Shown one piece after another: positions 1-64,000 of a stretch of DNA of 64,000 bases. The stretch comes from Blautia glucerasea (GTDB taxonomy: Bacteria > Bacillota > Clostridia > Lachnospirales > Lachnospiraceae). The translations under genes were made by a program, and so were the position numbers. Under the pieces are notes generated by a model. It worked only from the letters and a program-made list of their open reading frames with translations. It did no database searches and was not told the DNA's origin. Each line of letters starts with the position of its first letter. The first letter of the stretch is position 1. The stretch lies in assembly GCF_013304385.1 (NCBI RefSeq), contig NZ_JAAITU010000006.1, positions 62,001 through 126,000 on the forward strand. Direction: 5' to 3'.

Positions 1-638
1 AGTCCCAGCAGTATGGGGTACTGGGATTCGGAGATGCTGTAGTTGTAAATACAAAAAAACTGAAAATGAACAAGAAATATGCATGGCTTCCTGTATATAT
101 GGATAATCTTAAGGATGCTAAAGGCAGGAAGGCAACAGCATATGTGCGAATGGGACAGCTTAAGCTTCTGTCCCTGAATGCAAAGAAGTACTCAAATAAC
201 CGTATTATTGATAAAGCTATCAAAACAGGTATGAAATATCTCGGTACACCTTTTATACTTGGAGGACTGTCCATGACAGATGGTATTGACTGCTCTGGCT
301 TTGTGGGAAAATGCTTCCAGATGGCAGGAAGGAATCTTGCAAGCTGGTATCATACCATTACGCTGGAGGGGGTATCCAGACAGATTTTCTGGCATAATAC
401 GAATACACCTCTTACTAAGGAAGAATTAAATAAGATGAAAGTAGGCGATCTTCTTTTTTATCTGGATAAGGATACAAGCGGTGCCATTGGCCATGTGGGA
501 ATCTACATTGGAAAGGGTATGATGCTGAATGCTTCCGGCCATTATGGATATGTATATCCTACAGGCGGTGTATGTATTAAGAGAGTACAGTATGGACAAC
601 GCTATATGGTTCTTTGCAAAAGAATCATTGGCTTCTGA
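1..638 (+). CDS. NlpC/P60 cell-wall hydrolase (5' end outside window)
   Basis: The reading frame is open from base 3, so the gene begins before the window; the first ATG (66) lies inside an SH3-like segment and is not a credible start. The C-terminal ~130 residues form an NlpC/P60 domain: a DCSGF motif carries the predicted nucleophile cysteine and GHVGIYIG the histidine. Enzymes of this family cleave peptide stems of peptidoglycan outside the cell. The next gene follows after 23 bases and is also secreted, so the two are probably co-transcribed. Substrate bond and N-terminal signal cannot be seen here. Confidence 0.85.
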   Translation, partial: SQQYGVLGFGDAVVVNTKKLKMNKKYAWLPVYMDNLKDAKGRKATAYVRMGQLKLLSLNAKKYSNNRIIDKAIKTGMKYLGTPFILGGLSMTDGIDCSGFVGKCFQMAGRNLASWYHTITLEGVSRQIFWHNTNTPLTKEELNKMKVGDLLFYLDKDTSGAIGHVGIYIGKGMMLNASGHYGYVYPTGGVCIKRVQYGQRYMVLCKRIIGF

Positions 639-661
639 GCCGGTTAAGAGGGGAAAGAGTA

Positions 662-2065
662 ATGAATAAGAAAAGAAAGATCAGCACCCTGTATCAGGCA
701 GCTTTTATTATTGGCCTGACGATTCTAATGCTTTTAGGAACAGCGAAGGTCAGGGCTGCTTCTTTTACGGAGATTACAGATTCCGCCTGTCTTCATGCCT
801 ATCCGCTGTCAAAGAAAGCTTTTCCCATTTACAGTGACCATGAAATGACAAGCGTGGCAGGAAAGGGTACTTATAAAGAATACAAGATTGTCAAGTTTTT
901 TGGAAATACCATGCAGCTGGTTTATAAGGCAGAAGATGGAACCAGAAAAAAGGGATATGCATCTGCCAGCTGTTTTCTGCAGCAGCCATCCGGTAAAAGA
1001 GAAGGCATGTACGTAGGGCCTTCCGGCGGTATAGATATTTATAAGGTTCCAAAGAACAGCAGCTCCCAGCGGTTTATTCATGCAGCTCAGGCTGACTGTG
1101 GCCTTAAGGTTGGGGAAAAGGGGCAATGGACCCAGGTAATGATCCAGAAAAAAAGACAGTATTATCTGGGATGGATCCCTACATCCAGATTTAAAAGCAG
1201 CATGTTCCATTTTGCAGTGCGGACAGGGCAGATTCTGGCAGACGGCAGATATACGTTATGTCCTGCTTTGGTAGGCACAGATACACTGAAGAAAACCACC
1301 TATGATGTGAAGTATATTGGAACTGGTCTTTATACCCTTAAGAATGTGAAAAAAGGATACCTTCAGGTGGATAACAGCAGACAAGTGTGCATCCAGAAAA
1401 AAGGCGATTTCTATTATCTGCTGACTGACAGCCGTAAGCTGGCATTGAATGCGAAGGGAGAAACTACAGAGGCTGCACTGGATCAGACTCAGGCATGGAA
1501 TTTTCAGAAAAAATCCACTCGCACAGTTACGGTCGTATATTCCCAATATGATCCGGAATATGGAAAAACCGTTTATAAAGATGGGAATATAGGCCCAAGA
1601 ACCATATCTACTTCCGGATGCGGTGTGATGGCTCTTGTGAATGCTATTTATGCATTAAATGGTTCTTATATTCCTCCTGAGAGGCTGGCACGTTTTTCTG
1701 CTGCCAGAGGACACTATTTTTACAATGCGGGCACAGCTGATACCCTGTATCCAGATGTGGCTGAGAAATGGGGAAAGAAATATCGCTTTAAGTATGATGG
1801 CCTGACAGGATCCTTTGCAGAATTACAGAAACATTTAAGAAAAGGCGGTACAGCTGTTGCACTTGTACCGGGGCATTATCTGGCAATTGCAAAGTACAGA
1901 AGCTCTGATGGGAAGTATCTGATTTTAGATTCCGCAGTAGGAGGCAGAAGGCCTACTTCTATCAATGGAGAATGGATGAGTATGGGGCAGCTTCAATCCG
2001 GAGCACTGTTCTGCCAGCATTTTCATTTATTTTCTGCTGTAAAGGCGTCAAAGCACCGTTCCTGA
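662..2065 (+). CDS. Secreted C39-like cysteine peptidase family protein with SH3-like region
   Basis: 467 residues. The start at 662 is preferred over an in-frame ATG at 614 because it follows GAGGGGAAAG and begins a typical Sec signal (MNKKRK, then a hydrophobic stretch ending near VRA). The middle contains SH3/RICIN-like beta-rich segments. The C-terminal ~150 residues look like Peptidase_C39_2: a cysteine in TSGCGVM, a histidine in VPGHYLAIA and an aspartate in LILDSA would form the triad. A role in processing wall or extracellular proteins is inferred. Its 3' end overlaps the oppositely oriented spoVAA by 43 bases. Confidence 0.75.
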   Translation: MNKKRKISTLYQAAFIIGLTILMLLGTAKVRAASFTEITDSACLHAYPLSKKAFPIYSDHEMTSVAGKGTYKEYKIVKFFGNTMQLVYKAEDGTRKKGYASASCFLQQPSGKREGMYVGPSGGIDIYKVPKNSSSQRFIHAAQADCGLKVGEKGQWTQVMIQKKRQYYLGWIPTSRFKSSMFHFAVRTGQILADGRYTLCPALVGTDTLKKTTYDVKYIGTGLYTLKNVKKGYLQVDNSRQVCIQKKGDFYYLLTDSRKLALNAKGETTEAALDQTQAWNFQKKSTRTVTVVYSQYDPEYGKTVYKDGNIGPRTISTSGCGVMALVNAIYALNGSYIPPERLARFSAARGHYFYNAGTADTLYPDVAEKWGKKYRFKYDGLTGSFAELQKHLRKGGTAVALVPGHYLAIAKYRSSDGKYLILDSAVGGRRPTSINGEWMSMGQLQSGALFCQHFHLFSAVKASKHRS

Positions 2066-2655
2066 TCCTCTATAATTGTTGTATTTACATCATTTTCATA
2101 AAGCCGCATCTGCACCTGCATGGGAGTAGGATCATCTGTCAGCTTGATATGACCGAAGTGATTGAAGAAAAATAATACACCAAGACCTATGCCTACGGAA
2201 TAAGAGATAGCAAGTGCAGGAAAGGAACTGCCATCCTGGCCTGTGACCTGTGCAGTGATCTGCTGGAAAAGGGCAGGTACATCCACATCATTGTTAAAGG
2301 TCATAATGGAGAAGGCGGCACCGAAAAAGGAAGCCAGGCAGACAAAGATCACTTTACACCAGCACCATGCAGGAGAGGTGTTGGACTTCGTTTGGTAAGT
2401 AATGATAAAGGAAGGTTCTCCAATGAGAGTAATCTCCAGATCTGGTTCCTTTTTCTGGATTTCGCGGATCAGATCCATGGCTGACAGAACATATCGCCCA
2501 GGGCGTTTGGGATCCAGGCTGGCCACAGGCAGTACGCGAAGTCTGTTTAAAATTTTAGAATTGCTGCAAGACAGCTTAACGATATCTTGCAGATAAACAT
2601 GGGGGTGATGCACCTCCATGTTTTCGTCTGTCTGGATATAAAGGGTGTCGCTCAT
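2023..2655 (-). CDS. spoVAA: Stage V sporulation protein AA
   Basis: 210 residues; the ATG follows GGAGGAAGAAAT. The N-terminal half is soluble and the C-terminal half carries two membrane spans, the second followed by the segment FFNHFGHIKLTDDPTPM that resembles the conserved FFNH...EEPSP segment of Bacillus SpoVAA. SpoVA proteins form the inner-spore-membrane channel that moves Ca-dipicolinate during sporulation and germination. Here it is the last gene of the operon, after spoVAE, whereas in Bacillus subtilis spoVAA comes first. The 3' end overlaps the opposite-strand peptidase gene. Confidence 0.88.
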   Translation of the reverse strand: MSDTLYIQTDENMEVHHPHVYLQDIVKLSCSNSKILNRLRVLPVASLDPKRPGRYVLSAMDLIREIQKKEPDLEITLIGEPSFIITYQTKSNTSPAWCWCKVIFVCLASFFGAAFSIMTFNNDVDVPALFQQITAQVTGQDGSSFPALAISYSVGIGLGVLFFFNHFGHIKLTDDPTPMQVQMRLYENDVNTTIIEDQERCFDAFTAENK

Positions 2656-2691
2656 ATTTCTTCCTCCATTGTTTTGGTTGCTCGACTTGAA

Positions 2692-3048
2692 TTACTCTTT
2701 CATTTTAGGTTTAAAGATCAGACTGGCAATATAGGAAAAAATCAGGGCTGCTGAAATGCCGGCAGCACAGGCTGTAAAGCCTCCCGTGAAAAGTCCAAGC
2801 ACGCCGTTTTCATTAATAGCTTCTTTCATTCCTATCCATAATGTGTTTCCAAATCCAAGAAGGGGGACTCCGGCTCCGGCCCCGGCATAATCCAGCAGGG
2901 GCTGATAAAGCCCAAGTGCACCCAGAAGTGTACCAGTACATACAAGAAGCACCATTACTCTTCCTGGCATCAGTTTTGTTTTATCCAGTAGGATCTGGAC
3001 CAGGGCACAGATTAGGCCACCCACCCAGAATGCATTCAGGTAATCCAT
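2692..3048 (-). CDS. spoVAE: Stage V sporulation protein AE
   Basis: 118 residues, almost entirely hydrophobic with three to four membrane spans and the glycine-rich GAGAGVPLLGFGN segment of the SpoVAC/SpoVAE family. An ATG at 3060 also exists, but it overlaps the GGAGGT that best serves the ATG at 3048 (MDYLNAF), so 3048 is chosen. The protein would be part of the dipicolinate channel in the spore inner membrane. The gene lies 38 bases after spoVAD. Confidence 0.9.
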   Translation of the reverse strand: MDYLNAFWVGGLICALVQILLDKTKLMPGRVMVLLVCTGTLLGALGLYQPLLDYAGAGAGVPLLGFGNTLWIGMKEAINENGVLGLFTGGFTACAAGISAALIFSYIASLIFKPKMKE

Positions 3049-3086
3049 AATAACCTCCATCTATTTTTTCCTTTGGGATTTTTGCT

Positions 3087-4163
3087 TTATAAAAAAACAT
3101 GCTCCAATACAACTCCATGGGCAATACCTGGAATGGAATCGCCTTCATTAAAAGTGGTTTTGGAAAGAAGAGCTCCGGTAGGAACAAAAAGAACTTTTTT
3201 CCATGCGCCGGAAAGAAGCTTTGGCAGGATATAGGCAGCAAGAACAGTTGCAGCACAGCCACAGCCGCTGCCACCGGAATGTGTATCCTGGGACGGATTA
3301 TCAAAGATCAGAAGGCCGCAGTCCTGATGACGGCTTTGGATATCAATGTTTTCTTTTAAGAGAAGATCCAGCAAAATATGTTGTCCTACATCTCCCAGAT
3401 CCCCGGTGATGATCTGGTCATAATCGGATGGCTTTCTATGAAAGTCCAGCAAATTCTGGCAGATGGTGTGACAGGCGGCAGGTGCCATACAGGCCCCCAT
3501 ATTCATGGAATCTTTAAAACCATAATCCACCAGGGTTCCTGTGGTGATTCCGGTGATTTGTATACAGCTTTTTCCGGTACGAAGAGGAGAAGGCATGACA
3601 GTGCTTTTTTCAGCTGGTGGAGCAGAAGAAAGAATGCAGGCACCGCTTCCTGTAACTGTCCAGGTGGCAGATAAAGGTCTTTGATTGCCATAGCCTAAAG
3701 GAAAACGAAATTCCTTTTCTGCACTGGCAAAATGGCTGGAGGTGGCACAGAGAACATGATCTCCATAACCGGCTGCTACAGCCATGGAGCCAAGGGAAAG
3801 TGATTCACCCATGGTAGAACAGGCACCGAAAAGTCCGTAAAAGGGAATGCCCATATCGGCAATTCCGAAGGAGGAGGCAGTAGTCTGGGCAAGAAGATCA
3901 CCTGCAAAAACCATCCGCAGATCTTGCGGACTAAGACCAGCCTTTTGGATAGCAAGAAAGGCGGCCTGTTTCTGCATGGTACTTTCTGCGGCTTCCCAGG
4001 TATCCATTCCAAACATTGGGTCTTCCCATACCTGATCAAAGCAGGAACCAAGTGGACCTTCTCCTTCTTTTTTTCCTGCAACAGATGCACAGCTCTGGAT
4101 AAATACAGGCCTGTGGAAGGATATGCTTGCTTTGCCTGTCTGTTGATTTTCTGTTATATTCAT
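3087..4163 (-). CDS. spoVAD: Stage V sporulation protein AD
   Basis: 358 residues with a thiolase-like fold: ACSTMGESL lies where thiolases place the active cysteine, and the C-terminal half has GSGCGCAATVL. SpoVAD binds dipicolinic acid on the outer face of the inner spore membrane. The start at 4163 (MNITEN) follows GATAGGAGTAGCATC; the longer open frame to 4211 overlaps spoVAC too deeply. The 5' end overlaps the spoVAC stop by 4 bases, indicating translational coupling. Confidence 0.92.
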   Translation of the reverse strand: MNITENQQTGKASISFHRPVFIQSCASVAGKKEGEGPLGSCFDQVWEDPMFGMDTWEAAESTMQKQAAFLAIQKAGLSPQDLRMVFAGDLLAQTTASSFGIADMGIPFYGLFGACSTMGESLSLGSMAVAAGYGDHVLCATSSHFASAEKEFRFPLGYGNQRPLSATWTVTGSGACILSSAPPAEKSTVMPSPLRTGKSCIQITGITTGTLVDYGFKDSMNMGACMAPAACHTICQNLLDFHRKPSDYDQIITGDLGDVGQHILLDLLLKENIDIQSRHQDCGLLIFDNPSQDTHSGGSGCGCAATVLAAYILPKLLSGAWKKVLFVPTGALLSKTTFNEGDSIPGIAHGVVLEHVFL

Positions 4164-4630
4164 GATGCTACTCCTATCATTTTTAAAATGTAATAGATAA
4201 TGCCAAGACACCAGGAACTTAAAATGCCATAAAGGATCACAGGTCCTGCAATGGTGAAGATTTTGCAGCCAATACCAAAAACCTGGCCTTCTGCTTTATA
4301 TTCAATAGCAGGTGCTGCCACGGAATTTGCAAATCCGGTGATAGGAACCAGGCTTCCTGCGCCTCCAAATTTCCCAATCTTAGGGTAAATATTTAACCCG
4401 GTAAGCAATACACTGATGAAAACCAGGGTAACAGAACACCAGATCCGGGCCTCATCCAGATCACTGCCCATCCAGAGGAACAGATTTGTAATCCCCTGCC
4501 CGGCCGTACAGATCAGCCCTCCGGTAAGAAAGGCTTTTGCCATGTTTATACCAAGATTATGGGATGGAGTGATTTCTTTTACGTACTTCTCATATTCTTT
4601 TTGCTCAGTCTGCTTGTTCATATTATCCAT
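4160..4630 (-). CDS. spoVAC: Stage V sporulation protein AC
   Basis: 156 residues. A hydrophilic N-terminus is followed by four predicted membrane spans and the family segment KFGGAGSLVPITGFAN. In Bacillus SpoVAC acts as a mechanosensitive channel component for dipicolinate. The start at 4630 (MDNMNK) follows GCAGGAGGTTGTT; the frame is open to 4696 but no better ribosome site lies there. Same operon as spoVAB upstream and spoVAD downstream. Confidence 0.92.
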   Translation of the reverse strand: MDNMNKQTEQKEYEKYVKEITPSHNLGINMAKAFLTGGLICTAGQGITNLFLWMGSDLDEARIWCSVTLVFISVLLTGLNIYPKIGKFGGAGSLVPITGFANSVAAPAIEYKAEGQVFGIGCKIFTIAGPVILYGILSSWCLGIIYYILKMIGVAS

Positions 4631-4683
4631 AACAACCTCCTGCTGCAGATGATTTATAATGTAAGGACCTACAGATCTTAAGA

Positions 4684-5103
4684 TTAGGGGAACCATTCTT
4701 TATAATAGTAGAATAAAGATCCTAAGGTTTTTCCCAGGGCAATGGACAGGATCACTTTGGGCAGACCTTCTGAAAATCTGGCTCGTCTTGCAAAGATAGG
4801 GAAAATGTCTGCTACTTCTGCTAATGCCATGATCCAGCCGCCGAGGAAAAGTCCTGAGAAAAGACCATAGAGAATGAGAAAGAGCAATCCGCCAGGAATC
4901 TGCCATTTCCAAAGGAAAAAAAGATTTCCCAGAACAGTTCCAAGAAGAATGGAATCTTCATATAATAAGATATGTTTTCCGGTATGGGTGATCCCTGCAT
5001 ATCTGGGAATAATGGAAAGGCCGATGAGAAGGCCGACTTCTCCGCCTGCAATTATAATGCCTGCGGAAAAACCAATCATAATAAGCAATAACTGATTCCA
5101 CAT
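4684..5103 (-). CDS. spoVAB: Stage V sporulation protein AB
   Basis: 139 residues, four to five membrane spans, with the LSIIPRYAGIT and ALGKTLGSLF segments that match the IIPRL...VLGKIFGSLF pattern of Bacillus SpoVAB. Start 5103 (MWNQLL) follows AAGGAAGGAGCTTAT. It is the promoter-proximal gene of this spoVA operon. A SigG promoter would be expected in the 190 bases shared with murB, but I could not find a convincing SigG -35/-10 pair by eye. Confidence 0.88.
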   Translation of the reverse strand: MWNQLLLIMIGFSAGIIIAGGEVGLLIGLSIIPRYAGITHTGKHILLYEDSILLGTVLGNLFFLWKWQIPGGLLFLILYGLFSGLFLGGWIMALAEVADIFPIFARRARFSEGLPKVILSIALGKTLGSLFYYYKEWFP

Positions 5104-5293
5104 ATAAGCTCCTTCCTTGAGCATGTTTTAAGGTCATTTACCTGCTTTCGCATAAGCATAAGTGGATCGGACCTTTTAACACTGTAATCATAGTATTTGG
5201 AAAAAAGAAAAAAATATGTGTTATCCTGTACTTTTTTTTCATCAGATGGTAAAATAGACAGCGTACTTGAATAGAAAGATAGAGGATTTTTTT

Positions 5294-6205
5294 GTGAAAC
5301 AGAGATTAATAGAAGAATTAACAGAACTGCTGGGAAATGACAGGGTGCTTACAAACGAGCCTATGAGCCGCCATACAACATTCCGGATCGGAGGGCCGGC
5401 AGATCTTTTTCTCCTTCCTAATACAGTAGAAGAAATAAAGAAGATCCGTGAGATATGCATCCAGGAGCAAGAATCATATTTTATCCTGGGCAATGGAAGT
5501 AATCTGCTGGTAAGCGACAGTGGTTTTCGTGGCGTGATCATTCAGACATACAGAAATCTGGCGCAGATCCAGGTGGAGGAAGATTGCATCCGTGCACAGG
5601 CAGGAGCACTCCTTTCAGGGATCGCCCAGGCAGCCAAAGCAGCTTCTCTTACAGGCTTTGAATTTGCTGCAGGCATTCCTGGTACATTAGGCGGGGCTGT
5701 GGTGATGAATGCAGGGGCCTATGGAGGCGAAATGAAAGATGTGCTAAAAGAAGCTACTGTACTGGATAGTGAAGGGCAGATCCGTCGTATCCCTGCCGGG
5801 AAGCTGGCAATGGGATATAGAACCAGTGTGATCAAAGAAGCCGGATATATGGTGCTCGAAGCAGTGATTTCCCTGAAAAAAGGGGATCCGGATCAGATCC
5901 GGGAAACAATGAAGGATCTGACACAGAGAAGGATCAGCAAACAGCCGCTGGAATATCCAAGTGCAGGCAGCACTTTTAAGCGTCCGGAAGGATATTTTGC
6001 AGGCAAGCTGATCATGGACAGCGGCCTTCGGGGGTACACCCATGGAGGAGCGCAGGTTTCAGAAAAGCACTGTGGCTTTGTGATCAATACAGGGGGTGCT
6101 ACAGCCAGGGATGTATGTGAGCTGATGGAACATGTGCAGAAAACAGTTTACGAGAAATACAATGTAAAGCTTGAACCGGAAGTAAAATTTCTGGGAGTTT
6201 TTTAA
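5294..6205 (+). CDS. murB: UDP-N-acetylenolpyruvoylglucosamine reductase
   Basis: MurB reduces enolpyruvyl-UDP-GlcNAc to UDP-MurNAc with NADPH and FAD in the cytoplasmic phase of peptidoglycan synthesis. Family motifs are HTTFRIGGPAD, GNGSNLLVSD, AGIPGTLGGAVVMNAGAYGGE (FAD domain), the catalytic serine region PSAGSTFKRP and the final glutamate in LEPEVKFLG; layout fits a type II MurB. The GTG at 5294 is chosen because AGAGGA precedes it at good spacing; a TTG at 5267 would add nine residues. It heads murB-rapZ-whiA-crh, with only 13 bases before rapZ. Confidence 0.95.
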   Translation: MKQRLIEELTELLGNDRVLTNEPMSRHTTFRIGGPADLFLLPNTVEEIKKIREICIQEQESYFILGNGSNLLVSDSGFRGVIIQTYRNLAQIQVEEDCIRAQAGALLSGIAQAAKAASLTGFEFAAGIPGTLGGAVVMNAGAYGGEMKDVLKEATVLDSEGQIRRIPAGKLAMGYRTSVIKEAGYMVLEAVISLKKGDPDQIRETMKDLTQRRISKQPLEYPSAGSTFKRPEGYFAGKLIMDSGLRGYTHGGAQVSEKHCGFVINTGGATARDVCELMEHVQKTVYEKYNVKLEPEVKFLGVF

Positions 6206-6218
6206 CAGGAGATAAAAA

Positions 6219-7094
6219 ATGCGATTTGTGATTGTGACAGGAGTATCAGGCGCAGGGAAAACAGCAGCCTTAAAAATGCTGGAGGATGCAAGATATTTCT
6301 GCGTGGATAATCTGCCCATTCCGCTTCTTGAGAAGTTTGTATCACTGATGCCGGAAATCCACGGAGAGGATGTACAGAATGTAGCGCTTGGTATTGATGC
6401 AAGAAGCGGATCCATGGGAGAATTGGAACTGATCCTGGATAAGATGCAGGAAGCAGGTTATCAGTTTGAAATACTTTTTATGGATGCAGAGGATTCTGTT
6501 CTTGTGAAACGATATAAAGAAACAAGAAGGAGTCATCCATTGGCAATGTCCGGACGGATCGATGAAGGGATCCGTCTGGAAAGGAAGAAAATGGAGTTCC
6601 TGCGCAGAAAAGCTGATTATATTATCGATACCAGCCACCTGCTTACTAGGGAATTGCGTCAGGAAATAGACAAGATATTTGTGGACAATGAAGAATTCAA
6701 GAATATGATGATCTCTGTCCTATCCTTTGGATTCAAATACGGGATCCCGGCAGATGCTGATTTGGTATTTGATGTCCGCTTCCTTCCAAACCCTTATTAT
6801 GTGGATGAACTTCGGCCTATGACAGGGCTTGATGACAGTGTATTCAATTATGTAATGGACAATGAGACTGCCAAAAGGTTTATGGGAAAGCTGGAGGATA
6901 TGGTGAACTTTCTGATTCCCAATTATGTTCAGGAGGGAAAAACAAGCCTGGTAATCGCCATAGGATGTACAGGCGGCAAGCATCGTTCTGTTACCATTGC
7001 AAGGGAACTATACAGCAGGCTGATCAAGAATAATGAGTACGGTTTTCGCCTGGAACACAGGGATGTAGAGAAGGACCGGCTTCTTAAAAAATAA
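6219..7094 (+). CDS. rapZ: RapZ/YvcJ nucleotide-binding RNase adapter
   Basis: 291 residues. Walker A GVSGAGKT at the N-terminus, and the C-terminal domain has the family segment VIAIGCTGGKHRSV. In Escherichia coli RapZ guides RNase E to the GlmZ sRNA to control glucosamine-6-phosphate synthase; Firmicutes homologues (YvcJ) hydrolyse nucleotides and affect competence and wall metabolism. Position between murB and whiA is the usual clostridial context. The gene for YvcK/GlmR that often sits between rapZ and whiA is absent: the gap is only 14 bases. Confidence 0.95.
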   Translation: MRFVIVTGVSGAGKTAALKMLEDARYFCVDNLPIPLLEKFVSLMPEIHGEDVQNVALGIDARSGSMGELELILDKMQEAGYQFEILFMDAEDSVLVKRYKETRRSHPLAMSGRIDEGIRLERKKMEFLRRKADYIIDTSHLLTRELRQEIDKIFVDNEEFKNMMISVLSFGFKYGIPADADLVFDVRFLPNPYYVDELRPMTGLDDSVFNYVMDNETAKRFMGKLEDMVNFLIPNYVQEGKTSLVIAIGCTGGKHRSVTIARELYSRLIKNNEYGFRLEHRDVEKDRLLKK

Positions 7095-7108
7095 AAAGGA
7101 GTGGGAAG

Positions 7109-8068
7109 ATGTCTTTTTCAGGGATGGTGAAAGAAGAACTTTCCAAGCGTACAGGAGCATCCAGGCACTGCCAGATCGCAGAGCTGGCTGCGATGTATCT
7201 GTTATGCGGCAAACTGAAGTGTACCCAGGGTCAGGAACTGGTTTTATGGGTGCAGACGGAAAATCAGTGGGTTGCAAGAAAGTGCTTTACAATTTTGCAA
7301 AAAACATTTAATATAGAAACAGATATTACCGTTCATGAGAGCGCACATCTTAAGAGATGTAGAGTTTATCATGTGACCACACGGGAGACGGAACAGGCTC
7401 TGGAAATCCTTGAGGCTGTGAAGCTTGTTGTGAAGGGAAGCAGCGATGGTACGCTTAAGCTTGGCAATACAATGATCCTTCAGAGGAACTGCTGTAAGCG
7501 TGCATTTATACGGGGAGCTTTTCTTACATCAGGTTCCATCAGCGATCCACAGAAAGGATACCATTTCGAGATTGTCTGTCCTGATGAAGAAAAAGCACAA
7601 CAGTTGCAGGAGATCATCCGCAGTTTTCATATTGATGCGAAGATCGTTTTACGTAAGAAATCATACGTGGTCTATGTGAAAGAAGGTGCGCAGATCGTTG
7701 ATATACTGGCCGTTATGGAGGCGAATGTGGCACTGATGGATCTGGAGAATATCCGTATCCTGAAAGAAATGCGTAATTCAGTCAACCGTAAGGTGAATTG
7801 TGAGACTGCGAATATTAACAAAACGGTAAATGCAGCAGTGAAGCAGGTGGAGGATATACGACTGATCGAAAGAAAGGCCGGGTTTGAAAGCCTGAGTGAA
7901 GGCCTGGGGGAGATCGCCAGACTGCGGCTGCAATATCCGGAGGCTACATTAAAAGAATTAGGAATGATGTTGAACCCTCAGGTGGGAAAGTCAGGTGTAA
8001 ACCACAGATTGAGAAAGCTTTCAATGATTGCGGAGGAACTGAGGGGGGACGAGGAGGAATTATTATGA
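7109..8068 (+). CDS. whiA: WhiA DNA-binding protein
   Basis: 319 residues. The N-terminal two thirds are a degenerate LAGLIDADG homing-endonuclease fold and the C-terminal part is a helix-turn-helix (LGEIARLRLQYPEATLKELG...). WhiA controls sporulation genes in Streptomyces and affects cell division and chromosome segregation in Bacillus. Start follows AAAAGGAGTGGGAAG. The stop overlaps the following HPr-like gene by 4 bases. Confidence 0.95.
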   Translation: MSFSGMVKEELSKRTGASRHCQIAELAAMYLLCGKLKCTQGQELVLWVQTENQWVARKCFTILQKTFNIETDITVHESAHLKRCRVYHVTTRETEQALEILEAVKLVVKGSSDGTLKLGNTMILQRNCCKRAFIRGAFLTSGSISDPQKGYHFEIVCPDEEKAQQLQEIIRSFHIDAKIVLRKKSYVVYVKEGAQIVDILAVMEANVALMDLENIRILKEMRNSVNRKVNCETANINKTVNAAVKQVEDIRLIERKAGFESLSEGLGEIARLRLQYPEATLKELGMMLNPQVGKSGVNHRLRKLSMIAEELRGDEEELL

Positions 8069-8319
8069 TCAAAAAACCAATCACCATTAATCTGTCTACT
8101 GGTCTGGAGGCGCGTCCTGTTGCTCAGCTTGTACAGGTGGCAAGTCAGTTCAACAGTGAGATTCATGTAGAGATTGGCAAGAAAAAAGTAAATGCCAAAA
8201 GTATTATGGGTATGATGACACTGGGGTTGGACACAGGTGAGGAGATCACTCTTTATGTAAATGGAGAGGATGAAGAAGCTGCGATGGACAGCATTGAGAA
8301 ATATCTGAGCAATCAGTAA
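8065..8319 (+). CDS. crh: Crh-like HPr-family protein lacking the catalytic histidine
   Basis: 84 residues with the HPr fold. At position 15, where PTS HPr has the phosphorylated histidine (GLHARP), this protein reads GLEARP, so phosphotransfer from enzyme I is not possible by the normal route. The regulatory serine 46 is kept in KSIMGMM, as expected for a target of HPr kinase. Bacillus Crh has glutamine at position 15 and serves as a CcpA cofactor; gene order rapZ-whiA-crh is the same there. I infer a regulatory, non-transport role. Translationally coupled to whiA. Confidence 0.85.
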   Translation: MIKKPITINLSTGLEARPVAQLVQVASQFNSEIHVEIGKKKVNAKSIMGMMTLGLDTGEEITLYVNGEDEEAAMDSIEKYLSNQ

Positions 8320-8369
8320 GATACAGTGCTTTGCATGTTAAAGCCATATGAAAGAGAGGAATGTTTAAA

Positions 8370-9449
8370 ATGTCAAAGGTACTGAAGTTTATTGTACATT
8401 TTGTGGTGATCTGCACCATATTAAGTATACTTGCACTGGCATTACCTCCGTTTTTCGGAGTAACTACAGAGATTCGCGATCATGCAGACCAGGAATCCAA
8501 TCTTCCTATGGGTTCAGTTACATATGCGATCCCTGTGAAGTCATCTGAGATGACAGTGGGAGACAGAATCCTTGCACAGAAAGATGATAATGCATGGCGT
8601 TATGATATTGCCAGCGTTGACCTTGCCAGTGGCACAGGCACAGCAGTGAATCCGGATGCCCTGGAAGAGTCCCCTGTGAATCTTTCTATTGGCGAATATA
8701 TGCCGAAAGTTGTAGTGACAATTCCGCTGATTGGTTATCTTATGGTAGCCACACAGAGTATTGAAGGGCTGATCATTCTGGCACTTGCAGTATTTTTCCT
8801 GATTATCTTGTACGTGATCGCAGAGCTCTGGAAAAAGGATCCAAAGGAAGAAGATCTTCCAGAGGATACAGAACCGGGATATGTGAAATCCAAAAAGGAA
8901 CTGAAGCTGGAAGAAAAGAAAAAAGAACGCCTCTTGAGAGAAGAAGAGCGTGAGATCAAAGCGGAAAGCAAAAAGAACAAGAAGAAACCGAAGCGTACAG
9001 TACGTACCGGTGGTTTTGTTGATGAGATCGAAGAGGACGATCCAGACGAGGAAGAGGATGAACGTCCGGAGAAAGCGGTTCAGACAGCTACCAGCGAAGC
9101 TCATGAAGTCCTGAAAAAGGAGATTGCAGCCGCTACTGCAGAAGATGATTATCAGCAGCCAGTACGCAAAAAAAAACAGCAGCTGGACGAGACAAGGAAA
9201 GTGGTAACACACAAAAAAAAAGTCCAAATCCCCGATACCTTGGAGGAGTCGGTGAAAGAAGAGATTCCTGAAAAACCGGTCAAGCTAAAAAGAATGGCAA
9301 TTCCGAGAATGACAGCTGCACAGCTTGCTGACAAAGCAAAGGCTGAAGGAGATTCGCCGGAGATCGTAAGAGATGATATTACAAAGGTGACACTTCTTGA
9401 TTATTCTGATATCTTTGCAGAAGAAGAGGATGAAGACGAAGAAGAATGA
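8370..9449 (+). CDS. SipW-like membrane protein without signal-peptidase catalytic residues, long charged tail
   Basis: 359 residues; ATG 8370 is favoured because AGAGAGGA lies 9 bases before it (the ATG at 8361 touches the site). One membrane span at residues 7-27, an extracellular beta-rich domain, a second span near 124-150, then ~200 highly charged cytoplasmic residues rich in Lys/Glu. LPMGSV (45-50), MTVGD and VTIPLIGYLM mirror the type-I signal peptidases of the SipW/ER type. The nucleophile serine position is Asp40 and the usual histidine site reads AWRYDI, so it looks inactive. Function unknown; a scaffold or binding role is possible. Confidence 0.6.
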   Translation: MSKVLKFIVHFVVICTILSILALALPPFFGVTTEIRDHADQESNLPMGSVTYAIPVKSSEMTVGDRILAQKDDNAWRYDIASVDLASGTGTAVNPDALEESPVNLSIGEYMPKVVVTIPLIGYLMVATQSIEGLIILALAVFFLIILYVIAELWKKDPKEEDLPEDTEPGYVKSKKELKLEEKKKERLLREEEREIKAESKKNKKKPKRTVRTGGFVDEIEEDDPDEEEDERPEKAVQTATSEAHEVLKKEIAAATAEDDYQQPVRKKKQQLDETRKVVTHKKKVQIPDTLEESVKEEIPEKPVKLKRMAIPRMTAAQLADKAKAEGDSPEIVRDDITKVTLLDYSDIFAEEEDEDEEE

Positions 9450-9476
9450 TCCTTTACCTGGTATAAGAGGACAGTA

Positions 9477-9519
9477 AAACGCCTGGGAAGTACAAAAGTA
9501 TTTCCACAGGCGTTTATTA
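9477..9519 (+). terminator. Probable intrinsic terminator after murB-rapZ-whiA-crh unit
   Basis: AAACGCCTG (9477-9485) pairs with CAGGCGTTT (9507-9515) and the interior extends the stem (GGAAGTAC/GTATTTCC around an AAAA loop). Only a short T-rich tail (TTTATT) follows. A second small hairpin, ATGGGA/TCCCAT, comes next. Confidence 0.6.
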
Positions 9520-9591
9520 CATAATGGGAAATTATCCCATAATGTTCCAACTGCTTGTTTTTGAAAAAATACAATTTTTTTTGAAAAAGCC

Positions 9592-9620
9592 TTGCAATTA
9601 GAAATAAGATTGTGTATACT
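9592..9620 (+). promoter_or_regulatory. SigA-type promoter of the S10 operon
   Basis: TTGCAA (9592-9597), 17-base spacer, TATACT (9615-9620). It lies ~227 bases upstream of rpsJ, leaving a long untranslated leader starting near 9627. Confidence 0.8.
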
Positions 9621-9626
9621 GTTACT

Positions 9627-9846
9627 TGCTGTGACATGATAGCTATGAAGCGAGAGGTTGCTACCACATGGTAGGTTTTCCGTGGAGCGAATGTCAAGTT
9701 AGGAAACTGACGACAAGTCACTGTACAAGTTCAGAAGACCATCTAGGGATGGGCGTGTGGAAAGATGTCTTAGGACACACACGGAGATGTGTACAGTCGC
9801 CGCTTGTCGTACTGATTGTGAGTACGAATAGGAGGAGACTTTTTTT
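9627..9846 (+). ncRNA. Structured 5' leader of the S10 ribosomal operon
   Basis: About 220 untranslated bases with several hairpins: CTACC/GGTAG (9661-9674), GTC-AGTT/AACT-GAC around an AGGA loop (9693-9711), CGTGTG/CACACG enclosing TGTC/GACA (9754-9783), and TCGTAC/GTACGA (9807-9827) directly before AGGAGGA (9830-9836) and the rpsJ ATG. Leaders that bind a ribosomal protein (L4 or S10-operon products) are known for such operons in several phyla; that this one is autoregulatory is inferred. Confidence 0.6.
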
Positions 9847-10164
9847 ATGGCAAATCAGGTAATGAGAATCACATTAAAAGCTTATGATCATCAGTTAGTA
9901 GATGCATCTGCAGCTAAAATTATCGACACTGTAAAGAAGAATGGAGCAACAGTAAGCGGACCGGTACCGCTTCCTACTAAGAAGGAAGTTGTTACAATCC
10001 TGCGTGCTGTTCACAAATATAAAGACTCCAGAGAACAGTTTGAGCAGAGAACACATAAGAGACTGATCGATATCGTAGCACCTACCCAGAAGACAGTAGA
10101 CGCACTGTCCAGACTGGAGATGCCGGCAGGCGTTCACATCGACATCAAGATGAAAACAAAATAA
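9847..10164 (+). CDS. rpsJ: 30S ribosomal protein S10
   Basis: 105 residues with the signature [12 protein letters not shown]10 sits in the 30S head and also acts with NusB in transcription antitermination. First gene of the S10 operon; AGGAGGA lies 10 bases upstream, at the base of a leader hairpin. Confidence 0.98.
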
Positions 10165-10259
10165 TTGAACGCATTGCTTTCCTAATGTAAATGCATGAGC
10201 ATTTAGCTATTTATTATATGATTACCTATCCGGGTAATCCGCTATAGGAGGAAGAAAGA

Positions 10260-10892
10260 ATGAAGAAAGCTATTTTAGCTACAAAAGTTGGAATGACGCA
10301 GATCTTCAACGATGAAGGAATGCTGATTCCTGTAACCGTATTACAGGCAGGTCCATGTGTCGTTACTCAGGTTAAGACAGAGGAGAACGACGGATATGCA
10401 GCAGTTCAGGTTGGCTTTGGCGAGATCAGAGAGAAACTGGTTAACAAGCCGGAGAAAGGCCACTTTACAAAAGCTGGCGTTGACGTAAAGAGATTCCTGA
10501 AAGAGTTCCATTTTGACAACGCAGCTGAATATGAAGTAGGACAGGAAATTAAAGCTGATATCTTTACAGCAGGTGAGCATATTGATGCAACAGCTGTTTC
10601 TAAAGGTAAAGGTTTCCAGGGCGCGATCAAGAGACACGGACAGTCCAGAGGACCTATGGCTCATGGTTCTAAGTATCATCGCCATGCAGGTTCAAATGGT
10701 GCTTGTTCTGATCCGAGCAAGGTTTTCAAAGGAAAACACATGGCCGGACATATGGGACATGAGCAGGTGACAGTTCAGAACCTTGAGATCGTACGTGTAG
10801 ATGCTGAGAATAACTTACTGTTAGTTAAGGGTGCTGTTCCAGGACCTAAGAAATCTTTGGTAACAATCAAAGAGACAGTAAAGTCCTTATAA
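10260..10892 (+). CDS. rplC: 50S ribosomal protein L3
   Basis: 210 residues, beginning [16 protein letters not shown] and containing the loop segment [12 protein letters not shown] and [11 protein letters not shown] that reaches toward the peptidyl-transferase centre. Preceded by AGGAGGAAG. The 95 bases after rpsJ contain an AT-rich stretch and no gene. Confidence 0.98.
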
Positions 10893-10913
10893 TGAGAAAG
10901 GAGGAGCACACAG

Positions 10914-11534
10914 ATGGCAAACGTAACTGTTTATAATATGGAAGGCAAAGAAGTTGGAACAATGGAGCTGAATGATGCAGTGTTTGGTGTTGAGATCAAC
11001 GAGCATCTTGTTCATCTTGCAGTTGTTCGCCAGCTTGCAAATAAACGCCAGGGTACTCAGAAGGCTAAAACACGTTCTGAAGTAAGCGGCGGTGGAAGAA
11101 AACCATGGAGACAGAAAGGAACTGGTCATGCAAGACAGGGTTCCATCCGTGCAGCACAGTGGACAGGCGGCGGAATTATTTTTGCTCCTACTCCAAGAGA
11201 TTATGAAGTAAAGATCAATAAGAAGGAAAGAAGAGCTGCATTAAAATCCGCTCTTACTTCCAAAGTTCAGGATAACAAGCTGATCGTTGTAGACGAGCTG
11301 AAGCTTGACCAGATCAAGACAAAAGAAATGCAGAAGGTTCTTACAAACCTGAAAGCAGAGAAAGCTCTTGTTGTTACTGCACAGGATGACAAAAATGTGA
11401 TCCTTTCTGCAAGAAACATCACTGATGTACAGACTGCTACACCGGGAACAATCAATGTATACGATGTTATGAAACACGGCGCATTAGTTGTTACCAAAGA
11501 CGCTGTAGCAACAATCGAGGAGGTGTACGCATAA
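10914..11534 (+). CDS. rplD: 50S ribosomal protein L4
   Basis: 206 residues with the internal loop segment [18 protein letters not shown] that lines the exit tunnel. L4 is the classical autoregulator of S10 operons in enterobacteria. The stop codon overlaps the rplW start by one base (TAATG). Confidence 0.98.
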
Positions 11535-11833
11535 TGGCAGACATTAAGTATTACGATGTAATCCTGAAACCTGTGATTACTGAAAAGTCCATGAATGCTA
11601 TGGGAGAAAAGAAGTACACATTCTTAGTACACCCGGAAGCAAATAAAACACAGATTAAAGAAGCTGTGGAGAAAATGTTTGAAGGAACAAAGGTTAAAGC
11701 TGTAAATACAATGAACCTTGACGGTAAGAAAAGACGTCGTGGTATGGTTGTTGGAAAAACAGCTAAGACTAAAAAGGCTATCGTTGCCCTTACAGAGGAC
11801 AGCAAGGATATCGAGATTTTTGAAGGCCTTTAA
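11534..11833 (+). CDS. rplW: 50S ribosomal protein L23
   Basis: 99 residues, with the N-terminal [13 protein letters not shown] signature. L23 lies at the tunnel exit and is the docking site for trigger factor and SRP. It is followed by an unusual 193-base spacer full of palindromes before rplB. Confidence 0.98.
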
Positions 11834-12026
11834 TTAACAGGTTGCGATGTGCGGGCGCACTTCGGAAGCTATGCTTCCTCAGTCGCGTTACACGCTTGCA
11901 AGTCTTCATAAGAGCTCAGCCTTGCATGCAAGCATGACGGCTTCCCTCTTATGAATCCTTGGCGCTCTGTTCATCGCGGATATACGCATTCAAAAGCGTG
12001 AGAACAAATTTGAAAGGAGAACTGAA
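11834..12026 (+). repeat. Palindrome-rich spacer between rplW and rplB
   Basis: No gene is visible. The stretch contains a hairpin GGAAGC/GCTTCC (11864-11878), a perfect 10-base inverted pair TTCATAAGAG (11905-11914) and CTCTTATGAA (11946-11955), and inside it the palindrome CTTGCATGCAAG (11921-11932). Most neighbours in this operon are spaced by fewer than 30 bases, so this looks like an inserted repeat element or a processing/regulatory structure. Confidence 0.55.
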
Positions 12027-12872
12027 ATGGGAATCAAGAGTTATAACCCATATACACCGTCCAGAAGACATATGACCGGTTCTGACTTCTCTGAGATTAC
12101 TGCTGCAAAGCCAGAGAAATCATTGGTTGTTTCCTTAAAGAAAAGCGCCGGCCGTAACAATCAGGGTAAAATTACTGTAAGACACCGCGGAGGCAGAAGC
12201 AGAAGAAAATATAGAATCATCGATTTCAAGAGAAGAAAAGATGGTGTTCCGGCAATTGTTAAGACTATCGAGTATGATCCGAACAGAACAGCAAATATCG
12301 CACTGATCTGCTATGCAGATGGTGAGAAAGCTTACATCCTTGCTCCGGAAGGACTGAAGGTTGGTCAGAAGATCATGAATGGTCCGGAAGCTGAGGTTCG
12401 TGTTGGTAACTGCCTTCCATTAGAGCTGATCCCGGTTGGTACTATGATTCATAACATTGAGCTTCATCCTGGAAAGGGCGGACAGATGGTTCGTTCTGCT
12501 GGTAACGGTGCTCAGTTAATGGCAAAAGAAGGAAAATATGCTACTCTTCGTCTTCCATCTGGCGAGATGAGAATGGTTCCGATCGTATGCCGTGCTACTG
12601 TAGGTGTTATCGGAAACGGAGACCACAATCTGATTAATATTGGTAAAGCAGGACGTAAACGTAACATGGGTATCAGACCTACCGTTCGTGGTTCTGTCAT
12701 GAACCCTAACGACCATCCACATGGTGGTGGTGAAGGAAAGACCGGTATCGGACGTCCAGGTCCGTGTACTCCTTGGGGTAAACCGGCTCTCGGCCTGAAG
12801 ACCAGAAAGAAAAACAAACAGTCCAACAAGCTCATCGTAAGAAGACGCGATGGCAAAGCTTTATCAAAATAA
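12027..12872 (+). CDS. rplB: 50S ribosomal protein L2
   Basis: 281 residues, with [19 protein letters not shown] near the N-terminus and the C-terminal [13 protein letters not shown] segment containing the conserved histidine near the peptidyl-transferase centre. Preceded by AAAGGAG. Confidence 0.98.
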
Positions 12873-12887
12873 TAAGGAGGATTAAGA

Positions 12888-13169
12888 ATGTCTCGTTCAC
12901 TGAAAAAAGGACCTTTTGCAGATGAGAGCTTACTGAAAAAGATCGATGCTTTAAATGCTGCAAATGATAAATCCGTTATTAAAACATGGTCTCGTCGTTC
13001 CACAATCTTCCCGTCCTTCGTTGGACATACAATTGCTGTCCATGACGGAAGAAAGCATGTTCCGGTATACGTTACAGAGGACATGGTAGGACACAAGCTT
13101 GGCGAGTTCGTGGTTACAAGAACTTACAGAGGACACGGTAAAGACGAAAAGAAATCCGGCGTTCGCTAG
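12888..13169 (+). CDS. rpsS: 30S ribosomal protein S19
   Basis: 93 residues; contains [19 protein letters not shown] and the tail [14 protein letters not shown] typical of S19, which binds 16S rRNA in the head with S13. Start preceded by AAGGAGG. Confidence 0.98.
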
Positions 13170-13191
13170 TTAGCACATACAATGTGTTATT

Positions 13192-13238
13192 CACCTGGAC
13201 ACTTAATGAACCGTAAGGCGATTTAAGTGACCAAGGTG
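13192..13238 (+). other. Long hairpin between rpsS and rplV
   Basis: CACCTGG-A-CACTTAA pairs with TTAAGTG-A-CC-A-AGGTG around a 15-base loop; a smaller hairpin CACAT/ATGTG (13174-13186) lies just upstream. No T-run follows, so it is not an intrinsic terminator. It may be an mRNA processing or stability element. Confidence 0.6.
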
Positions 13239-13287
13239 TTCTGATATAAGATGTTATATTGAATAAGACGAAAGGAGGCACTTAAAA

Positions 13288-13677
13288 ATGGCAAAGGGAC
13301 ATAGAAGCCAGATTAAGAGAGCCAGAAATGAGAGTAATAGAGAGACAAGGCCGTCTGCAAAATTATCTTATGCAAGAATTTCTGTTCAGAAAGCCTGCTA
13401 CGTATTAGATGCAATCCGTGGCAAAGATGTGCAGACAGCACTTGGAATCCTGACATATAATCCGAGATACGCTTCCAGCGTTGTAAAGAAGCTGCTTGAG
13501 TCAGCTGTTGCAAATGCTGAGAATAACAACGGAATGAACGCAGACAACCTCTATGTTGCAGCGTGCTTTGCAAACAAAGGACCTACAATGAAGAGAATTC
13601 AGCCGAGAGCACAGGGTAGGGCTTACAGAATCGAGAAGAGAACAAGCCATATCACCATCGTGCTGGATGAAAGATAA
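13288..13677 (+). CDS. rplV: 50S ribosomal protein L22
   Basis: 129 residues; C-terminal segment [29 protein letters not shown] is the family hallmark (the hairpin reaching into the tunnel). Preceded by AAAGGAGG; it follows a 118-base spacer with two hairpins. Confidence 0.98.
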
Positions 13678-13688
13678 GGAGGAAAAAC

Positions 13689-14345
13689 ATGGGACAGAAA
13701 GTTAACCCACATGGCCTTAGAGTCGGTGTTATCAAAGATTGGGATTCAAGATGGTATGCTGAAGGCGAATTCGCAGACTATCTGGTAGAAGATTACAATA
13801 TCAGATCTTTCCTGAAAAAGAAATTATACAGCGCAGGTGTTTCCAAGATTGAGATCGAGAGAGCATCTGACAGAGTAAAGATCATCATCTATACAGCAAA
13901 ACCTGGTATCGTTATCGGTAAAGGCGGAGCTGAGATCGAGAAAGTTAAAGCAGAGCTTGCTAAATACACAACAAAGAAATTAATCGTTGACATCAAAGAG
14001 GTTAAGAGACCTGACAGAGATGCTCAGTTAGTAGCAGAGAACATTGCATTACAGCTTGAGAACCGTATCTCCTTCAGACGTGCAATGAAATCTACAATGC
14101 AGAGAACTATGAAGGCCGGAGCAAAAGGTATCAAAACATCCGTATCCGGACGTCTTGGCGGTGCTGATATGGCTCGTACAGAGTTCTACAGCGAAGGTAC
14201 TATTCCGCTTCAGACACTTCGTGCAGATATTGATTATGGTTTTGCGGAAGCTGACACCACCTACGGAAAAGTGGGCGTAAAGGCTTGGGTTTACAACGGT
14301 GAGGTACTTCCGACTAAAGGAACTAAGGAAGGGAGCGATAAATAA
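13689..14345 (+). CDS. rpsC: 30S ribosomal protein S3
   Basis: 218 residues: KH domain with [15 protein letters not shown] and C-terminal domain with [12 protein letters not shown]3 forms part of the mRNA entry helicase. Stop overlaps the rplP start by one base. Confidence 0.98.
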
Positions 14346-14782
14346 TGTTAATGCCAAAAAGAGTAAAACGTCGTAAACAATTCCGTGGCTCCATGAGAGG
14401 CAAAGCACTTAGAGGCAACCAGATCAATTACGGTGATTTCGGCCTTGTTGCTACAGAGCCTTGCTGGATCAGATCAAATCAGATCGAGGCAGCCCGTGTT
14501 GCTATGACTCGTTATATCAAACGTGGTGGTAAAGTTTGGATCAAGATTTTCCCAGACAAACCGGTAACAGCAAAACCGGCAGAAACTCGTATGGGTTCCG
14601 GAAAAGGTGCTCTGGAGTACTGGGTTGCAGTTGTTAAGCCAGGTCGTGTAATGTTCGAGATCGCAGGTGTATCCGAGGATATCGCTCGTGAGGCGTTGCG
14701 TCTTGCAATGCACAAGTTACCATGCAAATGTAAAATAGTTTCTCGTGCAGAGTTAGAAGGCGGTGATAACAGTGAAAATTGA
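14345..14782 (+). CDS. rplP: 50S ribosomal protein L16
   Basis: 145 residues starting [15 protein letters not shown], with the A-site tRNA contact segment [12 protein letters not shown]. The ATG at 14345 has GGGAG at a 9-base distance, better than the ATG at 14351. Overlaps the rpmC start. Confidence 0.98.
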
Positions 14783-14981
14783 TAAATTCGTAGAAGATTT
14801 AAGAACAAAATCAGCTTCTGAATTAAATGAAGAATTAGTAGCTGCTAAGAAAGAACTTTTCAATCTGAGATTTCAGAATGCAACAAATCAATTAGACAAT
14901 ACCGGACGAATCAAAGAGGTTCGCAGAAATATTGCCAGAATCCAGACAGTAATCACTGAGCAGGCTAACGCTTCCAAATAG
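14772..14981 (+). CDS. rpmC: 50S ribosomal protein L29
   Basis: 69 residues from a GTG at 14772 ([10 protein letters not shown]); another GTG at 14763 would add three residues. Contains the coiled L29 pattern [10 protein letters not shown] and [10 protein letters not shown]. The start lies inside the end of rplP, so translation is coupled. Confidence 0.95.
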
Positions 14982-15002
14982 TGAATATAGGAGGAAACAA
15001 TC

Positions 15003-15257
15003 GTGGAAAGAAATCTGAGAAAAACCCGTGTGGGTAAGGTTGTCAGCAATAAGATGGACAAGACCATTGTAGTTGCTATTGAAGACCATGTAAAACATCC
15101 TCTTTACAAAAAAATCGTGAAGAGAACATATAAATTAAAGGCTCATGATGAAAATAATGAGTGCAATATTGGTGATACCGTTAAAGTAATGGAGACCAGA
15201 CCGTTGTCCAAGGACAAAAGATGGAGACTGGTTGAGATTGTAGAGAAAGTGAAATAA
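15003..15257 (+). CDS. rpsQ: 30S ribosomal protein S17
   Basis: 84 residues, GTG start after AGGAGGAAACAATC. Contains [14 protein letters not shown] and the OB-fold C-terminal [19 protein letters not shown] signature. Binds 16S rRNA early in 30S assembly. Confidence 0.98.
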
Positions 15258-15271
15258 GGAGGAAGACCAGT

Positions 15272-15640
15272 ATGATTCAGCAGGAAACAAGACTGAAAGT
15301 TGCCGACAACACTGGTGCAAAAGAAATCCTTTGTATTCGTGTTATGGGTGGCTCTACAAGAAGATATGCAAATATTGGCGATACTATCGTTGCTACTGTC
15401 AAAGATGCAACACCAGGCGGCGTTGTTAAGAAAGGTGATGTAGTAAAGGCAGTTGTAGTTAGAACAAAGAAGGGCGCTCGTCGTAAAGATGGATCCTATA
15501 TCCGTTTCGATGAAAATGCTGCCGTAATCATTAAAGACGACTTAACTCCGAGAGGAACACGTATCTTTGGACCAGTTGCCAGAGAACTTCGTGAGAAGAA
15601 ATTCATGAAGATCGTTTCCTTAGCTCCGGAAGTATTATAG
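15272..15640 (+). CDS. rplN: 50S ribosomal protein L14
   Basis: 122 residues; begins [17 protein letters not shown] and contains [16 protein letters not shown]14 is at the subunit interface and is the RsfS binding site. AAGGAGGAAG precedes the start. Confidence 0.98.
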
Positions 15641-15651
15641 GAGGGTGCCTA

Positions 15652-15966
15652 ATGTCAGCTATGAAAATTAAAAAAGGCGATACTGTTACAGTAATCGCTG
15701 GAAAAGATAAAGGTAAAGAAGGAAAAGTTCTTGCAGTAAATGCAAAGAACAGCACAGTTCTTGTTGAGAACGTAAATGTTGTTACAAAGCATACCAAACC
15801 GTCTGCTGCAAACCAGCAGGGTGGAATCGTTACAAAGGAAGCTCCTCTTCACATCTCCAATGTTATGTTACTTGTTGATGGAAAAGCTACCAGAGTAGGT
15901 TTCCAGATGAACGGAGACAAAAAAGTTCGTGTTGCTAAAGCAACCGGTAAAGTAATTGATGATTAA
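15652..15966 (+). CDS. rplX: 50S ribosomal protein L24
   Basis: 104 residues with a KOW motif at the N-terminus ([18 protein letters not shown]). Initiates 50S assembly. The ATG at 15652 lies 6 bases after AGGAGGG; a second ATG at 15661 is possible. Confidence 0.98.
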
Positions 15967-15988
15967 TTGAGAGAGGAGGCAGACATAA

Positions 15989-16528
15989 GTGAGTAGATTA
16001 AAAGAGCTTTACAAAAATGAGATCATGGATGCCATGACCAAAAAATTCGGATACAAAAATGTTATGGAAGTGCCAAAACTCGAGAAAATCGTCATTAACA
16101 TGGGTGTTGGTGAAGCAAAAGAAAACGCAAAACTTCTTGACGCTGCAATCGCTGATATGGAACTGATCACAGGTCAGAAAGCAATTGCAACAAAAGCTAA
16201 GAAATCCGTTGCTAACTTCAAGATCAGAGAAGGAATGCCTATCGGATGTAAGGTTACATTAAGAGGAGAAAAGATGTATGAGTTCGCTGATCGTCTTATC
16301 AATCTTGCTCTTCCGCGTGTACGTGACTTCCGTGGTGTTAATCCTCATGCTTTCGACGGCAGAGGAAACTATGCACTGGGTATTAAAGAGCAGCTGATCT
16401 TCCCTGAGGTAGAGTATGATAAGGTTGATAAAGTAAGAGGTATGGACATTATCTTCGTTACCACAGCTAAGACAGATGAAGAAGCCCGCGAATTACTGAC
16501 ATTATTCAATATGCCGTTTGCAAAGTAA
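15989..16528 (+). CDS. rplE: 50S ribosomal protein L5
   Basis: 179 residues, GTG start after GAGAGGAGGCAGACATAA. Contains [14 protein letters not shown] and [12 protein letters not shown]5 binds 5S rRNA and contacts the P-site tRNA. Confidence 0.98.
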
Positions 16529-16547
16529 TTGATAGGAGGAAAGATTC

Positions 16548-16733
16548 ATGGCTAAAACAGCAATGAAAATCAAACAGCAGCGTGGATCCAAATTCTCTAC
16601 TAGAGAGTACAACCGTTGCAAAATTTGTGGACGTCCACATGCATATTTAAGAAAATACGGAATCTGCAGAATCTGCTTCCGTGAGTTAGCTTACAAGGGT
16701 CAGATCCCGGGAGTTAAGAAAGCTAGCTGGTAA
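16548..16733 (+). CDS. rpsZ: 30S ribosomal protein S14, zinc-binding type
   Basis: 61 residues, the short zinc-ribbon form: two CxxC pairs, CKIC and CRIC, are intact. The zinc-free longer form (RpsN2) is not in the window. AGGAGGAAAG precedes the start. A 102-base spacer without a gene follows. Confidence 0.97.
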
Positions 16734-16835
16734 ATCGAAGCACTTAATGAGCAAGATCCGTTGCTGAACAAGGTAACACGTAAATTATTAAAATATATCT
16801 TAGACATGTAAAGTCTGAATGAGGAGGAAACTTAC

Positions 16836-17237
16836 ATGACAATGAGCGATCCAATCGCAGATATGCTTACAAGAATTCGTAATGCTAATACTGCAAAACA
16901 TGACACAGTAGACGTTCCGGCATCTAAAATGAAAATTGCAATCGCAAATATTCTTTTAGATGAGGGATATATCACAAAGTATGATTTAGTTGAGGATGGA
17001 GCAAGCAAGACAATCCATATCACACTGAAATACGGTGAAGACAAAAACGAGAAGATCATTACTGGTTTAAAGAGAATCTCCAAACCAGGTCTTCGCGTGT
17101 ATGCTGGTAAAGATGAGCTTCCAAAGGTTCTTGGTGGACTGGGTGTAGCGATCATCTCTACAAACAAGGGCGTTATCACAGATAAAGAAGCTCGTAAACA
17201 GCAGGTAGGCGGCGAGGTACTGGCATTCGTTTGGTAA
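16836..17237 (+). CDS. rpsH: 30S ribosomal protein S8
   Basis: 133 residues, beginning [17 protein letters not shown] and ending [10 protein letters not shown]8 regulates the spc operon in Escherichia coli by binding its mRNA. Preceded by GAGGAGGAAAC. The spacer to rplF contains a GC-rich hairpin. Confidence 0.98.
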
Positions 17238-17285
17238 GCAGGTAAGCTTACACTGATGCACACCAAAGACGCAGCACTGAAAACA

Positions 17286-17306
17286 GAGGGGATACAGTTT
17301 CCCCTC
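17286..17306 (+). other. Hairpin between rpsH and rplF
   Basis: GAGGGGA (17286-17292) pairs with TCCCCTC (17300-17306). No T-run follows, and it sits ~10 bases before AGGAGG of rplF, so an effect on translation or mRNA stability is more likely than termination. Confidence 0.5.
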
Positions 17307-17335
17307 CGATAATCTAAGTAAGGAGGACACACAGT

Positions 17336-17875
17336 ATGTCACGAATCGGTAGACTTCCAGTTGCTATCCCGGCAGGAGTTGAGGTATCTATTGCTGAGGG
17401 TAATGTAGTAACTGTAAAGGGACCAAAAGGAACACTTGAAAGAGCGCTTCCTACAGAAATGGAAATCAAAGTTGAAGATGGTCATGTAGTAGTAGCAAGA
17501 CCAAATGATCTTAAGAAGATGAAATCCCTTCATGGATTGACCAGAAGCCTTATCCACAACATGGTAGTCGGAGTAAGCGAAGGCTATTCCAAAACACTTG
17601 AAGTAAACGGTGTTGGTTATAAAGCAGCAAAACAGGGTAAAAAGCTTGTATTAAGCCTTGGATATTCTCACCCGGTTGAAATGGAAGATCCGGATGGTAT
17701 TGAGACAAAAGTTGAAGACAACAAGATCGTCGTATCCGGTATCAGCAAAGAGAAGGTTGGACAGTTTGCGGCTGAAATCAGAGATAAGAGAAGACCTGAG
17801 CCATATAAGGGCAAAGGTATTAAGTATTCTGATGAAGTTATCAGACGTAAAGTTGGTAAGACTGGTAAGAAATAA
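17336..17875 (+). CDS. rplF: 50S ribosomal protein L6
   Basis: 179 residues; two L6 repeats, with the C-terminal signature [11 protein letters not shown]. Located near the factor-binding site of the 50S subunit. AAGGAGGACAC precedes the start. Confidence 0.98.
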
Positions 17876-17892
17876 TTAAGGAGAGTGAGAAA

Positions 17893-18261
17893 ATGATTAA
17901 TAAAGCATCTAGGGCGGAAATTCGTCAGAATAAGCATAGAAGATTACGTCATCATTTAAACGGCACTGCTACGACTCCTCGTCTTGCAGTATTTCGTTCA
18001 AACAAGCATATGTATGCACAGATTATCGATGACACTGTTGGCAAGACTTTAGTATCTGCTTCTACTCTTCAGAAAGATGTAAAAGCACAGCTTGAGAACA
18101 CAGACGATGTAGCAGCTGCAGCAGCTCTTGGTACCGTGATCGGTAAAAAGGCTTTGGAAGCTGGCATCGAAAGCGTAGTTTTTGACAGAGGCGGTTACAT
18201 TTACCATGGTAAAGTAAAAGCATTGGCAGAGGCAGCAAGAGAAGCTGGACTGAAATTCTAA
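17893..18261 (+). CDS. rplR: 50S ribosomal protein L18
   Basis: 122 residues; arginine-rich N-terminus, then [18 protein letters not shown] and [23 protein letters not shown]. Binds 5S rRNA together with L5. Confidence 0.98.
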
Positions 18262-18279
18262 AAGGAGGAGCGAAAACAC

Positions 18280-18789
18280 ATGAAACGTAATCTTATTGAT
18301 GCTAGTCAGTTAGAATTAGAAGATAAAGTAGTGTCAATCAAGCGTGTTACAAAGGTTGTTAAAGGTGGTCGTAACTTCCGTTTCACAGCTTTAGTTGTTG
18401 TCGGTGACGGCAATGGACACGTTGGCGCAGGTTTAGGAAAAGCAGCCGAGATTCCTGAAGCAATCCGCAAAGGAAAAGAGGATGCAATGAAGAAATTAGT
18501 TACAGTTGCCAGAGATGAGAATGGTTCTATTACCCATGATTTTGTAGGAAACTACGGAAGCGCACAGATGCTTCTGAAGAGAGCTCCGGAAGGTACTGGA
18601 GTTATCGCTGGTGGTCCTGCACGTGCGGTAATCGAGTTAGCAGGTATTAAAAATATCCGTACAAAATGTATGGGATCCAGAAATAAACAGAATGTTGTTC
18701 TTGCTACCATCGAAGGCTTAAGACAGTTAAAGACTCCGGAAGAAGTTGCTAAACTTCGCGGTAAATCTGTTGATGAGATTCTGGCTTAA
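18280..18789 (+). CDS. rpsE: 30S ribosomal protein S5
   Basis: 169 residues; contains [22 protein letters not shown] and [18 protein letters not shown]5 contributes to decoding accuracy. AAGGAGGAG precedes the start. Confidence 0.98.
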
Positions 18790-18803
18790 GGAGGAATACG
18801 AAA

Positions 18804-18986
18804 ATGGCAAACACATTAAAAGTTACATTAGTAAAATCTCCTATTGGCGCAGTTCCGAAGCACAAGCTGACTGTTAAGGCTATGGGTCTTACAAAGATGC
18901 ATAAAACAGTTGAGATGCCGGATAATGCTGCAACCAGAGGAATGATTCAGCAGGTACAGCACCTGGTTAAAGTAGAAGAAGCATAA
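18804..18986 (+). CDS. rpmD: 50S ribosomal protein L30
   Basis: 60 residues, starting MANTLKVTLVKSPIGA, full length for bacterial L30. AAGGAGG precedes the start 14 bases after rpsE. Confidence 0.98.
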   Translation: MANTLKVTLVKSPIGAVPKHKLTVKAMGLTKMHKTVEMPDNAATRGMIQQVQHLVKVEEA

Positions 18987-19023
18987 TAGTTAAAAGAGTT
19001 GAATACTAAAAGGAGGTGCCAAT

Positions 19024-19464
19024 ATGGAATTATCAAACTTAAGACCAGCTGATGGTTCTAAGCATAGCGATAACTTCAGAAGAGGCCGTGGACATGGTTC
19101 AGGAAACGGCAAAACAGCCGGAAAAGGCCATAAAGGACAGTTAGCACGTTCCGGACATAAGAAACCGGGATTTGAAGGTGGACAGATGCCTTTATACAGA
19201 CGTCTGCCAAAGAGAGGATTCACAAACAGAAATTCTAAAGAGATTATTGCAATCAATGTTGACATTCTGAACCGTTTTGAGGATGGTGCAGAAGTAACTG
19301 TTGAGAGTTTACTTGAAAGCAGAGCAATTTCCAAAGCAGGAGATGGAGTTAAGATCCTTGGAAATGGCGAGTTGACAAAGAAACTTAATGTCAAAGTAAA
19401 TGCTGTCAGCGAGACTGCAAAAGCAAAAATCGAAGCTGCTGGTGGTACCGTCGAGGTGATCTAA
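19024..19464 (+). CDS. rplO: 50S ribosomal protein L15
   Basis: 146 residues; glycine/arginine-rich N-terminal region with [19 protein letters not shown] and [11 protein letters not shown]. Its stop overlaps the secY start by one base, the usual arrangement. Confidence 0.98.
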
Positions 19465-20780
19465 TGTTAGAAAATCTGAAAAATATTTTCAGAGTTAAAG
19501 AAATGCGGCGTAAACTTCTCTATGTACTGTGGATGATTCTTGTGATCCGTATTGGATCACAGCTCCCAGTACCTGGAGTTGACAGTGATTTCTTTAAGGA
19601 CTGGTTTAAACAGAATACCGGCGATGCATTCAATTTCTTTGATGCATTTACCGGTGGTTCCTTTACTCAGATGTCGATCTTTGCATTGAACATTACACCG
19701 TACATTACTTCTTCCATTATCATGCAGCTGCTTACCATTGCCATTCCGGCATTGGAAGAGATGCAGAGAGATGGTGAAGAAGGAAGGAAAAAGATCACAG
19801 CGATCACCCGTTATGTAACGGTTGGTCTTGCTCTGTTTGAGTCAATTGCCATGGCAATCGGATTCGGACGTCAGGGTCTTATTCCGAACATGACCTTCTT
19901 CAAAGGATTTACAGTTGTTGTGTGTCTGACAGCTGGTTCAGCAATGCTTATGTGGATTGGCGAGCGTATTACTGAGAAGGGCGTTGGAAATGGTATTTCT
20001 ATCGTGCTTACTGTTAATATCGTATCCCGTGTCCCAAGTGATCTGACAGTTCTGTATGAGAACTTTATCAAAGGTAAGACTATCGCAAAAGGAATGCTTG
20101 CCGGATTGATCATTGCAGCGATCATTATCGCAATGGTTGTTTTCGTTCTGATCCTGAACGGTGCAGAGAGAAGAATTCCTGTACAGTATTCCAGGAAGAT
20201 GGTTGGAAGAAAGCTTATGGGCGGACAGACGACCAATATTCCTTTGAAGGTTAATACAGCAGGTGTAATCCCTGTTATTTTTGCTTCTTCTATTATGTCC
20301 TTCCCGGGTGTGATCGCCCAGATGGCAGGAAAGGCAAATAGTACAGGTATTGGCGGTGAGATCCTTCGTGGTCTTTCTTCCAACAACTGGTGTAATCCAA
20401 GCCAGCTTCAGTATACCTGGGGACTGGTAGTGTACATCTTACTTTGTGTATTCTTTGCATATTTCTATACTTCCATTACCTTTAATCCACTGGAAGTAGC
20501 AGACAATATCAAGAAACAGGGTGGTTTTATCCCAGGTATCAGACCTGGTAAGCCTACGTCTGATTATCTGACCAAAATCCTGAATTATATAATCTTTATT
20601 GGTGTAGTTGGCCTTATTATTGTGGCAGTTATTCCGTTCTTCTTTAACGGTGTATTTGGAGCAAATGTTTCTTTTGGTGGTACATCTATCATCATTATCG
20701 TAGGAGTTATCCTTGAAACTGTGAAACAGATCGAGTCCCAGATGCTTGTCCGCAATTACAAGGGCTTCCTGAACGAATAA
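19464..20780 (+). CDS. secY: Protein translocase subunit SecY
   Basis: 438 residues with ten predicted membrane spans, the channel of the Sec translocon. Family motifs include RIGSQLPVPGVD near the N-terminus, the cytoplasmic GGQTTNIPLKVNTAGVIPVIFA segment and the C-terminal ESQMLVRNYKGFL. Translationally coupled to rplO. Exports the many signal-peptide proteins encoded elsewhere in this window. Confidence 0.98.
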   Translation: MLENLKNIFRVKEMRRKLLYVLWMILVIRIGSQLPVPGVDSDFFKDWFKQNTGDAFNFFDAFTGGSFTQMSIFALNITPYITSSIIMQLLTIAIPALEEMQRDGEEGRKKITAITRYVTVGLALFESIAMAIGFGRQGLIPNMTFFKGFTVVVCLTAGSAMLMWIGERITEKGVGNGISIVLTVNIVSRVPSDLTVLYENFIKGKTIAKGMLAGLIIAAIIIAMVVFVLILNGAERRIPVQYSRKMVGRKLMGGQTTNIPLKVNTAGVIPVIFASSIMSFPGVIAQMAGKANSTGIGGEILRGLSSNNWCNPSQLQYTWGLVVYILLCVFFAYFYTSITFNPLEVADNIKKQGGFIPGIRPGKPTSDYLTKILNYIIFIGVVGLIIVAVIPFFFNGVFGANVSFGGTSIIIIVGVILETVKQIESQMLVRNYKGFLNE

Positions 20781-20878
20781 AGCCATGATAAGGTTGCGGT
20801 GCTATTTTGCATCGCAGCCTTGCTTAAAATAAGGAAACCTATAATAATCCCATAGTAATTCCATGCAGGAGGTATTTT

Positions 20879-21523
20879 ATGAGAATCGTTATGTTAGGAG
20901 CGCCGGGAGCCGGCAAGGGTACACAGGCCAAGAAGATTGCTGCAAAATATGGTATTCCCCATATTTCTACAGGCGATATTTTCCGTGCAAACATCAAAAA
21001 CGGGACGGAACTTGGCAAAAAAGCAAAAACATATATGGATCAGGGGCTTTTAGTACCGGACGAGCTTACATGCGACCTTGTTGTAGACAGGATCCAGCAG
21101 TCAGATGCAGAAAATGGTTATGTTCTTGATGGATTTCCAAGAACAATTCCACAGGCAGAGTGTCTGACAAAAGCACTTGAGAAACTGGGAAGCAAGATCG
21201 ATTATGCAATTGATGTAGATGTTCCGGATGAAAACATTGTAAGACGTATGGGTGGAAGACGTGCCTGCCTGAAATGCGGTGCAACTTATCATGTTGTTTA
21301 TGCATCACCAAAGACAGAAGGTGTATGCGATGCATGTGGAGAAGATCTGGTTCTTCGTGATGACGACAAGCCAGAGACTGTGCAGAAGCGTCTGAATGTG
21401 TACCATGAACAGACACAGCCACTGATTGATTATTATACAAACCAGGGTGTTTTAAAGACAGTAGATGGAACCAGGGACCTTGAAGAGGTATTTGGGGATA
21501 TCGTGACTATTCTTGGTGAATAA
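20879..21523 (+). CDS. adk: Adenylate kinase
   Basis: 214 residues; P-loop [16 protein letters not shown] and DGFPRT motifs. The LID domain carries a zinc site, CLKC ... CDAC, as in many Gram-positive enzymes. Interconverts ATP+AMP and 2 ADP. GGAGGTATTTT precedes the start. Part of the spc operon between secY and map. Confidence 0.98.
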
Positions 21524-21537
21524 AACGGGGAAAACAA

Positions 21538-22293
21538 ATGTCAGTTACTATAAAAACAGAGCATGAAATCCAACTTATGAGGGAATCCGGACATCTTCTT
21601 GAAAAGGTGCATGATGGACTGATCCCTTATATTAAACCTGGAATTACAACAAAGGAACTGGATCATATCGGCGAAGAAATGATTCGTTCACTGGGATGTA
21701 TTCCAAACTTTTTAAATTATGGAGGTTTTCCAGGATCTTTCTGTATCAGCCTGAATGACGAGGTTGTTCATGGGATTCCTTCGGAGGAGAAGGTTATAAG
21801 GGATGGTGATCTGGTGAAGATCGATGCCGGATTGATTTACAAAGGATACCATTCAGATGCAGCGCGTACCTATGCAGTGGGCGAAGTATCCCAGGAGGCA
21901 AGGCAGCTGATGGATGTGACCAGGCAGTCCTTCTTCGAGGGAATTAAGTATGCGAAAGCAGGAAATCATCTTAATGACATATCAAAGGCAATTGGGGCAT
22001 ATGCGGCAAAATACCATTATGGTATTGTCCGTGACCTGGTTGGCCATGGGATTGGCACACATCTTCACGAAGATCCGCAAATCCCTAATTTCCCGCAGAA
22101 ACGCAGAGGCGTTAAGCTTATACCGGGGATGACACTTGCTATTGAGCCAATGATCAATCTGGGGCGTCCGGATGTAGTATGGCTGGATGATGAGTGGACT
22201 GTTGTAACAATGGATGGTTCTCTTTCAGCTCATTATGAGAATACGATCCTGATCACAGATGGTGAACCGGAGATTCTGACGCTTACTAAATAA
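21538..22293 (+). CDS. map: Type I methionine aminopeptidase
   Basis: 251 residues. The five metal ligands are visible: two aspartates in KIDAGLIYKGYHSDAA, a histidine in GHGIGTHLHED, and glutamates in AIEPMINLG and HYENTILI. Removes N-terminal methionine from nascent proteins. Lies 14 bases after adk. Confidence 0.97.
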   Translation: MSVTIKTEHEIQLMRESGHLLEKVHDGLIPYIKPGITTKELDHIGEEMIRSLGCIPNFLNYGGFPGSFCISLNDEVVHGIPSEEKVIRDGDLVKIDAGLIYKGYHSDAARTYAVGEVSQEARQLMDVTRQSFFEGIKYAKAGNHLNDISKAIGAYAAKYHYGIVRDLVGHGIGTHLHEDPQIPNFPQKRRGVKLIPGMTLAIEPMINLGRPDVVWLDDEWTVVTMDGSLSAHYENTILITDGEPEILTLTK

Positions 22294-22371
22294 TTGAAAT
22301 ATTCGTAACTGTGAGGGTATTCTACAGGTACAAATACTCGTTTTCAGATGACAGACACAGGAGGTTAATCA

Positions 22372-22590
22372 ATGTCAAAAGCAGATGTTATTGAAGTGGA
22401 AGGAACTGTTCTGGAAAAACTTCCAAATGCAATGTTTAAGGTTGAACTGGAGAATAAACATGTGGTTCTTGCACATATCAGCGGAAAGCTGCGCATGAAC
22501 TTCATCCGTATTCTTCCGGGAGATAAAGTAACGATTGAACTTTCACCATATGATTTGTCCAAGGGCAGGATCATCTGGAGAGATAAATAA
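22372..22590 (+). CDS. infA: Translation initiation factor IF-1
   Basis: 72 residues, S1/OB-fold; [21 protein letters not shown] and [17 protein letters not shown] are typical. Binds the A site during initiation. CAGGAGGTTAATCA precedes the start. It is the last gene before a strong intrinsic terminator. Confidence 0.97.
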
Positions 22591-22617
22591 GATCCGTTTT
22601 AAGCTTGCAAACAAAGG

Positions 22618-22662
22618 CTGCTGTATTTATTCCTATCACAGGAGTGCTACAGCAGTTTTTTT
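22618..22662 (+). terminator. Intrinsic terminator after infA
   Basis: CTGCTGTA (22618-22625) pairs with TACAGCAG (22648-22655), with an inner TCCT/AGGA pair, followed by seven T. It separates the S10/spc unit from the rpmJ unit. Confidence 0.85.
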
Positions 22663-22919
22663 ACGCCCGGGTTTAGCGCAGCGGTACATAGCCAGGGCAG
22701 CTCCTGGAAGACCAAAGATCATGAATATAAATTCACCTGAAAAATACCGTGTAGCATCTGCACTGAAATGGGTGATATTAGCAGCATCCGCCAGCTGGGC
22801 AAAGAAAATATTCTGTCCACCGGAAACCAGCTGTCCTGCCACATAGGAGGAACCATAGCGATGGGAAGCATGAAGCTTCGCCCAATCCTTTGCAGTACAC
22901 CGAATATTTTATCTTTCAT
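22636..22919 (-). pseudogene. Remnant of a PTS EIIC (glucose/maltose-type) permease
   Basis: On the minus strand a strong site GGAGGAAATCCTG precedes an ATG at 22919 and ~25 residues typical of an EIIC N-terminus (MKDKIFGVLQRIGRSFMLPI). The frame then breaks near 22843; in the next frame ~65 residues follow (GGQNIFFAQLADAANITHF, FIFMIFGLPGAALAMYRCAK) that normally lie about 200 residues further into EIIC. So an internal deletion and a frameshift are inferred, and the frame ends at 22636. It cannot transport. It lies inside a normally uninterrupted ribosomal gene neighbourhood. Confidence 0.7.
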
Positions 22920-23007
22920 CAGGATTTCCTCCGGAAATAGTTTTTTAGATACATGAATGGCCATCATTTATTTCTGATTATTATTAAGAAAAAAAACAAA
23001 AATATAC

Positions 23008-23036
23008 TTGCTTTTTGGAAATAATAATGTTAGAAT
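23008..23036 (+). promoter_or_regulatory. SigA-type promoter of the rpmJ-rplQ unit
   Basis: TTGCTT (23008-23013), 17-base spacer, TAGAAT (23031-23036), ~87 bases before rpmJ. Confidence 0.7.
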
Positions 23037-23122
23037 ACACTTTGTACGCATGTATAGTCTTTGTATACGTGCGCCCATACTGCAGATTTTAATGCTATAT
23101 TTTACGGAAGGAGGATTTCCAA

Positions 23123-23236
23123 GTGAAAGTAAGATCATCTGTAAAACCGATCTGCGAAAAATGCAAGGTCATTAAAAGAAAAGGATCTATCAGAATTATC
23201 TGTGAGAATCCAAAACACAAACAGCGTCAGGGTTGA
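23123..23236 (+). CDS. rpmJ: 50S ribosomal protein L36
   Basis: 37 residues from a GTG after GGAAGGAGGATTTCCAA. The zinc-binding pattern CEKC ... C ... H is complete (C+ form). First gene of the alpha-operon transcription unit. Confidence 0.96.
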
Positions 23237-23530
23237 TGCCTGGATTGTGTGGTATGCGGCTGCAGTTGAGACACCCGGACAGGTTGTCAGGACTGATGAA
23301 ATAATGAACTATTCATGTATTGCCTAATACCGAGAGGCGACGTTGGCCCGTTGGCCGCAACAAATCGGAAAGGCCGCAACACGCCAAAGCGGCTGGGTGT
23401 ATTACCGAGGCACCCCAATTAGGAATGAAGGAGAAGGCAGCGTACAGATGCACCCCATTTCACCTTGTAGAAATACAAGTGGTGTACAGGACGAAAGGCT
23501 TTCAGTAAAAGAAAATGGAGGAAACAGTAC
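23237..23530 (+). ncRNA. Probable structured spacer/leader upstream of rpsM
   Basis: 294 bases without a convincing gene. It holds a direct repeat GTTGGCC-C-GTTGGCC (23342-23356), a repeated GGCCGCAACA, a GGGTG/CACCC hairpin (23395-23415) and a CTTGTA/TACAAG hairpin closed by a GAAA tetraloop (near 23464-23479), shortly before the rpsM site. GC-rich and structured compared with other spacers of the operon; an autoregulatory leader is a guess. Confidence 0.45.
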
Positions 23531-23899
23531 ATGGCTCGTATAGCTGGTGTAGACTTACCAAGAGAGAAAAGAATTGAGATCGGCCTTACCTATATTTATG
23601 GTATCGGCAGAGCAAGTGCAGACAAGATCCTTGCACAGGCAGGTGTTAATCCTGACACACGTGTCAGAGACCTGACAGACGAGGATGTTAAGAAAATCAG
23701 TGCTGTCATTGATGAAACAATGATGGTAGAAGGAGATCTTCGTAGAGAAATCGCCCTCAACATTAAGAGACTGCAGGAAATCGGATGCTACAGAGGTATC
23801 CGTCATCGTAAAGGACTTCCGGTTCGTGGACAGAAGACTAAGACAAATGCCAGAACACGTAAAGGTCCGAAGAGAACAGTAGCAAATAAGAAGAAATAA
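23531..23899 (+). CDS. rpsM: 30S ribosomal protein S13
   Basis: 122 residues beginning [17 protein letters not shown], with the C-terminal [19 protein letters not shown] tail that contacts P-site tRNA. Preceded by ATGGAGGAAACAGTAC. Confidence 0.98.
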
Positions 23900-23948
23900 T
23901 ACCTTATAAATAATTAATCGAAAAAGGAAAGCGTAGGTTAGTTTTAAA

Positions 23949-24344
23949 ATGGCAAAAACAACGAAAAGAACGGTAACAAAACGTCGTGTCAAGAAAAACG
24001 TTGAACATGGACAGGCACATATTCAGTCATCCTTCAATAACACAATCGTTACACTGACTGACAGCGAAGGAAATGCTCTTTCCTGGGCAAGTGCTGGTGG
24101 TCTTGGATTTAGAGGTTCAAGGAAATCTACCCCTTATGCAGCACAGATGGCTGCTGAGACAGCTACAAAAGCTGCTTTGATTCATGGATTAAAAACTGTA
24201 GACGTTATGGTAAAAGGACCTGGTTCAGGCCGTGAGGCAGCTATCCGTGCCCTTCAGGCATGCGGTCTTGAAGTAACAAGCATCCGTGACGTAACACCGG
24301 TTCCTCACAATGGATGTCGTCCACCAAAACGCAGAAGAGTTTAA
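23949..24344 (+). CDS. rpsK: 30S ribosomal protein S11
   Basis: 131 residues; contains [15 protein letters not shown] and the C-terminal [18 protein letters not shown]. Lies 49 bases after rpsM. The upstream sequence has only a weak Shine-Dalgarno (AGGAAAG about 15 bases away). Confidence 0.98.
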
Positions 24345-24362
24345 TTTAGGAGGTAAGCCACA

Positions 24363-24956
24363 ATGGCAGTAGATAGAACACCGGTCCTGAAGAGATGCAG
24401 ATCTCTTGGCCTTGACCCGATTTATTTAGGAATTGATAAGAAATCCACAAGACAGTTAAAACGTGCTAACCGTAAATTATCTGAGTACGGTATGCAGTTA
24501 AGAGAAAAACAGAAAGCAAAATTCATTTACGGCGTACTTGAGAAACCTTTCCGTAACTACTACAAGAAAGCCGACAGAATGAAAGGTCAGACAGGTGAGA
24601 ACCTGATGATCATGCTTGAGACAAGACTTGACAATGTAATCTTCCGTATGGGCTTTGCCAGAACAAGAAGAGAAGCTCGTCAGATCGTAGATCACAAGCA
24701 TGTACTGGTAAATGGCAAATGTGTAAACATTCCGTCTTACCTGATCAAAGCTGGTGATACAGTTGAAATCAAAGAAAGCTGCAAAGGCTCAGAGAGATAC
24801 AAAGGTATTCTGGAGATCACAGGCGGAAGACTTGTTCCGAACTGGCTGGATGTTGACCAGGAGAACTTAAAAGGCGTTGTTAAAGAGCTTCCTACAAGAG
24901 AAGAGATCGACGTTCCTGTAGAAGAGATGCTTATCGTCGAGTTGTATTCCAGATAA
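24363..24956 (+). CDS. rpsD: 30S ribosomal protein S4
   Basis: 197 residues with an S4 RNA-binding domain (LDNVIFRMGFARTRREARQ). No N-terminal cysteine pair is present, so it is the zinc-free form. S4 is the known autoregulator of alpha operons in several bacteria. AGGAGGTAAGCCACA precedes the start. Confidence 0.97.
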   Translation: MAVDRTPVLKRCRSLGLDPIYLGIDKKSTRQLKRANRKLSEYGMQLREKQKAKFIYGVLEKPFRNYYKKADRMKGQTGENLMIMLETRLDNVIFRMGFARTRREARQIVDHKHVLVNGKCVNIPSYLIKAGDTVEIKESCKGSERYKGILEITGGRLVPNWLDVDQENLKGVVKELPTREEIDVPVEEMLIVELYSR

Positions 24957-25016
24957 GCCCTTTGAATCATAAATACCCTCAAATGTTGATTAAACCCAGA
25001 AGGAGGGAACATTAAA

Positions 25017-25970
25017 GTGTTTGATTTCAATAAACCTAAAATCGAAATCACCGAAAAATCCGAGAAATTTGGAAGATTCGTGGTAGAGCCTCTTGAAAGA
25101 GGATATGGTACTACACTTGGCAATTCACTTCGGAGAATCATGCTGTCCTCCCTGCCGGGAGCCGCAGTAAGCCAGGTTAAGATCGAAGGCGTGCTTCATG
25201 AGTTCAGCTCCATTCCTGGAGTTAAAGAAGACGTTACTGAGATCATCATGAATCTGAAAAGCCTTGCCATCAAGAATAACAGTACTGATAACGAGCCAAA
25301 GACCGCATACATTGAGTGTGAGGGCAAGGGTGTAGTAACTGCTGCTGATATTCAGGCTGATCAGGACATTGAGATCATGAATCCAGATCAGGTTATCGCT
25401 ACACTGAACGGTGGAAAAGACTGCAGACTGGCAATGGAGCTTACCATTACCAAAGGCCGCGGTTATGTAAGTGCTGACAAAGGCAAGACAGATGACATGC
25501 CTATCGGTGTGATCGCTGTAGATGCTATCTACACTCCTGTAGACAGAGTCAACATGACTGTTCAGAATACCCGAGTTGGTCAGGTTACAGATTTCGATAA
25601 ACTTACATTAGATGTATACACAAATGGAACACTGGATCCGGATGAGGCTGTCAGCCTTGCTGCTAAGGTGTTAAGTGAGCATTTAAGCCTTTTCATTGAC
25701 CTTTCCGATAATGCAAGAACCGCAGAAGTCATGATCGAGAAAGAAGATAATGAGAAAGAAAAAGTTCTTGAGATGAGCATTGATGAGCTTGAACTTTCTG
25801 TCCGCTCCTACAATTGCTTGAAGAGAGCCGGTATTAATACTGTTGAAGAACTTTGCAACAAAACTTCCGATGATATGATGAAGGTTCGTAATCTGGGTCG
25901 TAAGTCACTGGAAGAGGTACTTGCAAAACTGAAAGAACTTGGTCTGCAGCTTCAGCCTACTGAGGAATAA
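25017..25970 (+). CDS. rpoA: DNA-directed RNA polymerase subunit alpha
   Basis: 317 residues, GTG start after AGGAGGGAACATTAAA. N-terminal assembly domain ([23 protein letters not shown]) and a C-terminal domain ([22 protein letters not shown]) that contacts UP elements and activators. Normal length. Confidence 0.98.
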
Positions 25971-26000
25971 GCAGCCAGGACACATGCAATGATAATTACA

Positions 26001-26057
26001 GTGGGATGCCAAAGCAGCGGTACAGTAAGACCGAACAAGCATGTACCGCTGTCCCAC
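26001..26057 (+). other. Large hairpin between rpoA and rplQ
   Basis: GTGGGA (26001-26006) pairs with TCCCAC (26052-26057) and AGCGGTACA (26016-26024) with TGTACCGCT (26042-26050). The 3' side ends 5 bases before GGAGG of rplQ. No T-run, so processing or translational control of L17 is more likely than termination. Confidence 0.65.
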
Positions 26058-26074
26058 AGATGGAGGAAAATAAC

Positions 26075-26611
26075 ATGGCAAAATATAGAAAATTAAGCAG
26101 AACATCTGATCAGAGAAAAGCACTCCTCAGAAGCCAGGTAACAAGTCTTTTATACCATGGAAAGATCGTTACCACTGAAGCAAAAGCTAAAGAGGTTCGT
26201 AAGATCGCTGAGAGCATGATCGCTATGGCTGTTCGCGAGAGAGATAATTTCGAGACAGTTACTGTAACTGCTAAAGTTGCAAGAAAAGATGCTGAAGGCA
26301 AAAGAGTCAAAGAAGTTGTAGACGGCAAGAAGAAAACCGTATACGATGAAGTTCAGAAAGAGATCAAGAAAGATTCTCCTTCCAGACTGCATGCTCGTCG
26401 CCAGATGCTGAAAGTATTCTATCCTGTAAAAGAGGTTCCGGTAAAAGCTGCTGGAAGAAAGAAAAACACAAAGGATATTGATCTTGTTAAGAAAATGTTT
26501 GAAGAGATCGCTCCTAAGTATGCTAACCGTAACGGCGGTTACACAAGAATCGTAAAGATCGGCCAGCGTAAAGGTGATGGCGCTATGGAAGTTCTGCTCG
26601 AGCTTGTTTAA
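26075..26611 (+). CDS. rplQ: 50S ribosomal protein L17
   Basis: 178 residues from the ATG at 26075 ([10 protein letters not shown], after TGGAGGAAAATAAC); the longer frame from 26006 is not used. L17 is usually ~115-130 residues; here a charged insertion of about 50 residues (roughly 68-118) splits the fold before the conserved C-terminal [18 protein letters not shown]. Similar long forms occur in Clostridia, to my knowledge. Confidence 0.96.
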
Positions 26612-26630
26612 TTTACCATATTGAATTGTG

Positions 26631-26685
26631 AACTGCTGCAAGACTGCAGGTATTTAGCCTGTTGTTCCTGCAGCAGTTTTTTTTT
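26631..26685 (+). terminator. Intrinsic terminator of the alpha operon
   Basis: AACTGCTGCA (26631-26640) pairs with TGCAGCAGTT (26669-26678) followed by nine T. Confidence 0.9.
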
Positions 26686-26844
26686 GTAACAGAATATTAC
26701 TCTGTAATGATTTATTGTTCATGTTGTTCAAAAAAAACTGTAATGTTGTATTACACAAAAAGAAATTGCGGTCTGTACTTTTTAAATGGAAAAGGGTATA
26801 CTATAACGGAATATAGAAAGAGAAAGGGTAAACAAGAGAAACCA

Positions 26845-28182
26845 ATGAATATAAGAACACTTGCAGCCATCTGGGCGGCAAAATTTGCCGGATTTGCATG
26901 TAAAAAACTTGGCAGACAGGGTGTGACATGGGCTGGAAAAATAGCTCTTCGGATCTCACCCCATATCCTGAAAGAGCTTTCTTCCCAGGTGAGGAAAGAG
27001 ATTTTTGTAACATGCGGAACCAACGGCAAAACAACCACTAACAATATGCTTTGTGCAGCACTGGAAGCAGAAGGACAAAAGGTTGTATGTAATCATACAG
27101 GTTCCAATATGCTCAACGGTGTTGTGGCAGCATTTGTACTGTCAGCAGGGTTAAATGGGCGTTTGGATGCAGACTATGCATGTATAGAGGTGGATGAAGC
27201 TTCTACCAGACATGTTTTCCCGCATCTTCAGCCTGATTATATGGTGATGACGAATCTTTTCAGGGATCAGCTGGACCGGTATGGAGAGATTGATATTACC
27301 ATGAATATTCTGGAGGAGATGATCCGTAAGGTTCCTAAGATGAAGGTGATCGTAAACGGTGATGATGCGCTGTCTGCATATCTGGCCATGGATTGTGGAA
27401 ATCCATATATTACCTATGGTATCAGCAAACAGGTTCTTAAAAATGATACCAATGAGATCCGCGAAGGAAGATTCTGCAAAAGATGTGGGGAACGTCTTCA
27501 GTACAGTTTTTATCATTACAGCCAGTTGGGTGATTACAAATGTCCCGGATGTGGTTTTACCAGACCTGCCCTGGACTATGATGCTACAGATGTAAAGGTG
27601 GCAGACCAGCTGTCTTTCCAAGTGGAAGGACGTAGGCTGGTGGCTAATTATCGTGGATTTTACAATGTATATAATATACTTGCTGCATATGCGGGAGTAC
27701 GGACTGCCGGTTACAGTGCCGATCATTTTCAGGATATGCTGAATAAGTTTAATCCGGAAAACGGCAGAATGGAGCAGTTCAGGATCAGGGGCTGCAGTGT
27801 TACATTGAACCTTGCCAAGAATCCGGCCGGCTTTAATCAGAATATTTCGGCAGTGATGCAGGATACAGCTCCTAAGGATATTATTATTACCATCAATGAC
27901 AATGCACAGGATGGCAGGGATATTTCCTGGCTGTGGGATGTGGATTTTGACCGGCTGATGGATCCTTCGGTTAAGTCAATCACAGTCAGCGGTATCCGGT
28001 GTCAGGATATGCGCCTGCGTCTGAAGTATGTGGATATCCCCTCTATGCTGGAGGCTGATGTGGAAAAGGCAATTCGTGCAAGGGTGGAGGATGGAGTATC
28101 CAATCTTTATGTGCTTGTGAATTACACAGCCTTATTCGGCACAAGAAATATTCTGAAAAGGATGGAGGGAGAGAAGGAATGA
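26845..28182 (+). CDS. murT: Lipid II isoglutaminyl synthase, MurT subunit
   Basis: 445 residues; start at MNIRTLAAIW, the first credible codon after a region that is not protein-like. Mur-ligase ATP site CGTNGKTTTNN, then a zinc ribbon CKRC ... CPGC, and a C-terminal DUF1727-type domain. With GatD it amidates the second-position D-glutamate of the stem peptide on lipid II, using ATP and glutamine-derived ammonia. Stop overlaps gatD by 4 bases, fitting an obligate complex. Confidence 0.93.
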   Translation: MNIRTLAAIWAAKFAGFACKKLGRQGVTWAGKIALRISPHILKELSSQVRKEIFVTCGTNGKTTTNNMLCAALEAEGQKVVCNHTGSNMLNGVVAAFVLSAGLNGRLDADYACIEVDEASTRHVFPHLQPDYMVMTNLFRDQLDRYGEIDITMNILEEMIRKVPKMKVIVNGDDALSAYLAMDCGNPYITYGISKQVLKNDTNEIREGRFCKRCGERLQYSFYHYSQLGDYKCPGCGFTRPALDYDATDVKVADQLSFQVEGRRLVANYRGFYNVYNILAAYAGVRTAGYSADHFQDMLNKFNPENGRMEQFRIRGCSVTLNLAKNPAGFNQNISAVMQDTAPKDIIITINDNAQDGRDISWLWDVDFDRLMDPSVKSITVSGIRCQDMRLRLKYVDIPSMLEADVEKAIRARVEDGVSNLYVLVNYTALFGTRNILKRMEGEKE

Positions 28183-28916
28183 AAATCACCATTGGACATT
28201 TATACCCGGATCTTCTGAATCTGTATGGTGACAGAGGGAATATTCAGTGCCTGATGAAACGATGTCAGTGGCGTGGGATTGAGGCAGAGACCATCCCTTT
28301 TGAACTTGGGGATCAGATTGATTTCTCCAGGCTGGATATTGTGCTCCTGGGCGGCGGATCTGACAGGGAACAGATGCTTGTATGTGAAAAATTAAAGGAG
28401 ATTCAGGCGGATTTTAAAGCGTATGTGGAAAAGGGCGGTGTGGTGATCGCTATCTGCGGTGGATACCAGCTTCTTGGAAAATATTACAAAACAGACCAGG
28501 GAACCATTACAGGACTTGACCTGGTAGACCTTTATACAGAGCAGGAAGAGGGCCGTCTGATCAGCAATATCGTGCTTAAAAGCGATTTATTTGATATGCC
28601 TGTAGTCGGATTTGAGAATCATGGCGGAAGGACTTTTATAGGGGAAAATAGGCCTCTTGGAAAGGTGCTATACGGCTCTGGAAATGATGGGAAAACAGGC
28701 TATGAAGGAGTAGTATACAAGAACGTGATCGGTACTTATCTTCATGGACCGCTTCTTCCCAAGAATCCCCAGCTTGCAGACTGGCTGATTGCCCGTGCCC
28801 TTGAACAGAAGTATCATAAGCCAGTAGAACTGTCCCTTCTTGATGACAGTCAGGAGGCAGAGGCAAATGCATATGTGTACCACAGGTTTGTTAAAAGCGG
28901 CCAGGCAGAGGAGTAA
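28179..28916 (+). CDS. gatD: Lipid II isoglutaminyl synthase, glutaminase subunit GatD
   Basis: 245 residues of the CobB/CobQ-like class I glutamine amidotransferase type. Predicted nucleophile Cys93 in AICGGYQLLG and a histidine in TYLHGPLLP. Supplies ammonia from glutamine to MurT. Translationally coupled to murT. Confidence 0.94.
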   Translation: MKITIGHLYPDLLNLYGDRGNIQCLMKRCQWRGIEAETIPFELGDQIDFSRLDIVLLGGGSDREQMLVCEKLKEIQADFKAYVEKGGVVIAICGGYQLLGKYYKTDQGTITGLDLVDLYTEQEEGRLISNIVLKSDLFDMPVVGFENHGGRTFIGENRPLGKVLYGSGNDGKTGYEGVVYKNVIGTYLHGPLLPKNPQLADWLIARALEQKYHKPVELSLLDDSQEAEANAYVYHRFVKSGQAEE

Positions 28917-28921
28917 AAGAC

Positions 28922-29521
28922 ATGGCAAAGTCATATAATCAAAAGGGAAAGATCTTATATCTTGAAAGGATCCTGCAAGGTACAGGGGAAAATCATACAG
29001 TGTCTATGCAGGAGATTTTGGACGAATTAACAGAACAGGGTATATCTGCAGAGAGAAAAAGCATTTATGATGATATGGAAGTGCTCCGTTTGTTTGGAAT
29101 GGATATCCGGTACAAACGAGGAAAATCAGGCGGTTATTATTTGGCAGGAAAAGCAAACGGGCAGACATCAGCAAACGAACAGGAAACCGTGGACGGGCAG
29201 TGCGCAGTAAAAGAGCAAAGAGAAGCTGAACCTGTTTGGGTTATTGAAAGAAAGCAATCTCAGAAAGAGGAAAAGCAGATCAAGCTTTTATGTGAGGAAG
29301 CGGCGCGTCCTCAAGTTCAGCGCTGGTTTGGCCCTCAGGTTCAGTATAAAGAAAAAGAGCTCGGTTATTTTACTGCAGTGGTACAGACTGCAGAGGATCC
29401 GGAGTTTTACGGATGGCTGACACGTATGGGGAAAAGCGTACATATCGCAAAGCCTAAAAAGGCAGGGCAGGCATACAGGGACTATTTGAAAAGTCTGGCA
29501 AGAGAGTATAAAGGCATATAA
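28922..29521 (+). CDS. Transcriptional regulator with HTH and WCX-like domain, WYL core missing
   Basis: 199 residues. The N-terminal ~75 residues form a DeoR/HTH_11-type helix-turn-helix (ISAERKSIYDDMEVLRLFGMDI). A polar linker follows, and residues ~120-195 resemble the C-terminal extension (WCX) of WYL regulators (QVQRWFGPQV ... FYGWLTRMGKSVHI). The WYL beta-barrel itself, normally between the two, is not there; full-length relatives are ~300 residues. Follows gatD by 5 bases and precedes a sugar-binding lipoprotein by 16, so it may control either. Ligand unknown. Confidence 0.6.
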   Translation: MAKSYNQKGKILYLERILQGTGENHTVSMQEILDELTEQGISAERKSIYDDMEVLRLFGMDIRYKRGKSGGYYLAGKANGQTSANEQETVDGQCAVKEQREAEPVWVIERKQSQKEEKQIKLLCEEAARPQVQRWFGPQVQYKEKELGYFTAVVQTAEDPEFYGWLTRMGKSVHIAKPKKAGQAYRDYLKSLAREYKGI

Positions 29522-29537
29522 GAAAGAGGAATGTGTT

Positions 29538-30905
29538 ATGATTAATAAAACTGCAGGAAAAGCATTGTTATTAAGTGTGGCAGCATTTTCGGTTATGATG
29601 ACAGGATGCGGTTCTAATAAGGCCACAGAGGCTGCCAATGAAAGTGTGGAAACTGAAAAGGAAGGAAAAGGTGACAGCGAGGCGGCGGTTACTGAAGTAC
29701 CTAAGAAAGAGGAAGCGGATGCAAAAGAGTCAGAGGAAGAAGAGCCGGCAACGATAGTAGGGGTTCTTTTTTCTACAGACCGGAAGGATGAAAGGCATAC
29801 ATTAGAAGAAGAAGAGCTTCTTCAGCAGCTTGAAAATGCAGGGTATGAGCCAAAAGCTTATTATGCAGAGAATGATACGGATACCCAGATCAACCAGATC
29901 CGCCAGGCAAAAGAAGAAGCAGCCGCTTTGGTGATTTCCCCTGTAGACGAATATTCTCTTACAGAGGTGTTGGAAGAGATAAAGCAGGATTCAGATCCGA
30001 TACCAGTATTTGCCTATGATAAGCTGATCCGTGATACTGATGCAGTCAATTATTATGTTACCTTTGATACAAGAAAAGCAGGGAATGAAGCTGGGGATAC
30101 CATTATAAAAAATGCAGAGCTGGAAAAGGCAAGAGAAAATAAGGAATCAAAAACCATCGAATTTCTTATGGGCTCTCCAGATGATGGAGGAGCACTGTTT
30201 TTCTATAATGGTCTGATGGAAAGCCTGCAGGAGTATCTGGATGATGGTACACTGGTATGCAGTTCCCAGAAATCTTCGTTTGATGATTCTGCTATAATGA
30301 GATGGAGCGAGGACAGCGCCAGATCCAGATTTGAAGAGATTATAAAAGAGAATTACCAGGAAGAGGGAACCCCGGATATCATCTGTACAGCTTATGATGG
30401 ATTTGCCAGTCAGGTAATACAGGTACTGAAGGAAGAAGGAATTTCCCAGGAAGCCTGGCCAATGATCACCGGTGTAGGTGCGGAAGCTGATTCTGTAAAG
30501 GAAATTGCCTTGGATCAGCAGGATTTTACTTTGTTCCTGGATGGAAGGGAACTGGCAAAGGCCTGCGCAGATATGGTGGATACTTATCTTAAGGGAGATA
30601 AGCCGGAGGTGAATGACTATGAGCAGTATGATAATGGAAAGAAGATCATAGGTACTTATACTTGTGAGGCACAGGTGATTGACAAGGATAATTATCAGAT
30701 CCTTGTAGATAATGGTTTTTATATAAAATCTCAGATCGTTCCAGATCCAACTGCAACGCCGGCACCAACCGAAAGCCCGGCACCAACCGAAAGCCCGGCG
30801 CCAACCGAAAGCCCGGCGCCAACCGAAAATCCCACGCCAACCAAAACACTGACCTCAACCAAAACACCTGCAGCAACAAAGGAAGAAAGTTCAGGAAAGG
30901 ATTGA
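29538..30905 (+). CDS. Sugar ABC transporter substrate-binding lipoprotein (type-1 periplasmic fold)
   Basis: 455 residues. Signal peptide with lipobox VMMTGC, so lipid-anchored outside the membrane. A charged linker is followed by a type-1 periplasmic-binding fold (VVGVLFSTDRKDERHTLEEEE-like opening, GSPDDGGALFFYNGLMESL, DIICTAYDGFASQVIQVL) close to xylose/ChvE-type binders. The C-terminus ends in four PAPTES-type repeats and a Thr/Lys tail. No permease or ATPase gene is adjacent, so it may be a receptor or an orphan binder. Confidence 0.75.
   Translation: MINKTAGKALLLSVAAFSVMMTGCGSNKATEAANESVETEKEGKGDSEAAVTEVPKKEEADAKESEEEEPATIVGVLFSTDRKDERHTLEEEELLQQLENAGYEPKAYYAENDTDTQINQIRQAKEEAAALVISPVDEYSLTEVLEEIKQDSDPIPVFAYDKLIRDTDAVNYYVTFDTRKAGNEAGDTIIKNAELEKARENKESKTIEFLMGSPDDGGALFFYNGLMESLQEYLDDGTLVCSSQKSSFDDSAIMRWSEDSARSRFEEIIKENYQEEGTPDIICTAYDGFASQVIQVLKEEGISQEAWPMITGVGAEADSVKEIALDQQDFTLFLDGRELAKACADMVDTYLKGDKPEVNDYEQYDNGKKIIGTYTCEAQVIDKDNYQILVDNGFYIKSQIVPDPTATPAPTESPAPTESPAPTESPAPTENPTPTKTLTSTKTPAATKEESSGKD
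30759..30830 (+). repeat. 18-base tandem repeat coding PAPTES
   Basis: Four near-identical 18-base units encode PAPTES/PAPTEN within the lipoprotein C-terminus. Such in-frame units are prone to copy-number change without frameshift. Confidence 0.9.
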
Positions 30906-30971
30906 ACTTCTTTGAAGAATAGCGTATCATGATATTAATTTACAATACGCCCAGAAAAAAGGAGAAAAAAC

Positions 30972-31544
30972 ATGAAGCTTTTAAAAGACCGTATTCTTAA
31001 GGATGGAGTTGTGAAGCCTGGAAATATTCTTAAGGTAGACAGTTTCCTGAACCATCAAATGGATATTGATCTGATCAATGAGATCGGAAAGGAGTTTAAG
31101 GCGCGGTTTGCTGACTGCCCGATTACAAAGATCCTTACTATTGAGGCTTCAGGCATCGGGATCGCCTGTATTGCAGCACAGTATTTCCATGTACCAGTAG
31201 TATTTGCCAAGAAAGCACAGAGCGTTAATCTGGATGGGGAGATGTATACTACAAAGGTAGAATCCTTTACCCACAAGAAAGTTTATGATGTGATCCTTGC
31301 AAAACGGTTCCTCACAGAGCAGGATCATGTTCTTCTGATCGATGATTTCCTTGCAAATGGATGTGCCCTTTTGGGACTGATCGATATTGTAAAGAAATCC
31401 GGAGCTACCCTTGAGGGAGCCGGTATTGTGATTGAGAAAGGCTTCCAGTCTGGTGGACAGCAGATCCGTGATATGGGTGTTCGTCTGGAATCCCTTGCCA
31501 TCATTGAGTCCATGAGCGATACATCCCTTACATTCAGGGAATAA
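30972..31544 (+). CDS. xpt: Xanthine phosphoribosyltransferase
   Basis: 190 residues. The PRPP motif is visible as [15 protein letters not shown], and the substrate side as [11 protein letters not shown] and VFAKKAQS. Converts xanthine plus PRPP to XMP for purine salvage. GGAGAAAAAAC precedes the start. The usual purine riboswitch would not fit in the 66 bases to the preceding gene, and no guanine aptamer sequence is seen. Confidence 0.95.
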
Positions 31545-31551
31545 AGCCACT

Positions 31552-31657
31552 GATCGTACAAGAGATACCAGACCATATAAGAGATATCAAATCATACAAA
31601 AGTATCAGAACGTACAAAAGTGTCAGATCATACAAAAGTATCAGATAGTATAAGAAG
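31552..31657 (+). repeat. Six degenerate 18-19 base tandem repeats behind xpt
   Basis: Consecutive units of the pattern GATCATACAAAAGTATCA vary at few positions; the first two are 19 bases and the rest 18. They start 8 bases after the xpt stop and run directly into the terminator stem. No spacers, so not a CRISPR array. Confidence 0.8.
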
Positions 31658-31711
31658 CCCTTAGAAAGGCGGCACATTACAGATGTGCGCCTGATCCAAG
31701 GGCTTCTTTTT
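31653..31711 (+). terminator. Two-tier intrinsic terminator after xpt
   Basis: Outer stem AGAAGCCCTT (31653-31662)/AAGGGCTTCT (31698-31707) and inner stem GGCGGCACAT/ATGTGCGCC, followed by a T-run. Confidence 0.85.
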
Positions 31712-31753
31712 CATTTGAGCAGGCATAAATGCCTGGCATTAGTATCTTTGTAG

Positions 31754-32104
31754 TTATGCTTTGATCTGTTTTTCAAGGATATCCAGAATCTCCTGCATAC
31801 CAACAATCTGGTCACGGTATGCAGTGTCACATAGCCGGATAAGCTCCTGCCGGACAAACTCCTTGCGGGTTATGCATGGATGAAATGTTCTTGCATATAC
31901 ATTTGACACAAGGCCATGATCTCCTACACAGACAGCCCCTTTTTCAAGGAGTCTCTTCATGGTCTGTGCAACAGATGCCACGCTGACTTTCTGATCCTTC
32001 ATACTTTCTGCAATTTCGCTATTTGTCAGTTCATGCTGACTTTCCCACAGAACCTTCATAACTTCCTGTTCCATGGGCGTTAATCCTTTGTCTGGCTTTC
32101 TCAT
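31754..32104 (-). CDS. BlaI/MecI/CopY-family transcriptional repressor
   Basis: 116 residues. Winged-helix domain LTPMEQEVMKVLWESQHELTNSEI ... SVASVAQTMKRLLEKG and a short C-terminal dimerisation helix. The family represses beta-lactamase, copper or stress genes, usually released by a BlaR-type protease. No BlaR-like sensor or beta-lactamase is nearby, so the target is not evident. Own promoter upstream; AGGGAGGAG precedes the start. Confidence 0.88.
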   Translation of the reverse strand: MRKPDKGLTPMEQEVMKVLWESQHELTNSEIAESMKDQKVSVASVAQTMKRLLEKGAVCVGDHGLVSNVYARTFHPCITRKEFVRQELIRLCDTAYRDQIVGMQEILDILEKQIKA

Positions 32105-32205
32105 ACTTTTCTCCTCCCTGTCACAGCTGAAGTCTTGCTTTTCTATTATGATAGTGCATAAGACTTTGCAGTTGATGACAAATGCCCATCAATGATTCGT
32201 GATTA

Positions 32206-32234
32206 ATTTTATCATAATTTATAATTGATGTAAA
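32206..32234 (-). promoter_or_regulatory. Promoter of the BlaI-type repressor gene
   Basis: Minus strand TTTACA (32229-32234), 17-base spacer, TAAAAT (32206-32211). Confidence 0.65.
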
Positions 32235-32246
32235 CTATATTGGGCT

Positions 32247-33788
32247 TTATAAAATATGATTAATCTTGACTGAAATCATGTCAATGAGCCAAACCAGCAG
32301 GATCAGGCCCAAAAGGATAGCACCGGCCTTTTCCCAGGCATACTGATTCATGGAAAAGATCAAGGGTGCACCAATGCCGCCAGCACCTACAAGACCAAGC
32401 ACAGAGGCTTCACGGATATTTACATCAAACCGATACAGGAAGATGGAGATGAAGATTGGTTTTAGCTGTGGCAAAATACCATGGCATATAGCAGGTACCG
32501 GATGAGCTCCCATAGCCAGCAGGGCGCGATAAGCTTTCAAATCTATGGCATCCAAGGCTTCTGTAAAGCGTTTTGTAAGAAGGCCGATACTGCACATGGA
32601 AAGAGTAAGAACTCCTGTAAAGGGTCCAGGGCCAGATACACGGATAAAAATCAGTCCATAGATGAGAAAAGGAATGGATCGGATGGCAATAATCAACAGA
32701 TTGAAAATAAAGGCAACAGATCCAGATACAAAACGTCTGGTATTCACAAAGGACAAAGGAATCGAGAAAACCGTACCAATTACAGTGCCTGCAAAAGCGA
32801 TGCAAAGAGTTTCCAGGATAAGGGTAAAAAGTCCGTCTTTCTTAGTGGAAAAGAAGAAGCCCCAGTCTGGTGACAGAAAACCGGAAAACATATTTTTCAT
32901 GGTCTGAAGGCTTGTTCTGCCAAAATCCGGAGGAGACAGAGTGATGGTGCAAACAATAAACAGGGCTGTCAGAAAAAATAGCAGCAGCTTTATGTACTTT
33001 TTTTTCAATGTGCATTCTTTTCGGATCAGGGCGGCCAGATAGCGGCTAAGGTTTTCAATAGTGAAAACAGCCAGGAAAAGTACCAGTAAAATGGCTCCTA
33101 CTTTTTCATACTCCAGCCAGGATATTTTTTCGTTCAGAAGAAGACCAATTCCTCCTGCGCCTACATAACCAAGAATAGAACTGTGACGCACATTGGTTTC
33201 CAACATATATAGTGCGTTGGTGAAAAAAGAGGAGGCTATTTCCGGGAAAAGCCCGTGGATGTATGCTGGGAAACGAGACACTCCCATGGTTCGAAGTGCC
33301 TGATAAGCCAATGGAGAGGCAGCTTCCATATCCTGATAGGTAAGCCGGGTCATAATGGCAAAGGTATACAAGGTGATGGCAAAGGTGCCGGCAAAGGTTC
33401 CAAGACCGAAGAGAAAGGTGGCACAAAGAGCAAGGATCAGTGCTGGGAAAGACCGCAGGATTTGTATGAGAAAACGGAGAACATAACGGATCCATTTTGG
33501 AAAATCCATGGAACCTGCACATGCAGGTGCCAGGATACAAGCCAGTACTGAGCCGATCACAGTACCTGTAACAGACATCTGTATGGTGTAAAACAGTGGG
33601 GTAAGAATATGTGGAATATAAGCAAAATCCATAGGAAACATGCCGGATAGAAGATCAGTAAGATGACTCCGGCGCTTCCAGAACAGGACAGGATCACATT
33701 GTGTATAGACTACTGTAAAAAGAAACAGACATAAAAAAAGAAGGAAGCAGGCTAGTCCTTTCCATCTGTTTTTACTGCTTCTGGTCAT
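32247..33788 (-). CDS. phnE: PhnE-type ABC permease, two permease domains fused in one chain
   Basis: 513 residues, about twice the length of a single PhnE. Each half has the transmembrane permease domain with its own EAA-type loop: SSILGYVGAGGIG in the first half and ASVLGLVGAGGIG in the second. The two halves are related but not identical, so this is an old duplication, giving a pseudo-dimer permease that needs no second subunit. Start overlaps phnC by 4 bases. Predicted to move a phosphonate-like or other small anionic substrate. Confidence 0.85.
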   Translation of the reverse strand: MTRSSKNRWKGLACFLLFLCLFLFTVVYTQCDPVLFWKRRSHLTDLLSGMFPMDFAYIPHILTPLFYTIQMSVTGTVIGSVLACILAPACAGSMDFPKWIRYVLRFLIQILRSFPALILALCATFLFGLGTFAGTFAITLYTFAIMTRLTYQDMEAASPLAYQALRTMGVSRFPAYIHGLFPEIASSFFTNALYMLETNVRHSSILGYVGAGGIGLLLNEKISWLEYEKVGAILLVLFLAVFTIENLSRYLAALIRKECTLKKKYIKLLLFFLTALFIVCTITLSPPDFGRTSLQTMKNMFSGFLSPDWGFFFSTKKDGLFTLILETLCIAFAGTVIGTVFSIPLSFVNTRRFVSGSVAFIFNLLIIAIRSIPFLIYGLIFIRVSGPGPFTGVLTLSMCSIGLLTKRFTEALDAIDLKAYRALLAMGAHPVPAICHGILPQLKPIFISIFLYRFDVNIREASVLGLVGAGGIGAPLIFSMNQYAWEKAGAILLGLILLVWLIDMISVKINHIL

Positions 33789-34576
33789 AGTCCCACATCC
33801 TTTCGGTTTTTATTCAGAGAACAGACACTGGAATTTCCGTAAATGGTACGGATCACAGAATCATTTATTTCATCAGGAGAACCATCGAACACAATTCTGC
33901 CATTGTTAAGTCCGATGAGACGGTGGGAAAATTCCATGGAAAGTTCCAGATTGTGGCTGTTCATAAGAACTGTTACTCCATCTTTTTGTTGAATATCTTT
34001 TAAAAGAGACAGTATTTGACGGCCTGTAACAGGATCAAGAGAAGCGATAGGTTCATCTGCCAGAAGCAGAGAAGGCTGCCGCATTAAGGCCCGGGCAATG
34101 GCTGTCCGCTGCTTCTGTCCGCCGGACAGGTTCTTTACCGGCTCTTGTTCTTTTTCGGCCAGACCGACCCGGGTAAGCAGCTGAAGGGCCTTTTCTGTAC
34201 GTGCAGTACCATAAAGCCCCAGAACAGCAGGGAAAAAGCTCATGTCAGGAAGTGCAGCGGTAAGCACATTCTCTAGACAGGAACTGTTTTCCACAAGGCA
34301 GAAATCCTGATAAATAGTAGACATGTTCTTCTTAAACTGCCGTTTTTGTTGTCTGCGAATGTTCTCCATAGGATGATCATCTATAAGGATCTGGCCTTTT
34401 GTGCAGTCTTCCGTTCCATTTAACAGGCGGAATAGGGTTGTTTTTCCTGCACCGGAAGGACCGATCACAGAGACGAATTCTCCCTGGGAAATGGAAAAGC
34501 TAATGTCTTCCAGTGCAGTAACATGATTTTTAAATGCTTTATGAATATGCTGGATCTGGAGCTTTATGGGAATCAC
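33785..34576 (-). CDS. phnC: PhnC-type ABC transporter ATPase
   Basis: 263 residues with Walker A GPSGAGKTT, signature LSGGQKQR, Walker B LLLADEP. Couples ATP hydrolysis to the neighbouring permease. The start is uncertain: the GTG at 34576 sits only 2 bases after AAGGA, whereas the best spacing falls on ATA at 34567; GTG is given here. Lies 5 bases after phnD. Confidence 0.9.
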   Translation of the reverse strand: MIPIKLQIQHIHKAFKNHVTALEDISFSISQGEFVSVIGPSGAGKTTLFRLLNGTEDCTKGQILIDDHPMENIRRQQKRQFKKNMSTIYQDFCLVENSSCLENVLTAALPDMSFFPAVLGLYGTARTEKALQLLTRVGLAEKEQEPVKNLSGGQKQRTAIARALMRQPSLLLADEPIASLDPVTGRQILSLLKDIQQKDGVTVLMNSHNLELSMEFSHRLIGLNNGRIVFDGSPDEINDSVIRTIYGNSSVCSLNKNRKDVGL

Positions 34577-34581
34577 CTTCC

Positions 34582-35613
34582 TTATTCTTCGGATTTCAGA
34601 AGTTTCTGTGCCTCACGTTCACCGTCATAATTGGAGTCGTCGCCCCATTCATAGCCAACCTGGCTGAAGACGCTGATGATATCCTTTCCTTCTTCCGTCT
34701 GAGCGATTTCGATGAAAGAATCTCCAAGAGCCTGTCGGAAATCCTGGTCAGCCATTGTCTCAGAAGTTTTACTGTAAGCGATCATATCATTGTAGATCTT
34801 GTCTGTTACTCCGATCACACCTGTCTGGTTTATCATATCGTCAGTACCGCCAAAGGTTTCTTTCCATTCCGGTGCATATTTGGTGCGGATGTGCGCATAG
34901 GATACCATTATATCTGCCTGTCCGGATGCAAGTCTGGCAAGAGACGTGGTATAAGAATCAGATTCTACAGCATGATCCAGATCGCTGATTCCTTTGCCAT
35001 AACGTTGAAGGAGCCACAGGCTGGGGTAAATATATCCTGAAGCAGAGGTTGGCCCCATAACAGCCCAGGTAGCATCGTTTAAATCATCCCAGGTAAGCTC
35101 TTCACCATTATTCACCTTTTCAAGAAGTGCCTGTCCTTTTTCACTTGGACCTGCAAGAAAGATGGAACGGTAATAGGTGGACATGTCATCCGTATTTTCT
35201 TCAACCGTGCCATCATTCCAGTCTTTCGGGTCATCAGAGTCCTTGTTGATTCCGTAGCGGAGTGCAGTGAGAAGCACATCGCAGTCATCAGAGAAAAGTA
35301 CGTAATTGCCTCCGGAAATAAAGCCGATATCTGCACTTCCTGCGCTTAATGCCTGTCCTACTGCTGTGTAGCTGGTGCCCACAGTCATGTCTACATTTTC
35401 TACATCATAGCCTTTTTCCAGAAGGGTTTCTTTTAAAAGGTTTTCCAGCGGCTCGGTAGCAGTTGTAATAGTATCAGAGTCTGCATATGGGGAGAATGCG
35501 ATTTTTAATGAGTCAATGGTTTTGGCATCAGAAGCAAATGCCAAGCTGGTGTTTCCTAAGGTAAGTCCCAGGCAGAGAGCCAGAGAGAGTGCTGATGTGT
35601 TTCTTTTCTTCAT
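34582..35613 (-). CDS. phnD: PhnD-family substrate-binding protein, apparently not lipidated
   Basis: 343 residues from the ATG at 35613 (after ATGGAGGACTTTGTA). Sec signal cleaved near LAFAS; no lipobox, since the only signal-region cysteine is in LALCLG with leucine before it. The mature part matches phosphate/phosphonate-binding proteins: KIAFSPYADSD, SYTAVGQALSAGSADIGFISGG, GPTSASGYIYP. Substrate cannot be read from sequence. It is transcribed from a long structured leader with a terminator, so expression is probably attenuated in response to a ligand. Confidence 0.82.
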   Translation of the reverse strand: MKKRNTSALSLALCLGLTLGNTSLAFASDAKTIDSLKIAFSPYADSDTITTATEPLENLLKETLLEKGYDVENVDMTVGTSYTAVGQALSAGSADIGFISGGNYVLFSDDCDVLLTALRYGINKDSDDPKDWNDGTVEENTDDMSTYYRSIFLAGPSEKGQALLEKVNNGEELTWDDLNDATWAVMGPTSASGYIYPSLWLLQRYGKGISDLDHAVESDSYTTSLARLASGQADIMVSYAHIRTKYAPEWKETFGGTDDMINQTGVIGVTDKIYNDMIAYSKTSETMADQDFRQALGDSFIEIAQTEEGKDIISVFSQVGYEWGDDSNYDGEREAQKLLKSEE

Positions 35614-35647
35614 TACAAAGTCCTCCATAAATTTGATTATCTGCCAA

Positions 35648-35676
35648 ATAAAAAAGTACATACCGCAGCATGTACT
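35648..35676 (-). terminator. Intrinsic terminator (attenuator) in the phnD leader
   Basis: On the minus strand AGTACATGC pairs with GTATGTACT (one G-U) around TGCG, followed by TTTTTT, ~35 bases before the phnD start codon. Its position inside a 5' leader suggests conditional termination. Confidence 0.8.
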
Positions 35677-35898
35677 GAAGAAATGACTTTCAGGCAGATG
35701 CTGACAATCCACCTATATAAGGCGGACAGGTTTCGGTCGATCCTTACGGGATCCTCTCAGCCTGGAAATACAGGCTCCCTCGCAATCTGGTTTTCGTCAT
35801 CATATTTTAAGAATGCACCGGCAATCTTGTTAAGATGCCGGAGATTATATTGATCGCAGCGGCAGGGCGCTCCCCCTTCCGCTGCATTCCGTTAACCG
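35677..35898 (-). ncRNA. Structured 5' leader of phnDCE, candidate riboswitch with thi-box-like segments
   Basis: From the predicted start (~35898) the minus-strand RNA has a GC hairpin GCAGCGG/CCGCTGC (near 35857-35887), a CCGGCA/TGCCGG hairpin, then a multi-stem element: GAGGGAGCCTG ... CAGGCTGAGAGG, a GATCC/GGATC hairpin, GACCGAAACCTG and a CCGCCT/AGGTGG hairpin with loop TATAT. CTGAGA and AACCTG resemble the TPP aptamer core, but its 3' consensus (GCGNAGGGA) is not seen. An intrinsic terminator follows. So a riboswitch is likely; its class is uncertain. Confidence 0.55.
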
Positions 35899-35904
35899 AG
35901 AATG

Positions 35905-35933
35905 ATTGTATCATATCTCTATAAAAAACACAA
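35905..35933 (-). promoter_or_regulatory. Promoter of the phnDCE unit
   Basis: Minus strand TTGTGT (35928-35933), 17-base spacer, TACAAT (35905-35910) with an extended TGA before it. It lies just after the stop of the APH-fold gene. Confidence 0.75.
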
Positions 35934-35945
35934 TAGGGCGTGTGA

Positions 35946-37058
35946 CTATGGACGGGCAGGGATAACTGGCTGCTTATCTCTCTGACGCCAGATACGTCCT
36001 ATCGCATCGTAATCAATCACACCAGTATCCATATAATGGAACAGCAAATCCTTCATATCCTGACCCCAGGTATCACGAATCCCATCAATGTATCCCCAGT
36101 AAGACTGGGCAAGCTCCAGGAGACGGCATCCTGCAAGAAAATCAATGGCTTCAAAATCAGAAACAGAAGACGGAGTATTTTTACCGCCGGCCTCCTGATA
36201 ACCATCAAAAAAAGCTTTCTCAGCTTCTTCAAAGCAGGTATGGTCATAAAAGTTGTAAAGGAAGAACCGGAAACCATAGAACTCAAGGGCAGCAGGTGCT
36301 GCCTGTGCAGATTCCAGGTCAAAATATCCGGTAGGAACGCCCTGTGTATCTGTAAAGAAATTCTCAGCATGCATGTCTGTAAAAACTAATACAGGAGGCA
36401 TTTTGTCTTTATCAAAATAAGGACGTAAGGCTTCCAGCTTTTCATGGAAAAATCTGGTTACAACTGTCTGTTCTGAAGGGGTAAAGACTTCTTTTTGATG
36501 ACAGCGGAGAAGCCGCATGTCCACAACCTGAAGAAAACGGTCTGAAAAATTAGTCATATCAGAAGGCTCGATCACAGAGTCTTCCATAATATTCCCAAAA
36601 GAGGGAAAGGTAATATTCTGAATGCGTGCAAAATCACGGCCAAGATATTTCATACTGTCAAGAAATACCTTTTTGGAGTAACCGCTTTGTACCATACACT
36701 CTTTCTGGGAGATACCACTCATTCTTTCAAGAAGAATAAACTTCCCGTAAGGAGAGTCATGTACTCCGTACACTTCCGGTGTAGGAACATTTGCTTGCTG
36801 ACGGATCATACGGAAAAGATATGCTTCCCTTCCAAGGGAAAGTGTACCTCCAAACAAAGTGTCTTTATTTTCCTGTGAAAGCCCTTCTTCTGTTTCTCTG
36901 ACTCTGGCGAATTTACAGATAGCTGGTTTGCCACCTGCCAGAGTTACATCAAATACATAGTGGTTGCTTCCCTCGTTGATCTGGCTGATAGCATCCACAG
37001 TATATCCGCATTCTGTAAGGGCTTTTCTGGCTTTTTCCACATCAATACTCTGTGCCAT
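35946..37058 (-). CDS. APH/choline-kinase-fold phosphotransferase
   Basis: 370 residues of the aminoglycoside-phosphotransferase fold. ATP-site lysine in AICKFAR, catalytic loop VFTDMHAENFF (aspartate, histidine and asparagine in family positions) and metal-binding aspartate in GYFDLESA. Members phosphorylate small hydroxyl compounds such as aminoglycosides, choline, thiamine, homoserine or methylthioribose; the substrate is unknown. Its start is 18 bases after the YheO-type regulator, so the two form an operon; a separate promoter then drives the transporter. Not necessarily a resistance gene. Confidence 0.8.
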   Translation of the reverse strand: MAQSIDVEKARKALTECGYTVDAISQINEGSNHYVFDVTLAGGKPAICKFARVRETEEGLSQENKDTLFGGTLSLGREAYLFRMIRQQANVPTPEVYGVHDSPYGKFILLERMSGISQKECMVQSGYSKKVFLDSMKYLGRDFARIQNITFPSFGNIMEDSVIEPSDMTNFSDRFLQVVDMRLLRCHQKEVFTPSEQTVVTRFFHEKLEALRPYFDKDKMPPVLVFTDMHAENFFTDTQGVPTGYFDLESAQAAPAALEFYGFRFFLYNFYDHTCFEEAEKAFFDGYQEAGGKNTPSSVSDFEAIDFLAGCRLLELAQSYWGYIDGIRDTWGQDMKDLLFHYMDTGVIDYDAIGRIWRQRDKQPVIPARP

Positions 37059-37076
37059 ATTAAATATCTGTCCTTT

Positions 37077-37739
37077 TTATTTATTGTTTGCCTCCAGCTG
37101 ATGAAGATATCGATAAATCGTGGCTTTGGAACTGCCAAGTTTATCAGCCACTTCGTTGACGGAGCCTTTTGCCAGGAAAACACCTCTGCTGTCCATTTCG
37201 CGGATAGTAGAAATCTTTTCGTTGGCAGTCAGTCTGTTAGGAGGAGCTCCGAAACGGATGGTAGCTTCCTCCAGAACCCTGTCTATGATCTCTGTCACAG
37301 ACAGGGTAAGTGCTTCAAAAGATTGTTTTGGTGAACTGCCATGCTTGGATTTGCGGAGAACATTATGATCCTGTTCTCCGCTGATCAGCATATCCATCAT
37401 ATTGCGCAGGCGTACAAGCTCACCAACACACTGGTTGACCGTAAGCAACCCCTCAAGAGTACCATTGGCATCACGGATGAATAGCGTTGCTGAACGGACC
37501 TTTTCCCCTGTTTTGGACAGAGTCCGGTAATTGATATTGTAGGGAATATTCCTGCACTCTGGATTTTGAATCAGAGCCTGTTGCATTTCTCCGATAGGAG
37601 CACCTTCGAAGCGCTCTTCGTCCATGGAATTCTCAATCAGAAGAATATTCTCAGTGTCACAAAGAATCACTTCCGTATTGGAACCCATATAAAGGGCAAG
37701 GAATTCAACAATAGGTCTGTAAAAATCAACATTCAGCAT
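37077..37739 (-). CDS. YheO/DauR-type regulator (PAS-like and HTH domains)
   Basis: 220 residues. N-terminal YheO-like PAS domain (residues ~5-120) and C-terminal HTH_22 (NEVADKLGSSKATIYRYLHQLEANN). Related regulators respond to small metabolites, for example DauR for D-arginine catabolism. Sits between a tryptophanase-like lyase and an APH-fold kinase on the same strand, and is the best candidate regulator of both. GGAGAACCTACT precedes the start. An inverted repeat lies immediately upstream. Confidence 0.8.
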   Translation of the reverse strand: MLNVDFYRPIVEFLALYMGSNTEVILCDTENILLIENSMDEERFEGAPIGEMQQALIQNPECRNIPYNINYRTLSKTGEKVRSATLFIRDANGTLEGLLTVNQCVGELVRLRNMMDMLISGEQDHNVLRKSKHGSSPKQSFEALTLSVTEIIDRVLEEATIRFGAPPNRLTANEKISTIREMDSRGVFLAKGSVNEVADKLGSSKATIYRYLHQLEANNK

Positions 37740-37768
37740 AGTAGGTTCTCCTTTGAGGAAGATTATTG

Positions 37769-37807
37769 GTAACTATTCAGTTAATTGTCATGGAGCTGAA
37801 CAGTTAC
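37769..37807. promoter_or_regulatory. Inverted repeat upstream of the YheO-type regulator
   Basis: GTAACTATTCAG (37769-37780) and CTGAACAGTTAC (37796-37807) match in 11 of 12 positions across a 15-base spacer. It lies between the lyase stop (37820) and the regulator start (37739). No T-run follows on either strand, so it may be an operator or processing hairpin. Confidence 0.6.
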
Positions 37808-37819
37808 TATTAGTGGTAT

Positions 37820-39205
37820 TTATAAAAGTTCAAATCCGGCTGTGAAGTGGCGCAGGGACTGGATAGAACCTTGATGAACGATCTTCATGCCTCGATACTG
37901 ATCTCTGTTTTCATAGATGTCACCAAGTGCATTGGCAATCACATCCATATGATTGTTGGTATAAACACGGCGGTTGATGGCAATACGCATAGCCTCGATA
38001 GCCGGATAAACAGGCTCGCCTGTGATCTTGTCAATGGAACCGAAAGCACATGCACCAATCTCAACAGCACGTACACCTGCTTCTTCGTAAAGTGCACATA
38101 CAAGACGCTGGCTTGGGAATTCGCTCTGAGGGATCTGTGGGAAGAAGCGGCGACCATCCACATATACACCGTGACCGCCGGTAGGCTCGATGATCGGAAC
38201 TCCTCTTTCTTTTAACTTTTCGCCAAGATAAGCCACCTGTTTGATGCGGTAGTCAAGGTAATCAAAGTCGCATGCTTCCTGAAGGCCTACAGCAAGTGCT
38301 TCCATATCACGGCCGGACATACCGCCGTATGTAATGAAACCTTCGTGTACAATTGCAAGCTGGTTTGCCTGCTCATAAACACTCTTATTTCTTGTAACAA
38401 AAAGACCGCCGATATTTACAAGACCATCCTTTTTACTGGACATGGTGGCTGTCTCACAGTAACTGAACATTTCATTGGTGATCTCTTTGATGCTCTTGTT
38501 CTCATAGCCTGGCTCTCTTGTTTTGATAAAGTAAGCATTCTCAGCCAAACGTGCACTGTCGAGAACAACCGGGATATTGTATTTCTTGCAGAGAGCGCTG
38601 ACTTCACGGATATTCTGCATGGATACAGGTTGTCCGCCGTTATTATTGCAGGTAATAGTAATGATACATACGCAGATATTCTCTGCACCCTTCTCATCGA
38701 TCAGGCTCTGCATCTTGTTAAGGTCGATATTTCCTTTGAAAGGATGAGGAGCAGAAGCAGTGTCCATACCTTCAGCAATAGCATAATCTACAGGCAGGCA
38801 TCCCATCATTTCAGCGTTGCCTCTGAATGTGTCAAAGTGCATATTGCCAATGGCATAAGCACCTGGACGACAGTAGATCTGAGTCATGATGTAGTCGGCT
38901 GCACGTCCCTGATGGGTAGGCTGTACGTAAGGCATGCCAAAGATATCCTGTACGGAAGCTTCCAGACGGTAAAAGCTGCGGCATCCTGCATAGGCTTCGT
39001 CACCCATCATCATAGCTGACCACTGCGCCTGGCTCATTGCACTTGTACCGCTGTCAGTGATACAGTCGATATAAACCTGTTCAGATTTCAGGCGGAATGC
39101 ATTGTATCCGGCTTCCTGAAGCCATTGCTGGCGCTGGGCTTTTGTAGATCTGGTAATTGGCTCTACCATTTTAATACGAAATGGTTCTGCGGTCATGTAC
39201 TTCAT
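37820..39205 (-). CDS. tnaA: Tryptophanase-like beta-eliminating lyase
   Basis: 461 residues from ATG 39205 (after AAGGAGGGTCCTATTTT). PLP-dependent fold with the cofactor lysine at position 259 in MSSKKDG. Residues that separate tryptophanase from tyrosine phenol-lyase favour tryptophanase: Asp125 in HFDTFRG, Ile383 in AVEIGA (Arg in phenol-lyases) and His453 in LRHFTAG (Phe in phenol-lyases). The reaction would be L-tryptophan to indole, pyruvate and ammonia. The FRGN that follows Asp125 differs from the usual TQGH, so another side chain is possible. No TnaC-type leader peptide fits in the short 5' region. Confidence 0.75.
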   Translation of the reverse strand: MKYMTAEPFRIKMVEPITRSTKAQRQQWLQEAGYNAFRLKSEQVYIDCITDSGTSAMSQAQWSAMMMGDEAYAGCRSFYRLEASVQDIFGMPYVQPTHQGRAADYIMTQIYCRPGAYAIGNMHFDTFRGNAEMMGCLPVDYAIAEGMDTASAPHPFKGNIDLNKMQSLIDEKGAENICVCIITITCNNNGGQPVSMQNIREVSALCKKYNIPVVLDSARLAENAYFIKTREPGYENKSIKEITNEMFSYCETATMSSKKDGLVNIGGLFVTRNKSVYEQANQLAIVHEGFITYGGMSGRDMEALAVGLQEACDFDYLDYRIKQVAYLGEKLKERGVPIIEPTGGHGVYVDGRRFFPQIPQSEFPSQRLVCALYEEAGVRAVEIGACAFGSIDKITGEPVYPAIEAMRIAINRRVYTNNHMDVIANALGDIYENRDQYRGMKIVHQGSIQSLRHFTAGFELL

Positions 39206-39227
39206 AAAATAGGACCCTCCTTGTAAA

Positions 39228-39256
39228 ATTATAATGGAAAACATTGGTATTTGCAA
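39228..39256 (-). promoter_or_regulatory. Promoter of the tryptophanase-like gene
   Basis: Minus strand TTGCAA (39251-39256), 17-base spacer, TATAAT (39228-39233). Transcription would start ~16 bases before the start codon, leaving almost no leader. Confidence 0.75.
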
Positions 39257-39279
39257 TAGAAATAAGAATCTTGCAAATA
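39248..39279. promoter_or_regulatory. Operator-like inverted repeat over the -35 of the lyase promoter
   Basis: TATTTGCAA (39248-39256) and TTGCAAATA (39271-39279) are exact inverted copies 14 bases apart. One arm covers the -35 hexamer of the minus-strand promoter. Confidence 0.65.
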
Positions 39280-39354
39280 TTTGATAAAAAAATATTATCA
39301 TAATGAGAAAATAATGTCAACACAATAAAAGAATATATTTTTGAACAATTTTTA

Positions 39355-39383
39355 TTGACAAGAGAATAGAAGTTGGTTATACT
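39355..39383 (+). promoter_or_regulatory. Strong SigA-type promoter of the peptide operon
   Basis: TTGACA (39355-39360), 17-base spacer, TATACT (39378-39383). The leader to oppB is ~115 bases and contains a small TCAAC/GTTGA inverted pair near 39440-39462; otherwise nothing else is seen. Confidence 0.85.
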
Positions 39384-39503
39384 CTATGCATAATCTACAA
39401 AATATATTTTAAATTGTCTAAAAAGAGTATACAAATTGTTCAACTCTACCTGAGCGGTTGAGAATATATTATTACATATCATTTATCAATGGAGGGGATG
39501 CAA

Positions 39504-40424
39504 ATGGCAAAATATGTGGCAAAGCGTTTTGTGTCAATGCTCATTACGCTGTTTCTGGTAGCAACAGTAACATTCTTTCTGATGCATGCAGTACCTGGAC
39601 AGCCCTTTGAGATTACCAGGGAGACACCAGACAGTGTAAAGGAAGCTCTTTATGAACAGTATGGATTGAATAAACCGTTGTTTGAACAGTATCTGATCTA
39701 TATGAAGAATCTTCTTCACGGAGATTTCGGTGTATCCATGAAATATAAGAGCCAGACTGTTGTGGGTAATGTTACATCCGGTATGCCGGTTTCTGCCATC
39801 ATCGGATTTGGCGGTGTACTGATCGGATGTCTGATCGGTTCCGTGCTTGGTGCTGTGGCTGCATTAAAGAATAAAGGTTTTGTTGATTATTTTGTTATCA
39901 TACTTGCAATCCTGGGAGTTTCCATTCCCAACTTTGTTTTTGGATCCCTGATCCAGAGATATTTTGCAGTAGAATGGAAGATGTTCCCTATACAGGGGTG
40001 GAAAGGATGGCAATACGCAGTCCTTCCCATTGGGGCAGCAGCTTTTACCAACATTGCTTATTATGCCAGAATGCTGAGAACCAGTATGCTGGATACTATG
40101 GGACAGGATTACATCTACACAGCTAAGAGCAAGGGCTTAAATCAGAATGAGATCGTAAGAAAGCATATGCTTCGTAACTCATTCTTGCCGCTTGTAACAT
40201 CTCTTGGACCAATGTGTGCAGGTGTGCTTACAGGTAACTTTGTAATTGAGAAGATTTTCAACGTACCAGGTATTGGACAGTCAATGATCACTGCGATCCA
40301 GAACTCAGATTACACGATGATCATGGGTCTGACGATCATCTTTTCTTTTATATCTGTTGTCTGTTATTTCATAGTAGATATTGTGTATGGTCTTGTTGAC
40401 CCGCGTATCAGAATCGCAGGATAG
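39504..40424 (+). CDS. oppB: Oligopeptide/dipeptide ABC permease, OppB/DppB family
   Basis: 306 residues; ATG 39504 (MAKYVAKR) follows GGAGGGGATGCAA; the ATG at 39489 overlaps that site. Six membrane spans and the ABC permease loop MLDTMGQDYIYTAKSKGL (EAA motif). First gene of oppBCDFA. Predicted to import peptides. Confidence 0.92.
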   Translation: MAKYVAKRFVSMLITLFLVATVTFFLMHAVPGQPFEITRETPDSVKEALYEQYGLNKPLFEQYLIYMKNLLHGDFGVSMKYKSQTVVGNVTSGMPVSAIIGFGGVLIGCLIGSVLGAVAALKNKGFVDYFVIILAILGVSIPNFVFGSLIQRYFAVEWKMFPIQGWKGWQYAVLPIGAAAFTNIAYYARMLRTSMLDTMGQDYIYTAKSKGLNQNEIVRKHMLRNSFLPLVTSLGPMCAGVLTGNFVIEKIFNVPGIGQSMITAIQNSDYTMIMGLTIIFSFISVVCYFIVDIVYGLVDPRIRIAG

Positions 40425-40435
40425 GAGGGGAGTAC

Positions 40436-41374
40436 ATGGAAACAAAAGAAATGGAGCTGCAGAATCTGGAAGACAGCCTTTTTGAAAAAGATGACTCCGC
40501 TCATGTGAATGCGGATAAAATGTCCAGACCTTCCCTTACATACTGGAGTGATGCATGGAGAAGATTCAAAGGAAATAAAGTTGCTATGGTATCTGCTGTG
40601 GTTCTGATACTGATCATTGGAATGGCGATTGTTCAGCCTATGGTCAGCAAATATACCTATGACCAGCAGGATTGGTTTGCTATCAATCAGGGGCCGTCAG
40701 CAGAGCATTGGTTCGGCACAGATGAGCTGGGCAGAGATATTTTTGTACGTTGCTGGGAAGGCGCAAGAGTCAGCCTTATGATCGCCTTTATCGTTGCGGT
40801 TCTTAATGGAACCATTGGTATCCTTTACGGAGGTATTGCAGGGTATTTTGGCGGTGTGGCAGATAATCTTATGATGCGTTTCTGTGAATTGATCGCATCG
40901 ATTCCGCAGATGTTGTGGGTAGTTCTTCTGATCCTGATCATGAAGCCAGGGGTATTTCCTATTATTCTGGCTATTGCAGTTACCGGATGGATCGGCATGG
41001 CCAGGCTTTTCAGAGGTCAGGTTTTTTCATTAAAAGAATCAGAGTTTGTTATGGCCAGCAGGACTATGGGTGCAGGAAGCCTTCATATTATTTTGAAGCA
41101 TCTTCTTCCTAATGCTATGAGTCCAATCATTATCAGTATGGCCAATGTTATTCCAAGTGCTATCTTTTCAGAGGCATTCCTCAGCTATATCGGACTGGGA
41201 GTTCCGCTTCCAACAGCCAGCTGGGGTGTACTTGCAAGCGACGGAGCCAATAAGCTGCTTAGCTATCCATACCAGCTTTTATTCCCGTCACTTTTGATCT
41301 GTATTACAATGCTTTGCTTTAACCTGATGGGTGACGGCTTACGAGATGCCCTTGACCCGAGAATGAGACAGTAA
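40436..41374 (+). CDS. oppC: Oligopeptide/dipeptide ABC permease, OppC/DppC family
   Basis: 312 residues. Cytoplasmic N-terminus, then six membrane spans; HWFGTDELGRDIF and MASRTMGAGSLHIILKHLLPN are typical OppC segments. Pairs with OppB to form the pore. Lies 11 bases after oppB. Confidence 0.93.
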   Translation: METKEMELQNLEDSLFEKDDSAHVNADKMSRPSLTYWSDAWRRFKGNKVAMVSAVVLILIIGMAIVQPMVSKYTYDQQDWFAINQGPSAEHWFGTDELGRDIFVRCWEGARVSLMIAFIVAVLNGTIGILYGGIAGYFGGVADNLMMRFCELIASIPQMLWVVLLILIMKPGVFPIILAIAVTGWIGMARLFRGQVFSLKESEFVMASRTMGAGSLHIILKHLLPNAMSPIIISMANVIPSAIFSEAFLSYIGLGVPLPTASWGVLASDGANKLLSYPYQLLFPSLLICITMLCFNLMGDGLRDALDPRMRQ

Positions 41375-41387
41375 GGAGGAAACAAAC

Positions 41388-42434
41388 ATGGGGAACCGAA
41401 ATGAAAAAACCTTGTTGGATGTAACAGACCTTACTTTCTCTTTCAAAACTTATGCAGGAGAAGTACAGGCTGTAAGAGGCGTTAGCTTTTCACTGGAGAA
41501 AGGCAAAAGTCTTGGTATAGTGGGAGAGTCCGGTTGCGGTAAATCTGTAACTGCTAAATCCATTATCGGTCTGAATCCGTCAAAGCCAAAGGGACTTCTG
41601 AAAAAGGGAGAGATTTGGTTTGATGGTAAAGATCTGGCAAAATTAAAAGAAAAAGAAATGCAGAAAATCAGAGCTCAGGAGATCCGCATGATTTTTCAGG
41701 ATCCTATGACAAGTCTGAATCCTACCATGACTATTGGAAAACAGATCGTGGAAGGTATTCTGAAATACGGAAATAAAACAAAAGAAGAAGCAAAGAAGAT
41801 CGCACTGGATACTCTGGCAATGGCCGGGATCCCAAGTCCGGAGCAGAGATTCAAGCAGTATCCCCATGAGTTTTCAGGTGGTATGAGACAGCGTGCTATG
41901 ATCGCATTGGCAATGGCAGTGAATCCTAAGCTTCTGATTGCGGATGAGCCTACCACTGCATTGGATGTTACCATACAGGCGCAGATTTTGGATCTGATCA
42001 AGGATATCCAGAAACAGTACGATACTTCCGTGATCATGATCACTCATGACCTGGGAGTTGTTGCTAATATTGCAGACGATATTGCAGTTATGTATGCAGG
42101 AAAGATCGTGGAATACGGACATGCAGAAGATATTTTCGAGCATCCTGCACATCCGTATACCTGGGGTGTCCTTCAGTCTATTCCTCCGGAAGATACCAGC
42201 AACAGGGAACCGCTGCATCCGATCCTTGGTACACCGCCGGATCTGTTTAATCCTCCGGCTGGATGTCCTTTTGCAGCCAGATGTCCGTATGCTATGAAGG
42301 TATGTTCAACCATGTATCCTCCGGCATATTCACAGCAGGGTGAAAATCATTATGCTTCCTGCTGGCTGTACCATAAGAAAGCAGTTAGGACAGTCAATCC
42401 CATTACAGAACGGGAGGTAGCGAAGCATGAGTGA
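41388..42434 (+). CDS. oppD: Peptide ABC transporter ATPase, OppD/DppD family
   Basis: 348 residues. Walker A GESGCGKS, signature FSGGMRQR, Walker B LLIADEP, plus the C-terminal oligopeptide-transporter domain with cysteines PAGCPFAARCPYAM that may bind a metal or iron-sulfur cluster. Overlaps oppF by 8 bases. Confidence 0.94.
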   Translation: MGNRNEKTLLDVTDLTFSFKTYAGEVQAVRGVSFSLEKGKSLGIVGESGCGKSVTAKSIIGLNPSKPKGLLKKGEIWFDGKDLAKLKEKEMQKIRAQEIRMIFQDPMTSLNPTMTIGKQIVEGILKYGNKTKEEAKKIALDTLAMAGIPSPEQRFKQYPHEFSGGMRQRAMIALAMAVNPKLLIADEPTTALDVTIQAQILDLIKDIQKQYDTSVIMITHDLGVVANIADDIAVMYAGKIVEYGHAEDIFEHPAHPYTWGVLQSIPPEDTSNREPLHPILGTPPDLFNPPAGCPFAARCPYAMKVCSTMYPPAYSQQGENHYASCWLYHKKAVRTVNPITEREVAKHE

Positions 42435-43395
42435 TGTAATCTTAAAAGCAGAAGATCTGAAAAAATATTTCAAAATAAAAGGACGTAAAGTGGTAAAGGC
42501 CGTAGATGGCGTCAGCATTGAAGTTGAGAGGGGAAAAACATTAGGACTTGTAGGGGAGTCCGGATGTGGTAAATCCACTCTTGGACGGACATTGATCCGT
42601 ATTTATGAGCCTACAGAAGGAAAAATCACTTTGAATGGAAAGGATATCAGTGGAAAAAGCACTAAAAGGTTCCGGCAGGATCTGGCAAGAAGCATTCAGA
42701 TGATCTTCCAGGACCCATATGCCTGCTTAAGTCCACGTATGACAGTTTCTCAGCTGATTTCTGAGGGCTGGGGTCTGAATCATGCCATTCATATGAGTGC
42801 AGAGGAGAAAAGAGACCGAGTGATCGAGCTTCTGGAAACGGTAGGACTAAATGAAGAACATGCAAACCGTTTTCCTCATGAATTCTCAGGAGGGCAGAGA
42901 CAGCGTATCGGAATTGCCAGGGCCTTGTCTATGTCACCGGAACTGATCATTTGTGATGAGCCTATCAGTGCTTTAGATGTTTCCATTCAGGCCCAGGTTA
43001 TGAATCTTCTTCTGAAGCTGCAGCAGGATAAAGGATTATCCTATATTTTTATTGCCCATGACCTGTCTATGGTACGTTATATTTCTGATACTGTAGCAGT
43101 TATGTATCTGGGAAGCATTATGGAGTATGCAACCAATAAGGAACTGTATGAGAATCCGCAGCATCCTTATACAAAGGCACTGTTTTCCGCAATCCCGGTG
43201 GCCAATCCCAAGATTGAAAAAGGGAGAAGCAGGATCAAGCTGGAAGGGGAGATTCCAAGCCCCATCAATTCACCTAAGGGATGTAAATTCTGTACAAGAT
43301 GTGCATATGCAAAACCGGTATGCTTTGAGCAGCCACCGGTACTTAAAGAGTGTGGTCCAGGTCATAAAGTGGCCTGTCACTTAATAAACGGGTAA
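42427..43395 (+). CDS. oppF: Peptide ABC transporter ATPase, OppF/DppF family
   Basis: 322 residues. Walker A GESGCGKST, signature FSGGQRQR, Walker B LIICDEP and a C-terminal GCKFCTRCAYAKPVC segment. Second ATPase of the heterodimer. Confidence 0.94.
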   Translation: MSDVILKAEDLKKYFKIKGRKVVKAVDGVSIEVERGKTLGLVGESGCGKSTLGRTLIRIYEPTEGKITLNGKDISGKSTKRFRQDLARSIQMIFQDPYACLSPRMTVSQLISEGWGLNHAIHMSAEEKRDRVIELLETVGLNEEHANRFPHEFSGGQRQRIGIARALSMSPELIICDEPISALDVSIQAQVMNLLLKLQQDKGLSYIFIAHDLSMVRYISDTVAVMYLGSIMEYATNKELYENPQHPYTKALFSAIPVANPKIEKGRSRIKLEGEIPSPINSPKGCKFCTRCAYAKPVCFEQPPVLKECGPGHKVACHLING

Positions 43396-43419
43396 GTTTT
43401 AATAAAAGGAGGTAAAGAA

Positions 43420-45051
43420 ATGAACAAACGTGTATCAAAAGGTATGAGTCTTATGTTGGCTGCAATGCTTGGTGTAGGAACGATCGGAGCATCTACAGCA
43501 GTGTATGCAGAAGATGCTGAACTGGCAGATGAGCAGGTGTTTTATTTTTCCCTTAACAATGAGCCTGCAACACTTGATCCGTGGGTAAATAACTCTGGTG
43601 CAGCTGGTAATTTAGTGGCAGCTGTTCATGAGCCAATGCTGAGAAAGACAAATGATGAGCAGGGATGGGAACCAGCCCTGATGACGGATTATCAGCACAA
43701 TGATGACTATACCGTACATACCCTTACACTTCGTGATGGTGTAAAATGGGCTGACGGTACAGATGTAACAATGGACGATGTTGTTGCCAGCTTCCTGCGT
43801 GAGCTTGATCCAGAACTGAAATCAGCTATTGCTTACAAATACTTCATCATCAAAGATGCTGAGAAGTATTACAATGGGGAAGCAACAGAAGATGATCTTG
43901 GAGTAAAAGCGGTAGATGACAGCACACTGGAGATCACAACAGGTGAACCATGTGATTACTTTATCGACCTTTTAACATCTGCAAGCTTTGCGCCTGTTCA
44001 GAAGGCAGCAGCAGAAGAGTATAAAGATACCTATGGAACAGATGTGGACAAGATCGTTGCAGACGGACCGTTTGTTGTAACAGACTGGACACATGAGAAT
44101 TCCATGACACTGGAAAAGAACGAGAATTACTGGGATGCAGACAATGTGAAGCTTGATAAGATCGAGATCACAATTACTTCTGATGCCAATACTCTTCAGG
44201 GTATGTATCAGAATGATGAGCTGAGTGTTCTGAAAGTCAGTGACGAGCTTCTTGATCAGTATGCAGACGAGAATATCGTTGACAACAAGCTTCTGAGAAA
44301 TACATTCATTGAGTTCAATCCGAACACAAATGAATATCTTGCAAATAAGAATATCCGTGAAGCATTATCCATCGCCTTCAATCGTAAAGTATTTGCACAG
44401 CAGGTAATGCACAATGCAGATCTGGCAGCTTATGGTCTTGTTCCTTATGGAGTAAAGGGACTTGATGGCGGAGATTTCCGTGAGCAGGCCGGCCCAATCG
44501 TAAAAGATGCATCTGATCAGTCCGAGATCGAAAGAGCACAGCAGCTTCTGGATCAGGGTCTTGAAGAAATCGGCAAGACCAAAGAAGATATGCAGGATGG
44601 ATTCTCCATTCAGTGTCTGGAAAGCGGCAAAGTTCAGGCTCAGGCTATCCAGAATATGTGGAAAACAAACCTTGGTATCGAGATGCCTGTAAGCGTTCTT
44701 GATTTCAACGTAATCCTTCCAATGCTTACAGAGGGAACATTTGACTGTGTAATCGGCGGCGGCCAGGATTCTGACTATCGTGATCCTCAGGGCTTCATGC
44801 AGTTTATCTATGATGAAGGTAAGTGGGACAATGATGAGTTCAAGGCATTAGTTGAGAAGGCTCATACACAGGTTGGTGATGAAAGAATCCAGACTTGGAT
44901 GGATATTGAGAAAATGGTACTTGATAACTTTATCTACATTCCTCAGGTATACGCTCTGAACCACTGGGCAATTAAAGGCAATGTACAGGGTCTTGAAATC
45001 TTTACTTATGGTTATGAATTTGATTTCAAATATGTTTCAATCACAAAATAA
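43420..45051 (+). CDS. oppA: Peptide-binding protein OppA/DppA family, no lipobox
   Basis: 543 residues of the SBP_bac_5 type (LNNEPATLDPWVNN ... HEPMLR ... LRDGVKWADGT). The signal peptide ends AVYAED and no cysteine occurs in the first ~60 residues, so it is probably cut by signal peptidase I rather than lipid-anchored, unusual for a monoderm binding protein. GGAGGTAAAGAA precedes the start. A perfect terminator follows. Confidence 0.9.
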   Translation: MNKRVSKGMSLMLAAMLGVGTIGASTAVYAEDAELADEQVFYFSLNNEPATLDPWVNNSGAAGNLVAAVHEPMLRKTNDEQGWEPALMTDYQHNDDYTVHTLTLRDGVKWADGTDVTMDDVVASFLRELDPELKSAIAYKYFIIKDAEKYYNGEATEDDLGVKAVDDSTLEITTGEPCDYFIDLLTSASFAPVQKAAAEEYKDTYGTDVDKIVADGPFVVTDWTHENSMTLEKNENYWDADNVKLDKIEITITSDANTLQGMYQNDELSVLKVSDELLDQYADENIVDNKLLRNTFIEFNPNTNEYLANKNIREALSIAFNRKVFAQQVMHNADLAAYGLVPYGVKGLDGGDFREQAGPIVKDASDQSEIERAQQLLDQGLEEIGKTKEDMQDGFSIQCLESGKVQAQAIQNMWKTNLGIEMPVSVLDFNVILPMLTEGTFDCVIGGGQDSDYRDPQGFMQFIYDEGKWDNDEFKALVEKAHTQVGDERIQTWMDIEKMVLDNFIYIPQVYALNHWAIKGNVQGLEIFTYGYEFDFKYVSITK

Positions 45052-45102
45052 AGATTGCAGGGTCTGCATATATGGAGGATTCCATAAAGTAAGTTAGTCC
45101 CG

Positions 45103-45144
45103 CGGGAGGGATTGCTGATTTTGCAATCCCTCCCGTAAGTTTTT
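45103..45144 (+). terminator. Intrinsic terminator after oppA
   Basis: CGGGAGGGATTGC (45103-45115) pairs exactly with GCAATCCCTCCCG (45123-45135), then TTTTT. No promoter is visible between it and the MATE gene start at 45167, so downstream genes would depend on read-through or on a promoter inside. Confidence 0.9.
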
Positions 45145-45166
45145 ATAAGGGAAAGGATGAAAAAGA

Positions 45167-46507
45167 ATGACTGGTTTGCTGACGGAAGGGCCGGTTAAAA
45201 GAAGACTGGCATTATTTACCCTTCCCATTCTTGTAAGTAACATTCTGCAGCAGCTGTATAGTGCTGCAGATGCAGTGATCGTAGGGCGTGTAGCAGGCGG
45301 GAACTCTTTGGCAGCAGTAGGTGCCAGTACACCAATCATTACCCTTTTAGTTGCACTGATGATCGGCCTTGGGGCAGGAACCGAGATCATCCTGGCCAGA
45401 AAGATTGGTGAGAAGGATGCAAAGGGACAGAAGATCACTCTGGATTCCATGCTTACAACGATTTTGGTGATTGCAGTTATAACAATGTTGATCGGTTTTT
45501 GGGGTTCCAGATTTTTACTTTCTTTGATCGGTACACCGGCAGAGATATTGGATGAAGCAGTTCTCTATCTGAAATATTATTTTCTTGGGCTTGTGGGTGT
45601 TGCAGGCTACAATACATTAAGCGGACTGATCCGCAGTAGTGGAAATGCAATTGTTCCACTGGTTCTTTTACTGATTTCAGCAGTACTGAATATTGGACTG
45701 GATCTGACTTTTGTAGGGGGACTGGGTATGGGCGTGAAAGGCGCAGCGATTGCCACAGTTTTGTCTCAGACCATAGCCTTTATCTGCTGTCTTATTTATA
45801 CAAATACGAAAAAAGGAATGATCAGGTATAATCCATTTCATTTGAAAATAAGCCTTACTGCTATCAAGCAGGGCTTTATATACGGAATTCCCTGCTCTGT
45901 GCAGCAATGCGCCAACAGCATCGGTATGATCGTGCTGCAGATAGCAGTAAATTCACTGGGAACGCAGGTGGTTACAGCTTATACGGTAGGGTCAAAGATT
46001 GATTCATTTGCAAATATACCTATCTCAGGCATCGGACAGTCCTTATGTATTTTTACAAGTCAGAATCTGGGAGCAGATAAACCGGATCGTGTGAGAAAGG
46101 GCAAACGCTTCAGTTTGATGTGGGCTTATGGTTACAGTCTGTTCCTGGTGCTTTTATTCTGGGGAACAGGAAAAGCAATACCATCACTTTTCTGTAGTGA
46201 TCTTGCAGTGGCAAAAATGTCAGAAAGCTATATCCGGGTTTTAAGTATTGCATATTTCATGGCTTCCTATTGGGTAGTTCTTCATGGTTTTATCCAGGGA
46301 ACAGGAAATACGGCAGTACCAATGGCTATCACTCTTGTTGGAAATTGGGGAGCAAGGCTTCCTCTTGCATATATTCTGAAAAGCTTCTGGGGAGAAATGG
46401 GCGTATGGCTGGCAGTGCCCAGCGGATGGGTGGCTTCTGTGATCCTTACATGGCTGTTTCTTCACAGTAAATATTACAAAGAGAAATTGAAAAAACAGGG
46501 AATGTAA
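45167..46507 (+). CDS. MATE-family multidrug/metabolite exporter
   Basis: 446 residues with twelve predicted membrane spans. RRLALFTLPILVSNILQQLYSAADAVIVGR near the start (interrupted here) is the MATE hallmark. Exports cationic compounds using Na+ or H+. It directly follows the oppA terminator and precedes the peptidase genes by 12 bases, so it may export a product of the pathway. Confidence 0.88.
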   Translation: MTGLLTEGPVKRRLALFTLPILVSNILQQLYSAADAVIVGRVAGGNSLAAVGASTPIITLLVALMIGLGAGTEIILARKIGEKDAKGQKITLDSMLTTILVIAVITMLIGFWGSRFLLSLIGTPAEILDEAVLYLKYYFLGLVGVAGYNTLSGLIRSSGNAIVPLVLLLISAVLNIGLDLTFVGGLGMGVKGAAIATVLSQTIAFICCLIYTNTKKGMIRYNPFHLKISLTAIKQGFIYGIPCSVQQCANSIGMIVLQIAVNSLGTQVVTAYTVGSKIDSFANIPISGIGQSLCIFTSQNLGADKPDRVRKGKRFSLMWAYGYSLFLVLLFWGTGKAIPSLFCSDLAVAKMSESYIRVLSIAYFMASYWVVLHGFIQGTGNTAVPMAITLVGNWGARLPLAYILKSFWGEMGVWLAVPSGWVASVILTWLFLHSKYYKEKLKKQGM

Positions 46508-46518
46508 CCAAGGAGGGC

Positions 46519-48102
46519 ATGATGAAGGAACAAGGTAAAGCACAGGTTGCAGAAAAAGAGCAGTGGAAACGTAAACTTCTGGAAACTGCTGTAAGCCGTG
46601 CACAGGATTTTGTAAAAAGCCTGATACGTATCGGAGAAGAAAATCCTTACGAAATGATTCTGGAAAAAGCAACGCCTGAAAGTACAGACTGGATGGAAGA
46701 ATACGGACTGCCGGTTACAGATACTGACCGGCAAATGATGAAGTTCTGGTTTGGCCTTGAAAAAGAAAAACTGCAGGCAATGGGAAATACCGTTGCAAAT
46801 GCATTCCTTCATGGCTTTATCAGTCAGAGCAGGGATCGAAAAGACAGAAAAAGAGTAAGGTTCTTTTATCAGATCGGTCAGGAAGCTCTGGCAAAGGAAG
46901 TGGTAAAAGCATTAAAGGAAAAAGGCCTTACTCCTGTGATCACAGAACCTCATATATTGTATGCAAGCCAGGGGCAGAAAGATCTTTTGCTTGAGCATGG
47001 GGATGTAATGGACGAAGAACTATTTCATGCTGAGTGGGAAGCTTATAAAGCTGCTATGTATTTATATGAGAAAGAACTTAAGGATACCTGCGGAATGATC
47101 GGCATTGATCAGTTTGGTATGGAGCCAGTAGTAGATACAGGTAATGAAAATGCTTTTCTTTCAGAAGAAAATAAAGAGTGGCTTACAAAACTTTCACAGA
47201 AAAAACGTGATTTTGAAGCACAGTGGATCCGCCCCTCTGAGATTTCTTTCTGCAAGGTGGCTTTTCCAAATATGCTGGTGGGAGAACGGTTTGAACAGAT
47301 TTTTGATGACTTTTTCCGGATGAATGCAGAAGTATCTGAGCCTTTTGAACTTCTTCAGCAGGTACTGATCGATGGGCTTGATACCTGTGAGACTGTGGAG
47401 ATCAAAGGCTGTAATGGAAATGAAACAGACATTAAGATCAGCCTTTGGCCTGTGAAGGATCCGGAAAAAGAGACAAAATTTCTGAATTGCGGCGGAGATC
47501 TGAATATTCCTTATGGAGAGGTTTTTACAACTCCTAGGCTGACTGGGACAACGGGACTTTATCATGTGGAAGAAATCTGTCTGAAAGGTATCTTTTATCA
47601 TGATCTTCGGCTTACCTTTAAGGATGGATGGGTTGTGGATGCTACCTGTAAAGAAGGAAAAGAGTATGTGATGAACCGGCTTTTGTATCCTTATCAGCAG
47701 GTAACTATGGGTGAATTTGCAATCGGAAGCAACACAAAGGCGTATTCTATTGCCCATAGATATCAGCTGGGAGGCAGAATGCCGATCCTGATCTACGAGA
47801 AAATGGGACCTCACATTGCAATCGGAGATCCGTGCTTTGCAAGATCTGAGGATGCACCGATTTACAATATGTATGACCATAAAGAAATGGTGTGCAGGGA
47901 AAATGAAGTGACAAAGGACCGGGAGAAAAAAGAAGATGTGTATTTTGAAAACCATGTAGATATAACACTTCCCTATCATCAGGTGGAGTATTTAAGAGGC
48001 ATAAAAAAGGACGGCAGCAAAGTTGCTTTTATTGAAAAAGGCAGATTTGTACTGCCTGGAACAGATGGATTAAATACCGGATTTGGAGGCGGTGAAAAAT
48101 GA
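46519..48102 (+). CDS. M29-family aminopeptidase
   Basis: 527 residues. Metal-ligand motifs of the AmpS/M29 family: GEVFTTP, GEFAIGSN, EKMGPHIAIGDP (glutamates, histidine, aspartate). Cytoplasmic (no signal). Releases N-terminal residues from peptides. ATG pair at 46519/46522 after AAGGAGGGC. Its stop overlaps the next gene by 4 bases. Confidence 0.85.
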   Translation: MMKEQGKAQVAEKEQWKRKLLETAVSRAQDFVKSLIRIGEENPYEMILEKATPESTDWMEEYGLPVTDTDRQMMKFWFGLEKEKLQAMGNTVANAFLHGFISQSRDRKDRKRVRFFYQIGQEALAKEVVKALKEKGLTPVITEPHILYASQGQKDLLLEHGDVMDEELFHAEWEAYKAAMYLYEKELKDTCGMIGIDQFGMEPVVDTGNENAFLSEENKEWLTKLSQKKRDFEAQWIRPSEISFCKVAFPNMLVGERFEQIFDDFFRMNAEVSEPFELLQQVLIDGLDTCETVEIKGCNGNETDIKISLWPVKDPEKETKFLNCGGDLNIPYGEVFTTPRLTGTTGLYHVEEICLKGIFYHDLRLTFKDGWVVDATCKEGKEYVMNRLLYPYQQVTMGEFAIGSNTKAYSIAHRYQLGGRMPILIYEKMGPHIAIGDPCFARSEDAPIYNMYDHKEMVCRENEVTKDREKKEDVYFENHVDITLPYHQVEYLRGIKKDGSKVAFIEKGRFVLPGTDGLNTGFGGGEK

Positions 48103-49292
48103 GAACATTATACTTAGGAAAATGGCTGTACACAGCAGATGCAGCAGGAACAGTGATTGAAGATTTTGCAATGCTGACCGAAGGGGAGCAGATCCTCTGG
48201 GTGAAAAAAAGAGAGGAAACAGACCAGACAGAGGCAGATCAGGTGATCGATCTGAAGGATGCATATGTTGTTCCAGGATTTATTGACTGTCATGTGCATT
48301 TTCTTGGAAGCACCAGCCACGGAGGCGGAGATTATGCAAATGAAAACCGTGAGATCGCCAATGTAGTATGTGAGGGAGCAGCCCATGCGAAACAGCTGCT
48401 GAAAGCAGGTGTGGTTGCCTGCAGAGATCTGGGTTCATATAAAGGTTATGCGTTGGGCATTCGTGATGCTATCAATCGTGGACTGATCGTTGGGCCTAAG
48501 ATACTTGCCTGTGGTTATGCAGTGTGTGCAAGAGGCGGACACGGTTATGAGATCAGTTATGAAGTAGATGATCCGGATCAGATGCGTGGAGCAGTCCGGC
48601 AGGTGGTCAAGGATGGTGCTGATGTGGTGAAACTGATGGTATCTGGAGGCGTTAATTCACCAGGACCTGAGCCGGGACCATGTGAGCTTACCTGGGAAGA
48701 GATTCAAACAGGAATTGAAACTGCTCATAACTGGGGTAGAAAAGTGGGAGTACATGCCCATGGAAATACAGCTATTCGCAGATGCGTAGACGCAGGCGTA
48801 GACTCTATTGAGCATGGCGTATTTATGACTGAGGATATTATGGATAAGATGAGTGCACAGGGAACCTTCCTTGTCCCCACCTTATGCGCTCCATATTATG
48901 CAGTAAATGAGGGAATCCGCCTTGAACCGGATAATCCTGACCACAAGAAGAGCAAAGAAGTTCTGCAGCGTCACAGAGATGTTCTGAAAAGATGCTGGGA
49001 AAAAGGAGTTAAGATCGCAATGGGAACAGATGCAGGCTGTCCCTTTAATCCATATGAAGCAGCAGCCCATGAAATGGTGCTGATGGTTATGGCAGGCCTT
49101 ACTCCGAAGGCTGCTTTGGATGCTGCAACCAGAGGCGGGGCAGAGCTTCTGGATCTTCCAGAACTTGGATCTCTGGAAGCAGGAAAAAAAGTAAGCTTTG
49201 TGTGCCTGAAAGGTAATCCACTGGAAAAGATCGATTATGTAGATGAATTGACAGCTCTTTATATGGATGGAAAGAAAGTGAATCTGGATTAA
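48099..49292 (+). CDS. COG1228-type amidohydrolase (prolidase/imidazolonepropionase-like)
   Basis: 397 residues, TIM-barrel amidohydrolase. Ligands: HVHF after FIDC, a lysine in VVKLMVSGG, HAHGN, EHGVF and the aspartate in MGTDAG. Closest to the Xaa-Pro/Xaa-Arg dipeptidase branch of the superfamily, which fits the surrounding peptidases. No signal peptide. Translationally coupled to the M29 gene. Confidence 0.8.
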   Translation: MRTLYLGKWLYTADAAGTVIEDFAMLTEGEQILWVKKREETDQTEADQVIDLKDAYVVPGFIDCHVHFLGSTSHGGGDYANENREIANVVCEGAAHAKQLLKAGVVACRDLGSYKGYALGIRDAINRGLIVGPKILACGYAVCARGGHGYEISYEVDDPDQMRGAVRQVVKDGADVVKLMVSGGVNSPGPEPGPCELTWEEIQTGIETAHNWGRKVGVHAHGNTAIRRCVDAGVDSIEHGVFMTEDIMDKMSAQGTFLVPTLCAPYYAVNEGIRLEPDNPDHKKSKEVLQRHRDVLKRCWEKGVKIAMGTDAGCPFNPYEAAAHEMVLMVMAGLTPKAALDAATRGGAELLDLPELGSLEAGKKVSFVCLKGNPLEKIDYVDELTALYMDGKKVNLD

Positions 49293-49341
49293 ATCATAAC
49301 TGTAATGGTATTGAAAATCATATTAAAGGAGGAACACTTAA

Positions 49342-50523
49342 ATGGCAGATTTTATGTTTTACCAGCCCACCAGAATTGATTTTGGTGCAGGAAAGCTTGA
49401 AAAGGCAGGAGAGATCGTTGCATCCTACGGCGACAGTTGTCTGCTTGTCACTACCACAAATAAGGAAGATGTATTGAGACCTTTATATGACAGGGTAAAA
49501 AAGATCCTGGAGAAAGCAGGAATCCGTTACGTACATTTTGATGAAGTTGTTCCAAATCCGGATATTCGGGGAATTGCAAAGGCAATTGAGATTGTAAATA
49601 AAGAAAAATTGCAGGTAATACTGGCTGTAGGAGGAGGCAGTTCCATGGATACAGCTAAATCTGTGGCATTGTTCCATGATGCAGGAGAAATCCACTGGAA
49701 AGAAGTATTTTCAAAATATTCCAGCCCTTCTGCTGTATATGAACTTCCGGGAAAAAGTGTACTGCCGGTGATCGCCGTACCAACAACTGCAGGAACCGGA
49801 AGCGAACTTACCCAGGCAATGATCATTTCTGACCAGGAAAACAATGATAAAGAATGTGTGTACCATCAGGCAGTTTTCCCACGGGTTGCCATCATTGACC
49901 CGGAGCTTTGTCGTACATTGCCGCCTTATCCAACTGCGATTACAGGATTTGACGCATTTACTCATTCTTTTGAAAGCTATGTAAGAGAACTGGCATCTCC
50001 TTATACCATGCTTCTTGGGAAGGAAGCTATGCGAACTATTATACAGGTGCTGCCCAAGCTGGTAAAGGATACTTCCAATATGGAATACAGGGAGTCTATG
50101 TCAAGAGCAGCTGCATTTTCCGGGATTTCCCTGAGCAATGCTTCTGCAACCATTCCGCATCCATTAAGTGAGGTGATCGGAGGGGTAACACCAAGAATCG
50201 CACATGGACAGTGTCTGGCATGTCTGTATCCTGCATTTATCAGATTCCAGATCACAAAAACACCGGAAAAATGTGCAGATGTGGCAAGGCTTTTTGATCC
50301 TGCTCTTGCACAGGTTTCTGATGAGGAGGCTGCATCCCACCTTCCGGCACAGATTGAAGGCTTTTTGAAAGAAATCGGACTTTACAATACACTTTCCAAT
50401 TTGGGAGTGACCAAAGAGCAGTTTGAGGAAATGAAAGGAAATTTTGTATTTAATGTTCTTCCATTTGCACCGAAGGAAACACTCCTTCAGATCATGACTG
50501 AAAGCTATGGAGAAAAATTATGA
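49342..50523 (+). CDS. Iron-containing alcohol dehydrogenase
   Basis: 393 residues. NAD site GGGSSMDTAK and metal ligands in GFDAFTHSFESYV, PHPLSEVIGG and AHGQCLA. Oxidises or reduces an alcohol/aldehyde; the substrate is unknown. Its place between peptidase genes suggests it handles a side-chain or sugar fragment released from the peptide substrate. Stop overlaps pepF by 4 bases. Confidence 0.88.
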   Translation: MADFMFYQPTRIDFGAGKLEKAGEIVASYGDSCLLVTTTNKEDVLRPLYDRVKKILEKAGIRYVHFDEVVPNPDIRGIAKAIEIVNKEKLQVILAVGGGSSMDTAKSVALFHDAGEIHWKEVFSKYSSPSAVYELPGKSVLPVIAVPTTAGTGSELTQAMIISDQENNDKECVYHQAVFPRVAIIDPELCRTLPPYPTAITGFDAFTHSFESYVRELASPYTMLLGKEAMRTIIQVLPKLVKDTSNMEYRESMSRAAAFSGISLSNASATIPHPLSEVIGGVTPRIAHGQCLACLYPAFIRFQITKTPEKCADVARLFDPALAQVSDEEAASHLPAQIEGFLKEIGLYNTLSNLGVTKEQFEEMKGNFVFNVLPFAPKETLLQIMTESYGEKL

Positions 50524-52229
50524 TTAAATTTAAAGATATTCCATTTTACAGATTGGATATGGTGTCCTATAAACGACACTTTGAAGAAGAACTGGAACGC
50601 TTTTCCAATGCAAAAACTATGGAAGAAGCTTATGATGCAATGCTGGATCTTGATACACTGATGGTGAAATACCAGACAATGGCAACCATCGTTGAGATTC
50701 GTAATACTATGGATGTAACAGATGCTTTTTATAAAGAAGAAGCTGCCTGGTGTGATAAGATCCGTCCAGAATATGAAGCATTGGAAAGCCGCCTTAGCAG
50801 TGCTATGGAAAAGACTCCTTTTAAAGAACAGCTTTCTTATTTTACAGGCGAAGAAGCATTCAAAAAAGCAGGACTGAAGGAGCAGTGTTTTTCAGAAGAG
50901 ATTCTGGAGGATCTAAGAGAAGAAAACAGACTGTCTGCCAGATATTCAGAGCTTACAGCTACACTTAAGGCAAAAACAGCAGAAGGTGAAGTGCCGCTTG
51001 TAAGTCTTGCCAAAATGGGATCAAGTGAAAACAGGGAAGAAAGATCTAGGTTTTATAAAATATGGGAAGAAAGCTGGATGGGAATTGCACAGGAACTGGA
51101 TCAGGTTTATGACGGTCTTGTCAAGATTCGTGCAAAGATTGCCGGAAAGCTTGGAAAAGACAGTTATACTCAAATTGGCTATTGTTCCATGGGAAGAACC
51201 AGCTATGGAAAGAAGGAAGTTGCGGCCTTTAGAAATGCAGTAAAAGAGCAGCTTGTTCCGGTAGTGACACAGCTTTTTGAAGAACAAAGGAAACGACTGG
51301 GTGTGGAAACGCTTTATCATTATGATGAGGATTTCAGTTTCCCAGGTGAAAAGTACGATATAACAGACAATGTGGTAGGGGCATTTAAGAAGATTTATGG
51401 TTCTATGTCCAAAGAAACAGCTGTATTTTATGACGATCTGACAAGAGGGGAGTTTTATGATCTTGCAGTCCGTCCAGGGAAGATCAATGGTGCTTATTCT
51501 AATTTGGTAGGCCGGTATAATATGCCATTTATTTTTGAAACCTATAACAGCACGTTTGGTGCATTAAAAACCTTTGCCCATGAAACAGGACATGGTTTCC
51601 ATTCTTATCTAAAGCGTGGAGAGCCATTTAGGTTTACAGAGAACTGCAGCAGTGATCTTGCAGAGATCCATTCCATGAGTATGGAATTTCTTGTGTGGCC
51701 TTACCTGAATGAAACCATGCCGGAAGCACAGATCGACAGATATAAATATCAGCATCTGAAAGGGGCTCTTTCCTTTATACCTTATGGCTGTGCAGTTGAT
51801 GAATTCCAGGAAACTGTATATGACCATCCGGAGATGACACCAAATCAGAGACTTGATTTATGGAAAAAGCTGGAACATGAGTATATGCCTTTCAGACATT
51901 ACGATAACCAGAGTTTTCTTTCAGAAGGCAGGTTCTGGCAGAGACAGACTCATATTTATAAATGGCCATTTTACTATATTGATTATGTACTGGCACAGAC
52001 CTGTGCAATGCAGGTGCATTTCCTCTGTGAAGAAAACAGGGAAAAGGGCTGGAACTGTTACATGGATATCCTTAGATACAGTGGAAAGTATGGTTTTACA
52101 GATACTCTTCATAAAGCAGGTCTGCAGGTTCCGTTTGAGGACGGGGTGATCCGAACGCTTTCAGAGAAAGCGATTGCCCAGATGGAGCAGTTATCTGCAA
52201 GAATACAGGGAGGTGGAAGCGGTGAGTGA
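50520..52229 (+). CDS. pepF: M3-family oligoendopeptidase
   Basis: 569 residues. Zinc motif HETGH in FAHETGHGFHSYL, with the downstream glutamate in LAEIHSMSMEF. M3B enzymes cut short peptides (about 6-20 residues) in the cytoplasm, a logical step after OppA-dependent import. Its end overlaps the next amidohydrolase. Confidence 0.92.
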   Translation: MIKFKDIPFYRLDMVSYKRHFEEELERFSNAKTMEEAYDAMLDLDTLMVKYQTMATIVEIRNTMDVTDAFYKEEAAWCDKIRPEYEALESRLSSAMEKTPFKEQLSYFTGEEAFKKAGLKEQCFSEEILEDLREENRLSARYSELTATLKAKTAEGEVPLVSLAKMGSSENREERSRFYKIWEESWMGIAQELDQVYDGLVKIRAKIAGKLGKDSYTQIGYCSMGRTSYGKKEVAAFRNAVKEQLVPVVTQLFEEQRKRLGVETLYHYDEDFSFPGEKYDITDNVVGAFKKIYGSMSKETAVFYDDLTRGEFYDLAVRPGKINGAYSNLVGRYNMPFIFETYNSTFGALKTFAHETGHGFHSYLKRGEPFRFTENCSSDLAEIHSMSMEFLVWPYLNETMPEAQIDRYKYQHLKGALSFIPYGCAVDEFQETVYDHPEMTPNQRLDLWKKLEHEYMPFRHYDNQSFLSEGRFWQRQTHIYKWPFYYIDYVLAQTCAMQVHFLCEENREKGWNCYMDILRYSGKYGFTDTLHKAGLQVPFEDGVIRTLSEKAIAQMEQLSARIQGGGSGE

Positions 52230-53391
52230 AACAGTTCTTATAAAGAACGGTACCATTGTTACCATGTCTGCAGAAGGAACCATTGAAAATGGCTGTATAC
52301 TGCTGGAAAATGGAAAGATCCTAAAGGTAGGACATACGGTTGACCAGCCAGAAAACTGCAGAGTGATTGATGCACATGGCGGCTTTGTTATGCCTGGTAT
52401 CATTGATGCACATTGCCACATCGGTGTTTTTGGATCCGGGATCGGTAATGCAGGTGTGGATGGAAATGAGGAGAATGATCCAATCACTCCTGAAATGCGA
52501 GGATTGGATGGGATTTATCCGCTGGATCCGGAGTTTAAAAAAGCTTATGAAGCAGGAGTTACCTGTGTAGCTACAGGCCCTGGCAGTGCCAATCCAATTG
52601 GTGGACAGTTCCTTGCAATGAAAACCAAGGGACGTACTATGGAGCAGATGGTGATCAAAGAGCCTCTTGCCATGAAAATGGCTTTTGGGGAAAATCCAAA
52701 AAATATATATGGCAGTAAACGTACTCCATCCACAAGAATGGGTGTGGCCGCACTGATCCGGGAAGCACTTTTTAAGGCAAAGGAATATGCAGACAAAAAG
52801 GAACGGGCAGCAGGGGATCCGGATAAGATGCCAGCTTTCAATATGAAGCTGGAAGCCCTTGTTCCTGTGATAAAGGGAGAACTTCTGGTAAAGGCTCATG
52901 CACACAGGGCAGATGATATCATGACTGCTATTCGTATTGCAGAAGAGTTTGACCTTAAGATGACCATTGAGCACTGTTCAGAGGGGCATTTGATCCCAGA
53001 AGAGTTTGCAGCCAAAAACAGAATTGCTATTCTTGGACCATTTACCGGATTTCCGCACAAAAACGAAACGATCCATCAGGATGAAGCTTCAGCAGGAATC
53101 CTGGAGCGGGCAGGAGTAAAGGTTGCTATTATGACAGATCTTCCGGGAATGCATGAGGAGAATCTGATCGTATGTGCAGGAATCTGCCACAGAAAAGGCA
53201 TGAGTGAGGAAGGGGCTTTAAGAGCAGTTACCCTTCACGCAGCACAGGCTATTGGCCTGGAGGACAGAATAGGATCCATTGAACCGGGCAAAGACGGAGA
53301 TATTGCAGTGTTTGATAAGAATCCTGTAAAGAATCTTGATGCAGCATGCATCTGCACATTGATTGATGGCAGGGTTGTATATGAAAAATAA
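52222..53391 (+). CDS. Second COG1228-type amidohydrolase
   Basis: 389 residues from the GTG at 52222 (after GGGAGGTGGAAGCG; the frame is open to 52174 but inside pepF). Ligand motifs: DAHCHIG, VKAHAHRADD, TIEHCSEGH and the aspartate in IMTDLPG. Different from the first amidohydrolase in lacking the bridging-lysine VVKLM segment. Substrate unknown; hydrolysis of a cyclic amide or dipeptide is plausible. Confidence 0.78.
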   Translation: MSETVLIKNGTIVTMSAEGTIENGCILLENGKILKVGHTVDQPENCRVIDAHGGFVMPGIIDAHCHIGVFGSGIGNAGVDGNEENDPITPEMRGLDGIYPLDPEFKKAYEAGVTCVATGPGSANPIGGQFLAMKTKGRTMEQMVIKEPLAMKMAFGENPKNIYGSKRTPSTRMGVAALIREALFKAKEYADKKERAAGDPDKMPAFNMKLEALVPVIKGELLVKAHAHRADDIMTAIRIAEEFDLKMTIEHCSEGHLIPEEFAAKNRIAILGPFTGFPHKNETIHQDEASAGILERAGVKVAIMTDLPGMHEENLIVCAGICHRKGMSEEGALRAVTLHAAQAIGLEDRIGSIEPGKDGDIAVFDKNPVKNLDAACICTLIDGRVVYEK

Positions 53392-53420
53392 TTATTTAGG
53401 ATAAGAAGGAGGAAAACATT

Positions 53421-54137
53421 ATGAAACACATTAAAATCGCAGCAGGACTGGCACATGTAAGTTACGCAAGGATCGCAGACAGAGTTCTGGAGGCTATTGA
53501 CGGCGGAGTTGATTATATCCATTCAGATGCAGCAGATATGTATGACCTGAAAAATATGCAGCTTATGGGAGGCCCACAGATCATTTCAGGACTTCGGGAA
53601 GTAACAGATAAGCATATTGAATGCCATATCTATACCATCGAGTGTGACCGTCTGTTTGTTGAAAAGCTGGCAAAGGCTGGCTGCACGATGCTGATCGTAC
53701 CAGCTGAGCATTTTATTGGAGCACCACTCGCTTACCTGATCAATTATTGCCGCGAGTTTGGCATGAAGATCGGTCTTACCGTAGGATGCTATACACCTCT
53801 TTGCTTTGTTGATGAGTCTATTAATGATATTGACCGTCTTCAGATCGTAACCCATGGTGTAGACGACACAGATGGACAGGATAACTGGGGATGGAGAAAA
53901 TCTGCTGTAGATTTGGTTCAGAGGGCAAGAAAGCTGATCGATGAGAAGAATCCACGCTGTGAGCTTGCTATTGATGGCGGCCTTCGTCATGATAATATGG
54001 ATCCGTTGATCGCATGCAATCCAGATGTGATCATCCTTTCTTCTGCAATCTTTAAGGATCCGGATGGAATCAAGGCCGGAGTCCAGAAGTGCAGAAAAGC
54101 CATTGATGAGGCTGCTGCAAAGTACGGATTAGAGTAA
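53421..54137 (+). CDS. Ribulose-phosphate 3-epimerase-like protein, divergent phosphate loop
   Basis: 238 residues, TIM barrel. The four metal ligands of RPE are present: His34 and Asp36 in YIHSDAADM, His69 in ECHIYT and Asp185 in AIDGGLRHD. The phosphate-binding segment that reads NPGFGGQ in true RPE is replaced by THGVDDTDGQDNWG around 144-157. So an epimerase acting on a different sugar-like substrate is likely. AGGAGGAAAACATT precedes the start. Confidence 0.72.
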   Translation: MKHIKIAAGLAHVSYARIADRVLEAIDGGVDYIHSDAADMYDLKNMQLMGGPQIISGLREVTDKHIECHIYTIECDRLFVEKLAKAGCTMLIVPAEHFIGAPLAYLINYCREFGMKIGLTVGCYTPLCFVDESINDIDRLQIVTHGVDDTDGQDNWGWRKSAVDLVQRARKLIDEKNPRCELAIDGGLRHDNMDPLIACNPDVIILSSAIFKDPDGIKAGVQKCRKAIDEAAAKYGLE

Positions 54138-54142
54138 GAACA

Positions 54143-55930
54143 ATGTCAGAGGTAATCAGGGAACGGTTGGAAAATTTCAGAAATGTAATGAAAAAATATG
54201 GGATAGATGCATGGATCGCACCTACCAATGATTTTCATGGTTCTGAATATATTGGAGAACATTTCAAAGTCAGAAAATACCTTACCGGTTTTACAGGAAG
54301 CGTTGGCACTGTGACAGTAACACAAAAGGGAGCATGGCTATGGGTGGATGGACGATACTTTGTACAGGCTGAAAAGCAGCTGGCAGGTACGGAGGTTCAT
54401 TTGTTTAAAAGCGGACAGCCGAATGTGCCGCTTTTAGAGGAGTTTTTGGCACAGGAATTAAAATCTGGAGAAACTGCCGGATTTGACGGCAGGGTGCTCA
54501 GTGCATCAGAAGGGAAAAAACTCCGATCTGTTTTAAAAGAAAATAAGATCAATATCAGCAGCTCCAGAGATATTGTGGATGAAGCGTGGGAGAATCGGCC
54601 GGCAATGGAAAAAACACCGGCCTGGTTCCTTACAATGGATGAGGCAGGAGAAAGCAGGGCAGATAAGCTGGAACGTGTCCGGGAAGAAATGGTGAAACAG
54701 GGAGCGGATGTACATCTGGTTACTTCGCTGGATGATATTGCATGGATTTATAATCTTCGTGGAATGGATATAGCCTGCAGCCCGGTAATTCAGGCCTATA
54801 CCATTATTACCCTGGACGGTGCAGTTTTATTTGCACAAAGTGGGGTACTTAATGAGGCACAAAGAGATGTACTGGAAAAAGACAGAATCTTTGTAAGGGA
54901 CTATGGTGATATCGTTCAGGTCTTAGAGAAGCTTCCGGAATGTACGCTATTAATGGATCCGGAAAAGGTAAGTGATGAACTGTATCATTGCCTGCCGGAA
55001 CATGTGACCAAAAAAGAAACAACGGATCCTTCGGTTCTCATGAAGGCTGTGAAGAATCTGCAGGAGATAAAACAGGTACGAAGTGCTCATCTGCGGGATG
55101 GGGTGGCAATGACCAGATATATGTACTGGTTGAAGCACATTCCGGAAACAGTACATGTAACGGAGATGGAGGCTGCGGATCATCTGGAAACGCTTAGAAG
55201 AGGGCAGAAGGGTTATCTGGAGCCCAGCTTTGAAACGATTTCTGCTTATGGCAAAAATGCAGCTATGTGCCATTATATTTCCACAAGAGAAACAGATACA
55301 GAAATCAAAAAAGAAGGCTTTTATCTTGTAGACGCAGGCGGGCAGTACAGAGCTGGTACAACAGATATTACAAGAACGGTTGTAATGGGAACCGTAACGG
55401 AGGAACAGAAGTTTCATTATACGCTGGTATTAAAGGGTATGATCGATCTGGCAAAGGCCAGATTCCATCAGGGTACAAATGGGCAGATGTTGGATTATCT
55501 GGCAAGAGGGCCGCTGCTTGAGCATGGACTGGACTTTAATCATGGTACCGGACATGGAGTAGGCGCACTTCTGAATGTACATGAGCCGCCTAATTTTATT
55601 CACTGGAGATTGCCAGATCATCTGAAAACAGTTTTTCAGGAGGGGATGATCACTTCTGATGAGCCAGGAGTTTACGTAGAAGGAAGCCATGGGATACGTA
55701 TAGAGAATCTGATTTTGTGTGTGAAGGATTCCCAGGATGGACTTTTGCATTTTGAAACACTGACTCTTTGTCCGATTGATCTTTCCGCTGTGAAAATGGA
55801 ATACCTGGATTGTGAAGAAAAGAAATGGCTGGATCAGTATCACGAAATGGTATATGAGAAGATTAAAGCCTTTTTGCCGGAAGAAGAGCGGGAATGGCTT
55901 AAAAACGTAACAAGTCCCATCAGGGACTAA
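54143..55930 (+). CDS. pepP: Xaa-Pro aminopeptidase (M24B)
   Basis: 595 residues: two N-terminal creatinase-like domains (IDAWIAPTNDFHGSEY, FDGRVLS) and a C-terminal pita-bread domain. Metal ligands: DAGGQYRAGTTDITR (two aspartates), GTGHGVGALLNVHE (histidine), SDEPGVYVEG and IRIENL (glutamates). Removes the residue before proline. The upstream ribosome site is weak, so translation may depend on coupling to the previous gene, 5 bases away. Confidence 0.9.
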   Translation: MSEVIRERLENFRNVMKKYGIDAWIAPTNDFHGSEYIGEHFKVRKYLTGFTGSVGTVTVTQKGAWLWVDGRYFVQAEKQLAGTEVHLFKSGQPNVPLLEEFLAQELKSGETAGFDGRVLSASEGKKLRSVLKENKINISSSRDIVDEAWENRPAMEKTPAWFLTMDEAGESRADKLERVREEMVKQGADVHLVTSLDDIAWIYNLRGMDIACSPVIQAYTIITLDGAVLFAQSGVLNEAQRDVLEKDRIFVRDYGDIVQVLEKLPECTLLMDPEKVSDELYHCLPEHVTKKETTDPSVLMKAVKNLQEIKQVRSAHLRDGVAMTRYMYWLKHIPETVHVTEMEAADHLETLRRGQKGYLEPSFETISAYGKNAAMCHYISTRETDTEIKKEGFYLVDAGGQYRAGTTDITRTVVMGTVTEEQKFHYTLVLKGMIDLAKARFHQGTNGQMLDYLARGPLLEHGLDFNHGTGHGVGALLNVHEPPNFIHWRLPDHLKTVFQEGMITSDEPGVYVEGSHGIRIENLILCVKDSQDGLLHFETLTLCPIDLSAVKMEYLDCEEKKWLDQYHEMVYEKIKAFLPEEEREWLKNVTSPIRD

Positions 55931-55938
55931 AAGTATGG

Positions 55939-55976
55939 AAAAGCTGTTGTTATAAAGCAACGGCTTTTCTTTTTTT
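55939..55976 (+). terminator. Intrinsic terminator of the peptide operon
   Basis: AAAAGCTGTTG (55939-55949) pairs with CAACGGCTTTT (55958-55968, one G-T), then T-rich tail. Confidence 0.88.
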
Positions 55977-55978
55977 GG

Positions 55979-56007
55979 TTGAGAGAAGCAGGTTTTTGCT
56001 TTATAAT
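55979..56007 (+). promoter_or_regulatory. Promoter of larC
   Basis: TTGAGA (55979-55984), 17-base spacer, TATAAT (56002-56007). Confidence 0.8.
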
Positions 56008-56081
56008 AAGGCGGTGTGGATAAAAAACGATGAAAAACACATAACAGTTACGAACGAAGAGAAAACAGGGAGTATTTATAT

Positions 56082-57401
56082 ATGCAGAAACAGGAAAAAA
56101 TGATTTATCTGGATTGTTCCAGTGGAATCAGCGGAGATATGACAGTAGCAGCTCTTCTGGATCTTGGGGCTGATCCGGAGCGTCTGGTAAAAACTCTGGA
56201 AAGCCTGCCTTTGGACGGCTGGAAAGCAGAGATTTCAAATGTGACCAAATCCGGTTTAAGGGTTTGCGATTTTAATGTGATCCTTGAGCATGATAATTAT
56301 GACCACGATATGGAGTATCTTCACGGACACAGCCATGAAGAGCATGTTCATCATGACAGTGTCCATAAAAACGGACATCATGGACGAAATCTTCAGGAGA
56401 TCACCCGGATTCTTCAGGCTGGAAATATGACTCCTTATGCACTGGAACTGGCGCTTAAGATTTTCAGGATCCTGGCAGAGGCAGAAGGAAGTGTGCATGG
56501 AAAGCCGGTGGATCAGGTACATTTTCATGAAGTGGGTGCAGTGGATTCTATTATTGATATTGCAGCAGCTGCGATATGTCTGGATGATCTTCAGGTACGG
56601 GAAGTGGTTATTCCGATTGTAAATGAAGGACAGGGACAGATCCGCTGCCAGCATGGCCTTCTTCCCATTCCTGTTCCTGCAACATCAGCCATTGCTCAGG
56701 CGTATCAGCTGCCGCTTCATATTACTCATGTACAGGGAGAACTGGTAACGCCTACCGGTGCGGCGATTGCAGCTGCGATCAGGACCAGGGATACTTTGCC
56801 GGAGCAGTTTACCATCAAAAGAATGGGTATGGGTGGCGGCAAGCGAGATTACGGGATTGCAGGGATTCTTCGCGCCATGTGGATCCAAGTACCTGAGGAG
56901 AATAAGAATCCGAACAGTCTGGTAGAAACTGGCGAAACCAGAGAAGCCCCAGCTGGAAAAGAGCAGGATCAGGTGATGGTACTGGAAAGTAATCTGGACG
57001 ACTGTACAGGAGAAACACTTGGTTTTGCTATGGAAGAACTGTTGCAGGCAGGAGCACTGGATGTCTGGTATCAACCGATTTATATGAAGAAGAATCGTCC
57101 CGCCTACAAGCTGAGTATCCTTTGCAAAATACAGGATCGGAAAAATATGGAAAAACTGGTCTTTGTCCATACCACAGCCATAGGGATCCGATATTATCCG
57201 GTAAACCGTTCCAAAATGATTCGGGAGATCAGGAATGTAAGCACATCTTATGGGACAGCAAGAGTGAAATTCTGCACCTGGGAAGATGAATGCTATTGCT
57301 ATCCGGAGAGTGATAGCGTGGCAGAACTGGCACGAAAAAATAAAAAGAGCTTTTCAGAACTTTATCATGAGATTAAGTTAGAAGCTGAAAAGACAATGTA
57401 A
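56082..57401 (+). CDS. larC: LarC-type nickel insertion protein (pyridinium-dithiocarboxylate cofactor)
   Basis: 439 residues. YLDCSSGISGDMTVAALLDLG opening (shortened here), a histidine-rich segment at ~73-106, FHEVGAVDSIIDI and the C-terminal ferredoxin-like domain with VLESNLDDCTGE. LarC inserts nickel (CTP-dependent) into the NPN cofactor of LarA-type racemases. Encoded here as one uninterrupted frame, while Lactobacillus needs a programmed frameshift to join LarC1 and LarC2. LarB, LarE and LarA are not in the window. An alternative ATG at 56100 after AGGAAAAA is possible. Confidence 0.88.
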   Translation: MQKQEKMIYLDCSSGISGDMTVAALLDLGADPERLVKTLESLPLDGWKAEISNVTKSGLRVCDFNVILEHDNYDHDMEYLHGHSHEEHVHHDSVHKNGHHGRNLQEITRILQAGNMTPYALELALKIFRILAEAEGSVHGKPVDQVHFHEVGAVDSIIDIAAAAICLDDLQVREVVIPIVNEGQGQIRCQHGLLPIPVPATSAIAQAYQLPLHITHVQGELVTPTGAAIAAAIRTRDTLPEQFTIKRMGMGGGKRDYGIAGILRAMWIQVPEENKNPNSLVETGETREAPAGKEQDQVMVLESNLDDCTGETLGFAMEELLQAGALDVWYQPIYMKKNRPAYKLSILCKIQDRKNMEKLVFVHTTAIGIRYYPVNRSKMIREIRNVSTSYGTARVKFCTWEDECYCYPESDSVAELARKNKKSFSELYHEIKLEAEKTM

Positions 57402-57464
57402 CAGAAGAAAAAACGAACAGTGAAATAGATCAGAAAGTCAAAAATGAATCACAAAGTCTTATAG

Positions 57465-57482
57465 GAAAAGCCCTGCCGGGCT
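57465..57482 (-). terminator. Short terminator after uvrB
   Basis: Minus strand AGCCC-GGCA-GGGCT followed by TTTT, 11 bases after the uvrB stop. Short stem and tail, so moderate strength. Confidence 0.5.
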
Positions 57483-57492
57483 GGGAATCTTA

Positions 57493-59484
57493 TCAATTCC
57501 CTTCAAGCTCGGCAAGGCTTTTTTTCAATTCGATCATCTTATCGCGTAGCTGTGCGGCCTGTTCAAAGTTAAGATCAGCTGCAGCAGCGCGCATCTGTTT
57601 TTCTACCTGAGAGATCAGTTTGGTAAGCTCTTTCTTGTTCATTGATTCTGGATCCTTGGCAAGCTTTACTTCTGTTTCTGCTACTGCCTTGGATACTGCG
57701 ATCAGATCACGGACGGCCTTTTTGATAGTGGTTGGCGTAATACCATGTTCCTGATTATAGGCATCCTGTAACTGACGGCGTCGTCTGGTCTCATCAATGG
57801 CCTGACGCATGGAATCGGTCATGGTATCTGCATACATGATCACATGGCCTTCACTGTTACGTGCAGCACGGCCAATGGTCTGTATCAGGGAGGTTTCAGA
57901 ACGGAGGAAGCCTTCCTTGTCTGCATCCAGGATCGCTACAAGGGTGATCTCCGGGATGTCAAGGCCTTCTCGAAGCAGGTTGATACCTATCAGTACATCA
58001 AACACATCCAGACGCATATCCCGGATGATCTGTGCACGCTCCAGGGTATCGATATCTGAGTGGAGATAACGTACACGGATTCCCACATCCTTCATATACT
58101 GGGTAAGATCCTCTGCCATCCGTTTGGTCAGGGTTGTGATCAGGATCTTATGCTTCTTATCTACCTCTTTATTCACTTCTCCGATCAGGTCATCGATCTG
58201 GCCTTCTACAGGACGTACCTCTACTTCCGGATCCAGAAGGCCGGTAGGACGGATGATCTGTTCTGCACGAAGAAGTTCATGATCTGCTTCGTATTCACCA
58301 GGAGTAGCAGATACAAACAGAACCTGATCCAGCTTCTGCTCAAATTCATCAAAGCTTAAAGGTCGGTTGTCCTTTGCAGAGGGAAGGCGGAAACCGTAGT
58401 CCACCAGGGTCTGCTTACGGTTTTGATCACCGGCATACATGGCACCGATCTGAGGAACCGTTTTATGGGACTCATCTATGATCAGAAGAAAATCATCTCC
58501 GAAATAATCCAGAAGGGTGTAGGGGGGCTGACCAGGAGCAAGACCTGCCAGGTGCCTGGAATAATTCTCAATGCCGGAGCAGAAGCCGGTTTCTTTCATC
58601 ATTTCTATATCAAAATTGGTTCGTTCGGAAATACGCTGGGCTTCCAGAAGCTTGTCTTCGCTTTTAAAGTAAGTAACGCGTTCTTCCAGTTCTTCTTCGA
58701 TCGCCTTGGCTGCACGCTGGATCTGCTCCATTGGTACTACATAATGAGAAGCCGGAAAAATCCCTGCATGGGAAACCTCACATTTGATCTCGCCGGTAAG
58801 CACATCAATCTCTGTGATCCGGTCGATCTCATCACCGAAAAACTCTACACGGATCGCACTGTCAGAGTAGTTGGCAGGGAAGATCTCCAGAGTATCTCCA
58901 CGTACCCGGAAGGTACTGCGGTGAAAATCCATTTCATTCCTGGTGTACTGGATATCGATCAGTTCCCGGATCACTTCATCCCGGTCTTTGGTCATGCCAG
59001 GCCGAAGAGAGATCATCATGTCCTGGAATTCCTGAGGAGAACCCAGGCCGTAAATACAGGAAACAGAAGATACAATGATCACATCACGCCTTTCGGACAT
59101 GGCAGCAGTAGCGGAAAGACGAAGCTTGTCGATCTCATCATTGATGGCTGAATCCTTGGCAATATACGTATCAGAGGAGGGAACATAAGCTTCCGGCTGA
59201 TAATAGTCATAATAGGAAACAAAATATTCCACTGCGTTCTCAGGGAAGAACTCCTTAAACTCACCATACAGCTGTGCTGCCAGTGTTTTATTGTGGGCAA
59301 GGACAAGGGTAGGCTTATTCAGCTGTGTGATCACATTGGCCATGGTAAAGGTCTTACCTGAGCCGGTAACACCCAGCAGGGTTTCAAACTGGTTACCTTC
59401 TTTGAAGCCCTTGACCAGTTCCTCAATGGCCTGTGGCTGATCGCCGGTAGGTTTGTATTCGGAATGTAATTTGAAATGATCCAT
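57493..59484 (-). CDS. uvrB: Excinuclease ABC subunit B
   Basis: 663 residues. Walker [10 protein letters not shown], helicase box DESHK, the beta-hairpin region [12 protein letters not shown] and the C-terminal UVR motif ([23 protein letters not shown], shortened here) that binds UvrC. Verifies damage in nucleotide excision repair. uvrA is not in the window. AGAGGTG precedes the start; an extended -10 (TGCTATAAT, 59553-59560) lies ~70 bases upstream with a poor -35. Confidence 0.98.
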
Positions 59485-59553
59485 GAAAACACCTCTTTGT
59501 CAGAATCTATTTATGGGTGGACGTTACCGTCTGCGCTGTACTTTGTTTCCCGA

Positions 59554-59760
59554 TTATAGCAGAAATACTTTTGAAAGTATAGGGATAATACTGATTATTT
59601 CTACTGCAACTACAGAGTAGGTTGCAATCTTCATCAGTATTTCAATCACAAGTAACCAGAGTGAAAGAAATTCAAAAGAGACTGCGTTTACCGAAAGGAA
59701 AACCACAGATAAAATAGATAATAAACCTATGTAAGGAGGGATGAATCTCTTGAGATTTAT
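59554..59760 (-). pseudogene. 68-codon hydrophobic reading frame without a canonical start codon
   Basis: On the minus strand an open frame of 68 codons from an ATA at 59760 to the stop at 59554 encodes a plausible small membrane protein: a basic start (INLKRF), then two hydrophobic stretches (IGLLSILSVVFLSV; ATYSVVAVEIISIIPIL). No ATG, GTG or TTG is placed near its N-terminus with a ribosome site; an upstream in-frame TAG closes it. Either a decayed gene with ATG changed to ATA, or a gene using a rare start. I do not recognise a family. Confidence 0.4.
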
Positions 59761-59802
59761 GGAATTAAGCTATCCGGTGTGCTATATGGGTTTTATGTAA
59801 GG

Positions 59803-59938
59803 AACGCAGCTGCGTTTTGGAAATGTCAGCGGTACAGCAGGGAATACCATTCCAGGGGATTTAATCTTCCTGAATCTGAAAGAAGTGGAAAATCTTATAA
59901 AAAAACTTATGAAAATGACCGGCAGGTGTAAACACATC
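59803..59938 (+). other. Possible decayed coding stretch, plus strand
   Basis: After an in-frame TAA (59798-59800) a frame of ~46 codons without a start reads protein-like text (LRFGNVSGTAGNTIPGDL, then a Leu/Lys-rich helix) up to a stop near 59938. Palindrome AACGCAGCTGCGTT covers 59803-59816. I see no intact gene; this may be the tail of a lost gene. Confidence 0.25.
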
Positions 59939-59952
59939 TGACCGGTCATTTT
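59912..59952. terminator. Bidirectional intrinsic terminator
   Basis: AAAATGACCGG (59912-59922) and CCGGTCATTTT (59942-59952) are exact inverted copies with A- and T-runs on both sides. It ends transcription of the metallo-beta-lactamase-fold gene from the right. Confidence 0.8.
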
Positions 59953-59989
59953 GTGATCTTACAGGAAATCCCAAATCTTCCTGCAATTT

Positions 59990-60892
59990 TCAGTGAATGA
60001 TAACGCTTCGCCTGGAACTGTTGTAGGTATATACCTGTCCGCCAAGTGCTTTTATATTTTGAAGATTCCGGGCTACTGCAGGATAAGTCCGGAGAAAAGC
60101 AGGGGCATCCACAAAAGTGATATCAGCACCGATATATTTATAGAAGGAATAACGACCTGTATTATTGCCGTGGTGCGGCGCCTGCAGAAAGGTGGATTTT
60201 AGTTGCTTCTTATATGTACTGATCAGCCGTCTGCCTACCTTTGTGAGAATATCTCCTGTGAACAGCATGCTGGTTTTCCTGCCGGATACTTTAAATACCA
60301 GGGAGGAACCATTGCAGATGTCTTTGGTGGTATTGGTAAGGGTGTTGCTGTAACCGTTGAAAAACTGAAATTTCAGTCCGGAAAAACGGAAGCTGTCACC
60401 AGCTCCTTTCCAGTGGATTTTGGAGGTGCCGCACATTAATTTCATAAACTGCTGAAACACAGGATATTCATCCCAGCTGTGTTTAAATTTACGGTAGCGA
60501 CTGTCATTGATCTTAGGAGCGATCACTTTTCGAATCTGGATATCTCCTGGAGAAGAAAAGATTTTGATAAAAGCACCGGCATGATCCGGATGCGGGTGAG
60601 TGATGATCCACAGATCAACTTTGCTGCCCAGACTTTGGATGGTCTTACGGACAAAGACCTCCTGATCTGTCCAGCCACCATCTACTACGATCAGTTTGCC
60701 GTTACTGCCCTTGATGGTATAGAGCATGGACTGCTTTCCGGCATGGTCATCGCCGTACTGGGTAACGCGCCAGGTGACAGAAGCAGTGCCGGCTGAGCAT
60801 GGAACAGCAGGAAAAAGAAATAAAGCCAGTAAAAGAGTCAGAAGCCCGATAGCTAGTCCTGTAAAATAGGTCAGATGTTTTTTATAATCCAT
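59990..60892 (-). CDS. Secreted metallo-beta-lactamase-fold hydrolase (ComEC C-terminal type)
   Basis: 300 residues. N-terminal signal/anchor span (residues ~8-32), then an MBL domain with THPHPDHAG, TGDIL and APHHGNNTG metal-ligand motifs. Closest in type to the extracellular MBL domain of ComEC and to secreted DNA/phosphodiester-type hydrolases. Not a beta-lactamase by any visible signature. Acts outside the membrane if functional. Own promoter upstream. Confidence 0.8.
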   Translation of the reverse strand: MDYKKHLTYFTGLAIGLLTLLLALFLFPAVPCSAGTASVTWRVTQYGDDHAGKQSMLYTIKGSNGKLIVVDGGWTDQEVFVRKTIQSLGSKVDLWIITHPHPDHAGAFIKIFSSPGDIQIRKVIAPKINDSRYRKFKHSWDEYPVFQQFMKLMCGTSKIHWKGAGDSFRFSGLKFQFFNGYSNTLTNTTKDICNGSSLVFKVSGRKTSMLFTGDILTKVGRRLISTYKKQLKSTFLQAPHHGNNTGRYSFYKYIGADITFVDAPAFLRTYPAVARNLQNIKALGGQVYTYNSSRRSVIIH

Positions 60893-60927
60893 TGTAGTGT
60901 TTTCCTTTTTTTATATTGTGTAACTAT

Positions 60928-60956
60928 ATTATAAGCCGTTTACAATCATTTCTCAA
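60928..60956 (-). promoter_or_regulatory. Promoter of the MBL-fold gene
   Basis: Minus strand TTGAGA (60951-60956), 17-base spacer, TATAAT (60928-60933). Confidence 0.8.
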
Positions 60957-61005
60957 TCAGGAAAAATCATCACCAAATTTTCACACAAATATTTTGTAAA
61001 AAATA

Positions 61006-61034
61006 TTGACAAACTTTTACAACAGGTGTATCTT
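61006..61034 (+). promoter_or_regulatory. Promoter of hrcA-grpE-dnaK
   Basis: TTGACA (61006-61011), 17-base spacer, TATCTT (61029-61034); transcription would start just before the CIRCE element. Confidence 0.85.
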
Positions 61035-61047
61035 AAGACCATAGATG

Positions 61048-61074
61048 TTAGCACTCCATTATGTTGAGTGCTAA
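61048..61074. promoter_or_regulatory. CIRCE operator
   Basis: TTAGCACTC-N9-GAGTGCTAA, a perfect match to the CIRCE consensus. HrcA binds it to repress the operon until heat shock. Confidence 0.98.
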
Positions 61075-61105
61075 CAGAAACAGATGGAGAAAGGAGCAAA
61101 CATTC

Positions 61106-62146
61106 ATGGATGACGTATTAGATGAGCGCAAAAAGAAAATACTGAAAGCAATCATCAAAACATACATGGAAACAGGTGAGCCGGTAGGTTCCAGGACAAT
61201 TTCCAAATATCCAGATCTGAATGTAAGTTCAGCAACCATCCGGAATGAGATGTCAGACCTGACCGATATGGGATATATCGTACAGCCTCATACATCTGCA
61301 GGAAGGATTCCATCTGACAAAGGCTATCGTCTCTATGTAGATGAACTGACCAGGGAAAAGGAATCAGAGATCGCAGAGATCCGTGAGATGATGATAGAGA
61401 ACACGGATAAGATGGATAAAGTATTAAAGAAGGTTGCCAAGGTTTTGGCAGCCAATACTAATTATGCCACTATGATCACGGTTCCACAGTACAGCGGAAG
61501 CCGATTGAAATTCGTTCAGCTTTCCAGAGTCAGTGAGCACCAGCTGATCGCAGTTGTTGTTTGTGAAGGCAATGTGATCCGCAATCAGATCATTGATCTG
61601 GACGAAGAGATGGATGACCAGACTATTCTGAAATTAAACCTTCTTCTGAATACCAACCTGAACGGAGTTCCTATCCAGGATATCAATCTTGGTATGATCG
61701 CCAGACTGAAGGAGCAGGCAGGAACCCACAGCGGTGTGGTAGCTACCGTGTTAGACGCAGTGGCAGCCACCATTCAGGTGGATGAGGAAGATTTGGAAGT
61801 ATATACATCAGGAACCACCAATATTTTTAAATATCCGGAGCTGGCTGACAAGTCCAGAGCAAGCGAGTTGATCTCCACTTTCGAGGATAAGAAGGAATTG
61901 GCAGATATGGTTCGTGAGAGCATGGGTGATCAGGAAAGCACAGGTGTTCAGGTGTACATCGGTGATGAGGTTCCCATTCAGACCATGAAGGATTGCAGTG
62001 TTGTGACTGCTTCTTATGAGTTGGGCAATGGGATGCATGGAACCATCGGTATCATCGGACCTAAGCGTATGGATTATGAGAATGTTGTGGACAGCTTGAA
62101 GAAGCTTAAGGTTCATCTTGATGAAGCAGTAAATAAGAAAACATAG
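61106..62146 (+). CDS. hrcA: Heat-inducible transcription repressor HrcA
   Basis: 346 residues from the ATG at 61106 (MDDVLDERK, after GAAAGGAGCAAACATTC); the frame from 61061 overlaps CIRCE. Winged-helix N-terminus with GEPVGSRTISK and SSATIRNEMSDL, and the GAF-like C-terminal domain. Autorepresses through the CIRCE element upstream. Confidence 0.97.
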   Translation: MDDVLDERKKKILKAIIKTYMETGEPVGSRTISKYPDLNVSSATIRNEMSDLTDMGYIVQPHTSAGRIPSDKGYRLYVDELTREKESEIAEIREMMIENTDKMDKVLKKVAKVLAANTNYATMITVPQYSGSRLKFVQLSRVSEHQLIAVVVCEGNVIRNQIIDLDEEMDDQTILKLNLLLNTNLNGVPIQDINLGMIARLKEQAGTHSGVVATVLDAVAATIQVDEEDLEVYTSGTTNIFKYPELADKSRASELISTFEDKKELADMVRESMGDQESTGVQVYIGDEVPIQTMKDCSVVTASYELGNGMHGTIGIIGPKRMDYENVVDSLKKLKVHLDEAVNKKT

Positions 62147-62162
62147 AAAGGCGGTTGACAGC

Positions 62163-64000
<1,838 letters not shown>

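Follow-up and report, generated by a model that had tools for sequence, protein, structure and literature searches.

The analysed stretch of Blautia glucerasea DNA, here called the window, is 64,000 nucleotides long and carries on its minus strand a leader between an APH-type kinase gene (35946-37058) and a phnD-like gene that starts at 35613. The leader comprises several stems and a terminator and is followed by a GGAGG ribosome-binding site and an ATG. Upstream of it, genes for a protein of the tryptophanase/tyrosine phenol-lyase type, a YheO-like PAS-HTH regulator and the APH-fold kinase stand in a row (35946-39211, minus strand). The features of the leader and of the transporter genes behind it are listed below in window positions; the trio is the window and two related leaders, L006 and L007.

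35905-35933, minus strand: promoter read in the sequence, with −35 hexamer TTGTGT (35933-35928), a 17-nt spacer and −10 hexamer TACAAT (35910-35905) preceded by TG
35856-35885, minus strand: D1 hairpin, with an outer stem, a purine-purine mismatch, a 4-bp inner stem and a GGAGCG loop (35873-35868)
35818-35841, minus strand: linker hairpin CCGGCATCTTAACAAGATTGCCGG, extra relative to L006 and L007, which are without it (alignment A1)
35796-35801, minus strand: 5' strand of P0, GATGAC, with partner GTCATT at 35687-35682, a pairing described for the phnD-linked trio alone
35783-35789, minus strand: 5' strand of P1, CAGATTG, with partner CATCTG at 35700-35695 and one bulged U, invariant in the trio
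35735-35779, minus strand: TPP-type arm P2-P3-J3/2-P3a (Rfam TPP positions 13-53; covariation in P3 and P3a), in which P2 pairs GG 35779-35778 with CC 35736-35735, P3 pairs 35775-35771 with 35764-35760, J3/2 UGAGAG occupies 35759-35754 and P3a pairs 35753-35749 with 35743-35739
35701-35729, minus strand: P4/P5-like hairpin without the TPP GCG signature, CTG 35729-35727 pairing with CAG 35703-35701 and stem 35726-35721 with 35713-35708
35666-35703, minus strand: candidate antiterminator, CAGCAT 35703-35698 with ATGCTG 35671-35666, invariant in the trio
35650-35676, minus strand: intrinsic terminator from the terminator scan, stem AGTACATGC / GTATGTACT followed by a U-run
34582-35613, minus strand: phnD-like substrate-binding protein gene, 343 aa, ribosome-binding site GGAGG at 35626-35622; Pfam Phosphonate-bd, PtxB/PhnD/p37 fold
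33785-34576, minus strand: phnC-like ATPase gene, 284.6 bits with NCBIfam phnC (cut-off 266.1)
32247-33788, minus strand: phnE-like permease gene, 513 aa, 435.6 bits with NCBIfam PhnE (cut-off 216.7)

An earlier note on this DNA had described a candidate riboswitch-attenuator in front of a PhnDCE-like transporter, and its promoter hexamers, stems, 9-bp terminator with U-run and ribosome-binding site were all read again in the sequence. The promoter TTGTGT-17-TACAAT lies on the minus strand and its spacing is kept in L006 and L007; it was missing from the output of a promoter scan because TTGTGT agrees with TTGACA at three of six positions, and the other site picked by the scan, within the leader, scored no better than shuffles. 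The terminator stem (35676-35655; nine pairs, loop of four, T-run) is the sole terminator-like site in 35300-36300, for which shuffled sequences average 1.0. The folding of the leader beats all 200 of 200 dinucleotide shuffles (z = −3.78). Two further observations concern the leader's ends. The sequence CGGTTAACGGAATGC at 35898-35884, near the presumed 5' end of the RNA, is identical in the window, L006 and L007. ATCTGCC at 35699-35693, which overlaps P1', could pair with GGCAGAT at 35645-35639, directly after the terminator U-run, and TCTGCC/GGCAGA is kept in L006 and L007 (by eye).

The leader was said to contain CTGAGA after a GCC/GGC stem and an AACCTG segment, as in TPP aptamers, with the 3' TPP consensus missing. 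Both segments are present, and the Rfam TPP model (RF00059) matches model positions 13-53 of 105 and stops there, the leader having no GCG P4/P5 arm. CUGAGA and GCG are given as the pyrimidine-binding and pyrophosphate-binding motifs of the TPP riboswitch in PMC9544697. The Rfam search proposed earlier revealed a TPP half-match of 16.1 bits where the gathering score is 54.3 (E = 1, small search), which by Rfam alone is at chance level; what lifts the leader above chance is the existence of two homologous phnD leaders and of 47 covarying loci that share its design. All Rfam matches in the leader stayed below the gathering score of their family, which in the whole window was reached only by the S10-Clostridia (9637-9716) and S4-Clostridia (23368-23423) ribosomal protein leaders. 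Weak matches to FinP, DapZ, PhotoRC-I and KCNQ1OT1 near the leader were taken as chance. The window also holds a xanthine phosphoribosyltransferase gene (30972-31544, 276.4 bits), with no purine riboswitch at the gathering score in the window.

Homologous phnD leaders had been suggested as the source for a covariance model. A search with the PhnD-like protein returned nine loci. The leader is present at two of them, L006, whose protein is 97% identical, and L007 (77% identical), which is one and the same stretch as G063/L003. Alignment A1 of the trio has two near-invariant blocks, D1 and the TPP-like block, and in the latter three pairs vary yet remain paired. At the remaining seven loci (51-55% identity) the RNA was not found, the best match scoring 12.3 bits (E 0.14). 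With a near-exact DNA pattern, 397 genomes gave the window and a single relative and no more, and a covariance model was therefore used. Model R1 represents the TPP-like block and is narrower than model R2; it had matches in 70 of the 397 genomes searched in the family of the window and in 46 of 295 in its order. The matches inspected were of two kinds, ordinary TPP riboswitches and RNAs with the core seen in the window, D1 upstream of it and no TPP 3' half. Sixty stretches were fetched, with several short matches (positions 27-71) set aside, which makes the member count a lower bound.

Model R2 (D1 and the arm) was built from 25 sequences, leaving out the window, L006 and L127, the first two because MAFFT misplaced their P3 loop. 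Run on 291 genomes of the class, it gave matches at E ≤ 0.001 in 77, with E-values that are rough because calibration was shortened; the window scored 61.0 bits, 15 other genomes 61.7-91.9 bits and all other listed matches at most 49.4 bits. The phylum search covered 299 genomes, of which 43 matched; scores of at least 61 bits were confined to the window, G698 once more, and G1109 as the one addition. In total, 47 loci with 46 distinct sequences score at least 61 bits with R2, 25 of them being its own building set. They consist of 28 D1-bearing cores, 15 loci from the class search, L203 (from G1109), L204 (from G063), and L075 and L126, which had been dropped as core repeats from the tally of cores below and were added again.

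This tally separates the RNA from TPP riboswitches. Of 109 distinct TPP-like cores, 28 have D1 and no TPP 3' half, 79 show the reverse and two have neither, namely L078, which is coding DNA by eye, and L037. The TPP 3' half, scored by a strict sequence pattern, was present in none of the 28 D1-bearing cores and in 79 of the 81 others; a looser pattern marked 10 of the 28 as TPP. L037 (G179:C2:192138-192267, minus strand) stands before thiE and is a second kind of odd TPP-like RNA, scoring 29.9 bits with Rfam TPP: its pyrimidine arm is normal, D1 is absent and its 3' half does not have the P5 sequence usual in TPP riboswitches. The D1-bearing family and the TPP riboswitch have the P2-P3-UGAGAG-P3a arm, the GG/ACC P2 pairs and downstream thiamin genes in common, and, as among TPP riboswitches, some members are linked to a terminator and others have a start codon close behind. 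Unlike the TPP riboswitch, the family has a GAGC-loop hairpin upstream and is without the P4/P5 GCG pyrophosphate site, and the score of the window lies far under the gathering cut-off. The earlier choice between a diverged TPP aptamer and a different aptamer thus proved not to be an either/or: the RNA is related to TPP aptamers, has a different 3' half and forms a family of its own. D1 (35885-35856) had been seen as one of several stems; its role as the conserved element standing in place of P4/P5 had not.

The helices of the family covary, the opposite of what had been named as grounds for dismissing the riboswitch. In alignment A5, made with MAFFT and without the model, 92.9% of the cells are paired and 16 of 22 pairs are changed on both sides, compared with at most nine for slid structures. 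Alignment A6 contains all 47 loci fitted to the model, and so leans towards it; 91.8% of its cells are paired and the covariation score is 0.617 compared with at most 0.149 for slid structures. The count of pairs changed on both sides in A6 (17) is a weak measure, reached by 24 of 500 shuffles and nearly matched by a slide of +1, which gives 15. Within the D1 helix, 10 of 10 pairs are changed on both sides in A6 and 9 of 10 in A5. Two unpaired segments are fixed. UGAGAG in J3/2 is invariant at 47 of 47 loci (the window reads CUGAGAG, with a leading C found in four only), and GAGC is present in every D1 loop. The D1 loop region reads GGAGCG at 42 loci and CGAGCG at two (L148 and L149), which gives GCG at 44 of 47 and leaves three without it. 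D1 bears no convincing likeness to a permuted P4/P5 (by eye), and a pairing of its loop with CGCU in P1' was dropped, also by eye, because GAGC is fixed even where P1' is without CGCU (the window, L032).

The enclosing helices are less uniform. P1, which surrounds the arm and the part following it, was significant by shuffling at 22 of 47 loci, with a wrong P1 anchor at L141 in this test; in the trio it was not significant (p 0.73-0.89; window 0.74). P0 is invariant in the trio and so gives no covariation evidence. One pair of the P4/P5-like hairpin varies across the trio (GU, AU, GC).

The genes behind the RNA form a coherent set. Forty of the 47 loci have thiW as the next gene downstream, two have thiM, one has thiS-thiG and three have a phnD-like gene (the window and its two kin); at L116 no open reading frame was obtained and no thiamin gene was recognised by eye. 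The first open reading frame was picked automatically at 46 loci, of which 39 match ThiW, two ThiM, one ThiG and three Phosphonate-bd; at L136 the automatic pick was in the wrong frame and the ThiW frame was seen by eye, giving the fortieth thiW, and at the thiG locus ThiS precedes ThiG (by eye). Genes of thiazole supply thus follow at 43 of 47 loci, the window's own not among them; unlike the TPP riboswitch, this family is linked to genes of thiazole supply only, with the phnD trio and L116 as exceptions. A TPP riboswitch, identified by pattern, ends at most 400 nt upstream at 23 loci, with a T-run in between at 21 of these. Genome G063 has the RNA twice, before phnDCE (L003) and, behind a TPP riboswitch, before thiW (L204). 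The 47 loci hence combine a covarying conserved structure with functionally coherent genes, as expected of a riboswitch, and the family is probably an undescribed riboswitch type. No description of such an RNA appeared in the titles and abstract beginnings of the open-access literature matches listed, and the novelty is provisional.

Because the same RNA precedes thiW, thiM or thiS-thiG at 43 of 47 loci, the transporter of the window probably concerns a thiamin-type compound, in line with the earlier idea that it might deal with thiamine-like substrates. The part of that idea that had included the neighbouring APH-fold kinase found no support: its gene ends upstream of the promoter and so lies outside the controlled unit. 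It also adjoins the leader in L006. The partial open reading frame upstream of the L007 leader matched no Pfam family.

Thiamin genes were also searched for in the host. Genes thiC (652.7 bits), thiD and thiE are present above their cut-offs, thiE adjoining thiD and an open reading frame labelled HAD-type by eye. Two TPP riboswitches (53 and 50.4 bits, slightly below the cut-off) precede a ThiT-type transporter gene (89.2 bits, cut-off 108.5) and thiC. ThiM gave no match in this genome, rated 99.97% complete in 175 contigs. A ThiG match above the Pfam cut-off (31.6 bits) is FabK by NCBIfam, and a ThiW match below the cut-off (21.6 bits) is a folate-type ECF S component. As judged from gene content, this shows a host predicted to make the pyrimidine half and the coupling enzyme, with no recognised thiazole source among thiM, thiW and thiG. 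Since the host has no such source and the transporter stands under this RNA, the PhnDCE-like system is the obvious candidate for thiazole import. That ThiM gave no match would be in keeping with HET phosphate as the imported form, or with a kinase that escaped recognition.

In its ATPase and permease, both above the NCBIfam cut-offs, the transporter resembles PhnDCE/PtxABC phosphonate/phosphite systems, and PtxB is the top fold match of its binding protein. Unlike in those systems, the binding protein is far below the cut-off of the NCBIfam PhnD equivalog (38.9 against 261.1 bits). The permease has two BPD_transp_1 stretches in one chain, which are two separate genes in L009. The best predicted model of the binding protein has a mean pLDDT of 84.5 (the other four, 43-56), and a fold search with it placed PtxB first and PhnD with it as best by E-value. 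The predicted fold is also like that of Mycoplasma p37, which by E-value stands at ranks 24 (PDB 3myu, TMq 0.60) and 44 (3e78, TMq 0.63), with TM-scores comparable to those of PtxB/PhnD. Mycoplasma p37 is a thiamin-binding protein whose system includes a single long permease. A sequence likeness to p37 was not significant, with E 0.06 for all ten relatives and 0.079 for the trio, level with antibody chains; what the seven unlinked relatives matched did not include p37.

The three riboswitch-linked proteins share departures from these seven relatives at several sites that are otherwise conserved. A 5'-nucleotidase gene is a neighbour at all four of the unlinked loci tested (L008, L009, L010 and L012), which suggests uptake of nucleotides or phosphate esters there and a substrate different from that of the trio; L009 also has a nucleoside hydrolase gene. 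As the RNA was not found at the seven loci and the four tested have a 5'-nucleotidase neighbour, thiamin transport is not a general property of the transporter family. The link of phnD to the RNA comprises three loci, two of them at 97% protein identity, and within it the PhnDCE-like system is a candidate for importing thiazole or a B1 moiety related to it.

How the RNA may switch was approached through its terminators. Terminators were called at 20 of the 47 loci, some of them doubtful, and none within 260 nt at the other 27. An upstream antiterminator partner, meaning a stretch located after the arm and before the terminator that can pair with the 5' arm of the latter, was scored against mononucleotide shuffles; 12 of the 20 reached p ≤ 0.05 and eight did not. 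The 12 are L007 (p 0.025) and 11 thiW members, many of them closely related, and the window (0.14) and L006 (0.11) were not significant. In ten of these thiW members the antiterminator segment is placed after the arm and ahead of the best P1', or else runs into P1' (L141 cannot be judged), and in the trio it overlaps the 3' strands of P4 and P1. With the segment at or before P1', a closed P1 and the antiterminator would be mutually exclusive unless a pseudoknot forms. By our judgement this slightly favours OFF as the direction of switching. Such a topology argues against simple activation by HMP-PP, for which the gene logic and the tandem order argue.

Taken together, these data make it likely, in our view, that a TPP-derived cis-regulatory RNA family controls thiazole supply in response to a pyrimidine-type ligand, and that the PhnDCE-like system is a thiazole importer. 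The aptamer would keep the TPP pyrimidine pocket (P2-P3-UGAGAG-P3a), would have lost the diphosphate-binding P4/P5 arm and would have gained the GAGC-loop hairpin directly upstream. Its ligand would most likely be a pyrimidine-bearing thiamin compound other than TPP, such as HMP-P/HMP-PP, thiamin or thiamin monophosphate. In the window, the RNA may choose between terminator and antiterminator ahead of the PhnDCE-like ABC importer, which would take up thiazole as HET or HET phosphate, or else a B1 moiety close to it.

Among these ligands, HMP-PP (or HMP-P) acting on an ON switch is a tentative possibility: pyrimidine that piles up without thiazole would turn on thiazole uptake or synthesis. This is the logic of the thiS motif, described in PMC6478431 as an HMP-PP riboswitch of the ON type; it is linked to HET-P genes, thiW among them, and in many cases follows a TPP riboswitch directly. 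The gene set (HET-P synthesis or salvage at 43 of 47 loci here, not the window's own) and the tandem order agree with that description, as do the intact UGAGAG at all loci and a host with thiC and thiD and no recognised thiazole gene. The aptamer would nevertheless be a different one. The thiS motif is, in the same paper, one compact aptamer embedded in an intrinsic terminator; here two modules lie apart from the terminator, as in the window, or no terminator is called, as at 27 loci. Rfam 15, which may or may not include the motif, gave no thiS-motif family among the matches of the window, the leader and 14 loci. The significant antiterminator strands, lying between the arm and P1' or overlapping P1', would moreover make the closed aptamer favour termination. 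That placement suits an OFF switch sensing thiamin or thiamin monophosphate as product feedback, a reading we consider somewhat unlikely. A less phosphorylated ligand would explain why the pyrimidine pocket was kept and the GCG arm lost, and the host thiE adjoins thiD and the HAD-type frame; a second product sensor would be partly redundant where a TPP riboswitch already lies upstream, as at 23 loci.

Continued binding of TPP, with the GAGC hairpin replacing P4/P5 as the diphosphate site and the tandems merely sharpening the response, is improbable. Half of the TPP aptamer is conserved and GCG occurs in the D1 loop region at 44 loci, but three loops are without it, none of the 28 D1 cores tested has the TPP 3' half, and the ordinary TPP riboswitches of the host precede other genes. 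Degenerate TPP riboswitches devoid of sensor function would account for the weakness of the Rfam TPP matches (window, 16.1 bits; family member L075, 24.9 bits). Such decay is very hard to reconcile with a new hairpin, an invariant loop, strong covariation and an unchanged UGAGAG at all 47 loci, and we give it little credence.

The preferred reading remains a TPP-derived family in control of thiazole supply. The RNA is real and conserved, and its design is new for the lineage of TPP riboswitches; its ligand, its direction and the substrate transported are predictions. We lean, with modest confidence, to a new riboswitch class that arose from the TPP riboswitch, with the diphosphate arm exchanged for a separate upstream hairpin and the ligand changed to a thiamin precursor or a less phosphorylated form, and to the PhnDCE-like system as a new thiazole importer. 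If this is true, the TPP aptamer has been taken apart in nature, one arm being kept, the other swapped and the ligand probably changed, which would be a direct case of the evolution of riboswitch specificity. The gene association would also offer a route to missing thiazole transporters: in a human gut-genome survey (PMC6593275), ThiW and ThiU are listed as HET transporters, and ThiW was present in only 64% of the HET (thiazole) auxotrophs.
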